From contig JAUQWQ010000057.1 of NCBI GenBank assembly GCA_030835085.1, positions 1 through 49,768 on the forward strand: 49,768 nucleotides of DNA, read 5' to 3'. The translations under genes and the position numbers were made by a program. The stretch is from Ignavibacteria bacterium (GTDB taxonomy: Bacteria; Bacteroidota; Ignavibacteria; Tepidaquicellales; OLB5). Positions 1 to 49,768 of the stretch are shown piece after piece (the first letter of the stretch is position 1; every line of letters starts with the position of its first letter). The notes beneath the pieces were generated by a model, which worked only from the letters and a program-made list of their open reading frames with translations, did no database searches and was not told the DNA's origin.

Positions 1-1
1 A

Positions 2-373
2 TTTGAGGCAGAAGTATATGCGTATGAACCAAAAGTTGAAAACAACACCCGCTCGCTTGTTTTAAGAGCAGTTACCGATAATAAGAGCAAGAAACTAATG
101 CCCGGTACATTTGCCAATGTTACATTTTTGATAAGTGAAAATACAGATGCCATAATGATACCGACAGAAGCACTGATCCCAAAATTAAAAGGACAGAGTG
201 TTTATGTAATTAGGGATGGAAAAGCTAAGTTGACTGATGTTGAAATAGGCGAAAGGACAGAAGCTTTTGTTGAGATAATTTCTGATAAAATAAAATCAGG
301 CGATACTATAGTTACAACAAATATTCTCAGGATAAAAGATAATTCTCCTGTAAAAGTGGAGAAGGTAAATTAG
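2..373 (+). CDS. RND efflux periplasmic adaptor (HlyD/AcrA family), C-terminal part
   Basis: This is the 3' end of a membrane fusion protein, the periplasmic adaptor that links an RND pump to an outer-membrane channel. The reading frame is already open at base 2, so the start lies upstream of the window and 123 residues are visible. The visible part matches the family: a beta-barrel segment with the TRSLVLRA and LMPGTFANV motifs, then the membrane-proximal domain beginning IPTEAL. The stop is 3 nt before the ATG of the pump gene, so the two are clearly one operon. The partner outer-membrane protein is not in the window. Family assignment is firm; substrate is unknown. Confidence 0.88.
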   Translation, partial: FEAEVYAYEPKVENNTRSLVLRAVTDNKSKKLMPGTFANVTFLISENTDAIMIPTEALIPKLKGQSVYVIRDGKAKLTDVEIGERTEAFVEIISDKIKSGDTIVTTNILRIKDNSPVKVEKVN

Positions 374-376
374 CCT

Positions 377-3300
377 ATGAGCCTGAGTGCAACATCCATA
401 CGCAGACCCGTTTTATCGATAGTATTTTCTCTGATAATCATAATTTTCGGGATCGTTGCATTCACTTACCTGGAAGTACGCGAGTACCCCAGCGTTGACC
501 CTCCGATAGTAACAGTAACAACAAATTACCCCGGCGCAAATTCAGAAGTAATAGAAACGCAGATAACCGAGCCGCTTGAAGAATCATTAAACGGTATTGA
601 CGGCATAAAAAGTTTAACTTCACAAAGCCGTGAAGGCTCAAGCCAGATCACAATTGAATTCAGCTTAGAGCGTAATCTTGAAGATGCTTCTAACGATGTA
701 AGGGATCGTGTTTCAAGATCACTAAGGAATCTGCCGCAGGATGTTGACCCTCCGGTCGTTCAGAAATCAGATGCTGATGACTCACCGATCATTTTTATGT
801 ATGTGCAAAGCAATACCAAAGATATTCTGGATGTAAATGCTTTTGCAACAAATGTCATAAAAGAACGAATTCAGACAATACCGGGTGTAAGTTCTGTAAG
901 AATATTCGGGGAGCGCCGTTATGCAATGAGGATGTGGCTGGACCCTGAAAAGCTTGCGGCATATAAACTGACTCCGCTTGATGTAAGAACCGCACTTGAA
1001 AAAGAGAATGTTGAGCTTCCTTCAGGCAGAATAGAAGGCGATAAGACTGAACTGACTATAAGGACGCTTGGCAGGCTGAAGAATGCTGAAGAATTTAATG
1101 ACCTTATAGTGAAAGAAGTAAACGGTACGGTAATAAGATTTAAAGATATCGGCTATGCAATCCTGGGTCCTGAAAATGAAAGGCAATCCCTAAAGCGTGC
1201 GGGTTTGCTTGGCGTAGGTGTTGCAGTAACAATGCAGCCCGGCGGCAACGCTATTGAGATCTCCGATGAATTCATGAAACGTTACGAACAGCTTAAGAAA
1301 GATATCCCGCCTGATTATAATCTTGAAATAGGTTTTGATTTTTCCGAATTCATCAGAACTACTATAAGCGAAGTGGAAGAGACTATCTTTATCGCTTTCG
1401 GGCTGGTTATACTGATAATCTTTCTTTTCTTAAGGGACTGGCGCTCGACGCTTATTCCAATAGTTGCCATTCCAACGTCAATTATTTCAGCTTTCTTTAT
1501 AATGTATGTTATGGGGTACTCCATAAACGTGCTTACCCTGGTTGGAATGATACTGGCCATAGGCCTTGTTGTGGATGATGCTATTGTTGTGCTTGAAAAT
1601 ATTTATGCTAAAATTGAAGAAGGGATGAATCCCATTGAAGCAGCATATAAAGGTTCCAAAGAAATATACTTCGCTGTTATTTCCATTACTATTGCACTGG
1701 TTGCAGTTTTCCTGCCTATTATGTTCCTCGAAGGTACAACAGGAAAGTTGTTCAAAGAATTTGCAGTTGTTATTGCCGGTTCGGTATTGGTATCTGCTTT
1801 TGTTGCATTAACCTTGACCCCGATGATGAGCTCCAGGCTGCTGAAAGCTCACAGCAAGCATAACTGGTTCTATAATGCCACTGAGCCATTCTTTGTTAAG
1901 ATGATAGATCTATACAGAAGAATGCTTACAGGTTTTATGAAAGCGCGGTGGTTAGCCTTCGTGATAATTGCAATTGTGGGCCTGCTTATCTATCTTTCCG
2001 GCTCGGCTTTAAAAAGTGAGCTTGCCCCGCTTGAAGACCGCTCTAATATAAGAATTCAGGCTACTGCGCCTGAAGGTGCGACATTTGAGTATATGCAGAA
2101 GTATATGGATGACCTCTCTGAGGTTGTAATTACTTCAACTCCTGAGATACAGACACCAATTACAAACGTAGGCGGCGGGGGACAGGTAAACAACGGTTTT
2201 ATTAACATGTATCTTGTGCCGCCTGATAAGCGTGATCGTACACAGCAGCAGATATATGATAAGCTTTCGAAGGATATTAACAGTATTACAGGTATCAGGG
2301 CAATTCCTTCCCAGCCGCCTACAATAGGAAGCAGGTTTGGCGGTTCACCAGTACAGTTCGTGCTGCAGGCACCGGAATTTGAAAGGCTTGAAGAGTTCAT
2401 GCCGTTATTCCTTGAGGAAGCCAAAAAACAGCCTGAGCTTACTTTTGTTGACGCTAACCTGAAAATAAATAAACCAGAGATCAATCTAACTATCGACAGA
2501 CAGAAAGCATCTGATCTTGGTGTATCATTCAGTGATGTGGCATCAACTCTGCAGATTTCATTCGGAAGCCAGAGATTCGGTTATTTTATAAAAGAAGGTA
2601 AACAATACCAGGTTTTGGGGCAGGTTACAAGGGATAAACGCGACAATCCTTATGACCTGAAGTATCTTTATGTAAGAAATAAGAACAACGAGCTCATTCA
2701 GTTGGATAACCTTGTTTCATTGACAGAGCATGCGGCTCCGACAACAAGGTTCAGATATAACAGGTATTCATCGGCAACAATTTCCGCGGGACTCGCACCG
2801 GGATATACGCTAGGTGATGGTATTAACGCAATGCGCCGTGTAGCAAAAGATGTGCTGCCTCCGGAGTTTAACACAGCATTAACGGGGCAGGCAAAAGATT
2901 TTGAAGAAAGTTCTTCGGGATTGCTCTTCACGTTTGTATTTGCCCTGCTTATTATTTACCTTGTACTCGCCGCACAGTTCGAAAGCTTCATCGACCCGTT
3001 TATTATTCTGCTCACAGTTCCGCTTGCACTCTTTGGCGCACTGCTATCGCTATGGGTATTCGGTATGACACTGAATATATTCAGCCAGATAGGCATAATC
3101 ATGCTTATAGGGCTTGTTACAAAGAATGCTATTCTTATTGTTGAATTTGCCAACCAGAAAAAGGAAGAAGGTCTGAATATTGTTGAAGCAGTTGACCAGG
3201 CCGCTGTACAGAGATTCAGGCCTATCATGATGACAAGTATCGCCTCAGCGCTTGGTGCATTGCCAATTGCCCTTGGAATTGGTGCCGGCAGCCGTGTATC

Positions 3301-3469
3301 GCTTGGTATAGCAATTGTAGGTGGATTGATCTTTTCAACATTCTTAACACTGTTCATTGTACCTGCAATTTACACTTATCTTTCACGGCATAAAGCAATG
3401 AATCCGGAATTAAAGAAATTCAAAGAGACCGATGACGATAAAGACCTCGCCATCGAAAATCCCGTTTAA
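377..3469 (+). CDS. RND multidrug efflux pump inner-membrane transporter (AcrB/MexB-like, HAE1 type)
   Basis: This is a 1030-residue proton-driven RND transporter, a normal full length for the family. It opens with the typical MSLSATSIRRPV amino end and first membrane helix (about residues 9-30). It then has a large periplasmic porter domain, a block of helices, a second porter domain and a final helix block. The proton-relay residues are present: Asp400-Asp401 in the LVVDDAIVVLEN helix and Lys916 in the LVTKNAILIVEF helix. It follows the adaptor gene by 3 nt. The porter sequence fits hydrophobic or drug export (HAE1) rather than heavy-metal RND pumps, but the real substrate cannot be read from sequence. 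Confidence 0.95.
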   Translation: MSLSATSIRRPVLSIVFSLIIIIFGIVAFTYLEVREYPSVDPPIVTVTTNYPGANSEVIETQITEPLEESLNGIDGIKSLTSQSREGSSQITIEFSLERNLEDASNDVRDRVSRSLRNLPQDVDPPVVQKSDADDSPIIFMYVQSNTKDILDVNAFATNVIKERIQTIPGVSSVRIFGERRYAMRMWLDPEKLAAYKLTPLDVRTALEKENVELPSGRIEGDKTELTIRTLGRLKNAEEFNDLIVKEVNGTVIRFKDIGYAILGPENERQSLKRAGLLGVGVAVTMQPGGNAIEISDEFMKRYEQLKKDIPPDYNLEIGFDFSEFIRTTISEVEETIFIAFGLVILIIFLFLRDWRSTLIPIVAIPTSIISAFFIMYVMGYSINVLTLVGMILAIGLVVDDAIVVLENIYAKIEEGMNPIEAAYKGSKEIYFAVISITIALVAVFLPIMFLEGTTGKLFKEFAVVIAGSVLVSAFVALTLTPMMSSRLLKAHSKHNWFYNATEPFFVKMIDLYRRMLTGFMKARWLAFVIIAIVGLLIYLSGSALKSELAPLEDRSNIRIQATAPEGATFEYMQKYMDDLSEVVITSTPEIQTPITNVGGGGQVNNGFINMYLVPPDKRDRTQQQIYDKLSKDINSITGIRAIPSQPPTIGSRFGGSPVQFVLQAPEFERLEEFMPLFLEEAKKQPELTFVDANLKINKPEINLTIDRQKASDLGVSFSDVASTLQISFGSQRFGYFIKEGKQYQVLGQVTRDKRDNPYDLKYLYVRNKNNELIQLDNLVSLTEHAAPTTRFRYNRYSSATISAGLAPGYTLGDGINAMRRVAKDVLPPEFNTALTGQAKDFEESSSGLLFTFVFALLIIYLVLAAQFESFIDPFIILLTVPLALFGALLSLWVFGMTLNIFSQIGIIMLIGLVTKNAILIVEFANQKKEEGLNIVEAVDQAAVQRFRPIMMTSIASALGALPIALGIGAGSRVSLGIAIVGGLIFSTFLTLFIVPAIYTYLSRHKAMNPELKKFKETDDDKDLAIENPV

Positions 3470-3533
3470 AATATTTTTCTTATTAGTAATTATGTAAAGG
3501 AATATGAATCCTACAAACTGGCAACTGCCTTCT

Positions 3534-3568
3534 ATTGTTAACTGTTCATTGCCAATTGTTAATTGTTA
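3534..3568. repeat. Low-complexity ATTGTTAA-type repeat abutting the cydB stop codon
   Basis: A degenerate run built from words such as ATTGTTAACTG, TTCATTG and CCAATTGTTAATTG fills the space between the converging pump and cydB genes. It stops exactly at the cydB stop codon (TGA read on the minus strand, 3569-3571). A similar run occurs at 42161-42200. No encoded product is apparent. Confidence 0.6.
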
Positions 3569-4615
3569 TCAGTATCCTTCTGAATCCTCTGTTATAACAA
3601 CCTTGCCCCTGAAAGTATAGAACAAATAACCGAAGTATCCCAAAGCAAGTATCATTCCAATTACCCACCAGATCAGCCCAACTTGTAATCCGTAGCTCCC
3701 TGCGCTTGAATTTGTTATCGTAAGACTATAAGCCGGATTTATTGATGAATGCAGCAGGGTTGGGTAAAGCCCGAATGCAGTGCCTGACATCATTCCAAGA
3801 ATAAATACGGCTGAAGAAACAAATGATTTGCCGTCGGAATCTTTGCTTCTGAAGTAGAGCATACCCGCAAGTCCGGCTAAACCTGTGACTGGAAAAATGA
3901 ATCCCCATACGTGATTAAAATAATTGTGCCACAGCTCTGGCCTGATATATGTTGTTGCTGCAAACATCAGAATTGATAACAGAATTACGAGAGGATTCAC
4001 TTTCTTCGATACACTTCTTGCCCTCAACTGAAGCTCACCCGCGGTTTTCATTGAAATGAAATTCGCGCCGTGTACCATTAGTGTTGCAACCGCAACTACT
4101 GACATTAATACAGTAAACCAGTCCAGTATGCCGGAATAGGGGACAACAGTGAAAGTTGTCCACAGTGCTTCAAAGAAGTAGCCGTTTGCCTCAAGCGGAA
4201 CGCCGCGGATAATATTACCCAGTGCTGCTCCAAAGAACACTACAAGCATTATGCTTGATACTGAAAAAACTACATCCCAAAATGATTTCCACAGTTTGTT
4301 ATCAACATGTTTGCGCAGCTCGATTCCCAATGCCCTGCCAATTAACAACCAAAGTACAATTGTTAATGGCAGGTAAAAGCCGCTGAAGCTTGATGCATAG
4401 AGTTTTGGGAATGCGAAAAAGAGCGAACCGCCTGCGGCTATAAGCCATACTTCGTTGCCATCCCACACGGGACCTATTGAGTTAAGCAGTGTTCTGCGTT
4501 CATTATCATTTTTGGCTGAGCTTAGATAGAACATGCCCGTGCCGAGATCAAATCCGTCAAGTATCACGTACATGATTATCATAAATGCCAGCGCTATGAA
4601 CCAGAATGTTTCCAT
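3569..4615 (-). CDS. cydB: Cytochrome bd ubiquinol oxidase subunit II
   Basis: Subunit II of the bd-type quinol oxidase, the heme-poor membrane partner of CydA in reducing oxygen to water at low oxygen. The protein is 348 residues with about eight membrane helices. It carries the family signatures near the amino end: LDGFDLGTGMFYL (about residues 19-31), the GPVWDGNEVWLI motif (about 48-59) and a following FPKLYAS segment. It lies 204 nt downstream of cydA on the same strand, and the spacer is filled with palindromic repeats, so the two may be co-transcribed through a structured spacer. No CydX-type small subunit was recognised. Confidence 0.95.
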   Translation of the reverse strand: METFWFIALAFMIIMYVILDGFDLGTGMFYLSSAKNDNERRTLLNSIGPVWDGNEVWLIAAGGSLFFAFPKLYASSFSGFYLPLTIVLWLLIGRALGIELRKHVDNKLWKSFWDVVFSVSSIMLVVFFGAALGNIIRGVPLEANGYFFEALWTTFTVVPYSGILDWFTVLMSVVAVATLMVHGANFISMKTAGELQLRARSVSKKVNPLVILLSILMFAATTYIRPELWHNYFNHVWGFIFPVTGLAGLAGMLYFRSKDSDGKSFVSSAVFILGMMSGTAFGLYPTLLHSSINPAYSLTITNSSAGSYGLQVGLIWWVIGMILALGYFGYLFYTFRGKVVITEDSEGY

Positions 4616-4625
4616 TTAGCTTTAG

Positions 4626-4643
4626 TACCCGCGAAGGCGGGTA
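4626..4643. repeat. Short palindrome (TACCCGC-GCGGGTA) in the cydA-cydB spacer
   Basis: A perfect 7-bp stem with a 4-nt loop, of the sort commonly found as dispersed intergenic palindromes. A related unit with a CCCGC/GCGGG core lies at 17861-17884. Confidence 0.55.
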
Positions 4644-4766
4644 TCTCTGTTTATAATTATTGAATTAAATATTCAGAATCCTTGAATTAGTGATCTATTG
4701 AAACATCGTCTCAGCTTTCGCCCCAAAACGGCAAACATGGAATGGCAAAGTAATTTTAAAGCATAT

Positions 4767-4838
4767 CACTCCCTCCCCTTTGGGCTGAAAGCCTTGTTTC
4801 TAAGGGAGGGAAATCGCACCTATGGTGCGATGGGTGGG
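4767..4838. repeat. Composite palindromic element overlapping the 3' end of cydA
   Basis: Two nested palindromes sit side by side. CTCCCTCCC (4769-4777) pairs with GGGAGGG (4804-4810), and ATCGCACC (4813-4820) pairs with GGTGCGAT (4824-4831). The cydA stop codon (4820-4822) lies inside the second hairpin, so the last few codons of cydA are made of repeat sequence. A relative with a CTCCCCCT/AGGGGGAG core is at 20499-20517. Confidence 0.65.
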
Positions 4839-6175
4839 GTCTTTACTGCCGATTTCTTCACATGATCAGGTCCCTCGTTTATTTCCTTTAATACCAGAAT
4901 GATAAACAATAAACCAACCATCAAATATATTCCCGCAAAACCAAGTGTTGTAAAAAGTGCGTTACCTGAACTTACATTGCTTGAGAATCCATCATCTGTT
5001 TTAAGCAGACCGTAAATGAGCCAGGGCTGCCTTCCAAGCTCAGCGGTCATCCAGCCTGTTGTGTTTGCGATGTAGGGGAAGGGAAATGCAAGCATCAATA
5101 TCCATAAATACCACCTTGCGGTAAAAACTTTTTTACGCCATAACAGAAAAACACCAAGCATTGTAATCGCGATGAAAATTGTACCGAGTCCGACCATTAT
5201 ATGATAGCTGTAATACAATAGCGGAATATTATCCGGCCAAAGCTCACGCGGATATTCTTTCAGTCCCTTTACTTCTGCCTTCCACCTGTTGTAGGTTAAA
5301 AAGCTAAGCATGTTTGGGATGATTATCGGGTTATCAAGCTTCATGTTTTCAACATCAGGCTGACCAATGATCGTTAGTCCCGCTCCATGCTCGGTTTCAA
5401 ATAATCCTTCCATTGCGGCAAGTGTTACAGGCTGATACAGAGCGACATTCTTACCCTGACCGTCACCGCTTGGGAATGCCTGGAAGATTGAGACAATTAC
5501 ACCGGCAATCAGTCCCGTTTTTAAAAACTTTTTGCCGTACTCCGCATTCTTATCTGAAAGCACATAATATGCGCCCACAGCGCACATAACAAAAGCTGCG
5601 GTTACAACTGAACCGCTCATGGTATGCACATACTGCCAGAAGAGCCATGGGTTGGTGAAGAGCTCGCTGAAGCTTGCAAGCTGGAAGGTGCCGTCAGGTA
5701 ATTGCTGAAAGCCTACCGGATTCTGCATCCACGCATTGGTTGCGATGATGAAGAGACCCGAGACCCACGAACCGAGAAAGACAAGCACCGCCGATAGAAA
5801 ATGAAGCTTAGGTCCAAGTTTTTTTTCACCGAATAAAAAGAGTCCGAGGAAAGTTGATTCCAGGAAGAAAGCGTACAAGCCTTCCATTGCGAGTGTCTGA
5901 CCGATAACACCGCCTGCGAAAGCTGAAAATCTTGCCCAGTTGGTACCGAACTGGAATTCCATTGGAATACCGGTTACAACACCCATTGCGAAGTTCAGAG
6001 CGAAAATCTTCGCCCAGAATCTTGCTGATTTATTGAACGACTCATCACCGGTACGCAGCGCGTTAAATTTTAGTACAACAATTAGCAGGGCAAGCCCCAT
6101 TGTGAGCTGGGGGAAAAGATAATGGAACATTATCGTAAACGCAAACTGTAATCTGTGAATTAAGAATGCATCCAT
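4820..6175 (-). CDS. cydA: Cytochrome bd ubiquinol oxidase subunit I
   Basis: Subunit I of cytochrome bd oxidase, which binds the three hemes and the quinol. The 451-residue protein begins with the RLQFAFTIMFHYLFP helix containing the expected heme-ligand His18. It has the WQYVHTMSGS helix with the second ligand and the conserved ELGRQPWLIYG segment near the carboxyl end. The length fits the short Q-loop form. It is the first gene of cydA-cydB. A promoter-like TATTTTTG box lies only 6 nt before the ATG, suggesting a leaderless message. The last residues (about TPPIAP) are encoded by an intergenic palindrome and are unlikely to be ancestral CydA sequence. Confidence 0.95.
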   Translation of the reverse strand: MDAFLIHRLQFAFTIMFHYLFPQLTMGLALLIVVLKFNALRTGDESFNKSARFWAKIFALNFAMGVVTGIPMEFQFGTNWARFSAFAGGVIGQTLAMEGLYAFFLESTFLGLFLFGEKKLGPKLHFLSAVLVFLGSWVSGLFIIATNAWMQNPVGFQQLPDGTFQLASFSELFTNPWLFWQYVHTMSGSVVTAAFVMCAVGAYYVLSDKNAEYGKKFLKTGLIAGVIVSIFQAFPSGDGQGKNVALYQPVTLAAMEGLFETEHGAGLTIIGQPDVENMKLDNPIIIPNMLSFLTYNRWKAEVKGLKEYPRELWPDNIPLLYYSYHIMVGLGTIFIAITMLGVFLLWRKKVFTARWYLWILMLAFPFPYIANTTGWMTAELGRQPWLIYGLLKTDDGFSSNVSSGNALFTTLGFAGIYLMVGLLFIILVLKEINEGPDHVKKSAVKTPPIAP

Positions 6176-6181
6176 ATATTA

Positions 6182-6189
6182 CAAAAATA
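6182..6189 (-). promoter_or_regulatory. Candidate -7 promoter box (TATTTTTG) for cydA
   Basis: On the minus strand TATTTTTG matches the Bacteroidota -7 consensus TAnnTTTG and ends 6 nt before the cydA ATG. The same box with the same 6-nt gap precedes nuoA. No clear -33 TTTG is visible at the expected distance, so this is tentative. Confidence 0.4.
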
Positions 6190-6316
6190 GTCATAAAAAC
6201 CTCTAAATAAAGAGAGATATTTGTCATATAATTTAATTATGATTCATGACGTTTACCTTCAGTCCTGAAATCATTGTGTCTAAATCAGTGGGTTTTTAAT
6301 TCAAACATTTTTTTGC

Positions 6317-6324
6317 TATATTTG
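6317..6324 (+). promoter_or_regulatory. Candidate -7 promoter box (TATATTTG) for guaB
   Basis: TATATTTG matches the Bacteroidota TAnnTTTG -7 consensus and ends 2 nt before the guaB ATG. If it is used, transcription would begin at or very near the first codon. The -33 element is not obvious. Confidence 0.35.
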
Positions 6325-6326
6325 CT

Positions 6327-7796
6327 ATGGCACACACAAAAATAATAGAAAAAGCAATTACCTTTGATGATATTTTGCTCGTTCCCGCAAAATCAAAGGT
6401 CTTACCCCGGGACGTAAATATTTCCGCTAGATTAACCAAAAACATTACTTTAAACACCCCGATTCTTTCAGCTGCTATGGATACTGTTACCGAATCTGAG
6501 CTTGCCATTGCTATGGCGCGTGAAGGCGGTATTGGCATTCTGCATAAAAACATGTCTATTGAAAAACAGGCATCGGAAGTTGACAGGGTAAAAAGAAGTG
6601 AGAGCGGTATGATCTTGGACCCGATCACACTGAAGGTTAACCAGACAGTTGGCGACGCTAACAGATTAATGGAGCGGTATAAAATTTCAGGGTTCCCGAT
6701 AATAAATGATGATAATGAACTTATCGGGGTATTAACCAACCGCGATCTGCGGTTCGAACCAAACCAGAATACCAAGGTATCTGAGCTGATGACAAAGGAG
6801 AACCTTGTCACTGCACCTGTTGGCACAACACTTGAACAGGCAGAGCGTATTCTGCAGAAGTATAAAGTAGAAAAACTTCCGGTGGTTGATAAACACGGAA
6901 AGATAAAAGGACTCATAACTTTTAAGGATATCATCAAACGCAAAAAACATCCGTTTGCGGCTAAGGATTCGCATGGCAGGCTGATATGTGGCGCGGCTGT
7001 AGGTATTGCCGCTGATACTCTTGATAGAGTTGCAGCTCTTGTTAAGGCCAGCGTTGATGTTGTGGTTGTTGATACAGCGCACGGTCACTCACAGGGTGTA
7101 CTTAATATTGTTAAAGAAATCAAAAAGAATTTTGATATTGATGTTATTGCGGGAAATGTTGCAACTGCAGAAGGAACTCTTGATTTAATTAAAGCGGGAG
7201 TTGACGCTGTAAAAGTCGGTATCGGTGCCGGTTCAATCTGTACCACACGTGTTGTTGCAGGTGTTGGTATGCCGCAGATAACAGCTGTATTCAATGCGGT
7301 ATCAGCAGCGGCTAAGTATAAAATTCCAATTATTTCAGATGGCGGAATAAAACAAACCGGTGATATTCCCAAGGCTATTGCAGCGGGAGCTGATTGTATC
7401 ATGGTCGGCGGACTTCTTGCAGGAACCGAGGAATCACCCGGCGAGAAAGTTCTGTACGAAGGACGTGTATTTAAAATGTACCGCGGAATGGGCTCGCTTG
7501 AAGCAATGAAGGCCGGAAGCGGCGATAGATATTTTCAGGATCCGGAATCTGAGTTAAGCAAATTAGTACCTGAAGGAATTGAAGGCCGGGTTCCATATAA
7601 AGGACCTCTTAGCGATGTTATCTACCAGATGGTAGGCGGCTTAAGGGCTGCGATGGGTTACTGCGGATGCGGTACAATTGCTGAATTGCAGAAGAACGCG
7701 AAGTTCATAGAAATAACCAATGCGGGATTAAAGGAATCACACCCCCATGATGTTATAGTAACCAAGGAAGCGCCGAATTACCAGGTAAGAAGATAA
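6327..7796 (+). CDS. guaB: Inosine-5'-monophosphate dehydrogenase
   Basis: IMP dehydrogenase oxidises IMP to XMP with NAD+, the committed step to guanine nucleotides. The protein is 489 residues, standard for bacteria. It starts with the [12 protein letters not shown] segment and carries a pair of CBS domains at about residues 95-210 that sense purine nucleotides. The catalytic loop GSICTTR contains the nucleophile Cys305. The phosphate-binding SDGGIK motif and the flap MYRGMGS follow. The only credible start is the ATG at 6327, with no ribosome binding site in front of it. It is transcribed alone and ends at a strong terminator. Confidence 0.97.
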
Positions 7797-7804
7797 AGGC
7801 AATT

Positions 7805-7833
7805 TATTGTAGCCGTCATGGCTTGCCTGACGG
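7805..7833. repeat. 29-bp direct repeat, copy 1, with internal hairpin
   Basis: The sequence from TATTGTAGCC to CCTGACGG is identical to 8045-8073, exactly 240 bp away. It contains a CCGTCA...TGACGG stem with GGC/GCC pairing inside, so it can fold as a hairpin. It is non-coding and lies just after guaB. Confidence 0.75.
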
Positions 7834-7843
7834 TTTTAATCAA

Positions 7844-7877
7844 GCCCAAATGTCAAAAGCATTTGGGCGTTTTTTTA
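7844..7877 (+). terminator. Rho-independent terminator of guaB
   Basis: A perfect 9-bp stem (GCCCAAATG, loop TCAAAAG, CATTTGGGC) is followed by G and a run of seven T. It lies about 50 nt past the guaB stop. Confidence 0.88.
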
Positions 7878-7919
7878 TCCCCGTCCCGCATCAATTGCGG
7901 GATAAACTCCAGCGGGGAT
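7877..7919. repeat. Nested palindromic intergenic repeat
   Basis: The outer arms ATCCCCG (7877-7883) and CGGGGAT (7913-7919) enclose a perfect inner hairpin, TCCCGCA / TGCGGGA, with a 5-nt loop. This is the form of a dispersed REP-like element. It shares its first bases with the end of the guaB terminator T-run. Confidence 0.65.
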
Positions 7920-8256
7920 CTCTATTTCCGATTTTAAGAATTATAGCAGTTTTAGAATAAATTGTTAAGATAATCATTTTGTTTTGTTTGGTTGCTTATC
8001 AAATGAGATACAGGTTAGGAAAGATGAACATCCGGGAAATAAGATATTGTAGCCGTCATGGCTTGCCTGACGGCAAATTGATTAATTTAGGAGCAAAGAC
8101 CAAATTTTAAGAGCTATTTGTTTGCATTGTTGTTTTAATTCTTCTTTTGTTTCAGACTATCGCCATTCAAGGGCTGCTATCAGGGAATTCTATTAGTGAT
8201 GACCGGCTCCAAAGGAGTATACTAAGCCATGCCATCTACTAATAAATAAACTATAA
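7920..8256. other. Non-coding stretch between guaB and the COX24-domain gene
   Basis: No credible reading frame is seen here on either strand. The only recognisable structure is the second copy of the 29-bp direct repeat at 8045-8073. The remainder is AT-rich with no obvious promoter box, tRNA or riboswitch fold. Confidence 0.5.
8045..8073. repeat. 29-bp direct repeat, copy 2
   Basis: Identical to 7805-7833 and in the same orientation, spaced 240 bp from it. It has the same internal CCGTCA/TGACGG hairpin. Confidence 0.75.
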
Positions 8257-8288
8257 ACAAAAAGGGCAGAGAAAAAACTCTCCGCCCT
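8257..8288 (-). terminator. Rho-independent terminator of the COX24-domain gene
   Basis: Read on the minus strand, AGGGCGGAGAG and CTCTGCCCT form a stem with a two-base bulge around a T-rich loop, followed by TTTTTG. It lies about 35 nt downstream of the small COX24-domain gene. Confidence 0.7.
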
Positions 8289-8322
8289 AATATTAACTGA
8301 AATTTTAGTAACTATAAAAAAA

Positions 8323-8418
8323 CTACCTTACCTTCTTTTTATGTCTGTTCTTTCTCAGTCTTTTTTTCCTCTTGTGAGTAGCCATTTTATGGCGTTTTCT
8401 CTTTTTACCGCTTGGCAT
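8323..8418 (-). CDS. Very small basic AURKAIP1/COX24-domain protein (ribosomal bS22-like)
   Basis: A 31-residue, extremely basic protein starting MPSGKKRKRHKMATHKRKK and ending KKVR. The pattern matches the small AURKAIP1/COX24-domain proteins widespread in Bacteroidota and related to mycobacterial ribosomal protein bS22 and mitochondrial mS38. It probably binds the small ribosomal subunit RNA. It has a good ribosome binding site (AAGGAG, 8 nt before the ATG) and its own terminator. It sits downstream of an HU gene on the same strand. It is so short that gene callers often miss it. Family recognition is by eye; the exact ribosomal position is inferred. Confidence 0.78.
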   Translation of the reverse strand: MPSGKKRKRHKMATHKRKKRLRKNRHKKKVR

Positions 8419-8480
8419 TTATTGCTCCTTGCTTTATGATTATTATTAAATTTTTACTTTATATTTTTAGACTTCTTGTT

Positions 8481-8518
8481 ATCTTTTTTGCCTTCTTACT
8501 TCTGCCTTTTTACTTTTC
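8481..8518. repeat. Low-complexity polypurine/polypyrimidine run at the HU gene 3' end
   Basis: In the sense of the HU gene this is an A/G-rich run made of AAAAGT, AAAAAGGC and AGAAGT words that starts in the last codons and continues past the stop. Near-copies occur at 20604-20640 and 28971-29013, each just after a stop codon and in the same sense. Confidence 0.55.
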
Positions 8519-8812
8519 ATTATACTTTTCAAGCAGCGAATCATTAACCGTCTTTTTAAATTCTTTAGAAACCTTGAACATCGGGACAAATCTTCTGCCA
8601 AGCTCAACTTTCGCGCCGGTTTTGGGATTACGCGCAATACGCGGCTTGCGCTCTTTAACTTTGAATGTACCAAAGCCCCTTATTTCAATGCTTTCCTGTT
8701 CCTTCAGTGCGTCAATAACGCATAAAATGAAACCTTCAACAACCGTTTCTGTTTCAACTTTGCTTAATCCTGTTGCGTTCGCAATTTTATTCGCTATATC
8801 TGCTCTTGTCAT
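8510..8812 (-). CDS. HU-family nucleoid DNA-binding protein
   Basis: A 100-residue HU/IHF-family histone-like protein that binds and bends DNA as a dimer. It has the N-terminal helical part (MTRADIANKIANATGLS), the GFILCVIDALKE helix and the conserved GFGTFKVKERKPR turn. The beta-arm with the ARNPKTG motif at about residues 60-66 is the proline-bearing intercalating tip. The length is normal, with a short KYNEK tail where the coding sequence runs into a low-complexity repeat. It is on the same strand as sppA upstream and the COX24-domain gene downstream. It cannot be assigned firmly to HU rather than IHF. Confidence 0.93.
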   Translation of the reverse strand: MTRADIANKIANATGLSKVETETVVEGFILCVIDALKEQESIEIRGFGTFKVKERKPRIARNPKTGAKVELGRRFVPMFKVSKEFKKTVNDSLLEKYNEK

Positions 8813-8873
8813 GAATTAAAATATATAATTTAACTTATATTATTTTTTCTGTAATTAATTGGATATAAAAATA

Positions 8874-9845
8874 CTACGGCTGAAACTTATACTGCAGTAT
8901 CGGTTCATCAAAAAGCTTGCCTTTGATATCGGTTACATCTTCAATTTTTGAACCCATTACTTCTTCAAAGAAAGAGAACTTTTTCTTTTCCCTTACAATT
9001 CTTGGTTCACCTTCAATGCCTGCCATTTTACCGGTTATTCTTATAGCGTCTTCAAACGTACCAAGTGAATCAATCAAGCCGTATTCCTTTGCCTGAAGTC
9101 CGGTGAAGACCCTGCCGTTAGCATACTGCAGGAGGGTTTGTTTATCCATCCTGCGTTCTTTAGCAACTACATCAAGGAACTGCCCGAAGCTGTTATCTAC
9201 AACATCCTGGAAATAAGCTTTGTCGGAATCGTTCATTGTTCTAAACGGACTACCGGCATCTTTAAGATTACCGCTCTTAATGGTTGTCTGGGAAATACCA
9301 AGCTTCTCGGCCAGATCTTTTATACTAATGAACTGCGCGATAACACCAATGCTGCCTGTAAGTGTGCCCGGGTTGGCAATAATCAGGCTTGAACCAACTG
9401 CTATGTAATATCCCCCTGATGCGGCTATTGAACCCATTGATACTACTATAATTTTTCCGCTATCACGGGTCTTTTTTACTTCTTCGTAAATTTCCTGTGA
9501 AGCGGCTACACCGCCTCCGGGAGTGTTTACCCGAAGAATAATAGCTTTGATTGATTTATCTTCCCTGAACTTTTTTATCTGTTCAACGGTTTTTTCAGAT
9601 GATACTATTACATCGTTAATTTCAACAATTGCAATTTTATCACCCGAGCCGCCGGAAACAAATTCGCCTCCGTCACGTTTTATGGCGGAAGCGAACGCAA
9701 AAAAGCTGATTGCAACAATTATCATCACCAGTAAAAACAAACTAAGGAATATACCCCAGAACCATCTGCCTGAATTATCCTTTTTTTGAGGATATACCGG
9801 CTGATTCTGCGTAACCGGGTTTTGTATTTGGGGATCCTGCTGCAT
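8874..9845 (-). CDS. sppA: Signal peptide peptidase SppA
   Basis: A membrane-bound serine protease that degrades cleaved signal peptides. The protein is 323 residues, the short single-domain form as in Bacillus. One membrane helix lies at about residues 28-54, after a proline- and glutamine-rich cytoplasmic tail. The Ser/Lys dyad is visible: Ser143 in SIAASGGYYIA and Lys195 in SGNLKDAGSP, separated by 52 residues as in the Bacillus enzyme. The RVNTPGGG and TGSIGVI motifs are also present. It lies 14 nt downstream of the TPR lipoprotein gene, so the two are probably co-transcribed. Confidence 0.94.
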   Translation of the reverse strand: MQQDPQIQNPVTQNQPVYPQKKDNSGRWFWGIFLSLFLLVMIIVAISFFAFASAIKRDGGEFVSGGSGDKIAIVEINDVIVSSEKTVEQIKKFREDKSIKAIILRVNTPGGGVAASQEIYEEVKKTRDSGKIIVVSMGSIAASGGYYIAVGSSLIIANPGTLTGSIGVIAQFISIKDLAEKLGISQTTIKSGNLKDAGSPFRTMNDSDKAYFQDVVDNSFGQFLDVVAKERRMDKQTLLQYANGRVFTGLQAKEYGLIDSLGTFEDAIRITGKMAGIEGEPRIVREKKKFSFFEEVMGSKIEDVTDIKGKLFDEPILQYKFQP

Positions 9846-9859
9846 TTATCCGTTAATTT

Positions 9860-10729
9860 TTATTTATTTTCATTTTTAAGCTGATCGCGCATTTTAATTG
9901 CGTCCTGAGCTTTGTCGTTCATACCAAGATTTGCGTATACCTGTATGAGGAGCTCATATGCATTTAGTTTGTTGTCTTTATCATTTGAAGAAGTAAGTTC
10001 TTCAAGATAAGGAAGCGCTGCCGTATATTTATCTTTGTATGACGGATCTTCCGAATTAGCTTCTCTCATCTTTTCGCCCCATTTCAGGTTTGCAAGTGAG
10101 ATGTTGTATATTATAACCTCGTACGCACCTGAGCCTTTTGTGACTTTACTTAAACCGTTTGTATATTCATTTATTGCACCGGCAAAGTCACCGTTCTTTT
10201 CAAGCTCAACACCTTTATCAATTGTGGGTTTTACCAGTATTGTGTTTATTCTTCCGTTTAATGCTGCAATGTTTTCTTTTACGAATGCGCTGTCAGGAAG
10301 TAATGCGAAAGCAATTTCAAAATTATTAAGTGCATCTGTGAATTTTTTTACGGCTTCATTATCATTACCGGATTTAGCGCTCTTTTCACCATCTTCATAT
10401 TGCTTGTATGCTCTGTCATACATTGTTCCCCATGCTTCGGTAAGTTCATTTCTGAATGTAAATTTGCCGATAGCAGTATATCTGTTCATTGCTTCCCTTA
10501 CACCTTCAGCTTTGCTAAGCTGTGCCCTGGACATCGCAAGGTAAAACCATGCTTCTTCATTTGCCGGATTCTGGTTTGTTTCCTTTAAAAATTCTTCTTC
10601 AGCTTTTTTATAGTCGCCCTGTGCATACGCCAATTTTGCTGTGGTTTGCTCTGCTGATGAACAGCCGCCGAAATAAAACATAATTGCTGATAAGATCAAA
10701 AATACCGTTAAAACTTTTGCGGACCTCAT
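9860..10729 (-). CDS. TPR-repeat lipoprotein
   Basis: A 289-residue exported protein with a lipoprotein signal peptide: a hydrophobic stretch ends in the lipobox-like YFGGC, with the acylated cysteine at about residue 23. The rest is helical and reads as tetratricopeptide repeats, for example YKKAEEEFLKETNQNPANEEAWFYLA cut into its two helices at about residues 41-66, with further units to the end. TPR lipoproteins act as envelope scaffolds, but no specific partner is indicated. It precedes sppA in the same direction with a 14-nt gap. Confidence 0.8.
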   Translation of the reverse strand: MRSAKVLTVFLILSAIMFYFGGCSSAEQTTAKLAYAQGDYKKAEEEFLKETNQNPANEEAWFYLAMSRAQLSKAEGVREAMNRYTAIGKFTFRNELTEAWGTMYDRAYKQYEDGEKSAKSGNDNEAVKKFTDALNNFEIAFALLPDSAFVKENIAALNGRINTILVKPTIDKGVELEKNGDFAGAINEYTNGLSKVTKGSGAYEVIIYNISLANLKWGEKMREANSEDPSYKDKYTAALPYLEELTSSNDKDNKLNAYELLIQVYANLGMNDKAQDAIKMRDQLKNENK

Positions 10730-10831
10730 TTGGTGAATTCTCCTCTTATTTTATATAATTTTCTTGTAATCGCCTTATTTTTAAGGACTTAAATATACTC
10801 AAAAAAAAACTTATTAAAAAGATTAAATTTT

Positions 10832-12964
10832 TTATTTACTTTTCATGATCGATCTTGAAAGTAAGTACTCTATTATCAGGAATATAACTGCAATTAAAAG
10901 GAAATACATCCACAGATCTCTTCCATTCCTGGTATCAAGTATAGAAGCAACCAACATATCCTGCGGAGCTATTACATTTACCTTCAGACCATAACCGTCA
11001 TTTAACAAAGAAGATATATCACTCATTTCCATTCTGCCTGAAACGGATTCTGACCTGCCGAAATTCACAGGAAAGCTCATGATATTTTTGCCGGCATTCA
11101 TTATACTGAAATTACCGGTATTGAGAAGTGTAGCCCCGATATTTACCATGGCAGAATTTTCATTCAGCAAAAATCTTCCTGAATTGATATCCTTTGATGC
11201 TGAAACTACATTTATTGAATCATAAACCAGATCAGTTTCATTAAGATCAATAAAATAATCTCTGCCTGTTACAGCCGGTTTAATTCCATTTATGTTTGCC
11301 GAGTACATTACGCTTCTTATTGTTACAGGTGAAAACAAATTTTTAGAAGGGAAGTCAGAGCTGCTCATATCGGGCGGTGAGGCGAACATTAATAATTTAC
11401 CCTTACCCATTGAATACTCTTCCATAAAATTCACACCATTGGTAAGTGTTACAATACTTTGCGCATTTCTTCCGCCGCCGGGGGTAATACCGTTCAAAAC
11501 AGAGGGTGATTCAATACTGATATTTTTTTTATCATGGTCAGATCTGAATATTCCTTCAAACACCGCGTGATCAAGATCAACTTTATCGAACTTTAATGCT
11601 TCCGTTTGAGTAAACCTGCCGGTTATGTAAGGGAGGTCCATAAGCTTCATCAGCTCATTGTTGTAATTGTCAATTTCAGAAAGACTGCCGGGGTATAGAA
11701 GCACTCCGCCGCCTGATTCAATATAACTTTTCACATTCGCCGCTTCTGTTGGTAAGAAGCGCTGTTTGTTAATTATTATTACACTGTTGTATAAATTCAG
11801 GTTTTCACCTGAAATATCTGTTGAATTTATTTCTTTTATCATAAAGAATGTTGATGCATCAGCACCGGGCGAAATTTCTTTGGAAGTATTGAGCACAAGT
11901 CTAACATACTCTGCATCATAAGGTGAAGGAGAAGCTATAAGCACGTTAACTTTTTCAGGTACATAGAAAGTAAAATACTGCCTGTTATCGGCTGATATTT
12001 CGTCATCAGATATATCGCTCTGAACAAGCTCAATACTGCCTTGTAAATATCCGGCCTGTTCCGGTTTTACTATAAAGTCAGCTTCAGCTGATGAATTGGC
12101 GGGGATATCCAAAACCTTTTCTTCTTTGTAATTGCCAAGTGTAAGTATTACGCTTTTGTTTACTGAATTGAAATTATTGTGATTGTTTAAAACCGCTTTT
12201 ATCTTTACGGGTCGGTTTTTCTCAAATATCTTTGAAACTGTGTTGATAGTATCAATTGAAATATTGTTCGCATTCCTTGTGCCGGTTAAAATAACCGAAA
12301 AATTCAGGTTATCTTTATCTTTAAAAACCGGGTGTATTGCTGCATCATTGTTTAAAAAACTTGTCTGTCCGTCAGTAACCAGGTAAACTTCCTTCAGCGT
12401 ATTTGAAGCAGAGCTTAAAATTTCTTCTGAGTAATACATTACTTCGTTCAGGTCTCTGGTAACAGCAGATGTTTTAATGAGCTCCAGTGTATCTTTTATG
12501 CTGTTAACATCTTTATACGGAATTGATGCTGAAGTTTTATTAATGGCTGATACAGTCGAGAAAAAAATCTCATTATTGGGTCCAAGTGCTTCAAGGAGCA
12601 TGTTTATCTTTTTTTTGCCGTTCTCAAGATCGTTACCGTTGTTATCCCTTGTCTGCATACTGAATGAATCATCAAGAACTATGAGGACAGAACTTTTTGA
12701 TTTAAAAGCCGGTGCGCCAAGGAATCCCGTTTCAAACGGTTTGGCGAACATCATCACAAGAAATATTATGAAGGCTATCCTTGATAAGAGAATGAGAAGC
12801 TGCTTAAGCTTTATTTTTTTGTATTTTGACTGCTGGATTTCCTTAAGGAACATTAAAGTAGAAAACTCTATCTTTTTAGTCCTTTTGAGATTGAAGATAT
12901 GTATAAGTATCGGGATCGATACAGCAGCTAAACCCCACAGTAATAACGGATTCAAAAATGTCAT
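10832..12964 (-). CDS. BatA-like membrane protein with von Willebrand A-like domain
   Basis: A 710-residue inner-membrane protein. It opens with the two-helix BatA N-terminal domain (FLNPLLLWGLAAVSIPILIH, then the LKRTKK link and a second helix at about residues 55-75). A vWA-like domain follows from about residue 89 with the metal-site motif LDDSFSMQ. A long extracytoplasmic region comes next, and a membrane helix sits at about residues 685-703. This layout is common in Bacteroidota and Chlorobiota, often near MoxR and DUF58 genes, which are not seen here. It lies about 100 nt upstream of the TPR lipoprotein gene on the same strand. The function is not established. Confidence 0.82.
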   Translation of the reverse strand: MTFLNPLLLWGLAAVSIPILIHIFNLKRTKKIEFSTLMFLKEIQQSKYKKIKLKQLLILLSRIAFIIFLVMMFAKPFETGFLGAPAFKSKSSVLIVLDDSFSMQTRDNNGNDLENGKKKINMLLEALGPNNEIFFSTVSAINKTSASIPYKDVNSIKDTLELIKTSAVTRDLNEVMYYSEEILSSASNTLKEVYLVTDGQTSFLNNDAAIHPVFKDKDNLNFSVILTGTRNANNISIDTINTVSKIFEKNRPVKIKAVLNNHNNFNSVNKSVILTLGNYKEEKVLDIPANSSAEADFIVKPEQAGYLQGSIELVQSDISDDEISADNRQYFTFYVPEKVNVLIASPSPYDAEYVRLVLNTSKEISPGADASTFFMIKEINSTDISGENLNLYNSVIIINKQRFLPTEAANVKSYIESGGGVLLYPGSLSEIDNYNNELMKLMDLPYITGRFTQTEALKFDKVDLDHAVFEGIFRSDHDKKNISIESPSVLNGITPGGGRNAQSIVTLTNGVNFMEEYSMGKGKLLMFASPPDMSSSDFPSKNLFSPVTIRSVMYSANINGIKPAVTGRDYFIDLNETDLVYDSINVVSASKDINSGRFLLNENSAMVNIGATLLNTGNFSIMNAGKNIMSFPVNFGRSESVSGRMEMSDISSLLNDGYGLKVNVIAPQDMLVASILDTRNGRDLWMYFLLIAVIFLIIEYLLSRSIMKSK

Positions 12965-13175
12965 ATTGGCAAAACTAAATATTTATTCCCTTTATTGAAC
13001 TTACTTAATTTATCCTGAAATGTTCCTGAGGTTTAATATAATAAAACCCCTCTAAGGTGTTAATAATTTCGAAAAAATGATCATACCGTGCATTAGGTAT
13101 TTTAGATGTGGCTAAGTGACTGATATCACAAATAGTTAAAAAAGAGCTGGTAATAAAGCAGGTAAGGTTTTTAGA

Positions 13176-13183
13176 TAACTTTG
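13176..13183 (+). promoter_or_regulatory. Candidate -7 promoter box (TAACTTTG)
   Basis: TAACTTTG fits the TAnnTTTG consensus and lies about 50 nt before the ATG at 13233. Identical boxes occur at 19037 and 26368 ahead of other genes. Confidence 0.4.
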
Positions 13184-13232
13184 TATGAACATTAAATTTA
13201 ATCAATCAATAGAAAGAAAAAAGAAGGAGAAA

Positions 13233-13910
13233 ATGAAGAAATTTTTAAGTGCTGCATTGATATTCTTATTTGCTGTGACAGTAACAGAGGCACAATTATT
13301 GCCGCTTCCGCCGGCGCCGATATCACCATTGAACAATGCAGTTAATATTCAGTTAACACCGGTTCTAAAATGGAATATTGTTATAATATTAGGTTCGCTT
13401 TCATCATTCAGGTTACAGGTATCAACAAACCAGAATTTCAGTAATATTATACTCGATAGTTCGGGAATAACAAGTGACAGCATGAAAATACCTGCAGGAC
13501 TGCTTGAGTCCAATACGCAGTATTACTGGAGGGTCAATGCTTCGGTTATTGTTAGCAGTATTCTGCTTACAACGCCTTTTTCCGCTGCATTCATGTTTAC
13601 AACAGGTTCATTTACAGGTATTGAACAATTAAACCCTGAAATCCATTCAGTTTTCAGGCTTTATGATAATTATCCAAATCCGTTCAACCCGACTACAAAG
13701 ATCAGGTTTGATATATCTACTGCATCTGAAGTTAATATTATTGTATATGATATCCTTGGTAATGAAGTTGAGAAGATCCTTAGTAATAATTTAAGCGCAG
13801 GGCATTATGAAGCAAGCTGGGATGCTTCCGGATACACTAGCGGTGTGTACTTCTACAGTCTTAATGCTCAGAACTATACAGTAACCAAAAAAATGATTTT
13901 AACCAAATAG
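13233..13910 (+). CDS. Small T9SS-sorted protein with an Ig/fibronectin-like domain
   Basis: A 225-residue secreted protein. The ATG at 13233 is chosen over the upstream in-frame ATG (13185) because it begins a clean signal peptide (MKKFLSAALIFLF, ending near TEAQ) and is preceded by AAGGAG. The middle, about residues 25-130, looks like an Ig/fibronectin-like fold with PISPLNNAVN at its start and the ESNTQYYWRV strand. The last 80 residues are a type IX secretion sorting domain: NYPNPFNPTTKIRFD, VYDILGNEV and SGVYFYSL. The role is unknown; it is probably exported to the surface or medium. Confidence 0.85.
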   Translation: MKKFLSAALIFLFAVTVTEAQLLPLPPAPISPLNNAVNIQLTPVLKWNIVIILGSLSSFRLQVSTNQNFSNIILDSSGITSDSMKIPAGLLESNTQYYWRVNASVIVSSILLTTPFSAAFMFTTGSFTGIEQLNPEIHSVFRLYDNYPNPFNPTTKIRFDISTASEVNIIVYDILGNEVEKILSNNLSAGHYEASWDASGYTSGVYFYSLNAQNYTVTKKMILTK

Positions 13911-13952
13911 TCTTTTTCATTGCTTTAGTATTGCTTCACGTTTATCCCCGTA

Positions 13953-13987
13953 GCCCCCGGATGAGATTAGCCGGGGGCATTTTTTTT
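13953..13987 (+). terminator. Rho-independent terminator
   Basis: GCCCCCGG and CCGGGGGC form a perfect 8-bp stem with a 10-nt loop, followed by A and eight T. It ends the small T9SS gene. Confidence 0.88.
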
Positions 13988-14097
13988 ACTGCGGCAAACC
14001 CTGCTTGCTTAATTTATATAAATTGCAACTTTATCAAATTAAAATTATTTTGCTGTTCACGGAAAAATAAATTGATAATCAATAATATATAAACTAA

Positions 14098-16047
14098 ATG
14101 GATCAGTCAAAGTTCACTTCACTTGAAAAGGAAAAAAGGGTATTTAAACCAAACCCCGAATTTTCCAAAAAGGCGCACATTAAATCGATGGCGCAGTATA
14201 AAAAAATGTACAATGAATCCATAAAAGCTCCCCAGAAGTTTTGGGCAAAGGTTGCCTCAGAGCTTCACTGGTTCAAAAAATGGAAAACAGTTTTGCAGTG
14301 GAAAGCGCCGCACTCAAAGTGGTTTGTAGGCGGCAAAATTAACATGAGCTATAACTGCCTTGATAGGCACCTTGATAGCTGGCGAAGGACCAAAGCGGCA
14401 ATCATTTGGGAAGGCGAGAACGGAGATACCGCTACATGGACCTACCAGGAACTGCATAGGCAGGTTTGTAAATTTGCCAATGTACTTAAGAAAATGGGGA
14501 TTGAAAAAGGTGACCGCGTTTGCATTTATATGCCGATGGTACCTGAAATCGCAGTAGCGATGCTTGCATGTACAAGGATAGGTGCAGTGCACTCAATAGT
14601 ATTCGGTGGATTTTCAGCATCAGCACTTATTGACAGAATTAACGATGCGCAGGCTAAAATGGTAATCACAGCCGATGGCGGCTACCGCCGCGGTGAAATT
14701 GTCAACCTTAAAGCAAATGTTGATGAAGCAATGCCGGGGTGTCCTACAATAGAAAATGTAATTGTCGTAAACCGTACAGGTCACCACATTGATTTCCACC
14801 TGGGGCGCGACCACTGGTACAGCGAGCTTATGATGGGTGTTGATGATGAATGTCCCGCCGAACAGCTTGATAGCGAGCATCCGTTATATATTTTGTACAC
14901 AAGCGGAACAACTGGAAAGCCAAAAGGTATTTTGCACACTACAGGTGGTTATGCTACTCAGACATATTTAACCAGCAAATATGTATTCGATCTGAAGCCT
15001 GAAGATATTTACTGGTGCACTGCCGATGCCGGCTGGGTTACTGGACATTCATACGTTGTATACGGTCCATTATTGAACGGCGCAACAACATTGATGTATG
15101 AAGGCGCACCAAACTTTCCTAATCCCGATAGGTTCTGGGAAATAATAGATAAATATAAAGTGAACATTTTCTATACAGCACCAACAGCTATACGCGCATT
15201 TATTAAATGGGGTGAGGAGTGGCCGCTGAAGCATAAGCTTGATTCACTAAGGCTGCTGGGCACTGTAGGCGAACCCATAAACCCCGAAGCGTGGATGTGG
15301 TACCACAAAGTAATTGGTAAGGGTAAGTGTCCCATTGTTGATACATGGTGGCAGACTGAAACAGGAGCGATTATGGTGAGTCCCTTACCCGGCGCGACAC
15401 CAACAAAACCGGGAACTGCAACGCTCCCTTTCTTTGGCATAATGCCCGAGGTGATCTCAAAGGATGGAAGAGTATGCAAAGCAAATGAAGGCGGGTATTA
15501 TGTCATAAAACATCCGTGGCCAAGTATGCTGCGCACTATATGGGGTGATGATGAGCGTTATAAAAAGCAGTACTGGTCAGAATTTCCGGGTCTTTACTTT
15601 ACCGGTGACGGCGCAAGGAAAGATAAAGACGGTTACTATTGGATTATGGGCAGGGTAGATGATGTAATAAATGTAAGCGGTCACAGGATTGGAACTGCTG
15701 AGGTTGAGTCAGCCCTTGTAGCACACCCCAAGGTGGCGGAAGCCGCCGTGGTTGGCAAGCCTGATGACATGAAGGGCTCTGCAATATCAGCGTTTGTTAC
15801 GCTTGAAGGGAAGTACCACCCGAGCGAAGAGCTTAATGCTGAGCTGAAGCTTTGGGTAACTAAGCAGATCGGCGCACTTGCAAAACCCGATGAGATTCGC
15901 TTCACCGAAGCGCTGCCAAAAACACGCAGCGGAAAAATAATGCGCCGCCTGCTTCGCGAGATTGCAACACAGGGCTCCGTTAGCGGTGATACTACAACGC
16001 TCGAGGATTTTTCAGTGCTTGAGGCTTTGAGAACGGACGAGGAATAA
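14098..16047 (+). CDS. acs: Acetyl-CoA synthetase (AMP-forming)
   Basis: Activates acetate to acetyl-CoA through acetyl-AMP. The protein is 649 residues, the usual length. The amino end carries the ACAS-N region with [15 protein letters not shown]. The AMP-binding core has [11 protein letters not shown] starting at Tyr267, the DTWWQTETG motif, [10 protein letters not shown] and [13 protein letters not shown]. Lys613 in TRSGKIMRR is the catalytic lysine that is reversibly acetylated in this family. It stands alone, with a terminator upstream and a 10-bp hairpin after its stop. Propionate as an additional substrate is possible. Confidence 0.97.
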
Positions 16048-16064
16048 TTAATCAATTTATCCCC

Positions 16065-16088
16065 GCTGTTGGTCTTGTGACCAACAGC
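16065..16088 (+). terminator. Hairpin after acs, possible terminator without T-run
   Basis: GCTGTTGGTC and GACCAACAGC form a perfect 10-bp stem with a TTGT loop, 17 nt after the acs stop. There is no T-run, so it may be a dispersed palindrome or an RNA-stabilising hairpin instead. Confidence 0.5.
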
Positions 16089-16144
16089 ATAAGGCAAAGC
16101 AGAGCACGTATGACGAGGATGAAAGTGATTGGAGTCTTTTCAAC

Positions 16145-16234
16145 CTGTCATGCTGAACTTGTTTCAGCATCTGTCTGCACACCGAAAAAACAGAGAGTAT
16201 GGCAACAGACCCTGAAACAAGTTCAGGGTGACAA
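16145..16234. repeat. Inverted pair of dispersed 'TGCTGAACTTGTTTCAGCA'-type elements
   Basis: Unit 1 (16145-16173) contains TGCTGAACTTGTTTCAGCA. Unit 2 (16206-16234) contains CCTGAAACAAGTTCAGGG on the opposite strand, so together they can form a long hairpin. In-frame reading gives the familiar spurious peptides HAELVSAS and LKQVQGDK, known from many bacterial genomes. No real protein is encoded here. Confidence 0.8.
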
Positions 16235-16316
16235 AACACAGGAAAATAGCCTGCTTAAAAATATTAGTATGATTACAATGTTGAAAAGGATTTTAAAAAA
16301 CGGATAATTTATATTC

Positions 16317-16589
16317 ATGCTCACACCAAAATACAACATACTCCTTAACGGAAAATACTTTGATGCATTTTACCCGGTAGATTATTACAATGATAAAAAA
16401 TTGTTTCATGATTCCGGGGCGAGGCAGTTTTTTGTAATTTACCAGTTAGCCTGCAGCAGGAATCATGTATTAACAATTGAAGAAACCGGAATCAATAGCA
16501 AAATTGTTATAAATAATGAATTGCAGTTTAAAGAGTGGGTAGCGGAAAACTACCCAATGTACATAAACTACCTTGAAAATTACAACTAA
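16317..16589 (+). CDS. Hypothetical protein, 90 residues
   Basis: I do not recognise this family. It is a soluble-looking, tyrosine- and asparagine-rich protein with no signal peptide or membrane helix, containing LLNGKYFDAFYPVDYYND near the amino end and ending WVAENYPMYINYLENYN. Its stop is 5 nt before the first secreted paralog gene. A 24-nt relic encoding the same ending (NYLENFN, then stop) lies 5 nt before the second paralog, so this gene was once duplicated together with its neighbour. That supports it as a real gene in an operon with the paralog family. Confidence 0.65.
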   Translation: MLTPKYNILLNGKYFDAFYPVDYYNDKKLFHDSGARQFFVIYQLACSRNHVLTIEETGINSKIVINNELQFKEWVAENYPMYINYLENYN

Positions 16590-16594
16590 ACTAT

Positions 16595-17125
16595 ATGAAA
16601 CTGTTAATAGCGTTTCTCTTAACTTCATCCATCCTCTTTGCACAAAGCGATTCTGTTTATAAATATACTCTACCAGAGCTTAAAATTACCCAATCCGAAA
16701 ATGGTAAAGATGTAACGTATGGATTTGCCGAAGAGAGGAATATAATGCTCGTGCGTGATTCTATACTTATTGGCGATCCAGAGAGATATAAATACCAGGT
16801 GCCAATTGGCAATATAAGGAAATTATCAATACTTGATGGAAATTATGGATGGCGCGGTGCTAAGGTAATGGGGCTTGTCGGCGGTGGATTAGGTGTATTG
16901 ATGGGGGGAATATTTGTGGCTGCATATGGCGGTATTACTGATAAAACGGGATTGATCATAGCAGCCCCTGCTTTTTTGTTGGCTGGTATACTAACAGGCG
17001 GGTTAGTAGGCGGTATTTTGGGCTCTGCTATTCCTTATTTTGAGGAGTATTCAAAATTTTCAGATGACACCCGGGCGAAAAAAGAGATATTGAAACGGAT
17101 TTTTAAGAAGCATAATTTGAGATGA
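16595..17125 (+). CDS. Secreted glycine-rich two-helix protein, paralog family copy 1
   Basis: A 176-residue protein with a signal peptide (about 1-17, ending LFAQ) and the short conserved stretch SVYKYTLPELKI. A variable beta-rich region follows. Two glycine-zipper-like helices (GLVGGGLGVLMGGIF at about 95-109 and GGLVGGILGSAIP at about 140-152) come next. It ends with the conserved EEYSKFS...ILKRIFKKH tail. Three further copies lie at 17232, 18438 and 23049. The helices suggest membrane insertion or oligomer formation. I know no named family for it, and the function is unknown. Confidence 0.75.
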   Translation: MKLLIAFLLTSSILFAQSDSVYKYTLPELKITQSENGKDVTYGFAEERNIMLVRDSILIGDPERYKYQVPIGNIRKLSILDGNYGWRGAKVMGLVGGGLGVLMGGIFVAAYGGITDKTGLIIAAPAFLLAGILTGGLVGGILGSAIPYFEEYSKFSDDTRAKKEILKRIFKKHNLR

Positions 17126-17131
17126 AAAGAA

Positions 17132-17170
17132 CTTCATAAATACCGTAATTGGTATCATGGTTTTATGAAG
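17132..17170 (+). other. Imperfect hairpin between paralog copies 1 and 2
   Basis: CTTCATAAA (17132-17140) pairs with TTTATGAAG (17162-17170), and ATACC with GGTAT inside. The following sequence is AT-rich but lacks a clean T-run, so termination is only a possibility. Confidence 0.35.
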
Positions 17171-17202
17171 CAATATTAAAAAAAATATGTTATCAAATTT
17201 AG

Positions 17203-17226
17203 AATTACCTTGAAAACTTTAACTAA
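17203..17226 (+). pseudogene. 24-nt relic of the 3' end of a 16317-like gene
   Basis: These 24 nt translate as NYLENFN followed by a stop, matching NYLENYN and stop at the end of the gene at 16317-16589. In both places the stop is exactly 5 nt before the ATG of a paralog gene. The preceding codon in this frame is TAG, so only the tail survives. It marks the left edge of an ancient tandem duplication. Confidence 0.55.
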
Positions 17227-17231
17227 ATAAT

Positions 17232-17768
17232 ATGAAGCTGTTATTAGCGTTACTCTTAACTTCATCCATCCTGTACTCACAAAATGATTCAGTTAGCAAA
17301 TTTATTATTCCTGAGTTGTTCATTGAGTTATCAAAAGATACTCTAACTGAAATTTATCATTTTGAAAAAGATTCAAATGTATTTATGCTGAGTTCCGGAA
17401 ATTTGACTGCTGATACAAATTTATATAAATTCAGTAAAGATTTGAGAGAACTGAAAAGCATTAAATTCAGAAATGGGGTATCAACTTATTCTGGTGCGCT
17501 TTATGGCGGGTTAATAGGTACCGGTATTGGTTTGGCAACCGGAATTTTAAATGTAATTACCAATCAGCCACCAACAATCGATGTATTGATGTTATTGCCG
17601 GGTTTTGCTGCTGCGGGGTTTATAGGTGGAGCTTTAATAGGGGGATTTATAGGATCTTTTATCCCTGTTTATGATGCATATAATATGTTTTCATCTGATA
17701 TAAATGTTAAAAAAGAGCAGTTGAGAAAAATTCTGTATAAGAATGATTTGAATAGAAAGAAAAACTAG
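17232..17768 (+). CDS. Secreted glycine-rich two-helix protein, paralog family copy 2
   Basis: A 178-residue paralog of the gene at 16595. The first 60 nt are nearly the same as copy 1 (MKLLLALLLTSSILYSQND versus MKLLIAFLLTSSILFAQSD), which points to a fairly recent tandem duplication. It keeps the IIPELFIEL stretch, two glycine-rich helices (YGGLIGTGIGLATGI and GGALIGGFIGSFIP) and the YDAYNMFS...LRKILYKN tail. It is preceded by a relic of the gene that precedes copy 1. Probably exported and membrane-associated; function unknown. Confidence 0.74.
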   Translation: MKLLLALLLTSSILYSQNDSVSKFIIPELFIELSKDTLTEIYHFEKDSNVFMLSSGNLTADTNLYKFSKDLRELKSIKFRNGVSTYSGALYGGLIGTGIGLATGILNVITNQPPTIDVLMLLPGFAAAGFIGGALIGGFIGSFIPVYDAYNMFSSDINVKKEQLRKILYKNDLNRKKN

Positions 17769-17860
17769 TAATATATTGTTTATTTTTTTTAACAGATCTT
17801 TGCTGCCACGACCTTCAGAGCATGGGTATTATGATTGTTATCTTTAAATTAATAAAAAAA

Positions 17861-17884
17861 GATTCCCGCCTTCGCGGGAATGAC
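17861..17884. repeat. Short palindrome (ATTCCCGC-GCGGGAAT)
   Basis: An 8-bp stem, ATTCCCGC and GCGGGAAT with a 4-nt loop, followed by GAC. This is a widespread kind of intergenic palindrome. It ends 9 nt before the ATG of the PH-domain gene. Confidence 0.6.
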
Positions 17885-17892
17885 TGTATATT

Positions 17893-18423
17893 ATGACAGA
17901 AAATGAACCAATATTAATTAAAGCGCAATTCAATCCTATTGTAAAGACATATATATTCCTGTATGTCCTCGGGATCTTGATTATGACAATTATCGGCATT
18001 CCCTTAGCCATTGTATGGCTCTGCGGATGGGGGCAATGGTTCAGCCGAAATTTTTATGAAAAGCTGTATTGTGTGCTTACCGAAAAACATTTGCGGTTCC
18101 GGATGGGAATATTGTTCACTATTGATAAGACAATCCCGCTGGAAAATATTCAGGATTTGACCTTCTACGAAGGACCCGTGCTGCGTCACTTTAACCTTGC
18201 GATGCTGAAGGTTGAAACGGCAGGGCAGGGCGATAAAACAGGTAACCACATGAAGCTTGTTGGCGTTGTGGATGCTCATTTATTCCGCGCAGCAGTGCTG
18301 GACCAGCGTGAGCTGGTAAAGCGCGGTATGGCTTCAGGGAATTCACTCGGTAACGAGCAAACCGAACTGCTGAGGAGAATTGTTGCAACTCTTGAGAAGA
18401 TTGAAACTAATTTGAAGAAGTGA
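17893..18423 (+). CDS. Membrane protein with bacterial PH domain (bPH_2, YdbS-like)
   Basis: A 176-residue protein. One or two membrane segments lie at about residues 17-47 (IFLYVLGILIMTIIGIPLAI). A bacterial pleckstrin-homology domain follows from about residue 55: the YCVLTEKHLRFRMGILFTIDKTIPLENIQDL pattern, split here into its two strands, is typical of bPH_2. A helical tail ends NEQTELLRRIVATLEKIE. The gene sits between paralog copies 2 and 3, and its stop overlaps a possible GTG start of copy 3. Related proteins are membrane-associated with poorly known roles, some in stress or bacteriocin resistance. No specific function is claimed. Confidence 0.8.
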   Translation: MTENEPILIKAQFNPIVKTYIFLYVLGILIMTIIGIPLAIVWLCGWGQWFSRNFYEKLYCVLTEKHLRFRMGILFTIDKTIPLENIQDLTFYEGPVLRHFNLAMLKVETAGQGDKTGNHMKLVGVVDAHLFRAAVLDQRELVKRGMASGNSLGNEQTELLRRIVATLEKIETNLKK

Positions 18424-18437
18424 AAATTGAGTCTAAA

Positions 18438-18983
18438 ATGAAGATCATTTTGTTAATTTTCTTTACTTCATCCATCCTGTTTTCTCAAACTGAGAAATTA
18501 TATAATACCCGTGATTCAGTTTATAAATTCAAACTTCCGCCGATATCGATTACTGACGAAAGTCTTTCCGGCATTCAGACAACATATTTCAAAAAGGATA
18601 CTAATCTGGTATCGCTAAGAGGTAGTGTTCTCTATGCTGATCGTGATGGATATGAATCCAGTTATCAGGTTATGTTTATCAAATACCTTGTGATACAGAA
18701 TGGGAATCAGTCATTAAAAGCCGCAATGTATAATGGAATTGCAGGTAGCGTCATAGGTTTGTTAACCGGATTGATATTTGTTAATTCCATTCAGTTTGAA
18801 GATAATGCGAAAACCATGGCTTACTTTACTTTAGCCGGCGGATTATCAGGCGGGCTATTGGGTTTTATAATTGGCTCATTTGTGCCAAACTATGATCATT
18901 ATGATGAATTCTCAAAAGACCCTGACATCAAAAGAGAACAATTTAAAAGAATACTGAAAAAGTACGATAGATCAGTAAAATAG
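18438..18983 (+). CDS. Secreted glycine-rich two-helix protein, paralog family copy 3
   Basis: A 181-residue member of the same family as 16595, 17232 and 23049. The frame is open from a GTG at 18420, but the ATG at 18438 is preferred because it begins the signal peptide MKIILLIFFTSSILFSQ. It has the SVYKFKLPPISI stretch, two glycine-rich helices (YNGIAGSVIGLLTGLIF and GGLSGGLLGFIIGSFVP) and the YDHYDEFS...FKRILKKY tail. It follows the PH-domain gene so closely that the two are probably co-transcribed. Confidence 0.74.
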   Translation: MKIILLIFFTSSILFSQTEKLYNTRDSVYKFKLPPISITDESLSGIQTTYFKKDTNLVSLRGSVLYADRDGYESSYQVMFIKYLVIQNGNQSLKAAMYNGIAGSVIGLLTGLIFVNSIQFEDNAKTMAYFTLAGGLSGGLLGFIIGSFVPNYDHYDEFSKDPDIKREQFKRILKKYDRSVK

Positions 18984-19036
18984 ACTTTTTTTAATTATTA
19001 CCTAAAAATGGTATGATTATATTACTCCTGATTTTG

Positions 19037-19044
19037 TAACTTTG
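19037..19044 (+). promoter_or_regulatory. Candidate -7 promoter box (TAACTTTG)
   Basis: TAACTTTG matches TAnnTTTG and would give a leader of roughly 85-90 nt for the TPR gene at 19136. That leader contains a CCGTGAATATCACGG palindrome at about 19081-19095. Confidence 0.4.
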
Positions 19045-19135
19045 CGTTGATTCTGCATTTCAAAAAATTTCCCTTTCATGCCGTGAATATCACGGTTCGG
19101 CTAACAAATAATTAATAAATTTTATTCATAATTCT

Positions 19136-20341
19136 ATGAACAGATATTTTATTGTCCACGCGGCATTATTGCTGCTTGTATTTACGCTGCATGTATTTTC
19201 CCAGGATCAAATGTCGCCTGTATCCGGGGCACATGATATGGAAAAAGTTACAATTGATAAGTATGTCTTCGAGACCGCACTTAACAGCGCGGACAGGACC
19301 ATTACATTCCTGCAATGGGTCATTGGCGTATTTTCAGGAGTCATAACGATACTTTTCGTGATATTTAAATACCGCGATGAGAAGTCGCTTGAAAAGAACC
19401 GCGATGAGCTTAAGGAATCACGGGATAACATTGAACGAATAAGGCTTGAGCTTGTTGATGAAGAGCATAAGCTGAATGTGATGCTTGAAAAGCTGCAGGT
19501 CATGACGCGCGACTATGAAAGCAAGATAACCGGAATTGAAAGGAAAATTTCGAACCTGGAAACCAAAAGCGATGAACTGGATAAGAAAACCGATAACATG
19601 AATGAGATAAACAGGTATTTCAGTATTGCGTATAATTCAGTTGAAAGCGGCAACTACAGCGAAGCTGTTTTGTATTACAGCAGGATAATTGAAACTGAAC
19701 CGGATGAATTGACCCTGAAGGTTGTGCTTAACAACCGGGGGATAGCATACCAGAACCTTGGGAAAAATGACCTTGCCTTAAGGGATTACCAGCGTGTAAT
19801 TGATATGGACCCCAATCATCCGCAATCATATGGCAACAGGGGAAATATCTTTGATACATTAGGCAATTATGATAAAGCTGTTGCTGATTACACTAAGGGC
19901 ATTGAACTGAAAAGCGATTATACAGACGCCTATTATAACAGGGGGTGGGTATACTTGAAACAGAAAAGTTACCGTGCGGCGGCGGAGGATTTCAAGAAAC
20001 TTCTCGAGCTTCAGCCGGATGATATTGAAACAATGTTCAGCCTTGCAGAAGCGTACCTGATGTTAAACGAACATGCATCATTTCTGAATGTATTGGTTCA
20101 GATAAGGCGAACAGGTGTTAATGCCGGCAATGAATCCATATTGCTGATGCTGGAGCTGATACAAAAAATTGTTTCCGGAAGCACAGTCCATGACCCCGCA
20201 AAACAGCTTAAAGCTGCTATAGAAAAATACGGCAGAGTTAATTGGAGTCTTGCAGAACTCTCTTCCTGGACGGAATCCTCAAAGGAATTAAATGAACATC
20301 AGAAACTGATGGTGAAAGAAGTTCTCGAAGTAGCGGGATAG
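19136..20341 (+). CDS. Membrane-anchored coiled-coil and TPR protein
   Basis: A 401-residue protein with a signal peptide or first helix (about 1-22, ending VFSQ) and a second membrane helix at about residues 56-79 (WVIGVFSGVITILFVIFKY). A charged coiled coil runs from about 83 to 160. At least three tetratricopeptide repeats lie between about 160 and 300, including the NNRGIAYQNLGKNDLALRDY and YNRGWVYLKQKSY units. The layout suggests a scaffold that holds a partner at the membrane through the coiled coil and TPR surface. No enzyme domain is visible and no partner is identified from the neighbours. Confidence 0.8.
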   Translation: MNRYFIVHAALLLLVFTLHVFSQDQMSPVSGAHDMEKVTIDKYVFETALNSADRTITFLQWVIGVFSGVITILFVIFKYRDEKSLEKNRDELKESRDNIERIRLELVDEEHKLNVMLEKLQVMTRDYESKITGIERKISNLETKSDELDKKTDNMNEINRYFSIAYNSVESGNYSEAVLYYSRIIETEPDELTLKVVLNNRGIAYQNLGKNDLALRDYQRVIDMDPNHPQSYGNRGNIFDTLGNYDKAVADYTKGIELKSDYTDAYYNRGWVYLKQKSYRAAAEDFKKLLELQPDDIETMFSLAEAYLMLNEHASFLNVLVQIRRTGVNAGNESILLMLELIQKIVSGSTVHDPAKQLKAAIEKYGRVNWSLAELSSWTESSKELNEHQKLMVKEVLEVAG

Positions 20342-20389
20342 TGTTATACTCAGCTGCCTAAATTGAATCATAAGCTGAACGCAGATAAT

Positions 20390-20412
20390 CGGGACTAAAG
20401 TCCCGGTCTTTA
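20390..20412. repeat. Short palindrome after the TPR gene (CGGGAC-GTCCCG)
   Basis: CGGGAC, TAAA, GTCCCG is followed by GTCTTTATT. It may be a weak terminator for the TPR gene or a dispersed palindrome. Confidence 0.45.
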
Positions 20413-20498
20413 TTGTGAGTGATTTTTTTCAACGCTCTGAAGAGCGGAGCTAATCAAGAGTCGTTGGAAGAATATTTGAAAACATTTACCCACACCAA

Positions 20499-20517
20499 CT
20501 CCCCCTGTTAGGGGGAG
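20499..20517. repeat. CTCCCCCT-AGGGGGAG palindrome
   Basis: A perfect 8-bp stem with a 3-nt loop, related by composition to the element at the cydA 3' end. It lies in the roughly 290-nt non-coding gap between the TPR gene and the serine hydrolase gene. Confidence 0.55.
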
Positions 20518-20603
20518 AGCGACAAATCTCAACTTCCGCCAATTCCACCTTAAAGAAAAGAACCATAGATCAGGATTTTTCATAGTTTTGCTATTTTTCC
20601 AAA

Positions 20604-20640
20604 ATTGTTTTTTTGCTTTCTTACTTTTGCCTTTTCACTT
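20604..20640. repeat. Low-complexity run at the serine hydrolase gene 3' end
   Basis: In the sense of the serine hydrolase gene (minus strand) this is AAAGTGAAAAGGCAAAAGTAAG and further A/G-rich words spanning the stop codon. It resembles 8481-8518 and 28971-29013. Confidence 0.55.
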
Positions 20641-21957
20641 TAATTCCAGCTTCTCCAGCATCTTCCGGGCATTTTGATTTCCCGGGTCAAGCTCCAGTAC
20701 CTTTTTGTAGTTTGCAATAGCCAGTTCATTTTCGCCTTTGTTCATATAAGCTTCGGCAAGTGAATCCCATACATTTGGCTCACCCGGAAATAATTTAGCA
20801 TTCAGCTTAAACACTTCAATTGCATCATCAAGCAGATTATCGTTCATTAACTCATAACCGAAGAAGTTGAGATGACGGTCGTTATACAGCATACCATTTG
20901 CTTCAAGGATCTGTTTCAGTGAACTCTCAAGCTTTACAATTCCTCCGTTTTTCAGAATGGCATACATTTTCATTTCCAAAGTAACGTCAGGTTTTGGGTA
21001 ATCTTTTCCGTTCATAGCATCCTCAAACCGCATAATAATCTCATCGGCTACCTGCCCGAAATTGGAATTAATTATAACAGTGTAACCATCTTTCATCTGA
21101 GCAAGCACACTGTTCCACACAGGTGTGCCTCCGGCACGGATTCCCGCACCGATGAGACCTGTTTGCCTTAAATATTGGTCAAGCTTCAGCAGGTCGCGGG
21201 CATTTGAAAACATTCCACCGGCAGGCGAAGGTTGCTCGGTAAACGGAGAGTTAACTTTGTTGCCGGAAAAAGTAATTCTTGTGCCGCTCGCCATATTGGG
21301 AACAGTTTCACCAATGAGTAAATAGTGAGTATTGTTCATACCTAAAGGATTTATCAGTCGTTCTTTAAGGTTATCAACATAACTTTTGCCTGTTACTTTT
21401 TCTATAATGCCTCCAAGTACAACGTAACCTGAATTTGAATACTCCTGTGCTGTACCGGGTTCAAAAAGCAGCGGTTCATCTTTAATTATTTCAAGGAAAT
21501 CGTTCACAGTTTTGAATTTACCCCTGTTTTGGTTGAATGCCGGGTTCATTAAATAATCACCCAGTCCGGCTTTCATCTCAATCAGCATTTTTATTGTGAT
21601 CTTATCGCCTGTTTCTTTAGGATACATGTCTGAATACTTACTTAATGGATCATCGAGACTGAGCTTATTTTCTTTTTCAAGCTGTTTGATCATAGTATGT
21701 GTGAACATCTTGTTCAGCGAGCCGATTCTGAACAGTGTTTCAGGAGTCACCGGAGTTTTCTGCTCCCAGTCAGCGTACCCGAATTGCTTTTCGTAAATAA
21801 TATTGCCGTCCTTTGCGATAAGCACATTCCCGGAAAACAATCCAAGATCATTATACTCATTTACTATCTTGTCAAGTTTATCAGCATATTCATCAGCAAA
21901 AATATTATTTATTAAAACAGCAAAAAGGAGGATTTTTATTAACATATTTAGATTCAT
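20635..21957 (-). CDS. Beta-lactamase-like serine hydrolase (class C/PBP fold) fused to TPR
   Basis: A 440-residue exported protein with a signal peptide (about 1-21). The serine beta-lactamase/esterase domain has the SLNK motif with Ser80 and Lys83, then YSN at 173-175 and the SPAGGMFS segment. The third motif region is compressed: the usual stretch before the HxG-type motif seems to be missing about 40 residues, leaving only RAGGTP at about 274-279, so activity may be altered or lost. At least one TPR unit follows at about 395-430 (NVWDSLAEAYMNKGENE). Members of the family act on cell-wall peptides, esters or lactams; the substrate here is unknown. Confidence 0.85.
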   Translation of the reverse strand: MNLNMLIKILLFAVLINNIFADEYADKLDKIVNEYNDLGLFSGNVLIAKDGNIIYEKQFGYADWEQKTPVTPETLFRIGSLNKMFTHTMIKQLEKENKLSLDDPLSKYSDMYPKETGDKITIKMLIEMKAGLGDYLMNPAFNQNRGKFKTVNDFLEIIKDEPLLFEPGTAQEYSNSGYVVLGGIIEKVTGKSYVDNLKERLINPLGMNNTHYLLIGETVPNMASGTRITFSGNKVNSPFTEQPSPAGGMFSNARDLLKLDQYLRQTGLIGAGIRAGGTPVWNSVLAQMKDGYTVIINSNFGQVADEIIMRFEDAMNGKDYPKPDVTLEMKMYAILKNGGIVKLESSLKQILEANGMLYNDRHLNFFGYELMNDNLLDDAIEVFKLNAKLFPGEPNVWDSLAEAYMNKGENELAIANYKKVLELDPGNQNARKMLEKLELK

Positions 21958-22132
21958 ATCAGATTATATTATTGGTTATATCAAAATGACGCTATTGTGA
22001 GCTAAAAAGTCGCAAAAATATTAATTTGTAATTTTTAGTTTGTGAAATTAATCTTATTTTAGAATGTTATATGTAAAGTTGCATTATCTATTTAGCTGAT
22101 CATTTCGCAATTTCTTTAATTGACTAATTCAT

Positions 22133-22140
22133 TAATTTTG
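22133..22140 (+). promoter_or_regulatory. Candidate -7 promoter box (TAATTTTG)
   Basis: TAATTTTG fits TAnnTTTG and lies 24 nt before the ATG of the DUF1801 gene. No -33 element is convincing. Confidence 0.3.
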
Positions 22141-22164
22141 AACTCAATATTTCACTTTTAAATT

Positions 22165-22581
22165 ATGGCGGAAAATAAAACCAAACCAACTAAAGTTAGC
22201 GTTAAGAAATTCATAGATTCTGTTGAAGATGTACAGAAGCGAAAGGATAGTTATGTTTTGATAGATTTGATGAAAAAGATAACAAAAGCTGATCCAAAAA
22301 TGTGGGGGCCGACTATTGTTGGGTTCGGTTCCTATCACTATAAATATGAATCAGGCCATGAAGGTGATACCTGCCTTACCGGTTTTTCTCCGCGCAAAGC
22401 TGCATTTTCTATCTATGCAATGTGCGGACGTGGTTATGATGAATACCTGGATAAACTAGGAAAATTTAAACATGGTAACGGCGGCTGTATTTATATAAAA
22501 AGGCTTTCAGATATTGATCTGAAAGTACTTAAAGACTTGATCACTGCATCTGTAAAAGATACAAAAAAGAAATGGGGTTGA
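22165..22581 (+). CDS. DUF1801 (YdhG-like) domain protein
   Basis: A 138-residue cytosolic protein. The amino end KVSVKKFIDSVEDVQKRKD and the motif MWGPTIVGFGSYHYKYESGHEGD are diagnostic of DUF1801. The carboxyl half has FSPRKAAFSIYAMCG and GGCIYIKRLSDID, also typical. The family is related to the frataxin-like YdhG fold, and its function is not established. It is followed 1 nt later by the DUF3592 gene and then a secreted paralog, suggesting a short operon. Confidence 0.86.
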   Translation: MAENKTKPTKVSVKKFIDSVEDVQKRKDSYVLIDLMKKITKADPKMWGPTIVGFGSYHYKYESGHEGDTCLTGFSPRKAAFSIYAMCGRGYDEYLDKLGKFKHGNGGCIYIKRLSDIDLKVLKDLITASVKDTKKKWG

Positions 22582-22582
22582 T

Positions 22583-23035
22583 TTGTCACAAAATGATCTT
22601 TTTCTGATTTTTGGAGTTAACGGGTTTATTTCATTGACAGCGCTGGCTATTGGTATCATATCCTATATAAGGACCAAAAAATTTCTTGCATCTGCAATAG
22701 AAACCCGCGGCATTGTAGTACAATCGGTATTTAAAAGCTCAGGTGATGATGGCTCAGGAAGTATGTACTCTCCAATGATTCGTTTTACAGACAGAATGGG
22801 GAAACAATATGATTTCACCGAAAACTGGTCAAGCAACCGCCCCGATTTTAAGATTGGAGATGAAGTTATAGTCCTCTACGATCCCGCCCGGCCGCAAAAA
22901 GCAAGGCGCGGGGGAAAGAAATGGAAATTCTTTTTTGTTGCATGGCTTGTTGGCGGATTGGGAATTTTATTTACCGGTATCCTGTTGTTATTTTTAATCA
23001 TCATGTTGTTTGTTCCTTTTAATTTTACTAACTAA
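22583..23035 (+). CDS. DUF3592 membrane protein
   Basis: A 150-residue protein with a membrane helix at each end (about 8-27 and about 117-145) and a small beta-rich domain between. The ARGxV-like beginning (ETRGIVVQSVFKS), YSPMIRFTDRMGKQYDFTE and VLYDPARPQKAR are the marks of DUF3592. The start is TTG at 22583; no ATG exists before residue 55. It begins 1 nt after the DUF1801 stop, so translation is probably coupled. Function unknown. Confidence 0.8.
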   Translation: MSQNDLFLIFGVNGFISLTALAIGIISYIRTKKFLASAIETRGIVVQSVFKSSGDDGSGSMYSPMIRFTDRMGKQYDFTENWSSNRPDFKIGDEVIVLYDPARPQKARRGGKKWKFFFVAWLVGGLGILFTGILLLFLIIMLFVPFNFTN

Positions 23036-23048
23036 TTTTCTAAAGAAA

Positions 23049-23576
23049 ATGAAAACACTAACCTTGCTTCTCGGCTTTTTACTGGCATCTTCAATATATT
23101 CACAAAATGATTCAACCCGCATATTCGGTCTGCCTGAAATGAAAATTAAACAGATGGAAAGCGGTAAAGTTGTAACTTACATGTTTGATAACAGCCTGAA
23201 TAAATTCACATTAACCCCTTTACATCTTTTGCCAGATACAAATAAGTATACATACAAAGCAGATCTTAAGGATATCAGATCCGTATCACTGAGAAACGGC
23301 ACACAGTTATGGAAAGTAGCGGGAATCGTCGGGTCAGTTGGTTTTTTCCTGGGATTCGTCGCAGGCGGCTTCCTGGATATTCATAAAAGCCCTACTTTCC
23401 ATGTTGACCAGGCGTTTGCACTTGGTGCGTTAACCGCAGTTCCATTTGCACTCATTGGCGGTATAGTCGGTGCCCTTTCACCTGCATTTGATGATTACAG
23501 CTTTTCAGGAAAAACTGATAAGCAAAAGTATGATGAACTGAGCAGAATATTCAAAAAGTACCGCCAGAAAAGATAA
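23049..23576 (+). CDS. Secreted glycine-rich two-helix protein, paralog family copy 4
   Basis: A 175-residue, more distant member of the family at 16595. The ATG at 23049 is chosen because it starts the signal peptide MKTLTLLLGFLLASSIYSQ; a longer frame from 23010 has no such start. Conserved parts are LPEMKIKQMESGKVVTYMF (very close to copy 1), two hydrophobic glycine-rich helices (VGSVGFFLGFVAGGF and IGGIVGALSPAF) and the DDYSFS...LSRIFKKY tail. It lies 13 nt after the DUF3592 gene and is about 4 kb from the other three copies. Confidence 0.72.
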   Translation: MKTLTLLLGFLLASSIYSQNDSTRIFGLPEMKIKQMESGKVVTYMFDNSLNKFTLTPLHLLPDTNKYTYKADLKDIRSVSLRNGTQLWKVAGIVGSVGFFLGFVAGGFLDIHKSPTFHVDQAFALGALTAVPFALIGGIVGALSPAFDDYSFSGKTDKQKYDELSRIFKKYRQKR

Positions 23577-23692
23577 CATAAATTTTAGCTGTTTTAAATT
23601 AGTTTTAAGTGCATATTTTTGAAAACAACAGGTGGTAATTCTGTTAAATGCAGATTGAGATATCACTATTTCACAATTTCACTTTTAATGTT

Positions 23693-23866
23693 ATGGATAG
23701 AGTCATAATCATATTTGCAGTTATCGGGACATTAATGTTCGCGGCCTACATGTACTTCATCATTAAAACATCTTATGATGATGAGAAGCTGAAGAAAAAA
23801 GAGAAACTTGAAGAAGCCAGAAAGCTTGAAGAAGAAGAAAAACTGAAACTCAACAGTAAGAAATGA
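23693..23866 (+). CDS. Small single-helix membrane protein
   Basis: A 57-residue protein with a membrane helix (about 3-24, IIIFAVIGTLMFAAYMYFII) followed by a highly charged helical tail rich in Glu and Lys. The frame is open from 23648, but the ATG at 23693 gives a clean amino end. Its stop overlaps the ATG of the YjbQ gene in an ATGA junction, so the two are translationally coupled. I do not recognise a family. Confidence 0.62.
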   Translation: MDRVIIIFAVIGTLMFAAYMYFIIKTSYDDEKLKKKEKLEEARKLEEEEKLKLNSKK

Positions 23867-24285
23867 GCGTTTATCAAAAAGAGTTTTCTCTTAAGCCCCG
23901 CTCACGGGGATTTCATATTATCACAGATGAAGTGCTTCAGCATATTCCTGAGCTTAAGCAAATTAAACAGGGGATAGCGAATTTCTTCATTAAACACACT
24001 TCTGCTTCGCTTAGTATCAATGAAAACGCGGATCCTTCTGTACGCACTGATATGGAAACCCACTTTAACATCATGGTGCCCGAAGATGCTGACCATTACC
24101 GGCATACCTTCGAAGGCCCCGATGATATGACCTCTCACATTAAAACTTCAATACTTGGTTCATCGCTTTCAATACCCGTTACAAACGGCAAATTAAACCT
24201 TGGCACATGGCAGGGCATCTACTTATGTGAACACCGCAATCACGGAGGCAGCCGAAAACTTGTAATTACATTAATAGGCGAATAA
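23863..24285 (+). CDS. yjbQ: YjbQ/UPF0047 family protein
   Basis: A 140-residue cytosolic protein of the UPF0047/YjbQ family. The motifs are clear: FFIKHTSASLSINENADPSV (about residues 44-63), the DMETHF helix, HYRHTFEGPDDMTSHIK and the end LGTWQGIYLCEHRNHGG. Some members were described as having weak thiamine-phosphate synthase activity, but the physiological role is not settled. The ATGA overlap with a small membrane protein gene is unusual for this family as far as I know. Confidence 0.92.
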   Translation: MSVYQKEFSLKPRSRGFHIITDEVLQHIPELKQIKQGIANFFIKHTSASLSINENADPSVRTDMETHFNIMVPEDADHYRHTFEGPDDMTSHIKTSILGSSLSIPVTNGKLNLGTWQGIYLCEHRNHGGSRKLVITLIGE

Positions 24286-24379
24286 ATTCTGATTTTTTTT
24301 AGCTCAAAGCATAAGTAGTTATATACTAACTTATATTTTGCCCTTCGTAAAATTTAATTATTTGGAGGAAAATTTTATT

Positions 24380-26266
24380 ATGGCATTCAAATTTTACGTA
24401 CATTTTTTTGTAATTTGTCTATTTTTTACTGCCGCAACAATAACTTTCGCTCAGAATACAACGGGCAATTTTAAAACACCGGTCAAATTTAAGAAATCAG
24501 AAAAACAGCTTGAGACAGAACAGGAATTGAAGCGCCTGAAAAAACAGGATAAGACTGAAAATCTGAAAAGGATAATTGAACTGAATAAACAGCTTGAAAA
24601 AATTACCGGAACAGGTAAAACTGAAACAGGGAGCCTGCCGGACGGGAATAACTATGGCTCACTTATAAATTTTCAACAGCCTTCAATTGGTGGATTTACA
24701 GATGATATTCAAAATACCAGGATATTTACAGACGGGAACAGAAAAATTAAAGGAATAGCTGCTGCAATTGAACAGCGTGGTTCTACAGCAGGAAAGCTGT
24801 GGTCAATTGTGGTTTACTCGGCTGATAGTCTTAGTCCTGATACATTAAAAGTCTATTACTCCGTTAATAACGGTGTAAGCTGGAATATGTATGTCTCCGG
24901 AAATATCAGGCCAGGTGATTTTATTACACCGGATGATCTGGATATGGAACTTATTGAAAACAATACCGGTCAGAAATATCTTTGGGTGGCATTCGGCTTT
25001 AAACAGGCATCAGGCAGGAAAGCGGTAGGTGCATTTATTCTGCAGGTTCCAAGCCTGAACGGAACATTTTTCAACATTCTGGAGTGGTCACCGGCAGATT
25101 CTCTGAAGAATTATTACAACGTCAGGCTAACATCCGATAATGCGCAGTACGCTGCAACGCCGTATGTATACGTTGCCTGTTCGTTTGATTCAGTTGATGG
25201 TAATAATAATAAAGTATACTCACAAAAATTTGCAAGAATATTAAATCCTTTTTCGCTGACGAATCCTGTTTTTTCATTTATGACTCAGAATTATTACTGG
25301 TACGAAAATTCCGGTTCATTAACAAGAACCACATATACCGATATTACTTACTTTATTAATGGAGATGAAGATTCGGTCGAAGTTTCATTTTGTGGTGTGC
25401 AGGATAGTACTAAATTGTTCTTTGCCAAAAGTGATATCCTGGGCAACCCTCCTGTAAGCTCAAGTGGCGCAGGAGGTAACATTGGGGGGAGCAATCCCGG
25501 AAGTATAAAAACACATGTTAAGCTTTCTTCAAACGGTAACAGCAACGGGAATGTAATATGCACTTATCGTGAGTTTAATAACGGGAACTGGTTTGTAAAA
25601 TGGATCTCATCGGCAAGCTTCGGTAATTTCGAGGGCGGATTTACTGATTCACCTTTACTCGGAAGTGCTGTGAATACCAATTACCCGCCTGAAATTATCG
25701 GTGTAAGAAATGGAAGTACTCATTATATATCGTTTTTTACTGATGCGGCAGAAGACAGTATACATTATATTTCATTGAATTCTGCGGGATTGCTGAATCA
25801 TGTAAATAAAATGAATTACTTTACCGGCTCAGCTGTTATCGCACCAAAACCTCTATTCAGGTATCAGTCAGGCGATAGCTGTTTGATGATATATTCAGAA
25901 GAAGGTCCTATAAATATGATCTCATCTGCAGGCTGCATCGGGGCTCCGATCGGTTTGATAAATCAAAACAACCAAATGCCAGGTGAGTTCCGTTTAATGC
26001 AGAATTACCCAAACCCTTTCAATCCTGTAACAAAGATCACATTCAGTATTCCTGATAATGCATATATAAAACTGATGGTATATGATGTTCAGGGCAGGGA
26101 GGTAGCAGTACTTGCTGATGCGGATTACAAAACCGGCAATTATGAAGTAACTTTTAATGCAACAATGCTATCCAGCGGGGTATATTTCTACAGACTGAAT
26201 GCAGGCGAAGCAGGAAGTAATGAAGGCGGATATACCGCCATAAGAAAAATGATTTTTTTAAAATAG
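24380..26266 (+). CDS. Large T9SS-sorted secreted protein
   Basis: A 628-residue protein. The ATG at 24380 is preferred to the upstream TTG at 24338 because it begins the signal peptide (to about residue 26, FAQN) and has GGAGG 12 nt before it. A charged coiled-coil-like stretch follows at about 40-75 (KQLETEQELKRLKKQDK). A long beta-rich region runs from about 95 to 530 and resembles beta-propeller exoproteins, without clear catalytic motifs. The last 85 residues are a T9SS sorting domain (NYPNPFNPVTKITFS, VYDVQGREV, SGVYFYRL). The substrate or role is unknown. Confidence 0.83.
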   Translation: MAFKFYVHFFVICLFFTAATITFAQNTTGNFKTPVKFKKSEKQLETEQELKRLKKQDKTENLKRIIELNKQLEKITGTGKTETGSLPDGNNYGSLINFQQPSIGGFTDDIQNTRIFTDGNRKIKGIAAAIEQRGSTAGKLWSIVVYSADSLSPDTLKVYYSVNNGVSWNMYVSGNIRPGDFITPDDLDMELIENNTGQKYLWVAFGFKQASGRKAVGAFILQVPSLNGTFFNILEWSPADSLKNYYNVRLTSDNAQYAATPYVYVACSFDSVDGNNNKVYSQKFARILNPFSLTNPVFSFMTQNYYWYENSGSLTRTTYTDITYFINGDEDSVEVSFCGVQDSTKLFFAKSDILGNPPVSSSGAGGNIGGSNPGSIKTHVKLSSNGNSNGNVICTYREFNNGNWFVKWISSASFGNFEGGFTDSPLLGSAVNTNYPPEIIGVRNGSTHYISFFTDAAEDSIHYISLNSAGLLNHVNKMNYFTGSAVIAPKPLFRYQSGDSCLMIYSEEGPINMISSAGCIGAPIGLINQNNQMPGEFRLMQNYPNPFNPVTKITFSIPDNAYIKLMVYDVQGREVAVLADADYKTGNYEVTFNATMLSSGVYFYRLNAGEAGSNEGGYTAIRKMIFLK

Positions 26267-26308
26267 TTCAGTTCAATCAATTATTTTTGGTATCATTCAT
26301 GTGGTTAA

Positions 26309-26339
26309 AAGGATTGGTCTTTAAGACAGTCCTTTTTTT
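26309..26339 (+). terminator. Probable rho-independent terminator
   Basis: AAAGGATTGGTC and GACAGTCCTTT pair with one mismatch and wobble, followed by a T-run. It lies about 45 nt after the T9SS gene stop. Confidence 0.6.
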
Positions 26340-26367
26340 AATTGTATGTAATCAGCTGATTTTTATT

Positions 26368-26375
26368 TAACTTTG
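26368..26375 (+). promoter_or_regulatory. Candidate -7 promoter box (TAACTTTG) for the DUF1622 gene
   Basis: TAACTTTG fits TAnnTTTG, with a TTG at 26342-26344 spaced 23 nt upstream as a possible -33 element. It is 19 nt before the ATG. Confidence 0.42.
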
Positions 26376-26394
26376 TAAAATTAAATTACTGAAA

Positions 26395-26745
26395 ATGGAT
26401 GATTTTTTCTACATGATCGCACAGGCTCTTGAAGCTGTAAGTTTTACAGTTATGATATACGGTGCGCTTCTTGCGATACTGATGTTTATCAAAAGTGAAT
26501 TCACCCGTTTTACCGGTAAGTTCACATTAAACGGACTAAGTAAGGTTAGAATCGATTTTGGATATTACATTCTGCTCGGCCTTCAATTTCTGATAGCGGC
26601 CGATATAATTGAAACAATTCTTAAACCTGAATTGGACGAGCTTATTGAGCTTGGAGGTATAGTTGCCATCAGAATTCTGCTAAGTTACTTTCTAACCAAA
26701 GAAATTAACGAGCTGAAGGAAAGTGAAACACATAAAACATTATAA
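26395..26745 (+). CDS. DUF1622 membrane protein
   Basis: A 116-residue integral membrane protein with three hydrophobic helices (about 12-33, 55-75 and 83-102). The opening LEAVSFTVMIYGALLAI and the central helix LLGLQFLIAADIIETILKP are the family signature of DUF1622. Members occur in many bacteria with no known activity. It is flanked by a candidate promoter and a terminator, so it is probably monocistronic. Confidence 0.85.
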   Translation: MDDFFYMIAQALEAVSFTVMIYGALLAILMFIKSEFTRFTGKFTLNGLSKVRIDFGYYILLGLQFLIAADIIETILKPELDELIELGGIVAIRILLSYFLTKEINELKESETHKTL

Positions 26746-26746
26746 A

Positions 26747-26780
26747 AAAAAGGAGGCTTAAATGAGCCCCCTTTCTTTAG
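26747..26780. terminator. Bidirectional terminator between the DUF1622 and fatty-acid hydroxylase genes
   Basis: AAAGGAGGCT and AGCCCCCTTT pair across a TAAATG loop with single bulges. A-rich and T-containing flanks on the two sides let it work for both converging genes. Confidence 0.6.
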
Positions 26781-26799
26781 CTAATATTAGAATCTGAAT

Positions 26800-27477
26800 T
26801 TATACTGTAGCTTTTTTATCGTCATCCTTGCCAACTTCAATATCAGGTACCTTTTTTAAGTCCAGCATATAGCTTGGGATTGTACGGAAAATATAATCCC
26901 ACAGCGGAGTAGATACTCCATAAGCTGTGTGGTCATCTTCATAATGATGGCGAAGGTGATATGATCTTAAGAAACCGCCGATCTTGCCCTTTAAGTTTAT
27001 GTGATGTGTAGCGTAATGAATTGAATCATAGCTCACATACCCCAGCACGAATCCCGAAAAAATTATCAGGTAATAGTTGCCGAATGCAGCCATAAAAACA
27101 TAAAAGAAAAATGTCGCAAGCGGAACACTTACAAGAAGCGGCATTACAAGTCTTGTAGCATCGCGGGGGTAGTCATGGTGAATACCGTGAACAAGAAAAT
27201 GAACTTTTTTGCCAAGCTCTGACTTAGGGTCGTAATGAAACGCCCAGCGATGAATAATATACTCTATGAGTGTCCATAACAGAATACCGCCAAAGTAGGC
27301 AAGTATCCCGTTTATTACCGGTACTCTTTGAAAGCCGAAGTAGGCGCATATAATAAGCACAGGAACGTACACCACAACAGGTGTAACAGGATGGATATGT
27401 GAAAAATACTCCAGAAATGAATTCTTAAACAGGGGTATTGTTTCGTTCTTGTTGGAAACGTACTTAGACTTTGCCAT
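26800..27477 (-). CDS. Sterol desaturase/fatty acid hydroxylase family protein (fatty acid 2-hydroxylase-like)
   Basis: A 225-residue membrane di-iron enzyme of the fatty acid hydroxylase superfamily. Several membrane helices carry the histidine clusters that bind iron: HRWAFH (about 77-82), HFLVHGIHHDYPRD (about 92-105), HYATHH and YHLRHHYEDD. The HGIHHDYPRD form is typical of the Scs7/FA2H group, which adds a hydroxyl at C2 of fatty acids in sphingolipids. This suggests hydroxylated membrane lipids here. It is transcribed alone; the regiospecificity is inferred from motif style only. Confidence 0.88.
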   Translation of the reverse strand: MAKSKYVSNKNETIPLFKNSFLEYFSHIHPVTPVVVYVPVLIICAYFGFQRVPVINGILAYFGGILLWTLIEYIIHRWAFHYDPKSELGKKVHFLVHGIHHDYPRDATRLVMPLLVSVPLATFFFYVFMAAFGNYYLIIFSGFVLGYVSYDSIHYATHHINLKGKIGGFLRSYHLRHHYEDDHTAYGVSTPLWDYIFRTIPSYMLDLKKVPDIEVGKDDDKKATV

Positions 27478-27577
27478 TTATTCTTGAATAGATTATCCGC
27501 AAATTTACAAAATTTTAAAGGTATTTTCAATTGCATTATACCATACATTTTTACCAATTGATAACCATTTATAAAAC

Positions 27578-28123
27578 ATGGAATTAAAAAAATGGAACAG
27601 AATTTCGACTGAACTTAAGTTTAAAAACGGCTGGTGGAGCTATAAAGTTGATAAATATACCCTGCCGGATGGCAGCGAAGGTGAGTATCATTATGCATTC
27701 ACTCATGGATCGGTATTTATAATACCCGTAACAGCGGAAGGAAAAATAATACTTGTTAAACAATACCGCTATTTAAACGACCGCTTTAGCCTTGAGTTTC
27801 CCGGCGGGGGAGTAAAATCGGAAAATGACCACGATAAACAGGCTGAAAAGGAGCTTATTGAAGAAACCGGGTTTACCGGTGAGCTGACTTATGCAGGTAT
27901 GTTCAATCCATACAACGGCGTTACAAATGAGATTTGTAAGGTTTATATTGCACGGAACTTAAAGCCCAGTTCAGCGTATAAAAAAGATAATTCCGAGGAA
28001 TTTATAATTTATGAGCTGACCGCGGATGAAATTGATAAAATGATAGCCGAAAACGAAATCTATGATGGGATGACACTTGCAAGCTGGGCGCTGGTTAAAG
28101 AGCAAATAACAAATATCAAATAA
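27578..28123 (+). CDS. Nudix hydrolase (ADP-ribose pyrophosphatase-like)
   Basis: A 181-residue Nudix enzyme. Upstream of the box it has VKQYRYLNDRFSLEFPGGG, as in ADP-ribose pyrophosphatases. The Nudix helix is AEKELIEETGF, where Lys replaces the usual Arg and the first conserved Glu of the box is shifted by one position (SENDHD), while the metal-binding Glu residues are kept. It probably hydrolyses ADP-ribose or another nucleotide sugar. The final residues QITNIK and the stop are encoded by the first units of a 14-bp tandem repeat. Confidence 0.87.
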   Translation: MELKKWNRISTELKFKNGWWSYKVDKYTLPDGSEGEYHYAFTHGSVFIIPVTAEGKIILVKQYRYLNDRFSLEFPGGGVKSENDHDKQAEKELIEETGFTGELTYAGMFNPYNGVTNEICKVYIARNLKPSSAYKKDNSEEFIIYELTADEIDKMIAENEIYDGMTLASWALVKEQITNIK

Positions 28124-28158
28124 CAAATATCAAATAACAAATATCAAATAACAAATAA
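28103..28158. repeat. 14-bp tandem repeat (CAAATAACAAATAT, four units)
   Basis: Three identical units at 28103, 28117 and 28131 are followed by one with a single change at 28145. The Nudix stop codon (28121-28123) lies inside the second unit, so the gene ends within the array. Confidence 0.9.
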
Positions 28159-28211
28159 CAAGCATTAAATTTAAAATAAGTTTAAAAATTAAATCAAAAG
28201 GAATATACAAT

Positions 28212-28952
28212 TTGAAAGTATTAATATCATTTATTTTTTTGTTTTCATCAGTCCTGTTTGGACAAATTAAAGATACAACTTTAAATATTGATCTCAATTT
28301 CGACAGGAATGAAGAAAAGGTATCCGTTAGCTATAATGAAAGTTCACTTGAGTTCACACTCAAAATAAACAACGCCGTAGTAAATGAGAAGTTCATGGAT
28401 TCATATGACTGCGCAGTGGAAATTCTTGATATCAACCGGAATGATAACCTGAAGGAAGTTCTTGTTAAAGGTTACGGAAACAGTGATCAGAGCGATATGT
28501 ACTTCTACCAATTTATTGATGGTAAAATAGTGCCATGCGGGCATCTTCCATCGAATTTCGGTATTGAAGTTACAGGCAACAGTAAAATTACCGAACATGC
28601 CTGGATGGGATTCTGGACTGCAAAGCTTAAGTATGATTTCGATTCTAAGAACAAAACTATCACTAAAATTGAAGAAGAATTTTACGATGTCAACCAGGAA
28701 TGCGAAGTCAGAAGTCCGTTTAAACTTTTGGTAAATAGAGATGATAACTCAGAAGCTGCGGTTACATTATCGTCTAAAACAAAACTAACAATTATTAAGG
28801 CTGATATAAGCCCGGTATGCAAATACGAAGACGGTACTGATGACGATTTTTCATGTGACTGGTTTTACTTTAAAACCGCCGATGGCAAATATGGCTGGTG
28901 CAGGCTTAAAGATTTCCAGCAGAATGTTGACGGATTGATCTGGGCGGGATGA
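28212..28952 (+). CDS. Exported protein with C-terminal SH3-like domain
   Basis: A 246-residue secreted protein. The start is TTG at 28212, preceded by AAGGA about 11 nt upstream, and it begins the signal peptide MKVLISFIFLFSSVLFGQ. The middle (about 25-170) resembles a beta-propeller-like or VCBS-type segment with EILDINRNDNLKEVLVKGYG. The last 60 residues look like a bacterial SH3 domain (TIIKADISPVC, GKYGWCRLKDFQ). It may bind cell-wall material. The end of the gene lies in a 14-bp tandem duplication. Confidence 0.72.
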   Translation: MKVLISFIFLFSSVLFGQIKDTTLNIDLNFDRNEEKVSVSYNESSLEFTLKINNAVVNEKFMDSYDCAVEILDINRNDNLKEVLVKGYGNSDQSDMYFYQFIDGKIVPCGHLPSNFGIEVTGNSKITEHAWMGFWTAKLKYDFDSKNKTITKIEEEFYDVNQECEVRSPFKLLVNRDDNSEAAVTLSSKTKLTIIKADISPVCKYEDGTDDDFSCDWFYFKTADGKYGWCRLKDFQQNVDGLIWAG

Positions 28953-28970
28953 TCTGGGCGGGATGATCTG
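28936..28970. repeat. 14-bp tandem duplication (TGATCTGGGCGGGA) across a stop codon
   Basis: Two exact units (28936-28949, 28950-28963) plus a 7-nt partial. The stop of the SH3-like gene (28950-28952) is the first codon of unit 2, so the duplication leaves the protein unchanged. Confidence 0.88.
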
Positions 28971-29013
28971 AAGGCAAAAAGCAAAAGTAAAAAAGGCAAA
29001 AAAATTAAAAGGG
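28971..29013. repeat. Low-complexity A/G-rich run after the SH3-like gene
   Basis: AAGGCAAAAAGCAAAAG, TAAAAAAGGC and AAAAAAATTAAAAGGG words follow in sense orientation, closely resembling the runs at 8481-8518 and 20604-20640 when those are read in the sense of their own genes. Confidence 0.55.
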
Positions 29014-29040
29014 TGGATGAAAGTTCGCCCTTTCATTTTT
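29008..29040 (+). terminator. Possible terminator after the SH3-like gene
   Basis: AAAGGGTG pairs with CGCCCTTT across a short loop, followed by CATTTTTAAC. The stem has one mismatch. Confidence 0.5.
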
Positions 29041-29146
29041 AACTGGCTCTTACCGAGAAAAGCAAAATGAAAACCATAAAATATCTAATATTTCAATTGA
29101 TTTATTAATACATTCAAAAATCCCTTAATAATTAATATAATTGCAG

Positions 29147-29824
29147 ATGAGGCAGCTGTTAAAAGGTGATTTGCGGCATTTGGGAAATGCGTTCGTTAAG
29201 GTATATCCTATGACCTTCAGGCGTATTTTTATGCACTGGCAGCTCTCGCTTGCGGCAATATTCGCTATTATTTCAGCGTTTTATCTTGATCCAGCAATAA
29301 GGGATATTGTAACATCTATCAGCGGTGATATTGCCGGTTCACTTATGGAATTCGGCAGGTGGTATGGCAACGGAATGCCTACGCTTTATCTTTTTCTCGG
29401 GCTATACATTGCCGGCCTTATTTTTAAAAAATATAAGCTGCGCGAAACAGGTTTGCTTGTTTTAGAATCATATATTTTTTCAGGATTGATAACCCTTATC
29501 TTTAAATCAGCTTTTGGCAGGTTCCGTCCATATACCAATAGAGGCGATTTTGCTTTCTACGGCTGGAACTGGACAAACAACGATATGTTTTCATACATAT
29601 CGGGTCATGCAGCGGTATCATTCGCGCTTTCAACAATACTTGCTTCAACTACCGAAAATTATTATGTTAAATCTTTTTATTACCTTCTGGCTGTTATTAC
29701 TTGTGTAAGCAGAATCTATCATAACCAGCACTGGTTCAGTGATGTAGTAAGCGGGGCAATATCAGCTTACCTCATAAGCCGCGTGCTGGTTGCTATTCAT
29801 AAGGAACCTGATTCAGATTATTAA
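29147..29824 (+). CDS. PAP2-family membrane phosphatase
   Basis: A 225-residue membrane phosphatase of the PAP2 superfamily, which dephosphorylates lipid phosphates such as phosphatidic acid or undecaprenyl pyrophosphate. The three catalytic motifs are present: KSAFGRFRP (KX6RP), YISGHAAVS (SGH) and SRIYHNQHWFSD (SRX5HX3D). About five membrane helices are visible. The ATG at 29147 is chosen over a TTG two codons earlier. The DUF2071 gene follows 19 nt later in the same direction. The precise substrate cannot be told. Confidence 0.9.
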   Translation: MRQLLKGDLRHLGNAFVKVYPMTFRRIFMHWQLSLAAIFAIISAFYLDPAIRDIVTSISGDIAGSLMEFGRWYGNGMPTLYLFLGLYIAGLIFKKYKLRETGLLVLESYIFSGLITLIFKSAFGRFRPYTNRGDFAFYGWNWTNNDMFSYISGHAAVSFALSTILASTTENYYVKSFYYLLAVITCVSRIYHNQHWFSDVVSGAISAYLISRVLVAIHKEPDSDY

Positions 29825-29843
29825 CTTTGAAATATATTAAACT

Positions 29844-30551
29844 ATGAACGAACCAAAATTGTTTTTACGTGCCAGGTGGCAGGATCTTATCTTGATAACA
29901 TATGATGTTGACCCGAAGTTATTGTTTGAGCATATTCCCCCCGGTCTTGAACCTGATACTATCGATGGAAGGGCATTTGTGAGCCTGGTTGCTTTCGATT
30001 TTCTTGATACAAAAATTAAAGGCGTTAAAGTGCCGTTCCACGTGAACTTCCCGGAAATAAACCTGAGAATTTATGTAAAGAACAGCGAAAAACGCGGTGT
30101 TGTATTTATCAGGGAGTTTGTCCCGAAAGCAATAATACCGCTTATTGCCAATACACTTTATAATGAAAACTATAAAGCTATCACGATGTCAAGCGATGTA
30201 CAGAAAAACGGAACAATTTTCCTGAATCACAAAATTAAGCTTTTGGGAAAATTTTACGAAATTAACGCGGAAGCTGAAAATCAGCCTTATATGCCTCCGG
30301 CTGATTCAACTGAACATTTTTTTAAAGAACATGAGTGGGGTTTCGGAACCTCGAAGGATGGAAATCCATTAATATACAGAGTAGAACATCCGTTCTGGAA
30401 TGTTTATCCATTGGTGAAGTTTCAGCATAATTTTGATTTTGAGGCAATTTACGGCAAAAAATGGGGAGTCCTGAACGGGCAGCAGCCATATAACGTAACT
30501 TTTGCACAGGGTTCTGCGGTAAAAGTATTTGAAGGTCAATTGATGTTATAA
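29844..30551 (+). CDS. DUF2071 (YqjF-like) protein
   Basis: A 235-residue soluble protein. The amino end has the DUF2071 signature: ARWQDLILITYDVDPKLL, then PPGLEPDTIDGRAFVSLVAFDF and NLRIYVKN. A later EHEWGFG and VEHPFWNVYP segment is also usual for the family. It is related to the acetoacetate decarboxylase-like fold and has no settled function. It follows the PAP2 gene closely and precedes egtD by 115 nt; there is no evident link to ergothioneine synthesis. Confidence 0.87.
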   Translation: MNEPKLFLRARWQDLILITYDVDPKLLFEHIPPGLEPDTIDGRAFVSLVAFDFLDTKIKGVKVPFHVNFPEINLRIYVKNSEKRGVVFIREFVPKAIIPLIANTLYNENYKAITMSSDVQKNGTIFLNHKIKLLGKFYEINAEAENQPYMPPADSTEHFFKEHEWGFGTSKDGNPLIYRVEHPFWNVYPLVKFQHNFDFEAIYGKKWGVLNGQQPYNVTFAQGSAVKVFEGQLML

Positions 30552-30666
30552 AATATATTTGTGATAATTAGCAGGAATCAATAATTGTGTTTTAATCTTA
30601 TTTGGTTATATTGCAAAAAAATATTATTAAATAATTTCAAAGTGTAATTTTAATTTATATTTATTC

Positions 30667-31665
30667 ATGCCGGCAGGATACGAAATAGAACATATCAACG
30701 ATAGATTCAGCCTGTATCATGCCGGGGGAAATAAAGATGCATCCGCATTTGCTGAGGATGTTATAGCCGGACTTAAAGCAAAGCCCAAATCCCTTTCACC
30801 AAAGTATTTCTATGATGATAATGGCTCTGAGCTATTTGAGAAGATATGCGAGACTCCCGAATACTATGTTACCCGTACAGAGGCATCAATTCTAAAAGCG
30901 CATGCCGCAGAAATTGCTGATGTGAATGCAGGCAAAAACTTAATTATTGAGCTTGGAAGCGGAAGCTCAATTAAAACACGATATATACTTAACGCCTTTA
31001 TAAAGAACGTATCTCCGGTTACATATGTCCCCATAGATGTAAGTGAAATATTGATACAAAGCGGCAATGAGCTGCTCAATGATTTTGAAGGACTATATGT
31101 GAACGGTATAATAGGGGAGTACGAACAGGCGCTTGAAATTGTTTCAGAAATTTATCACCAGCCAAAGCTTATGGTTTTCCTTGGTTCAAGTATCGGGAAT
31201 TTTGACCTGCCGCACGCTGAAGAATTCCTTAAGAAAATCTCAGCAAGTATGAATAGCGGTGATTCATTACTCATCGGGTTCGATCTTGTGAAAGATGAAG
31301 GAATACTGAATGCAGCTTATAATGATAGTGACGGTGTAACTGCGGAATTCAACCTGAACCTCATTAACAGGATAAACAGGGAGTTCAATTCAGGAATTGA
31401 TGTAAACAATTTTGAGCATACAGCTTTCTTTAATTCCGCAAAAAGCAGGATCGAAATGCACCTGATATCAAGGTGCGACCAGTCATTCAGCCTGAACGGC
31501 TCGGGGGAAATAATCTTTAAAAAGAATGAAACTATCCACACCGAAAACTCATACAAATTCACAGATGAAATGATAAAAGAGCTGGCACAAGCATCCGGGC
31601 TCAGCATCACAAACTCATGGAAAGACAAAAATAACTATTTTGAGCTTTGTTTGATGCATAAATAA
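30667..31665 (+). CDS. egtD: L-histidine N-alpha-methyltransferase EgtD
   Basis: EgtD methylates the amino group of histidine three times with SAM to make hercynine, the first step of ergothioneine synthesis. The 332-residue protein shows the family opening KSLSPKYFYDDNGSELFEKIC (about 41-61, given here in two parts: KSLSPKYFYDD and NGSELFEKIC). The SAM-binding ELGSGSSIKTR lies at about 95-105. MVFLGSSIGNFD and LIGFDLVKD follow, and the protein ends with FTDEMIKELAQASGL. The length is normal. egtB lies 0.55 kb downstream on the opposite strand, separated by a DUF4160-DUF2442 pair. Confidence 0.95.
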   Translation: MPAGYEIEHINDRFSLYHAGGNKDASAFAEDVIAGLKAKPKSLSPKYFYDDNGSELFEKICETPEYYVTRTEASILKAHAAEIADVNAGKNLIIELGSGSSIKTRYILNAFIKNVSPVTYVPIDVSEILIQSGNELLNDFEGLYVNGIIGEYEQALEIVSEIYHQPKLMVFLGSSIGNFDLPHAEEFLKKISASMNSGDSLLIGFDLVKDEGILNAAYNDSDGVTAEFNLNLINRINREFNSGIDVNNFEHTAFFNSAKSRIEMHLISRCDQSFSLNGSGEIIFKKNETIHTENSYKFTDEMIKELAQASGLSITNSWKDKNNYFELCLMHK

Positions 31666-31690
31666 TATTAGAATTAATTATTATATTAGA

Positions 31691-31942
31691 ATGCCTACAG
31701 TTTTGTTTAAGAATGGCTGGAGATTTTTCTTTTTTGCGAATGAAGGGAATGAACCTGTCCATATCCATGTTATGAAGGCTGAGAAATCATGTAAGTTTTT
31801 CCTTGATGAAGATCAAATTGAACTGAAACTTAGTTCTCAGAAGAATATGAAAGGAAAAGATCTTAAAGAAGTAAAAGAAATTATATTTGAAAATTTCAAC
31901 TATATTGTAGAGTCATGGAAAAAATTTCACAACGAAAATTAA
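31691..31942 (+). CDS. DUF4160 protein
   Basis: An 83-residue protein with the DUF4160 signature: MPTVLFKNGWRFFFFANEG followed by EPVHIHVMKAEKSCKFFL. The histidine pair (HIH) is characteristic. It overlaps the next gene, a DUF2442 protein, by 28 nt. DUF4160 and DUF2442 proteins are very often encoded as such overlapping pairs and have been suggested to be toxin-antitoxin-like, but this is not proven to my knowledge. It starts 25 nt after egtD. Confidence 0.85.
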   Translation: MPTVLFKNGWRFFFFANEGNEPVHIHVMKAEKSCKFFLDEDQIELKLSSQKNMKGKDLKEVKEIIFENFNYIVESWKKFHNEN

Positions 31943-32208
31943 AGCGTACCGTAAAGAGAAAATCAGAGGACTCTTATCATAATGTGAGTTCAGTTACATT
32001 CAAAAATAATTTTATGATTCTTGAAGTTGATAATAATAGTTATAATTTACCTTTAAAAACAATTTCACAAAAGTTGCTAAATGCTAGTACTAAGGAAAGG
32101 GAAGCATTTAAGATTATTTGCTCAGGCTATGGCATAAATTGGCCATTAATTGATGAAGATCTTTCAATTGATGGTTTAATCAGAACTTACACTGAACTCA
32201 ATTCTTAA
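31915..32208 (+). CDS. DUF2442 protein
   Basis: A 97-residue protein. The second half has the DUF2442 pattern: VDNNSYNLPLKTISQKL, then ASTKEREAFKIICSGYGINWPLIDEDLSIDGLI. The first 20 residues are strongly basic (MEKISQRKLKRTVKRK), suggesting nucleic-acid contact. The start overlaps DUF4160 by 28 nt, which implies coupled translation. Its stop is only 11 nt from the stop of the converging egtB gene. A DNA-binding antitoxin-type role is possible but only inferred. Confidence 0.82.
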   Translation: MEKISQRKLKRTVKRKSEDSYHNVSSVTFKNNFMILEVDNNSYNLPLKTISQKLLNASTKEREAFKIICSGYGINWPLIDEDLSIDGLIRTYTELNS

Positions 32209-32219
32209 TTTTTATTGCC

Positions 32220-33593
32220 TCATGCATCTTTCGCACATCTGAATCCGCTTATCAGCCATCTTTCATGCGCTTTAAAGAAATTGCGGTACGTGTTGCGGGT
32301 AGAATCCTTTGGTGTACCAAATGAACCGCCCCGCAAAACCTTCTGGTTTGAAAACCATTTATCGTTATACTCCGCAAAGCCTGATTTGAATCCCGGGTAA
32401 GCAACAAACTCAGAGCCTGTCCACTCCCATGTATCGCCCAACATTCCGTAACAACCGTAGAAGCTCTTTCCCTTTTCATATGCAAATACATCTGCAGGTG
32501 CCCATATTCTTGATTCCAATAAATTACACTTAAATTCATCAGGCGATTCATTGCCCCAGGGATATAATCGTTTAGTACCTTTATCTTCATCCCAACTGGC
32601 GGCCTTCTCCCATTCAGCTTCAGTTGGCAATCTTTTGCCTGCCCAGCGGGAGTACGCATCAGCTTCAAAGAAGCTTATATTTGTTACCGGTTCATTTGAA
32701 AAATTTTCAATGAAGCGTTTACCTTTAAAATCACACTTAAACCAGCTTCCGTTCTCGTCACGCTCCCAATATAACGGAGCTTCTACCTTATTGCTGTTTA
32801 CCCATTGCCAGCCTTCATCAAGCCAGAATCTGAAATTCATGTAGCCGCCATCATTGATGAAATTTAAATAATCGCCGTTTGTAACGGGAGTATTATCTAT
32901 CAGGAAATCATTTAGATAAACCTTATGCTGCGGCATTTCAATATCATATGCAAACTGGTCCCGCCACCTTAAAATATCGAATCCAAGCTCATACAATCCG
33001 CCGGGAATTTTTATCATTTCCTTTTTATGAGATTGCCCGTTCTGCTGTGGTACATTCTTAATTGATTTTGGCTGATACTGGTCCTGCAGTAAATGCTGCA
33101 GGTCATACACCATCAGTTCCTGGTGCTGCCACTCATGATTGAATGCCAGCATGAAATCCTTTAGTACATTCAATTTCATCTCAGCAGAATCAAAAAATCT
33201 TGAAACCTCGCGGTTTATATAATTCCAGTACTCAATAGTTTCTTTTACTGTCGGACGTGATATTGTACCCCTTCTGCTTTTATTGAATGGTTTGCCAAAA
33301 GCCTGGTAATATGAATTAAGATAAAATGAAAAATCCTGCTTATATGGTTTGTAATCCTTAAAGTATTTTTTTAGCAACTGGTCATAGAACCAGGTTACAT
33401 GTCCAAGGTGCCAGCGCGGCGGACTCATAAAACTTTCGGTCTGTACAACGTAATCTTCAATTTCCAGTGGTTCGCACAGCTCAATTGTCATTCTGCGCAC
33501 TTTACGGAACTGCGAGAATATTTTATCGGTATCAATACCGCTCAGGGAATTTTCTATGTCATTTATATTCAGAACGCTCTTTTGATTTTCCAT
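32220..33593 (-). CDS. egtB: Ergothioneine biosynthesis sulfoxide synthase EgtB
   Basis: EgtB is a non-heme iron enzyme that joins a thiol donor to hercynine as a sulfoxide. The 457-residue protein has an N-terminal DinB-like domain with the iron ligands His65 (WHLGHVTWF), His153 and His157 (HEWQHQE). The C-terminal half is a formylglycine-generating-enzyme-like domain (about 195-457) with IPGGLYELG, RLPTEAEWEKAA and the ending VLRGGSFGT...GFRCAKD. egtA, egtC and egtE are not in the window. Whether it uses cysteine or gamma-glutamylcysteine cannot be decided from motifs I can see. Confidence 0.94.
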   Translation of the reverse strand: MENQKSVLNINDIENSLSGIDTDKIFSQFRKVRRMTIELCEPLEIEDYVVQTESFMSPPRWHLGHVTWFYDQLLKKYFKDYKPYKQDFSFYLNSYYQAFGKPFNKSRRGTISRPTVKETIEYWNYINREVSRFFDSAEMKLNVLKDFMLAFNHEWQHQELMVYDLQHLLQDQYQPKSIKNVPQQNGQSHKKEMIKIPGGLYELGFDILRWRDQFAYDIEMPQHKVYLNDFLIDNTPVTNGDYLNFINDGGYMNFRFWLDEGWQWVNSNKVEAPLYWERDENGSWFKCDFKGKRFIENFSNEPVTNISFFEADAYSRWAGKRLPTEAEWEKAASWDEDKGTKRLYPWGNESPDEFKCNLLESRIWAPADVFAYEKGKSFYGCYGMLGDTWEWTGSEFVAYPGFKSGFAEYNDKWFSNQKVLRGGSFGTPKDSTRNTYRNFFKAHERWLISGFRCAKDA

Positions 33594-33750
33594 TTAAATA
33601 TTTTATTAGTAGTTTTACGGGAATTGTTTTAAATATACCTGTTCTTACAGGAATTTAAAATTCATTTATTAAATGTGGAATTGCTATTTATTAAATACGA
33701 TATTAACCATTAAAGTTCTGAAATAATTTTTATAATAAAAATATAAATTA

Positions 33751-34479
33751 TTGAGCCTCATCCAGTTCAAAAATGTATCTCACTATTACGGAAAAGAGCC
33801 TGCGGTTAGTGGTCTGACATTTGAAATTGAAGATCAGAAAATTACCGCAATAATCGGCAAAAGCGGCAGTGGGAAATCAACTCTGCTGCAGATAATAAAC
33901 GGACTGATCAAACCATCACTTGGCGAAGTTGACGTTTTCGGTAAACCGCTCGATTATTCAGAAATTTATAAAACCAGGCTTAAGATTGGATATTCAGTGC
34001 AGGGCACGGGACTCTTCCCGCATATGACTGTTTACAATAATATTGCCATTCTTGGTAAAATTACGAATGAATCCAAACACGATATAGAGCGGAGGATTGA
34101 TACGCTTATGAGCTTTGTAAATCTGCCGCCAAGTTTTAAGACCAAGTATCCATACCAGCTTTCAGGCGGTGAACAGCAGCGAGTTGGAATTTGCAGAGCG
34201 ATGCTGTTAAGTCCCCCGGTTTTTTTGCTTGATGAAGCCTTTGCTGCACTTGACCCTGAGACCAAGAATGAAATCCACAACGAGCTGCTTGAAATGCAAG
34301 CCGCCGAACCCCGCACTATTGTGATTGTAACCCATGACCTGAACGAAGCTATAAAACTAGCTGATAATATTATGTTCATGGAAGCTGGTGAGATCAAACA
34401 ATTCGCTTCCAAAAAGGAAATCATGGATAATCCCGCAAGCATTTCAGTGAAAGATTATATGAAGAGCAGGGAAGTATGA
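33751..34479 (+). CDS. ABC transporter ATPase, QAT/OpuCA type (candidate EgtV)
   Basis: The 242-residue ATP-binding subunit of a quaternary-amine-type importer. Walker A is GKSGSGKST (36-44), the Q-loop region is YSVQGTGLFPHMT, the signature is LSGGEQQR (137-144), Walker B is VFLLDEA (157-163) and the switch is VTHD. It is short and lacks the C-terminal CBS pair seen in OpuCA/ProV. The start is TTG; no ATG is available before the Q-loop. It is divergent from egtB, and its stop overlaps the permease gene by 4 nt (ATGA). The location suggests ergothioneine uptake, but betaine, choline or carnitine remain possible. Confidence 0.85.
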   Translation: MSLIQFKNVSHYYGKEPAVSGLTFEIEDQKITAIIGKSGSGKSTLLQIINGLIKPSLGEVDVFGKPLDYSEIYKTRLKIGYSVQGTGLFPHMTVYNNIAILGKITNESKHDIERRIDTLMSFVNLPPSFKTKYPYQLSGGEQQRVGICRAMLLSPPVFLLDEAFAALDPETKNEIHNELLEMQAAEPRTIVIVTHDLNEAIKLADNIMFMEAGEIKQFASKKEIMDNPASISVKDYMKSREV

Positions 34480-35951
34480 AAAAGTATATTCTGCTCATAT
34501 TATTGATAAGCTGTTCCATTAGTGCTCAGACTATACGGGTTGGGGCAAAACATTTTAATGAATCGTATATACTGGCGGAGGTCATTGCCCAGTTAATGGA
34601 ATCAAACGGATTCAAAGTGGAAAGGAAATTCAATCTCGGCGGAACGCTTGTATGTTTTGAATCACTTAAAAATAACCAGATAGATGTTTACCCGGAATAC
34701 ACCGGCACTATCAGCGAAGCAATATTAAAGCTTTCCGATAAACCGGGTATATTTGATCTGAATGAGAAACTGAAAAACGAACACGGACTTGAAATTACCG
34801 GAAGTTTTGGATTCAATAACACATATGCATTTGCAGTAAAGAAGAAAATTGCGGAAAAATACAATCTTGTAAATATTTCAGATCTGAAACCGCATCCTGA
34901 GATCAAAGCAGCTATGAGCTATGAATTCATAAAACGAAAAGATGGCTGGGAAAATCTTGCTGAAATGTATAATTTAAACATTAAACCTGTGGGAATCGAC
35001 CACGGGCTGGCATACCAGTCGCTGGATGAAGGTAAAATTGAGCTGACTGATGTTTATTCCACCGATGGCGAAATAAGCAAATATGACCTTGTTATACTTA
35101 ACGATGATAAAAAATATTTCCCTCAGTATATGGGTGTGCCGTTTATGCGGCAGGAAATTGATCCAAAAGCCAAAGAACTTATCCGGTCTCTGGCAAATAC
35201 AATTAATGACAGCTTGATGCGTTCAATGAACTCCAAAGTTCTGTATGAAAATAAAAGTTTCGGCGAAGTTGCAAATGAATTCCTGAAAACCAGTAATTTA
35301 ATTAGCAGCGGTGTTGAATATAAAAAAACATCTGCAGCAGATGAAATCCTGCATAAAACACTCCGTCACCTGCAGATTACATTTATTTCATTGCTGCTGG
35401 CAATAATAATTGCCTTCCCGGTTGGTGTATTGCTCTCAGCAATTCCTGCAATATCAAAACCAGTGTTATATATTGCGGGACTTCTGCAAACAATACCATC
35501 TATCGCTTTGCTTGCAATAATGATACCGGTCTTTGGCATTGGGATAGTCCCCGCTGTAGCTGCCCTGTTTTTGTATGCTCTGCTGCCGATATTAAGGAAT
35601 ACTGTTACAGGTATTTATTCCGTTGACCCGGTTATAAAAAAGGTCGCTTCCGGCATGGGTCTCACTGCATGGCAAAAACTTAAATATGTCGAAATCCCAA
35701 TGGCAATGCCCGCAATATTTGCGGGCGTAAAAACCGCTGCAGTAATAAATATCGGTACCGCTACACTTGCAGCATTTATTGGAGCCGGCGGTCTGGGCGA
35801 ATTCATTGTAACTGGACTTGCTTTGAATGATACATCGCTTATTCTGAAGGGCGCAATCCCTGCAGCTTGCCTGGCAATTTTAGTTGAATTTCTATTTGAG
35901 ATATTAGAGCAGCTTTTAATTCCGAAACATTTAAAACAAAAGACATCATAA
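34476..35951 (+). CDS. Fused substrate-binding protein and permease of QAT-type ABC importer (candidate EgtU)
   Basis: A 491-residue fusion. A signal peptide (about 1-18, SCSISAQ) leads to an OpuAC/ProX-type binding domain (about 19-280) with VGAKHFNESYILAEVIAQL, QIDVYPEYTGT and GVPFMRQEIDP. A permease domain follows (about 290-480), with helices and the EAA-like loop around SGMGLTAWQKLKYVEIPMAMP and the GAGGLGEFIVTG end. In the described EgtU and OpuABC fusions the permease comes first and the binding domain last; here the order is reversed. The gene overlaps the ATPase gene by 4 nt. The substrate is inferred from proximity to egtB and egtD. Confidence 0.86.
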   Translation: MKKYILLILLISCSISAQTIRVGAKHFNESYILAEVIAQLMESNGFKVERKFNLGGTLVCFESLKNNQIDVYPEYTGTISEAILKLSDKPGIFDLNEKLKNEHGLEITGSFGFNNTYAFAVKKKIAEKYNLVNISDLKPHPEIKAAMSYEFIKRKDGWENLAEMYNLNIKPVGIDHGLAYQSLDEGKIELTDVYSTDGEISKYDLVILNDDKKYFPQYMGVPFMRQEIDPKAKELIRSLANTINDSLMRSMNSKVLYENKSFGEVANEFLKTSNLISSGVEYKKTSAADEILHKTLRHLQITFISLLLAIIIAFPVGVLLSAIPAISKPVLYIAGLLQTIPSIALLAIMIPVFGIGIVPAVAALFLYALLPILRNTVTGIYSVDPVIKKVASGMGLTAWQKLKYVEIPMAMPAIFAGVKTAAVINIGTATLAAFIGAGGLGEFIVTGLALNDTSLILKGAIPAACLAILVEFLFEILEQLLIPKHLKQKTS

Positions 35952-35954
35952 ATT

Positions 35955-36287
35955 ATGCAGGGAGTACAATTACTTGAACACAATTACCCGCTTTATATAG
36001 CTCTGTGGTTCGTTATGACTGTTTTTATTCTATGGTTTTTCCGCTTCATGACAAGGAAAATGAGAGATACCGACGACAGGCAGACAAAGAGTTCGCTATT
36101 TACTATTACAATTTTACTGGGACTGCCAATGATACTTGCAATTGTCGTCGGTCCGTTGTTTTTTTTAATTGGTGATAAAAATATGGAATCAACATACAGG
36201 TATTTATGGATAGGACTTATTGGAATATTCTTAATATACTTCATATTCAAACAAAGAAATCCAAATTCAGGTAATGAAAGAAAGTGA
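35955..36287 (+). CDS. Small membrane protein, unknown
   Basis: A 110-residue protein with three hydrophobic segments (about 12-30, 48-72 and 82-101) and a basic loop, RFMTRKMRDTDDRQTK. I do not recognise the family. It starts 3 nt after the transporter fusion and overlaps the following Nudix gene by 14 nt, so it sits inside the same operon. A role with the transporter is possible but unsupported. Confidence 0.68.
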   Translation: MQGVQLLEHNYPLYIALWFVMTVFILWFFRFMTRKMRDTDDRQTKSSLFTITILLGLPMILAIVVGPLFFLIGDKNMESTYRYLWIGLIGIFLIYFIFKQRNPNSGNERK

Positions 36288-36744
36288 AGACATTCGGGTT
36301 TCAGCCAAAGCAATTATCGTAAAAGGTAATAAGCTGCTTACGGCCAAGAAAGAAGATGAAAATGGATTCTTCTATACAATACCGGGAGGTGGTCAGAATC
36401 ACAGCGAAAATTTAGAGCAGGCATTAGTGCGGGAGTGCCTCGAAGAAGTTTCGGTTGAAATTAAAATGAAACGGCTGCTTTTTATCAGGGATTACATCGG
36501 GGCAAATCATGAATTCCCCGAACATGCTGCAAGGAAAGTCCACCACCTGGAAATAATGTTTGAAGCGGAAATTATAAACGGTACCCCCGAAAACGGCAGC
36601 GAGCCTGATAATGGACAGCTTTCAGTTGAATGGCTGCCGCTAAATGAACTGGAAAAATTCAGACTCTACCCTAAAGTATTGATAACACATTTGAAGAATT
36701 TCAGTGAATTCAAAGAAGCTGTTTATCTGGGTGATGTGAATTGA
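36274..36744 (+). CDS. Nudix hydrolase
   Basis: A 156-residue Nudix enzyme. The box is clear: GGGQNHSENLEQALVRECLEE, followed by VSV in place of the usual xGU end. Upstream is KGNKLLTAKKEDENG, and the region after the box has RDYIGANHEFPEHAARKVHH, typical of a nucleotide or ADP-sugar pyrophosphohydrolase. It is the last gene of the transporter operon, overlapping the previous gene by 14 nt, and ends at a strong terminator. The substrate is unknown. Confidence 0.88.
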   Translation: MKESEDIRVSAKAIIVKGNKLLTAKKEDENGFFYTIPGGGQNHSENLEQALVRECLEEVSVEIKMKRLLFIRDYIGANHEFPEHAARKVHHLEIMFEAEIINGTPENGSEPDNGQLSVEWLPLNELEKFRLYPKVLITHLKNFSEFKEAVYLGDVN

Positions 36745-36775
36745 TTTGAAGAAACTGATTTTAATTACATTCAAC

Positions 36776-36803
36776 AAAAAACCCGGCAATTAGCCGGGTT
36801 TTT
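36776..36803. terminator. Bidirectional rho-independent terminator
   Basis: ACCCGGC, AATTA, GCCGGGT flanked by five A and four T. It serves both the transporter-Nudix operon and the converging nuoA-nuoB genes. Confidence 0.9.
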
Positions 36804-36824
36804 ATTATCCTGCAAAAATCTGTA

Positions 36825-37334
36825 TTAGCTTAACATTTCTTTTACGGTCTGATCAAACAGTTTATGTTTTTTCTTACCTATTTTTTCCTGGATCTGGATC
36901 AGCCCCTGTATCAGTGCATCGGGTCTCGGGGGACAGCCTGCAACATAAACATCAACCGGCAGGAACTGGTCAATACCCTGAACAACTGAGTAGCTTCTGT
37001 ACATTCCCCCTGAAGATGTGCAAGCACCCATTGCGATGCAGTATTTCGGTTCGGGCATCTGGTCCCATATTTTGCGGACAACCCACGCCATTTTATAGGT
37101 AACAGTACCTGCAACTATCATCAGGTCTGATTGCCTTGGTGAAAACCTGAATACCTCACTGCCAAAGCGTGATGCGTCAAATCTTGCGGCTGCAAAAGCC
37201 ATCATCTCAATGGCGCAGCAGCTAATACCCATCGGCATCGGCCAAACTGAGTTTTTTTCAGCCCAACCAAGAATATCACTTATCTTGGTTGTAAAAAAAC
37301 CTTCGCTTTGTAAACTTGAATTCAGATCAGACAT
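36825..37334 (-). CDS. nuoB: NADH-quinone oxidoreductase subunit B
   Basis: The complex I subunit that holds iron-sulfur cluster N2, which passes electrons to quinone. The 169-residue protein has the cluster ligands Cys39 and Cys40 ([11 protein letters not shown]), Cys105 ([10 protein letters not shown]) and Cys134 ([11 protein letters not shown]). The length is normal. It follows nuoA by 15 nt, but the next gene downstream is convergent, so nuoC and the rest of the complex I genes are not continued here. The cluster is therefore split. Confidence 0.96.
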
Positions 37335-37349
37335 ATATACCTTTTAATT

Positions 37350-37718
37350 TTAATTCCATTTTAATGAACCTTTGCGCAGGATATAAAAATATCCTATCAG
37401 CAGCAGCCCGATAAATACCATCATTTCAACAAGCGCGTAAGTAAGCATGGCACCTTCAAAACTCCTGAAAGTAACTGCCCATGGATACATAAATACTATT
37501 TCAATATCAAACAGTATAAACAGCATTGTTACCATGTAATATTTAACAGAGAACTTAGAGTGTGCGGTTCCATACGGTTCCACACCGCTTTCGTAAGTTG
37601 ACATCTTTTCCGTATTTGGCTTCTTGGGACCAAGTACTTTTGATACTATGACATTTACAACAGCAAAGCCAACGGCTCCTGCCATCATAAGTAATATTGG
37701 TACGTAGGATTCTAACAT
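37350..37718 (-). CDS. nuoA: NADH-quinone oxidoreductase subunit A
   Basis: A small membrane subunit of complex I, 122 residues from the ATG at 37718. A longer reading from 37754 is possible, but the shorter start gives the usual amino end (MLESYVPILLMMAGAVG). Three helices are visible, and the conserved loop KMSTYESGVEPYG precedes the FSVKYYMVTMLFILFDIE motif. It is paired with nuoB only. The upstream region carries TTTTG, 19 nt, TATTTTTG, a good Bacteroidota promoter match, ending 6 nt before the ATG. Confidence 0.94.
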   Translation of the reverse strand: MLESYVPILLMMAGAVGFAVVNVIVSKVLGPKKPNTEKMSTYESGVEPYGTAHSKFSVKYYMVTMLFILFDIEIVFMYPWAVTFRSFEGAMLTYALVEMMVFIGLLLIGYFYILRKGSLKWN

Positions 37719-37724
37719 AATATG

Positions 37725-37756
37725 CAAAAATAGCAAAATATTAATATTATTCAAAA
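37725..37756 (-). promoter_or_regulatory. Candidate promoter (TTTTG-N19-TATTTTTG) for nuoA
   Basis: The -33-like TTTTG at 37752-37756 and the -7-like TATTTTTG at 37725-37732 are separated by 19 nt, within the Bacteroidota spacing. The box ends 6 nt before the nuoA ATG, which implies a leaderless transcript. Confidence 0.5.
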
Positions 37757-37787
37757 CATAAAAATTTGGACAAAATACCCGTATGTA

Positions 37788-37820
37788 ATGAAAAAGAACG
37801 TCTGTGAAAGCACGTTCTTT
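37788..37820 (-). terminator. Rho-independent terminator of the DUF695-RraB gene
   Basis: AAAGAACGT and ACGTTCTTT form a perfect 9-bp stem with a 10-nt loop; on the minus strand it continues into a T-rich tail (TTTTTC when the stem end is included). Confidence 0.75.
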
Positions 37821-37867
37821 GATCAGGTTCGGAAATAATCAATTATTTTTGATATTATATGGATATC

Positions 37868-38638
37868 TTATTTTTTGTTTGTTATCAGTTTTGTTTCCCA
37901 CCCGTCGTAATTTCCTCCGTGCTGTTCCGCCAGGTCATAAAGCAGGGAAGTGTAATCAAGTACATCATGATAAGTGACAGGATCATTCCTCGTCAACCTT
38001 ATGCTCAGCGGAAAGTCCTTTCGGGCTTCATCTTTCCTTTCAGATGTGACCCTGTAATCAAGCTTTTTGGCTTCCTCAATAAAAGAGTTTTTGTTCTCTT
38101 CTGATTTGAAATAAATATAATGATCAACATCACGCGTAACAGTCAAAATATCACCCTTGGAACTGAGATGTTCAACTACACGCCTGTTCATTATAGTATG
38201 CATTTCATATTTTGTGGGGTATAGATGCTTGAAGTACTGATCCCACTTGCTGTCTGCTTCAAAGTATATTTCATATTCGTAGTTACTAAATTCATTCATA
38301 ACATCTTTGACTGTTTTCTTCATTTCTTTATTATTTGCAGCATAAAAGTAAAATATCCTGGCACCATCACATGTTTCCCGCCCTGCAAAAAGCGCACCGA
38401 AGGGTTTGGTAACTGCATCGGAAATCTTATCTTCTATCCCGAAAAGAATTTCACTTTCTTCCTTTGAAGAAAATCCGTTATCCTGCGGGTCGTTCATAGT
38501 GATAATTATTGTCAACAGATAGTTTTTATCACTTAAGGGAGCAATCTTATTTAATCCCAGGTCAAGATACATTGAAGCAGGTGAGCCGTCAAGCTCTGTG
38601 AAGTAAAAATCCCAGTTAGCTTTATATTCTGTTTTCAT
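37868..38638 (-). CDS. DUF695 and RraB-like domain protein
   Basis: A 256-residue cytosolic protein. The N-terminal half (about 1-130) fits DUF695, with NWDFYFTELDGSPASMYLDL, then LLTIIITMNDPQDNGF and the RIFYFYA strand. The C-terminal part (about 165-250) resembles the RraB domain, the inhibitor of RNase E, with DVDHYIYFKSEENKNSFIEEAKKLDY and a final LYDLAEQHGGNYDGWET. The ATG at 38638 is chosen over 38659 because it clears the stop of the gene upstream. A role in protein-protein inhibition of an RNase is only suggested by the fold. Confidence 0.78.
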   Translation of the reverse strand: MKTEYKANWDFYFTELDGSPASMYLDLGLNKIAPLSDKNYLLTIIITMNDPQDNGFSSKEESEILFGIEDKISDAVTKPFGALFAGRETCDGARIFYFYAANNKEMKKTVKDVMNEFSNYEYEIYFEADSKWDQYFKHLYPTKYEMHTIMNRRVVEHLSSKGDILTVTRDVDHYIYFKSEENKNSFIEEAKKLDYRVTSERKDEARKDFPLSIRLTRNDPVTYHDVLDYTSLLYDLAEQHGGNYDGWETKLITNKK

Positions 38639-38648
38639 TTTAATTTTA

Positions 38649-39893
38649 TTATTTAACAAGCATCATCTTTTTTGTATCTGTAAAACCCGATCCTGTCATT
38701 TTACAGAAATAAATCCCGCTGGGTCTTCCGGCAGCATCCCATGATACATTGTAACTTCCCGGTTTTAATTCACTCTGTATCAATTCGTCGATTTTTTCAC
38801 CAAGCAAATTAAAAACTGCAATTGTTATGAACCCGGTTTCAGCTAGTTTAAAACTTATGTTTGTTTGCGGATTGAAAGGATTAGGGTAGTTGCAGTCTAT
38901 TCCGGATTCCCCGGGTATTACTTCTGATGTATTTGTAAGCCCGACAAAGGAACCGCCTCCGTTGGTTGTGTAAAGAATTGTGCCTGAATTACCCACAGCG
39001 TAACCTGTTGTGTTTGAATTGAAATTAAAATCAATAGCTCTTATGTGATTTGTTGTGCCTGAAGTTATCTGGTACCAGTTAACTCCCGCATTTGTTGTTT
39101 TGTATAATTTCCCGCCTATTCCGCCTGCGTATCCCAATTGCTCGTTAACAGGGAAGTTAAGTGCGTAAAATGCCCCTGTACCTGCAATTGAAGTTTCTAT
39201 CCAGTTCACACCACCGTTGGTTGTTCTGAAAATTTTACCGCTTGAAGCAGAAAAACCGGTATTGTTATTAATAAATGCCAGGCACTGAACTGCATCATTT
39301 GTCGAAAATTGCTCAGCCCAGAGTCCTCCTCCGTTTATAGTTTTTAAGATATAACCTTTATTTGTTGCTGCATCAAATCCGCACATATATCCTATCAAAG
39401 CATTTGTGAATTGAATACCGTAGTTACCTGAATTTGAATAGATGTTATTTTCCTGCACTGTCCAGTTAGTTCCGCTATTGGTGGTTTTAATTACTGTATC
39501 GGTACTTCCGCAAACCCAGCCTATGTTATCATTCAGAAAGTAAGCTGTGTTCCAAAACCTGTTTGGCACTGTCATTTTAACCCAGTTTGTTCCGGAGTTT
39601 GTTGATTTTAAAACCAGCGCATTACCCGTTGCCCAAACAGTTGTTGGACCAGATATAACAACATCGCTGAGTGAATTTTCGGGTAACGGGTACGCTATGT
39701 TGAGCCAGTTTGTACCGCTGTTTGTGGTTTTGTAAATTTTACTTCCTGCAACCGATACAACAACAGGCAGAGAGGAAAAACATGTTATCCCGCTGAAAGT
39801 TCCTGTTGTCCCGGAAGTTTGGGGCATCCATTGTGAAAACTGTATCGATGAAATGAATATTGAACAGAGAATCAGTAATTTTAGTATTTTCAT
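38649..39893 (-). CDS. YCF48/BNR-repeat beta-propeller protein with T9SS sorting domain
   Basis: A 414-residue secreted protein from the ATG at 39893, which begins the signal peptide MKILKLLILCSIFISSI. It has at least six repeats of the type TTNSGTNW (also TTNGGVNW, TTNAGVNW), the YCF48/BNR motif that marks blades of a beta-propeller. A T9SS sorting domain fills the last 80 residues (NYPNPFNPQTNISFK, VFNLLGEKIDE, SGIYFCKM). Related propellers are adhesive or carbohydrate-binding, but no catalytic residues are visible. It is followed by the DUF695-RraB gene 10 nt later. Confidence 0.85.
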   Translation of the reverse strand: MKILKLLILCSIFISSIQFSQWMPQTSGTTGTFSGITCFSSLPVVVSVAGSKIYKTTNSGTNWLNIAYPLPENSLSDVVISGPTTVWATGNALVLKSTNSGTNWVKMTVPNRFWNTAYFLNDNIGWVCGSTDTVIKTTNSGTNWTVQENNIYSNSGNYGIQFTNALIGYMCGFDAATNKGYILKTINGGGLWAEQFSTNDAVQCLAFINNNTGFSASSGKIFRTTNGGVNWIETSIAGTGAFYALNFPVNEQLGYAGGIGGKLYKTTNAGVNWYQITSGTTNHIRAIDFNFNSNTTGYAVGNSGTILYTTNGGGSFVGLTNTSEVIPGESGIDCNYPNPFNPQTNISFKLAETGFITIAVFNLLGEKIDELIQSELKPGSYNVSWDAAGRPSGIYFCKMTGSGFTDTKKMMLVK

Positions 39894-39923
39894 TTTTTGA
39901 ATTGTTTGGATTTTTAATTTCAT

Positions 39924-40256
39924 ATTTAAAATTCATTATTTCATCAAAAATACTTATAGTCATCACTTCAATTCAAAGAATGTAATTCTGAGTTTTTATC
40001 ATCAAAAATATTAACGTGGGGTATTAATCAATGATATATCCGCTGTACACCATTTATTTACAGTATCTTACAAGCGGAAACAATTTATCTGAAATTGGTA
40101 TTCGAAGGTAAAGGAAAAGTTTTGATTAAAGTTTCGGTAAAAATATGATTGATAATAACAATGTAATAGAAAAATCAGTGAAACAGGGCAGATTATGCAG
40201 CTTTATTGTTTTTAAAATTAGTGTTTTTTTTAAAATCTATGTTTATACAAACCAAG
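39924..40256. other. Non-coding gap upstream of the YCF48-type gene
   Basis: About 330 nt with no convincing gene on either strand. It is AT-rich, with no clear terminator, palindrome or promoter box. It separates the end of the acyl-CoA ligase gene from the start of the YCF48-type gene, both on the minus strand. Confidence 0.5.
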
Positions 40257-42056
40257 CTAGATGTAAAAACTATCTATCAATTCTTTATGTTTTTCCTCAA
40301 TTACTTTACGTTTAAGCTTTAAAGTCGGAGTTAACTCGCCGCTTTCAATTGTAAAAGGCGTATCAAGTAATGCGAATTTCCGAACACGTTCATATTTTGC
40401 CAATGGCTTTTGCAGTACATCAATTTCTGATTCAAAGAAATTATGAATAATGTCATTATCTGTCAGGTCGCTTAATTTACTGAATTTAACGTTAAGTTTC
40501 TTTGCAAGGCCCTCAAGCATGTCCGGGTCTGGTACTATCAGAGCTGTAACGTAATCTTTCTCATCAGATGCGAATGAAATTACCTGGCTGATGTATTCTG
40601 AGCGCTCAAGGTTCTCTTCTATGTGAGTGAGAGAAATATATTTTCCTGTGGCAGTTTTGATAAGTGTTTTTTTGCGGTCAGTTATTTTCAGCATGCCGTG
40701 TTTATCAATTACTCCTATATCACCTGTATGCAGCCAGCCGCCTATTATCATTTCATCAGTATCTTTCTGATTCTTAAAATAACCCAGCATAACATTATCA
40801 CCCTGTACAAGTATCTCGCCATCAGGGGCGATTTTTACATTTACGTTCTCAAGCGGGGGACCCACCGTGCCGAATTCGTTATTATCAAGCCTGTTTACAG
40901 AAATAACCGGCGATGCTTCGGTCATTCCGTACCCCTGCAGTATGAGTATGCCAATTGAATCGAAGAACTCTGCAGTCTCTTTGCTCAAAGCCGAGCCTCC
41001 GGAAATAAAGAACTTTATCCTTCCCCCCGTTCTTTCCCTTATTAACGAAAATACTCTTTTATCCGCAAGTTTCCACAACGGATTACTTTTATTCTCTCTG
41101 AATGCTCTTCCTATTTTTAAAGCGCGTTTGGTTATAGTTCGCTTCAGCAGGGGCATTTGTTCTATATTTTTTATTACCCTCGATGCTATTCTTGTAAACA
41201 GCATCGGAACAGCGAGTACTATGGTTGGCCTTATTTCCGCCATTTGTGCTGCAAGTGTATCGATATTCTTTGCATAATATATCTTCGCGCCTTTTGAAAG
41301 AGGCACATAATACCCGCCGGTTCTTTCATATGTGTGGGCTAACGGCAGAAATGAAAGAAAAATATCATCCGGGTGGACCGGGAATGAATCAGTGCACTGC
41401 TTAACGTTTGCCAGCACATTTTTGTGCGAGAGGCATACGCCTTTAGGTACACCCGTTGTGCCCGATGTATATATAATTGTGAGCAGATCGTTAACGGATT
41501 GTTTGCCAGCCATATCAGTAAAGAATTTATCAGCTATATCATCACTATAAGCTGTTCTTTCATCCAGCAGTTCGCCATATATCAGCTCTTCAAAACTGAT
41601 AATATGTTCATGGGAATGATCAGTTTTGTTAAATGTAATAATTTTCTCGAGTTTGGGTAATTCATCGAATACAGCATTCACTTTTTCAGCCATTAGTTGT
41701 GTCGATACAAAACAAAGCCTGCTTTCTGAATGCTGAAGGATGAACCTTATCTGCTCTGATGTCATTGTAGGGTAAACCGGCACAGTAACTATTTGTTTTG
41801 AAATACACGCGAAATCAGTAATAACCCATTCAAACCTTGTTTCGGAAATTATTGCCGCTGTTTTCCCGGGCTTGATCCCATATTGCTCAATTGCTCTTGC
41901 CAGCAGGTAAGTAAGCTCTTTTAACTTACTGCCTGTAATATTCTTATACTCCTTGTTATTATCACTGTTATCTTTCCAGTATATCGCACCCTCGTTGCCG
42001 TATGTTTTACATACTGACTGGAAGAATTCCGTAAAATTATTGTAACCCAAATCCAT
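40257..42056 (-). CDS. Long-chain fatty acid-CoA ligase (AMP-forming)
   Basis: A 599-residue adenylate-forming enzyme that activates long-chain fatty acids. It has TIIYTSGTTGVPKGVCLSHKN (about 190-210, given here as YTSGTTGVPKG), then LPLAHTYERTGGYY, GYGMTEASPVIS, GWLHTGDIG and DRKKTLIKTATGKYIS near the carboxyl end. These are the marks of the FadD15/long-chain group rather than acetyl-CoA synthetase. It is monocistronic with no linked beta-oxidation genes. The chain-length preference is not readable. Confidence 0.93.
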   Translation of the reverse strand: MDLGYNNFTEFFQSVCKTYGNEGAIYWKDNSDNNKEYKNITGSKLKELTYLLARAIEQYGIKPGKTAAIISETRFEWVITDFACISKQIVTVPVYPTMTSEQIRFILQHSESRLCFVSTQLMAEKVNAVFDELPKLEKIITFNKTDHSHEHIISFEELIYGELLDERTAYSDDIADKFFTDMAGKQSVNDLLTIIYTSGTTGVPKGVCLSHKNVLANVKQCTDSFPVHPDDIFLSFLPLAHTYERTGGYYVPLSKGAKIYYAKNIDTLAAQMAEIRPTIVLAVPMLFTRIASRVIKNIEQMPLLKRTITKRALKIGRAFRENKSNPLWKLADKRVFSLIRERTGGRIKFFISGGSALSKETAEFFDSIGILILQGYGMTEASPVISVNRLDNNEFGTVGPPLENVNVKIAPDGEILVQGDNVMLGYFKNQKDTDEMIIGGWLHTGDIGVIDKHGMLKITDRKKTLIKTATGKYISLTHIEENLERSEYISQVISFASDEKDYVTALIVPDPDMLEGLAKKLNVKFSKLSDLTDNDIIHNFFESEIDVLQKPLAKYERVRKFALLDTPFTIESGELTPTLKLKRKVIEEKHKELIDSFYI

Positions 42057-42160
42057 GCAATTATAAATTTAGTTACAAAATTACTAATAAAATGATTGAG
42101 TTATTAATCAATTTTTTACGGAATTTCCAGTTTTCATTTGATATACGGTATTTGTCATTT

Positions 42161-42200
42161 GCCAATTAATAATTGTTCGTTGTTAATTGCTCATTGAATT
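42161..42200. repeat. Low-complexity CCAATTAATAATTG-type repeat
   Basis: A degenerate run built from AATTG, TGTTAATTG and TCATTG words, closely resembling 3534-3568. It lies in the divergent spacer upstream of the DUF481 gene, so unlike the others it is not at a gene end. Confidence 0.5.
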
Positions 42201-42305
42201 TCAGCAACAATCAGCATAATTTTTCCGTGTAAATTGAAGCTTTATTTGTTGTAAATATTGGCATATAGAGCTAAATTGCGTTCATAAAAATTTACGGAGG
42301 CAGAT

Positions 42306-43052
42306 TTGAGATCAATTGTATTTTTACTGTTATTATTAACGTCATCAGCAGTTATGGCTCAGGTGGTTAATATTGAATCGCGCAGAATGCGCTCAGACAC
42401 TACCGGGTGGATAGGTACAGCGGAAGCGAGCTTCCAGTTCTCAAAATCAGTTGATGAGATATTTGATCTCGGTGCTTTGATACATTTGCAGTTCAAAGGC
42501 AAAAATGACCTCTGGCTATTCCTTAATGAAATGAGGATAATCAAAGGAGCAGGTACACAGTTTGTCAATTCAGGTTTTGCGCACGTCAGATATAACAGGA
42601 AAGTCACAAAGGAGCTGTTAAGATGGGAATTTTTTACTCAGTACCAGTACAATAAAGCCCTTGAAGTGGGTCAAAGGGTACTTGCCGGAACGGGTCCGCG
42701 TTTTAAGCTGTATGACTCCGATAATTTCCGCGCTTATATTGCTTCACTTTATATGTATGAATATCAGGAATCGGTTGATAAACTCATTATTGAAAGGAAT
42801 CACCGCACAAGCAGTTATCTATCCTTTACGTTTGATTTCGACAGGGTGGAGTTCAGCAATACAATATACTTTCAGCCAAATATGCGTGATCTTAAAGACT
42901 ACAGGGTGCTTTCCCAATCTGATGTGATGTTTAAAATTTTCGAAAATCTAAAATTTAAAACAGGATTTAATTACAGGTATGATACCCGGCCATTCCCCGG
43001 CGTTCCAAAGACAACTTATTACCTGACTAACGGATTGAGATTTGAGTTTTAG
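42306..43052 (+). CDS. DUF481-like outer-membrane beta-barrel protein
   Basis: A 248-residue exported protein. It starts at TTG 42306, preceded by GGAGG, and has a signal peptide of about 18 residues (ending VMAQ). The rest is a run of amphipathic strands (GTAEASFQFSKS, FAHVRYNRKVTKELLRWEFFTQYQYN, GTGPRFKLYD, FNYRYDTRP) ending in an aromatic strand with terminal Phe, FEF. This is the pattern of DUF481 barrels in the outer membrane. No cargo can be assigned. It converges with the 499-residue unknown. Confidence 0.8.
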   Translation: MRSIVFLLLLLTSSAVMAQVVNIESRRMRSDTTGWIGTAEASFQFSKSVDEIFDLGALIHLQFKGKNDLWLFLNEMRIIKGAGTQFVNSGFAHVRYNRKVTKELLRWEFFTQYQYNKALEVGQRVLAGTGPRFKLYDSDNFRAYIASLYMYEYQESVDKLIIERNHRTSSYLSFTFDFDRVEFSNTIYFQPNMRDLKDYRVLSQSDVMFKIFENLKFKTGFNYRYDTRPFPGVPKTTYYLTNGLRFEF

Positions 43053-43057
43053 ATAAA

Positions 43058-43086
43058 CAGCTTGCATATTACGAATATATAAGCTG
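43058..43086. terminator. Weak hairpin between converging genes
   Basis: CAGCTT and AAGCTG pair with ATATT/AATAT inside, across a 2-nt symmetric internal loop. There is no T-run, so a terminating role is only a guess. Confidence 0.3.
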
Positions 43087-43087
43087 C

Positions 43088-44587
43088 TTACCTCTTTTTT
43101 GAATTTTTCAGTTTTTCCGCTTTTTGTGTAAGCCATTTAAAGAATTGGGTGTCGCTTTTTTGGGATAGCTCCCTGAATAAAAATACCACGGATTCATCAT
43201 CTTCTTTAAGCTTGGCTTTCAGGACTCTTTCAAAATAAAACAAGAAGTCTTTTATTTTCTCTCGCCTTCCGGGTATTATCTGCTCGTGGTTTGTTATAAA
43301 ATGCTTGAAGCTATCCAGCTGGTTATAAACCTGCTCATACATACCCAGCTCAAAATAGATCTTTAAGTGAAGGATCTTTATATCAATTTTCAGGGCAAAG
43401 TAATCCTGTTTAATTTTAAGTATATACTCCAGTGCCTTATCAAAATTACCGCTTTCAAAAAAAATATATGCGTAACAATAGTAAAACATGCTGTCCCTGT
43501 TTATCGGATGAAGCTCCCTTCGGAATTTAATGATAAACTCTTCCGCCCATTTCAGCTCGCTGATCCTGATCGCAGTCTGGAAAATATTCCTGAAGAGATC
43601 CTGAGAGATATATTTATTTGCGCTGTTGGTATAATATTTCTTTTCAAGCATGATAGCGTAAGCGTTAAAAAGCTCTTTGTAATATTCAGTTCTTCCTTCA
43701 TTGCACATATTCACACAGTAATCTATCAGCCTACCGAAAAGAAAGTGCAATTCATCAGCATTAATTTTATCTGAGTTCTCAATTATATCCTGTTTAAGCA
43801 GGTGAAAATATTTTTCACCTTTACCGCTTGAAAATAACAGGTAAAGATTAAAATATATCTGGAATATATGGCTGAGCTCCCTGTTATTTTTTTTCAGTGT
43901 AACAATGATCTTTTTAAGGTCAATTGGTTTCAGCAGTTCGGGAATGATATTCCTTGTCTTTGTTTTTTCCTGTCTTTTGGTGATCTTCAGTATATTATCA
44001 TTCTGTTTGATTGATTCAAGTATAAACAGCGCCAGCTGGTTCTTTGCAGAAGAGTTGAGCGATATAATTGAATCATTTAAGCTTTGCTCATTGTAGAGTT
44101 TTTTATTTATCACAAAATTATTGAACTTTTCTGTTTCAATTTTTATCTTTTTGTAAAAATAATCCGGGTCAGCAACATCATATCCGGGTATCCTGCTTTC
44201 AGCTTCTGTTATATTCTTTTCTACCTGTTCATACAGCTTGCGCGAATAGAGCTGTTTCCTCAGCTGGGTGATCCTGTCGTACTCATCAGTTTCAAAACTG
44301 CTGTAAGCAAGGAATTTTTCCAGGAGGTATTTCAGCTTTGATAACAGGTCCCGCATTGTGGAATCATTGTAAGGTTTGCCTGTTTTCATTCTTTTGAACA
44401 CTTCAATTCTGTTGAACTTTGAGCCGCTTATCCCGGGATTGAAACTGATGATCGAATTGAAAAGGAGCAGGGCTTTGGGATACGGATTTAGAAAGGAACT
44501 TCTCAGGAATTTTCTGAATTCACGTATATCCTTTTTGTCTAAGCTGCTGATAATTGCTGCCAGATTTTCATTTATTTTGTAGTCCAT
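43088..44587 (-). CDS. Large helical protein of unknown function
   Basis: A 499-residue soluble protein, lysine- and phenylalanine-rich, with no signal peptide. It reads as a continuous series of helices in TPR-like order, for example YYCYAYIFFESGNFDKALEYI near residue 390 and a similar unit following. The opening, LDKKDIREFRKFLRSSFLNPYPKALLLF, resembles the start of a large uncharacterised Bacteroidota protein group (RKFLRSPFFN-type). No catalytic motif is visible. It may be a cytosolic scaffold or regulator. It is monocistronic and converges with the DUF481 gene. Confidence 0.72.
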   Translation of the reverse strand: MDYKINENLAAIISSLDKKDIREFRKFLRSSFLNPYPKALLLFNSIISFNPGISGSKFNRIEVFKRMKTGKPYNDSTMRDLLSKLKYLLEKFLAYSSFETDEYDRITQLRKQLYSRKLYEQVEKNITEAESRIPGYDVADPDYFYKKIKIETEKFNNFVINKKLYNEQSLNDSIISLNSSAKNQLALFILESIKQNDNILKITKRQEKTKTRNIIPELLKPIDLKKIIVTLKKNNRELSHIFQIYFNLYLLFSSGKGEKYFHLLKQDIIENSDKINADELHFLFGRLIDYCVNMCNEGRTEYYKELFNAYAIMLEKKYYTNSANKYISQDLFRNIFQTAIRISELKWAEEFIIKFRRELHPINRDSMFYYCYAYIFFESGNFDKALEYILKIKQDYFALKIDIKILHLKIYFELGMYEQVYNQLDSFKHFITNHEQIIPGRREKIKDFLFYFERVLKAKLKEDDESVVFLFRELSQKSDTQFFKWLTQKAEKLKNSKKR

Positions 44588-44781
44588 ATTTCAGCTGAAA
44601 AATTAACGGCAAAATATTATACATATTCTTTAAATATATGCAATATTAAGCATATTTGCTATAATTAAAAACTGTAATTCGGCGTCAAATTAAGAATATT
44701 TTCTTTGTCAATTCCTTATAATATTTATAAGTTAAATGTAAATAACACCTATTAATAAACCATAACTAAACCAAACCACAA

Positions 44782-44988
44782 ATGAAAAAATATACAAAAA
44801 AAATTCTGGGTTTCTTTCTGCCGATTCTGTTTATTATTATCTCGATCCAATTGTTTACCGTGACTGCGAACGCAGATCCGGAATACAGAATTACACGAGT
44901 ATGCAGTAACGGGATTTGTATTGTGACCGTTTATACAATGGATGGTGCAATTGTCAACGTATATGAAGAGCTTGATAACAATCCCTGA
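44782..44988 (+). CDS. Small secreted protein, unknown
   Basis: A 68-residue protein with a signal peptide (about 1-31, ending TANA) and a mature part of about 37 residues beginning DPEYRITRVCSNGICIVTVY. The two cysteines, five residues apart, could form a disulfide. I do not recognise a family. It is 72 nt upstream of the large Asp-box T9SS gene in the same direction and could be in the same transcript. Confidence 0.58.
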   Translation: MKKYTKKILGFFLPILFIIISIQLFTVTANADPEYRITRVCSNGICIVTVYTMDGAIVNVYEELDNNP

Positions 44989-45060
44989 TTAACATTAAAT
45001 AATGAAGTCCGGGTTTTGCAGTATCTACTTTCCATAAACTAAACATACGGAGGATAAGTG

Positions 45061-47799
45061 ATGAGTAAAATAAAATTATTACTTATTGCAGGCGTTATCA
45101 TTATGTGTAATTGCATTTTACTGCATGCGCAGAATGAAGACGTCAGGTGGTCTTTCGACCCCTCAACACAGGTAAGGGTAACAGGAGATTTCGTTCCGTT
45201 ACCTCAATCATTGTATTTTGTCAATCCCAATACTTCGGATAGGCACATCAGTACACCGCTGGGTAATTATGTTATCGGTCCCAGCTTCAGACCGTTCCCG
45301 CATACGGCAACGCAAAGCGAAGTTGATGTTACTACTCAAAAGGGAAGCAGTAACATAATATTCGCAGCATGGAATTCCTTTGGCCCGTCATTTTTCGGGA
45401 CCGGCTATACAGCCTCAATTGATGGCGGAGTTACATGGGCGGGAAGCCACCAGACATTTACACCCAACAGCGGCGACCCTGCAAACTGGATCTGGCCTGT
45501 GGGCAGCACTTGGGCCGGCAGGTTCGGACACTCAGTCATACAGGGTGCGGCTTTTTCAAACACCAACGGTTCCACATGGACCGGGCAGGTGAACTTTCCC
45601 GGAGCCAGCGGATTTGATAAAAATCTTTCCGCAGTAGATGACGTTACCGGAAGCACATATTTCGGCAGGGCATATACTGTCTGGACAAATTTCGGAGGTA
45701 CCTTTTTTAACCGGATAGTTATTTCATTTACTACCGATGGCGGAACAACATGGAGCACTGCTGCTCCTGTCAGTCCCCCGCAATCACCCGGTCACCATCA
45801 CCAGGGATGCGACGTCAGGGTCGGACCCGGCGGAGTAGTGCATGTAGTTTGGGCTAACTGCACAACAAACGGGCAGAATTCCACAGAAGACAGCCTTGGA
45901 TATGCAAGGTCAACTGATGGCGGTGTTACATGGGTTTTTGCAAGCAACCATGTTGCAGATATGAACGGAATAAGGACAAGCAATTTAGTGAACGGTATCA
46001 GGTGCAATGGTTTCCCCAGGCTAGATATAGATAAAACAGGCGGACCCCGTAACGGGTGGCTTTATGTTGTTGCCGCTGAAAAGAATTTCGCACCCGCTCT
46101 TGATAACTCTGATGTGGTGCTCATGCGCTCAACAAATAACGGCGCAACGTGGACAAGGACAAGAGTTAACCAGGATCCATCAGGTAAACTGAACTACATG
46201 CCCGCAGTAAGAGTTGATGATTGCGGCGGCGTGAATGTTGTTTACTATGATCAGCGTAATGTTACTAGTACACAGGCAGAAGTTTATCTTTCACGCTCAA
46301 TGAACGGCGGTACAACATGGACAGATATTAAAGCAAGCGATCACAGTTTTACACCGGGACCCATACCCGGACTTGCAGGCGGTTACCAGGGTGATTATAT
46401 AGGCGTAACATCATTAGGCACAAAAGTATGGCCTTTCTGGGCGGATAATTTTTCTGGTATCTACCAGGTATGGACAGCAAAGATCGATGTTGGACCCGAC
46501 CTCTGGTCAAAAGATACATGGCTGGATGACGGCACGGAACCGAATCCGGATAACGGTGCAATGTGGGTAAGCCAGGATATTTGGGTAAGGACACAGCAGG
46601 ATGGATTCGCGAATCCGCACCAGCACCAGAACCCTGAATACAGGGATTCGATCCTTTATCCGTATAACCCGAATTACATTTATGTAATGGTTCGTAACCG
46701 CGGCGGCTGTTATGCAAGCGGACAGTTGAAGACCTATTGGGCAAAAGCTTCAACTGGTTTAAGCTGGCCAACGCAGTGGATAAATTATTTCATCGGACCT
46801 ACTTTGCATGGAAACATAATCCATACCAGTATGCCCATAATTTCAAATCTTGCGCCCGGTGATTCAATAATATTTGAAATACCGTGGTTCCCCCCGAACC
46901 CGTCCGATTTTTCAGGATTCGGTTCAGATAGCTCGCACTTCTGCCTGCTGGCAAGAATAGAAACCTCGCCGGTATCGCCATACGGAATGACGTTCCCTGA
47001 AGGACCCGGAATATACACAAATGTTAAGAACAACAATAACATAGTGTGGAAGAACATTACCGTGGTTGATGACTTTACCGGTCCAACCGGGCCAATGGCA
47101 GCCGGCTGGGTTACTGTAAGGAATGTTGAACGTGACGTATCGTTGATAAAACTCCGTTTCCTCACCCCAAGAGAGCAGGTTCATAACCCGTTCCAGAGAT
47201 ATGGAAAGATATATGTAGATCTTGGTGAAAAACTTTATGCACACTGGAGAGATGGCGGAATGAAAGGTGAAGGTATTGAGCTGGCCGAAGGAACGAAGAT
47301 TGGTATCGTCAAACTTGATGCATATATTTCAGATATGAAAATGGACGCCGAGGAAATGGCTACTGTTAAATTTGAGTTTGACCTGTTTGAGCAGCCGCCA
47401 CGTGGTGCTGACAGGTTTACACTTCAGGTTGAGCAGTACACGCAAACAGGTACAGATAGAGAATTGTTAACCGGCGGTGAGAATTTTGAGCTTAACACCG
47501 CACCAAGGAGAAAAGGAAAGGAAGAACAGACAGCTGTTAAGTTCTTCTCAACCAGTGCTTATCCTAATCCGTTTAACCCGGTTACCAATATTAGCTACTC
47601 ATTGCCAAATGATGCATATGTAAAGATAAAAATATATGATATACTTGGCAAAGAAGTTACCAGCCTGGTAGATGAATTTAAGAAGAAGGGATATCATTCC
47701 GTCAAGTTTGATGCAGGAAATCTTGCAAGCGGGATATACTTCTATACAATACATGCAGGTGAGTTCAGGCAGACAAAGAAATTGCTGTTGGTTCGCTAA
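45061..47799 (+). CDS. Large Asp-box (sialidase-like) exoprotein with T9SS sorting domain
   Basis: A 912-residue secreted protein. The ATG at 45061 follows GGAGG by 7 nt and begins a signal peptide of about 26 residues. The first half, about 90-480, is a beta-propeller with at least five Asp-box motifs (SIDGGVTWAG, TTDGGTTWST, STDGGVTWVF, STNNGATWTR, SMNGGTTWTD), as in sialidases and related exo-enzymes, but no sialidase catalytic set was recognised. A second beta-rich domain (about 485-700) and a further module lead to the T9SS sorting domain (AYPNPFNPVTNISYS, IYDILGKEV, SGIYFYTI). Possibly adhesive or glycan-binding. Confidence 0.85.
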   Translation: MSKIKLLLIAGVIIMCNCILLHAQNEDVRWSFDPSTQVRVTGDFVPLPQSLYFVNPNTSDRHISTPLGNYVIGPSFRPFPHTATQSEVDVTTQKGSSNIIFAAWNSFGPSFFGTGYTASIDGGVTWAGSHQTFTPNSGDPANWIWPVGSTWAGRFGHSVIQGAAFSNTNGSTWTGQVNFPGASGFDKNLSAVDDVTGSTYFGRAYTVWTNFGGTFFNRIVISFTTDGGTTWSTAAPVSPPQSPGHHHQGCDVRVGPGGVVHVVWANCTTNGQNSTEDSLGYARSTDGGVTWVFASNHVADMNGIRTSNLVNGIRCNGFPRLDIDKTGGPRNGWLYVVAAEKNFAPALDNSDVVLMRSTNNGATWTRTRVNQDPSGKLNYMPAVRVDDCGGVNVVYYDQRNVTSTQAEVYLSRSMNGGTTWTDIKASDHSFTPGPIPGLAGGYQGDYIGVTSLGTKVWPFWADNFSGIYQVWTAKIDVGPDLWSKDTWLDDGTEPNPDNGAMWVSQDIWVRTQQDGFANPHQHQNPEYRDSILYPYNPNYIYVMVRNRGGCYASGQLKTYWAKASTGLSWPTQWINYFIGPTLHGNIIHTSMPIISNLAPGDSIIFEIPWFPPNPSDFSGFGSDSSHFCLLARIETSPVSPYGMTFPEGPGIYTNVKNNNNIVWKNITVVDDFTGPTGPMAAGWVTVRNVERDVSLIKLRFLTPREQVHNPFQRYGKIYVDLGEKLYAHWRDGGMKGEGIELAEGTKIGIVKLDAYISDMKMDAEEMATVKFEFDLFEQPPRGADRFTLQVEQYTQTGTDRELLTGGENFELNTAPRRKGKEEQTAVKFFSTSAYPNPFNPVTNISYSLPNDAYVKIKIYDILGKEVTSLVDEFKKKGYHSVKFDAGNLASGIYFYTIHAGEFRQTKKLLLVR

Positions 47800-47833
47800 A
47801 CCGTTTCATCCGTTGACACATTCTCATAGCTAG

Positions 47834-47860
47834 AGCTCCCGTAACAGGGAGCTTTTTTTA
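47834..47860 (+). terminator. Rho-independent terminator
   Basis: AGCTCCC, GTAACA, GGGAGCT followed by seven T, about 35 nt after the large T9SS gene. Confidence 0.9.
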
Positions 47861-47982
47861 TGCAGTATTATTGTTGTATATTGTGTAATTAATCATAATA
47901 TTTGCTGTGATTTTTTGAGCAGGATATTAATTATCCTGTAAAATGTTTAATTATCCTGAAGATTTTTTACTGAAATTCTATA

Positions 47983-49768
47983 ATGCGTAAATTAGCTGCA
48001 ATAATGTTTTCTGATATGTCCGGGTATACTGCGCTTATGCAGCAGAATGAACAGCAGGCAAAAGAAAAACGGCGTAGACTTAAGGAAGTACTTGAAAGAA
48101 CAGCCGCTGTATACAACGGCGAAGTATTGCAGTACTACGGCGATGGGGCATTAAGCATATTTAACAGCGCAATTGACGGGGTTAAATGTGCAGTAGAAAT
48201 TCAGCAAACACTGCGTATGGAACCGAAAGTTGACCTTAGGATTGGATTGCACTCGGGTGATATTTCAATGGAAGATGAAACCATTTACGGCGATGGTGTA
48301 AACATCGCCTCAAGGATAGAATCGCTTGCCGTTGCGGGTTCTATCCTTATTTCAGAAAAAGTGTACGATGAAATAAAAAACCAGCAAAACCTTTCTGCCC
48401 GTGAAATGGGCTATTTTGAATTTAAGAATGTTATTGAACCATTGCGTGTTTACGCTGTTGAAAGTAACGGTCTTGTAGTTCCTGCAAGGGATGAACTTAA
48501 GGGAAAGACAAAGCAGCCGGCTAACCGCCTTGCTGTACTGCCCTTTGTTAATATGAGCGCTGACCCTGAAAATGAATACTTCAGTGACGGAATTTCAGAG
48601 GAGCTGCTGAATGTTTTTTCAAAAGTTGAAGGACTGCAGGTAACTTCAAGAACCTCTGCCTTTGCGTTCAAAGGGAAGAACACCGATATACGTGAAATTG
48701 GTATCCAGCTTAATGTTGATAGAATTCTTGAAGGAAGCGTACGTAAATCAGGTAACCGCGTGCGCATCACCGCGCAGCTTATAAATGCTGCCGATGGTTA
48801 TCATATCTGGAGCGAAAATTTTGACCGTGACTTAAACGATATATTTAAAGTACAGGATGAAATAAGCGGTATTATAGTCAATAAGTGCCGCGAAAACCTG
48901 ACCGCCAAAGAACACGATGAAAAGCTTGTTAAAGTACCTGTGCAGAATCTTGAAGCGTATACACTGTTTTTAAAAGGACTGCATTTTTACAACAAAGTAA
49001 CTCCAAAGAATTTTAAAAGGTCAATCGAATATTTCGAAAAAGCTATTGCGCTGGAACCCGGTTACGCCCATGCATACGCAATGTTAGCTGAGGCTTATGC
49101 TTTTCTTGGCTCAACAGGGCAAATGCAGCCAAGTGATGCATTTGAATTGGTTCATAAATACAGCGATAAAGCAATACAGCTTGATAGTACTCTTTCTGCG
49201 GGTTATGCAGCGAAAGGTTCAGCATATTTACTATATGACTGGAAATGGAACGAGGCATTTGATTCATTGCAGAAAGCTATTAAGCTTAACCCGGCTGTGA
49301 CTGATGCGCATCAATTGCTTTCATTTTATTACCTCATTACCGGAAAAAACAGCGAAGCTGTTGCTGTTATGGAAAAGGCGCTTGAAGCTGATCCGCTCTC
49401 GCCGATCGTCAATAAATCACTTGTAGATGCCTACCTCATATCCGGCAGGGCAGATGATGCCTTAAAGCAGGCTGAATTGCTGCTTGAAATGTATCCGCAA
49501 ATGCGCGCAGCGCTGGAGCTGAAAGGGTGGTGTGTTGGTGCAAAAGGTGACTGGAAGAGGGCTGCTGAAATATTTGAGGAAGTACGCCTTGCAATAAATC
49601 ACCCGCTTAAAGGATTCACACCTCTTGGCTGTGCTTATGCAAATTCAGGTGAAACTGATAAAGCTTTGGGCTGTATCGCAAAAATTGAGGAGTGGCAGTC
49701 TTCTGAGCCGGGTATTGTGGTTGATGCTGATCTTGCTATGATATGGCTTTCATTGGGTGAGCTTGACA
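47983..49768 (+). CDS. Class III nucleotide cyclase with TolB-like and TPR regions, partial at window edge
   Basis: The frame is open from the ATG at 47983 to the end of the window (595 codons), so the carboxyl end is missing. Residues about 1-165 are a class III adenylate/guanylate cyclase catalytic domain: metal-binding Asp11 (FSDMSGYT) and Asp54 (YYGDGALSIF), and transition-state Asn107 and Arg111 (VNIASRIE). The lysine that normally selects adenine, four residues before Asp54, is Gln50. A TolB/FlgO-like region follows (RLAVLPFVNMSADPENEYFSDGIS, then RILEGSVRKSGNRVRI). TPR repeats run from about residue 320 on. Whether it makes cAMP, cGMP or neither is uncertain. Confidence 0.86.
   Translation, partial: MRKLAAIMFSDMSGYTALMQQNEQQAKEKRRRLKEVLERTAAVYNGEVLQYYGDGALSIFNSAIDGVKCAVEIQQTLRMEPKVDLRIGLHSGDISMEDETIYGDGVNIASRIESLAVAGSILISEKVYDEIKNQQNLSAREMGYFEFKNVIEPLRVYAVESNGLVVPARDELKGKTKQPANRLAVLPFVNMSADPENEYFSDGISEELLNVFSKVEGLQVTSRTSAFAFKGKNTDIREIGIQLNVDRILEGSVRKSGNRVRITAQLINAADGYHIWSENFDRDLNDIFKVQDEISGIIVNKCRENLTAKEHDEKLVKVPVQNLEAYTLFLKGLHFYNKVTPKNFKRSIEYFEKAIALEPGYAHAYAMLAEAYAFLGSTGQMQPSDAFELVHKYSDKAIQLDSTLSAGYAAKGSAYLLYDWKWNEAFDSLQKAIKLNPAVTDAHQLLSFYYLITGKNSEAVAVMEKALEADPLSPIVNKSLVDAYLISGRADDALKQAELLLEMYPQMRAALELKGWCVGAKGDWKRAAEIFEEVRLAINHPLKGFTPLGCAYANSGETDKALGCIAKIEEWQSSEPGIVVDADLAMIWLSLGELD

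Follow-up and report, generated by a model that had tools for sequence, protein, structure and literature searches.

Genes at the locus

The window (the whole stretch of 49,768 nucleotides of Ignavibacteria DNA that was analysed) carries four related open reading frames, all present where the first-pass annotation had placed them, in a neighbourhood with the following features:

16317..16589, + strand: 90-aa protein, no Pfam match above cut-off
16570..16603, + strand: 34-nt stretch, first occurrence, at the end of the 90-aa gene and the start of copy 1
16595..17125, + strand: copy 1, 176 aa, with signal peptide, beta domain, glycine-rich hairpin, and C-terminal strand and basic helix, starting 5 nt past the 90-aa gene
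17207..17240, + strand: 34-nt stretch, second occurrence, in the intergenic leader and the start of copy 2
17232..17768, + strand: copy 2, 178 aa, layout as copy 1, AF2 model with pLDDT 83.9
17893..18423, + strand: bPH_2 (bacterial PH-domain) protein, conserved neighbour, in 10/13 genus genomes
18438..18983, + strand: copy 3, 181 aa, layout as copy 1, starting 14 nt past the PH-domain gene
19136..20341, + strand: TPR protein, recurrent neighbour
22165..22581, + strand: DUF1801 protein, recurrent neighbour, ahead of the copy-4 slot
22583..23035, + strand: DUF3592 protein, directly ahead of copy 4
23049..23576, + strand: copy 4, 175 aa, layout as copy 1, starting 13 nt past the DUF3592 gene, AF2 model with pLDDT 85.0

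The open reading frame list also offers in-frame starts upstream of copy 3 (GTG at 18420) and copy 4 (TTG at 23010), and the ATG codons at 18438 and 23049 are the better fit to the relatives. The domain names given earlier to three of the neighbours were borne out by the profile scores (bPH_2, 41.2 bits against a cut-off of 22; DUF1801, 37.0 against 27.2; DUF3592, 42.8 against 25.3), and the 90-aa gene is probably an operon partner of copy 1.

The four copies are full-length homologues, as had been proposed, copies 2, 3, and 4 sharing 36, 37, and 36% identity with copy 1, and their alignment holds 29 invariant columns spread along its length. A search of the same genome with copy 2 returned the four copies at E <= 2e-21 and one match at E 0.12. 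Every copy has a signal peptide ending in (S/A)Q and an N-terminal LPE, IPE, or LPP, in keeping with the features first noticed, and none has a cysteine anywhere in its translation. The earlier description of two glycine-rich helices holds for the two hydrophobic glycine-rich segments of each copy and is incomplete in omitting a beta domain; likewise, the basic C-terminal segment occurs in 4/4 copies, and the motif written for it is approximate, with a literal fit in 0/4. For copies 3 and 4, dN/dS was 0.04–0.13 in four pairs of orthologues, which indicates purifying selection, the ratios being rough for the two pairs with dS above 1.5.

Predicted architecture

The AF2 models of copies 2 and 4, both built from the same 11 sequences, agree on one layout from N to C terminus: signal peptide, small beta domain, helical hairpin with a GxxxGxxxGxxxG pattern, one strand, and a basic helix. 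The stretch of approximately 65 residues that separates the signal peptide from helix 1 is predicted as the beta domain, with about six short strands, and the hairpin is predicted to consist of two helices of about 22–27 residues each, after which the models place the strand and the further helix.

The reading of these helices as glycine zippers is upheld by the conserved four-residue spacing of G88, G92, G96, and G100 of copy 2. Among 17 divergent members, G96 is invariant and G88, G92, G100, and G137 are nearly so (copy 2 numbering), and the helices thus conserve the repeated small-xxx-small (GxxxG) spacing by which the glycine-zipper hairpin class is recognized. Against composition shuffles, the number of GxxxG motifs is in clear excess in copies 2 (p 0.006) and 3 (p 0.0002), with no clear excess in copies 1 and 4 (p 0.11 and 0.13). 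Each copy has two hydrophobic segments, with best-window Kyte-Doolittle means of 1.44–2.27 and Wimley-White values of −0.8 to −5.9 kcal/mol, the hydrophobicity of helix 1 being only marginal in copies 1 and 2; from this hydropathy, the hairpin likely inserts in a membrane. Copies 3 and 4 alone show a clear amphipathic character in their best C-terminal window (shuffle fractions 0.001 and 0.016, against 0.086 and 0.374 in copies 1 and 2), and all of these fractions are flattering because the windows were chosen as maxima.

Distribution in the genus and proposed turnover of copies

Strong relatives occur only in the genus of the window, where 10 of the 13 genomes have 20 copies between them, located in fragments of a single conserved neighbourhood, and the same neighbours recur beside them across the genus loci. 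Relatives occupy the copy-4 slot in genomes G012, G005, G002, G009, and G008. The number of copies per genome varies from 0 to 4, and hybrid copies are found within the genus family.

Copies 1 and 2 had been taken for recent duplicates at the nucleotide level, a claim that does not stand: identity is 60.0% over the whole genes and 57.3% after the signal peptide, rising to 82.6% only in a 92-nt block of 5' leader and signal peptide, and in the tree copy 1 groups with the copies of G001 and copy 2 with that of G003. The 34-nt stretch that recurs ahead of copy 2 is probably the footprint of the duplication. From the range of copy numbers, the locus of G004 with zero copies, and the hybrids, the copy set of a genome may turn over through tandem duplication, loss, and fusion of copies, and the range of copy numbers in a single neighbourhood offers natural losses and expansions for work on function.

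A wider group of related proteins

The comparisons of sequence profiles indicate that the genus family is part of a broader, unnamed group of envelope proteins with the same layout, found in the same genome, the order, and the phylum. Aligned by hhalign with 15 non-overlapping distant relatives, a set that includes both a 163-aa paralogue and proteins of about 240 aa, the mature part of the family reached Prob 99.3%, and its beta, glycine, and tail segments matched separately at 84, 94, and 94.5%. With the 240-aa proteins alone the mature part gave Prob 98.9%, and the reversed-alignment control scored 33.6 vs 106.2 for the forward alignment. These segment-wise matches, together with the control, rule out a similarity confined to signal peptide and helices. 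The reversed control still had Prob 63%, showing that the composition of the glycine-rich part has a real effect, for which reason weak matches of the group profile were not trusted on E-value alone.

Within the same genome, the 163-aa paralogue and a tandem pair of the 240-aa proteins (contigs C138 and C25) share with the copies the signal peptide, a beta segment ending in a '[DN]xIxxIxF'-like strand, a hairpin with a GxxxG ridge, and a 'DxYxL...K....I' tail. They differ in having less than 30% identity to copy 2 and in lying at different loci, and the 240-aa proteins also carry extra N-terminal sequence. An internal repeat in the latter found no support, the first and second beta segments matching at only Prob 0.9%.

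A search of the phylum gave a match at E <= 0.001 in 60 of 395 genomes, many rows covering nothing beyond the signal peptide; as we read the table, matches that begin no later than position 62 and extend at least to position 149 occur in 20 of the 392 non-genus genomes. Among the matches of these 20 genomes, the G321 protein at L114 looks unrelated on reading, as do the shorter phylum matches at L118, L120, and L121.

Known families

That the copies belong to no named family, as first suspected, agrees with finding nothing above cut-off in Pfam-A or NCBIfam. None of the PADLOC anti-phage defence profiles matched any of the four copies at E <= 0.01, PDB chain sequences gave none below E 0.69 (chance-level rows only), and a structure search of PDB and BFVD had no match at E <= 0.001. 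Neither Rick_17kDa_Anti (PF05433) nor LSM (PF01423) was matched by the four copies at E <= 1 or by 19 family members at E <= 0.05. Literature searches for a glycine zipper combined with an Sm-like barrel, the periplasm, Ignavibacteria, or the neighbour domains found no description of such proteins.

Discussion

The explanation we favour, tentatively and with a probability of about 0.4, is that the copies are exported envelope proteins in which a periplasm-facing barrel is anchored in the membrane by a self-packing hairpin, probably as oligomers with a structural or regulatory role. If the predicted Sec-type signal peptide is cleaved and the hairpin spans a membrane, the beta domain and the basic helix would lie together on the periplasmic face. 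The GxxxG ridge would pack one helix onto the other and probably also onto neighbouring subunits, giving homo-oligomers or hetero-oligomers of paralogues. Their role would most likely be structural or regulatory rather than catalytic, stabilising or scaffolding membrane proteins of the envelope, possibly the PH and DUF3592 proteins encoded nearby. The pairing of a small beta domain with a glycine-zipper hairpin is a recurring, uncharacterised design, seen in Ignavibacteria and also further across the phylum.

A closer tie to these neighbours, with the copies serving as accessory subunits in an inner-membrane complex that they form with the PH-domain and DUF3592 proteins, is the best of the other explanations and still an unlikely one. 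It would suit the gaps of 14 nt between PH gene and copy 3 and of 13 nt between DUF3592 gene and copy 4, the copy adjoining the PH gene in loci of G001, G003, G008, and G012, and the DUF3592-copy pair that recurs in G012, G002, G009, and G008. However, G004 has the neighbourhood and keeps PH, TPR, and DUF3592 with zero copies, so that these neighbours can do without the family; G010 has a copy and no PH match, and the members of the wider group have different genes around them.

Somewhat less probable is an outer-membrane guard of the SlyB kind, in which the hairpins enter the outer membrane under stress and form rings enclosing outer-membrane proteins. Like SlyB and other members of Rick_17kDa_Anti and of further Pfam glycine-zipper families, the copies are small exported proteins with a glycine-zipper hairpin. 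In the copies this hairpin is glycine-rich and in part only marginally hydrophobic, which would suit the explanation. SlyB, however, is described as a lipoprotein with a lipobox cysteine at the end of its signal peptide, and the copies lack both lipobox and cysteine; no genus family member matches the profile at E <= 0.05. The soluble domain of SlyB follows the hairpin, whereas the beta domain of the copies precedes it. Should the copies prove to form rings, they would be a counterpart of SlyB built on another soluble domain.

That these are secreted proteins of antagonism or pore formation, divergent small glycine-zipper proteins permeabilising other cells, is very improbable, although the copies have multiplied in tandem and diverged strongly and one distant relative weakly resembles Bacteriocin_IIc (E 0.21, under the cut-off). 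Against it stand the conserved beta domain, the purifying selection seen between orthologues for copies 3 and 4, and the related 163-aa paralogue, which is highly conserved and adjoins genes that read as ribosomal-protein genes; among the neighbours read, we noticed neither an immunity gene nor a dedicated export system.

To return to the anchored envelope barrel, a narrower form of it, which we regard as a long shot, would make the barrel a periplasmic Sm-like ring-builder above a matching membrane ring of hairpins, the paralogues of a genome entering mixed rings. If true, it would be a use of the Sm ring principle in the bacterial envelope, with the make-up of the rings determined by how copies have duplicated and fused.

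Other proteins of the phylum have a barrel followed directly by a glycine-rich hairpin, for instance the three-unit L106, which the group profile matches over positions 60–145; unlike that of the copies, its barrel is matched by Pfam LSM, the three units together scoring 47.3 bits against a cut-off of 23.4, and L107 scores just under that cut-off. The LSM match of a distant relative hints at an Sm/SH3-like barrel in the copies. The beta domain of the four copies matches the second segment of the 240-aa proteins over 27 columns only (Prob 46%), so their Sm-likeness draws on the model and distant relatives only. In structural comparison, the Gemin6/Gemin7 chain 1y96_B scored Z 3.1 (rmsd 2.9, 52 residues), on a par with other small barrels such as Rtt106 (Z 3.0) and GatD (Z 3.6). 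The strand order of the AF2 models would also fit a PH-like fold (seven-strand split barrel with a C-terminal helix), and model 2 has the PH domain of REC114 as its first Foldseek row, but at E 0.16 and prob 0.57. The hairpin, with no sequence relation found and a Z range that may reflect merely a common arrangement, shares its geometry alone with TIM23 complex subunits including MGR2 (9j9b_D, 8e1m_B; Z 6.6–7.6 over 59–65 residues, rmsd 2.2–3.0).

Family and distribution

The window belongs to a genome of 4.05 Mb (99% complete) and carries on its + strand four genes for exported proteins of 176, 178, 181 and 175 aa, listed here with two neighbours:

16317..16589 (+), 90-aa gene
16595..17125 (+), copy 1
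17232..17768 (+), copy 2
17893..18423, bPH_2-domain (PH) protein
18438..18983 (+), copy 3
23049..23576 (+), copy 4

The common ancestry proposed for them in the first-pass annotation was borne out by end-to-end alignment, with 36-37% identity to copy 1. A search of their own genome with copy 2 recovered all four with E-values no higher than 2e-21, and no further match at E < 0.1. They had also been thought to lie outside any known family, and indeed no Pfam-A or NCBIfam model attains its cut-off for the four copies; a PADLOC scan of them gave no match either. The profile search suggested for their distribution, run with the four-copy profile over 59 genomes (their own among them), returned matches at E ≤ 0.01 in 29, the strong ones (E < 1e-25) being confined to the genus and found in 10 of its 13 genomes, while a 19-row profile detected 20 copies at E < 1e-30, all in the genus. 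Strong copies are absent from G004, G006 and G007, the last just 64% complete. The four copies belong to a real, unnamed family restricted to the genus, itself an expanded branch of a larger group that likewise has no name.

Loci were compared between the window and nine genus mates, some of them on short contigs, with the neighbouring genes of the mates named from their translations. Relatives have the same neighbours, the gene order recurring piecewise: acs - (90-aa gene) - copy - PH - copy - TPR - beta-lactamase-like - DUF1801 - DUF3592 - copy - YjbQ-like, where acs, beta-lactamase-like and YjbQ-like are putative names. The copy-4 slot is occupied in five genomes (G012, G005, G002, G009 and G008), and in G004, whose genome is 97% complete, the series acs, PH, TPR, DUF3592 is kept without any copy; copy number therefore ranges from 0 to 4 across the genomes searched. 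This natural series of expansions and losses is the main interest of the family, which we consider moderate. An extra copy in G008 (L050:4308-4958) has an N-terminal insertion of ~44 residues, partly like the adjacent copy, as if produced by partial duplication. Immediately upstream of the window's PH-domain gene lies a short GC-rich inverted repeat, cccgccttcgcggg (17860-17890).

Layout and predicted structure

Each copy has a signal peptide with a terminal Q and an N-terminal domain of 65-70 residues, then a pair of hydrophobic segments rich in glycine and finally a basic tail. Cysteine is absent from all four translations, and the copies are therefore not lipoproteins. AlphaFold2, given 11 sequences, modelled mature copy 4 (pLDDT 85.0, pTM 0.67) with strands at 5-9, 12-18, 21-27, 32-36, 40-43, 57-66 and then 126-132, and helices at 68-89, 100-124 and 138-151; the same input gave copy 2 the same element order (pLDDT 83.9). 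In this order the hairpin therefore sits between two strands, the last of which would close the same sheet as the preceding ones. Structure matches of the beta domain were weak and tied: Gemin6/Gemin7 (Z 3.1), Rtt106 (Z 3.0), GatD (Z 3.6) and, for model 2, REC114 (Foldseek prob 0.57-0.60). Gemin6/Gemin7 is Sm-like, whereas Rtt106 and REC114 are PH-like, so that both classes are candidates. The hairpin matched those of the TIM23 complex at Z 6.6-7.6 across 59-65 residues, which may simply reflect an arrangement that is common. Glycines 88, 92, 96 and 100 (copy 2 numbering), spaced by four, are invariant or nearly so among 17 divergent members, and helix 1 is no more than marginally hydrophobic in copies 1 and 2 (Wimley-White -1.2 and -0.8 kcal/mol).

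The wider group and its barrel

Weaker matches within the same taxonomic order share the entire layout. When profiles of 19 sequences from the genus locus and of 15 distant relatives, with no sequence shared, were compared, Prob was 99.7% at full length and 99.3% for the mature part; an earlier comparison, whose two sets had two rows in common, was set aside. The likeness extends beyond signal peptide and helices, since segments taken alone also match (beta 84%, glycine 94%, tail 94.5% Prob). Members discussed here are:

L058:3399-3890 (also L060, L061, L062), 163-aa paralogue and orthologues
L059:4618-6097 and L135:6917-8399, tandem pair of ~240-aa relatives that carry additional beta sequence at the N-terminus
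L106:1378-2907, three-unit protein with tandem LSM-like barrel and glycine-rich hairpin units

The 163-aa paralogue, in the window's own genome, shares 88-91% identity with the orthologues of three genus mates, adjoins genes reading as ribosomal proteins and tsf, and is probably the most constrained member. Tandem members occur in several genomes (L054, L055, L057, L059), and contig C25 of the own genome holds a tandem pair of ~240 aa; some orthologues of these ~240-aa relatives bear a weak likeness to the RimP C-terminal SH3 domain.

Across the phylum, 20 of 392 non-genus genomes gave a match spanning the last strands and hairpin, one apparently false, and L106 is among these matches. Against L106, Pfam LSM scores 47.3 bits (cut-off 23.4) and the model of the RimP C-terminal SH3 domain scores 41.6 (cut-off 26.3), both whole-protein scores summed over repeated units, which suggests an Sm/SH3-like barrel for the wider group. 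The single-unit relative L107 scored 20.2 with LSM, under the cut-off, and LSM matched none of the remaining relatives scanned. In the four copies themselves, the direct link by sequence is confined to the last part of the barrel. Structural studies of the group could well start from L106.

Possible role

An export signal, a small beta domain, a hydrophobic zipper hairpin and a basic tail are shown or predicted in the copies. The hairpin would be inserted in a membrane, inner or outer, with the folded part facing the periplasm, packing would occur through the glycine ridge, the copies might assemble into oligomers, and their role in the envelope would be structural or regulatory. For a possible mode of action the best parallel is SlyB, an outer-membrane lipoprotein that oligomerises, although the four copies show neither a profile match to the SlyB family nor a lipobox cysteine. 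The most daring interpretation, that different copies build Sm-like rings together in the envelope, strikes us as improbable.

History of the copies

Copies 1 and 2 had been called recent duplicates, a view that their divergence contradicts (DNA identity 60.0%, or 57.3% past the signal peptide; dS 1.36). The regions concerned are:

16565-16656 (copy 1) and 17202-17293 (copy 2), 92-nt block
L045 9820-9909, leader and signal-peptide region of the G012 copy behind the 90-aa gene

The 92-nt block, covering leader and signal peptide, is 82.6% identical between the two copies; it takes in the final codons of the 90-aa gene, which are found again in non-coding DNA before copy 2. Leader and signal peptide are far more alike than the mature parts between some copies: the G012 copy is 97% identical to copy 1 over the 30-nt leader, 92% over the first 60 nt and 54% over the rest. 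Its residues 18-50 are copy-1-like (19/33 versus 12/33) and its tail copy-2-like (21/32 versus 10/28), and one G001 copy joins the signal peptide of copy 2 (17/17) to a copy-1-like body at residues 18-50 (22/33 versus 12/33). Fusion or conversion between tandem copies would explain these hybrid patterns, an alternative being that leader and signal peptide are under strong selection.

For copies 3 and 4, dN/dS is 0.04-0.13 in four pairs of orthologues, the values of two pairs being rough (dS above 1.5), and these copies are functional genes; copies 1 and 2 gave 0.17-0.22 against their nearest relatives, or the pairs were saturated. Two overlapping ORFs at 16057-16307, 'HPELVSGS...LKQVQHD' and 'CHAELVSAS...LKQVQGD', are probably spurious and presumably represent a dispersed intergenic repeat of many genomes.
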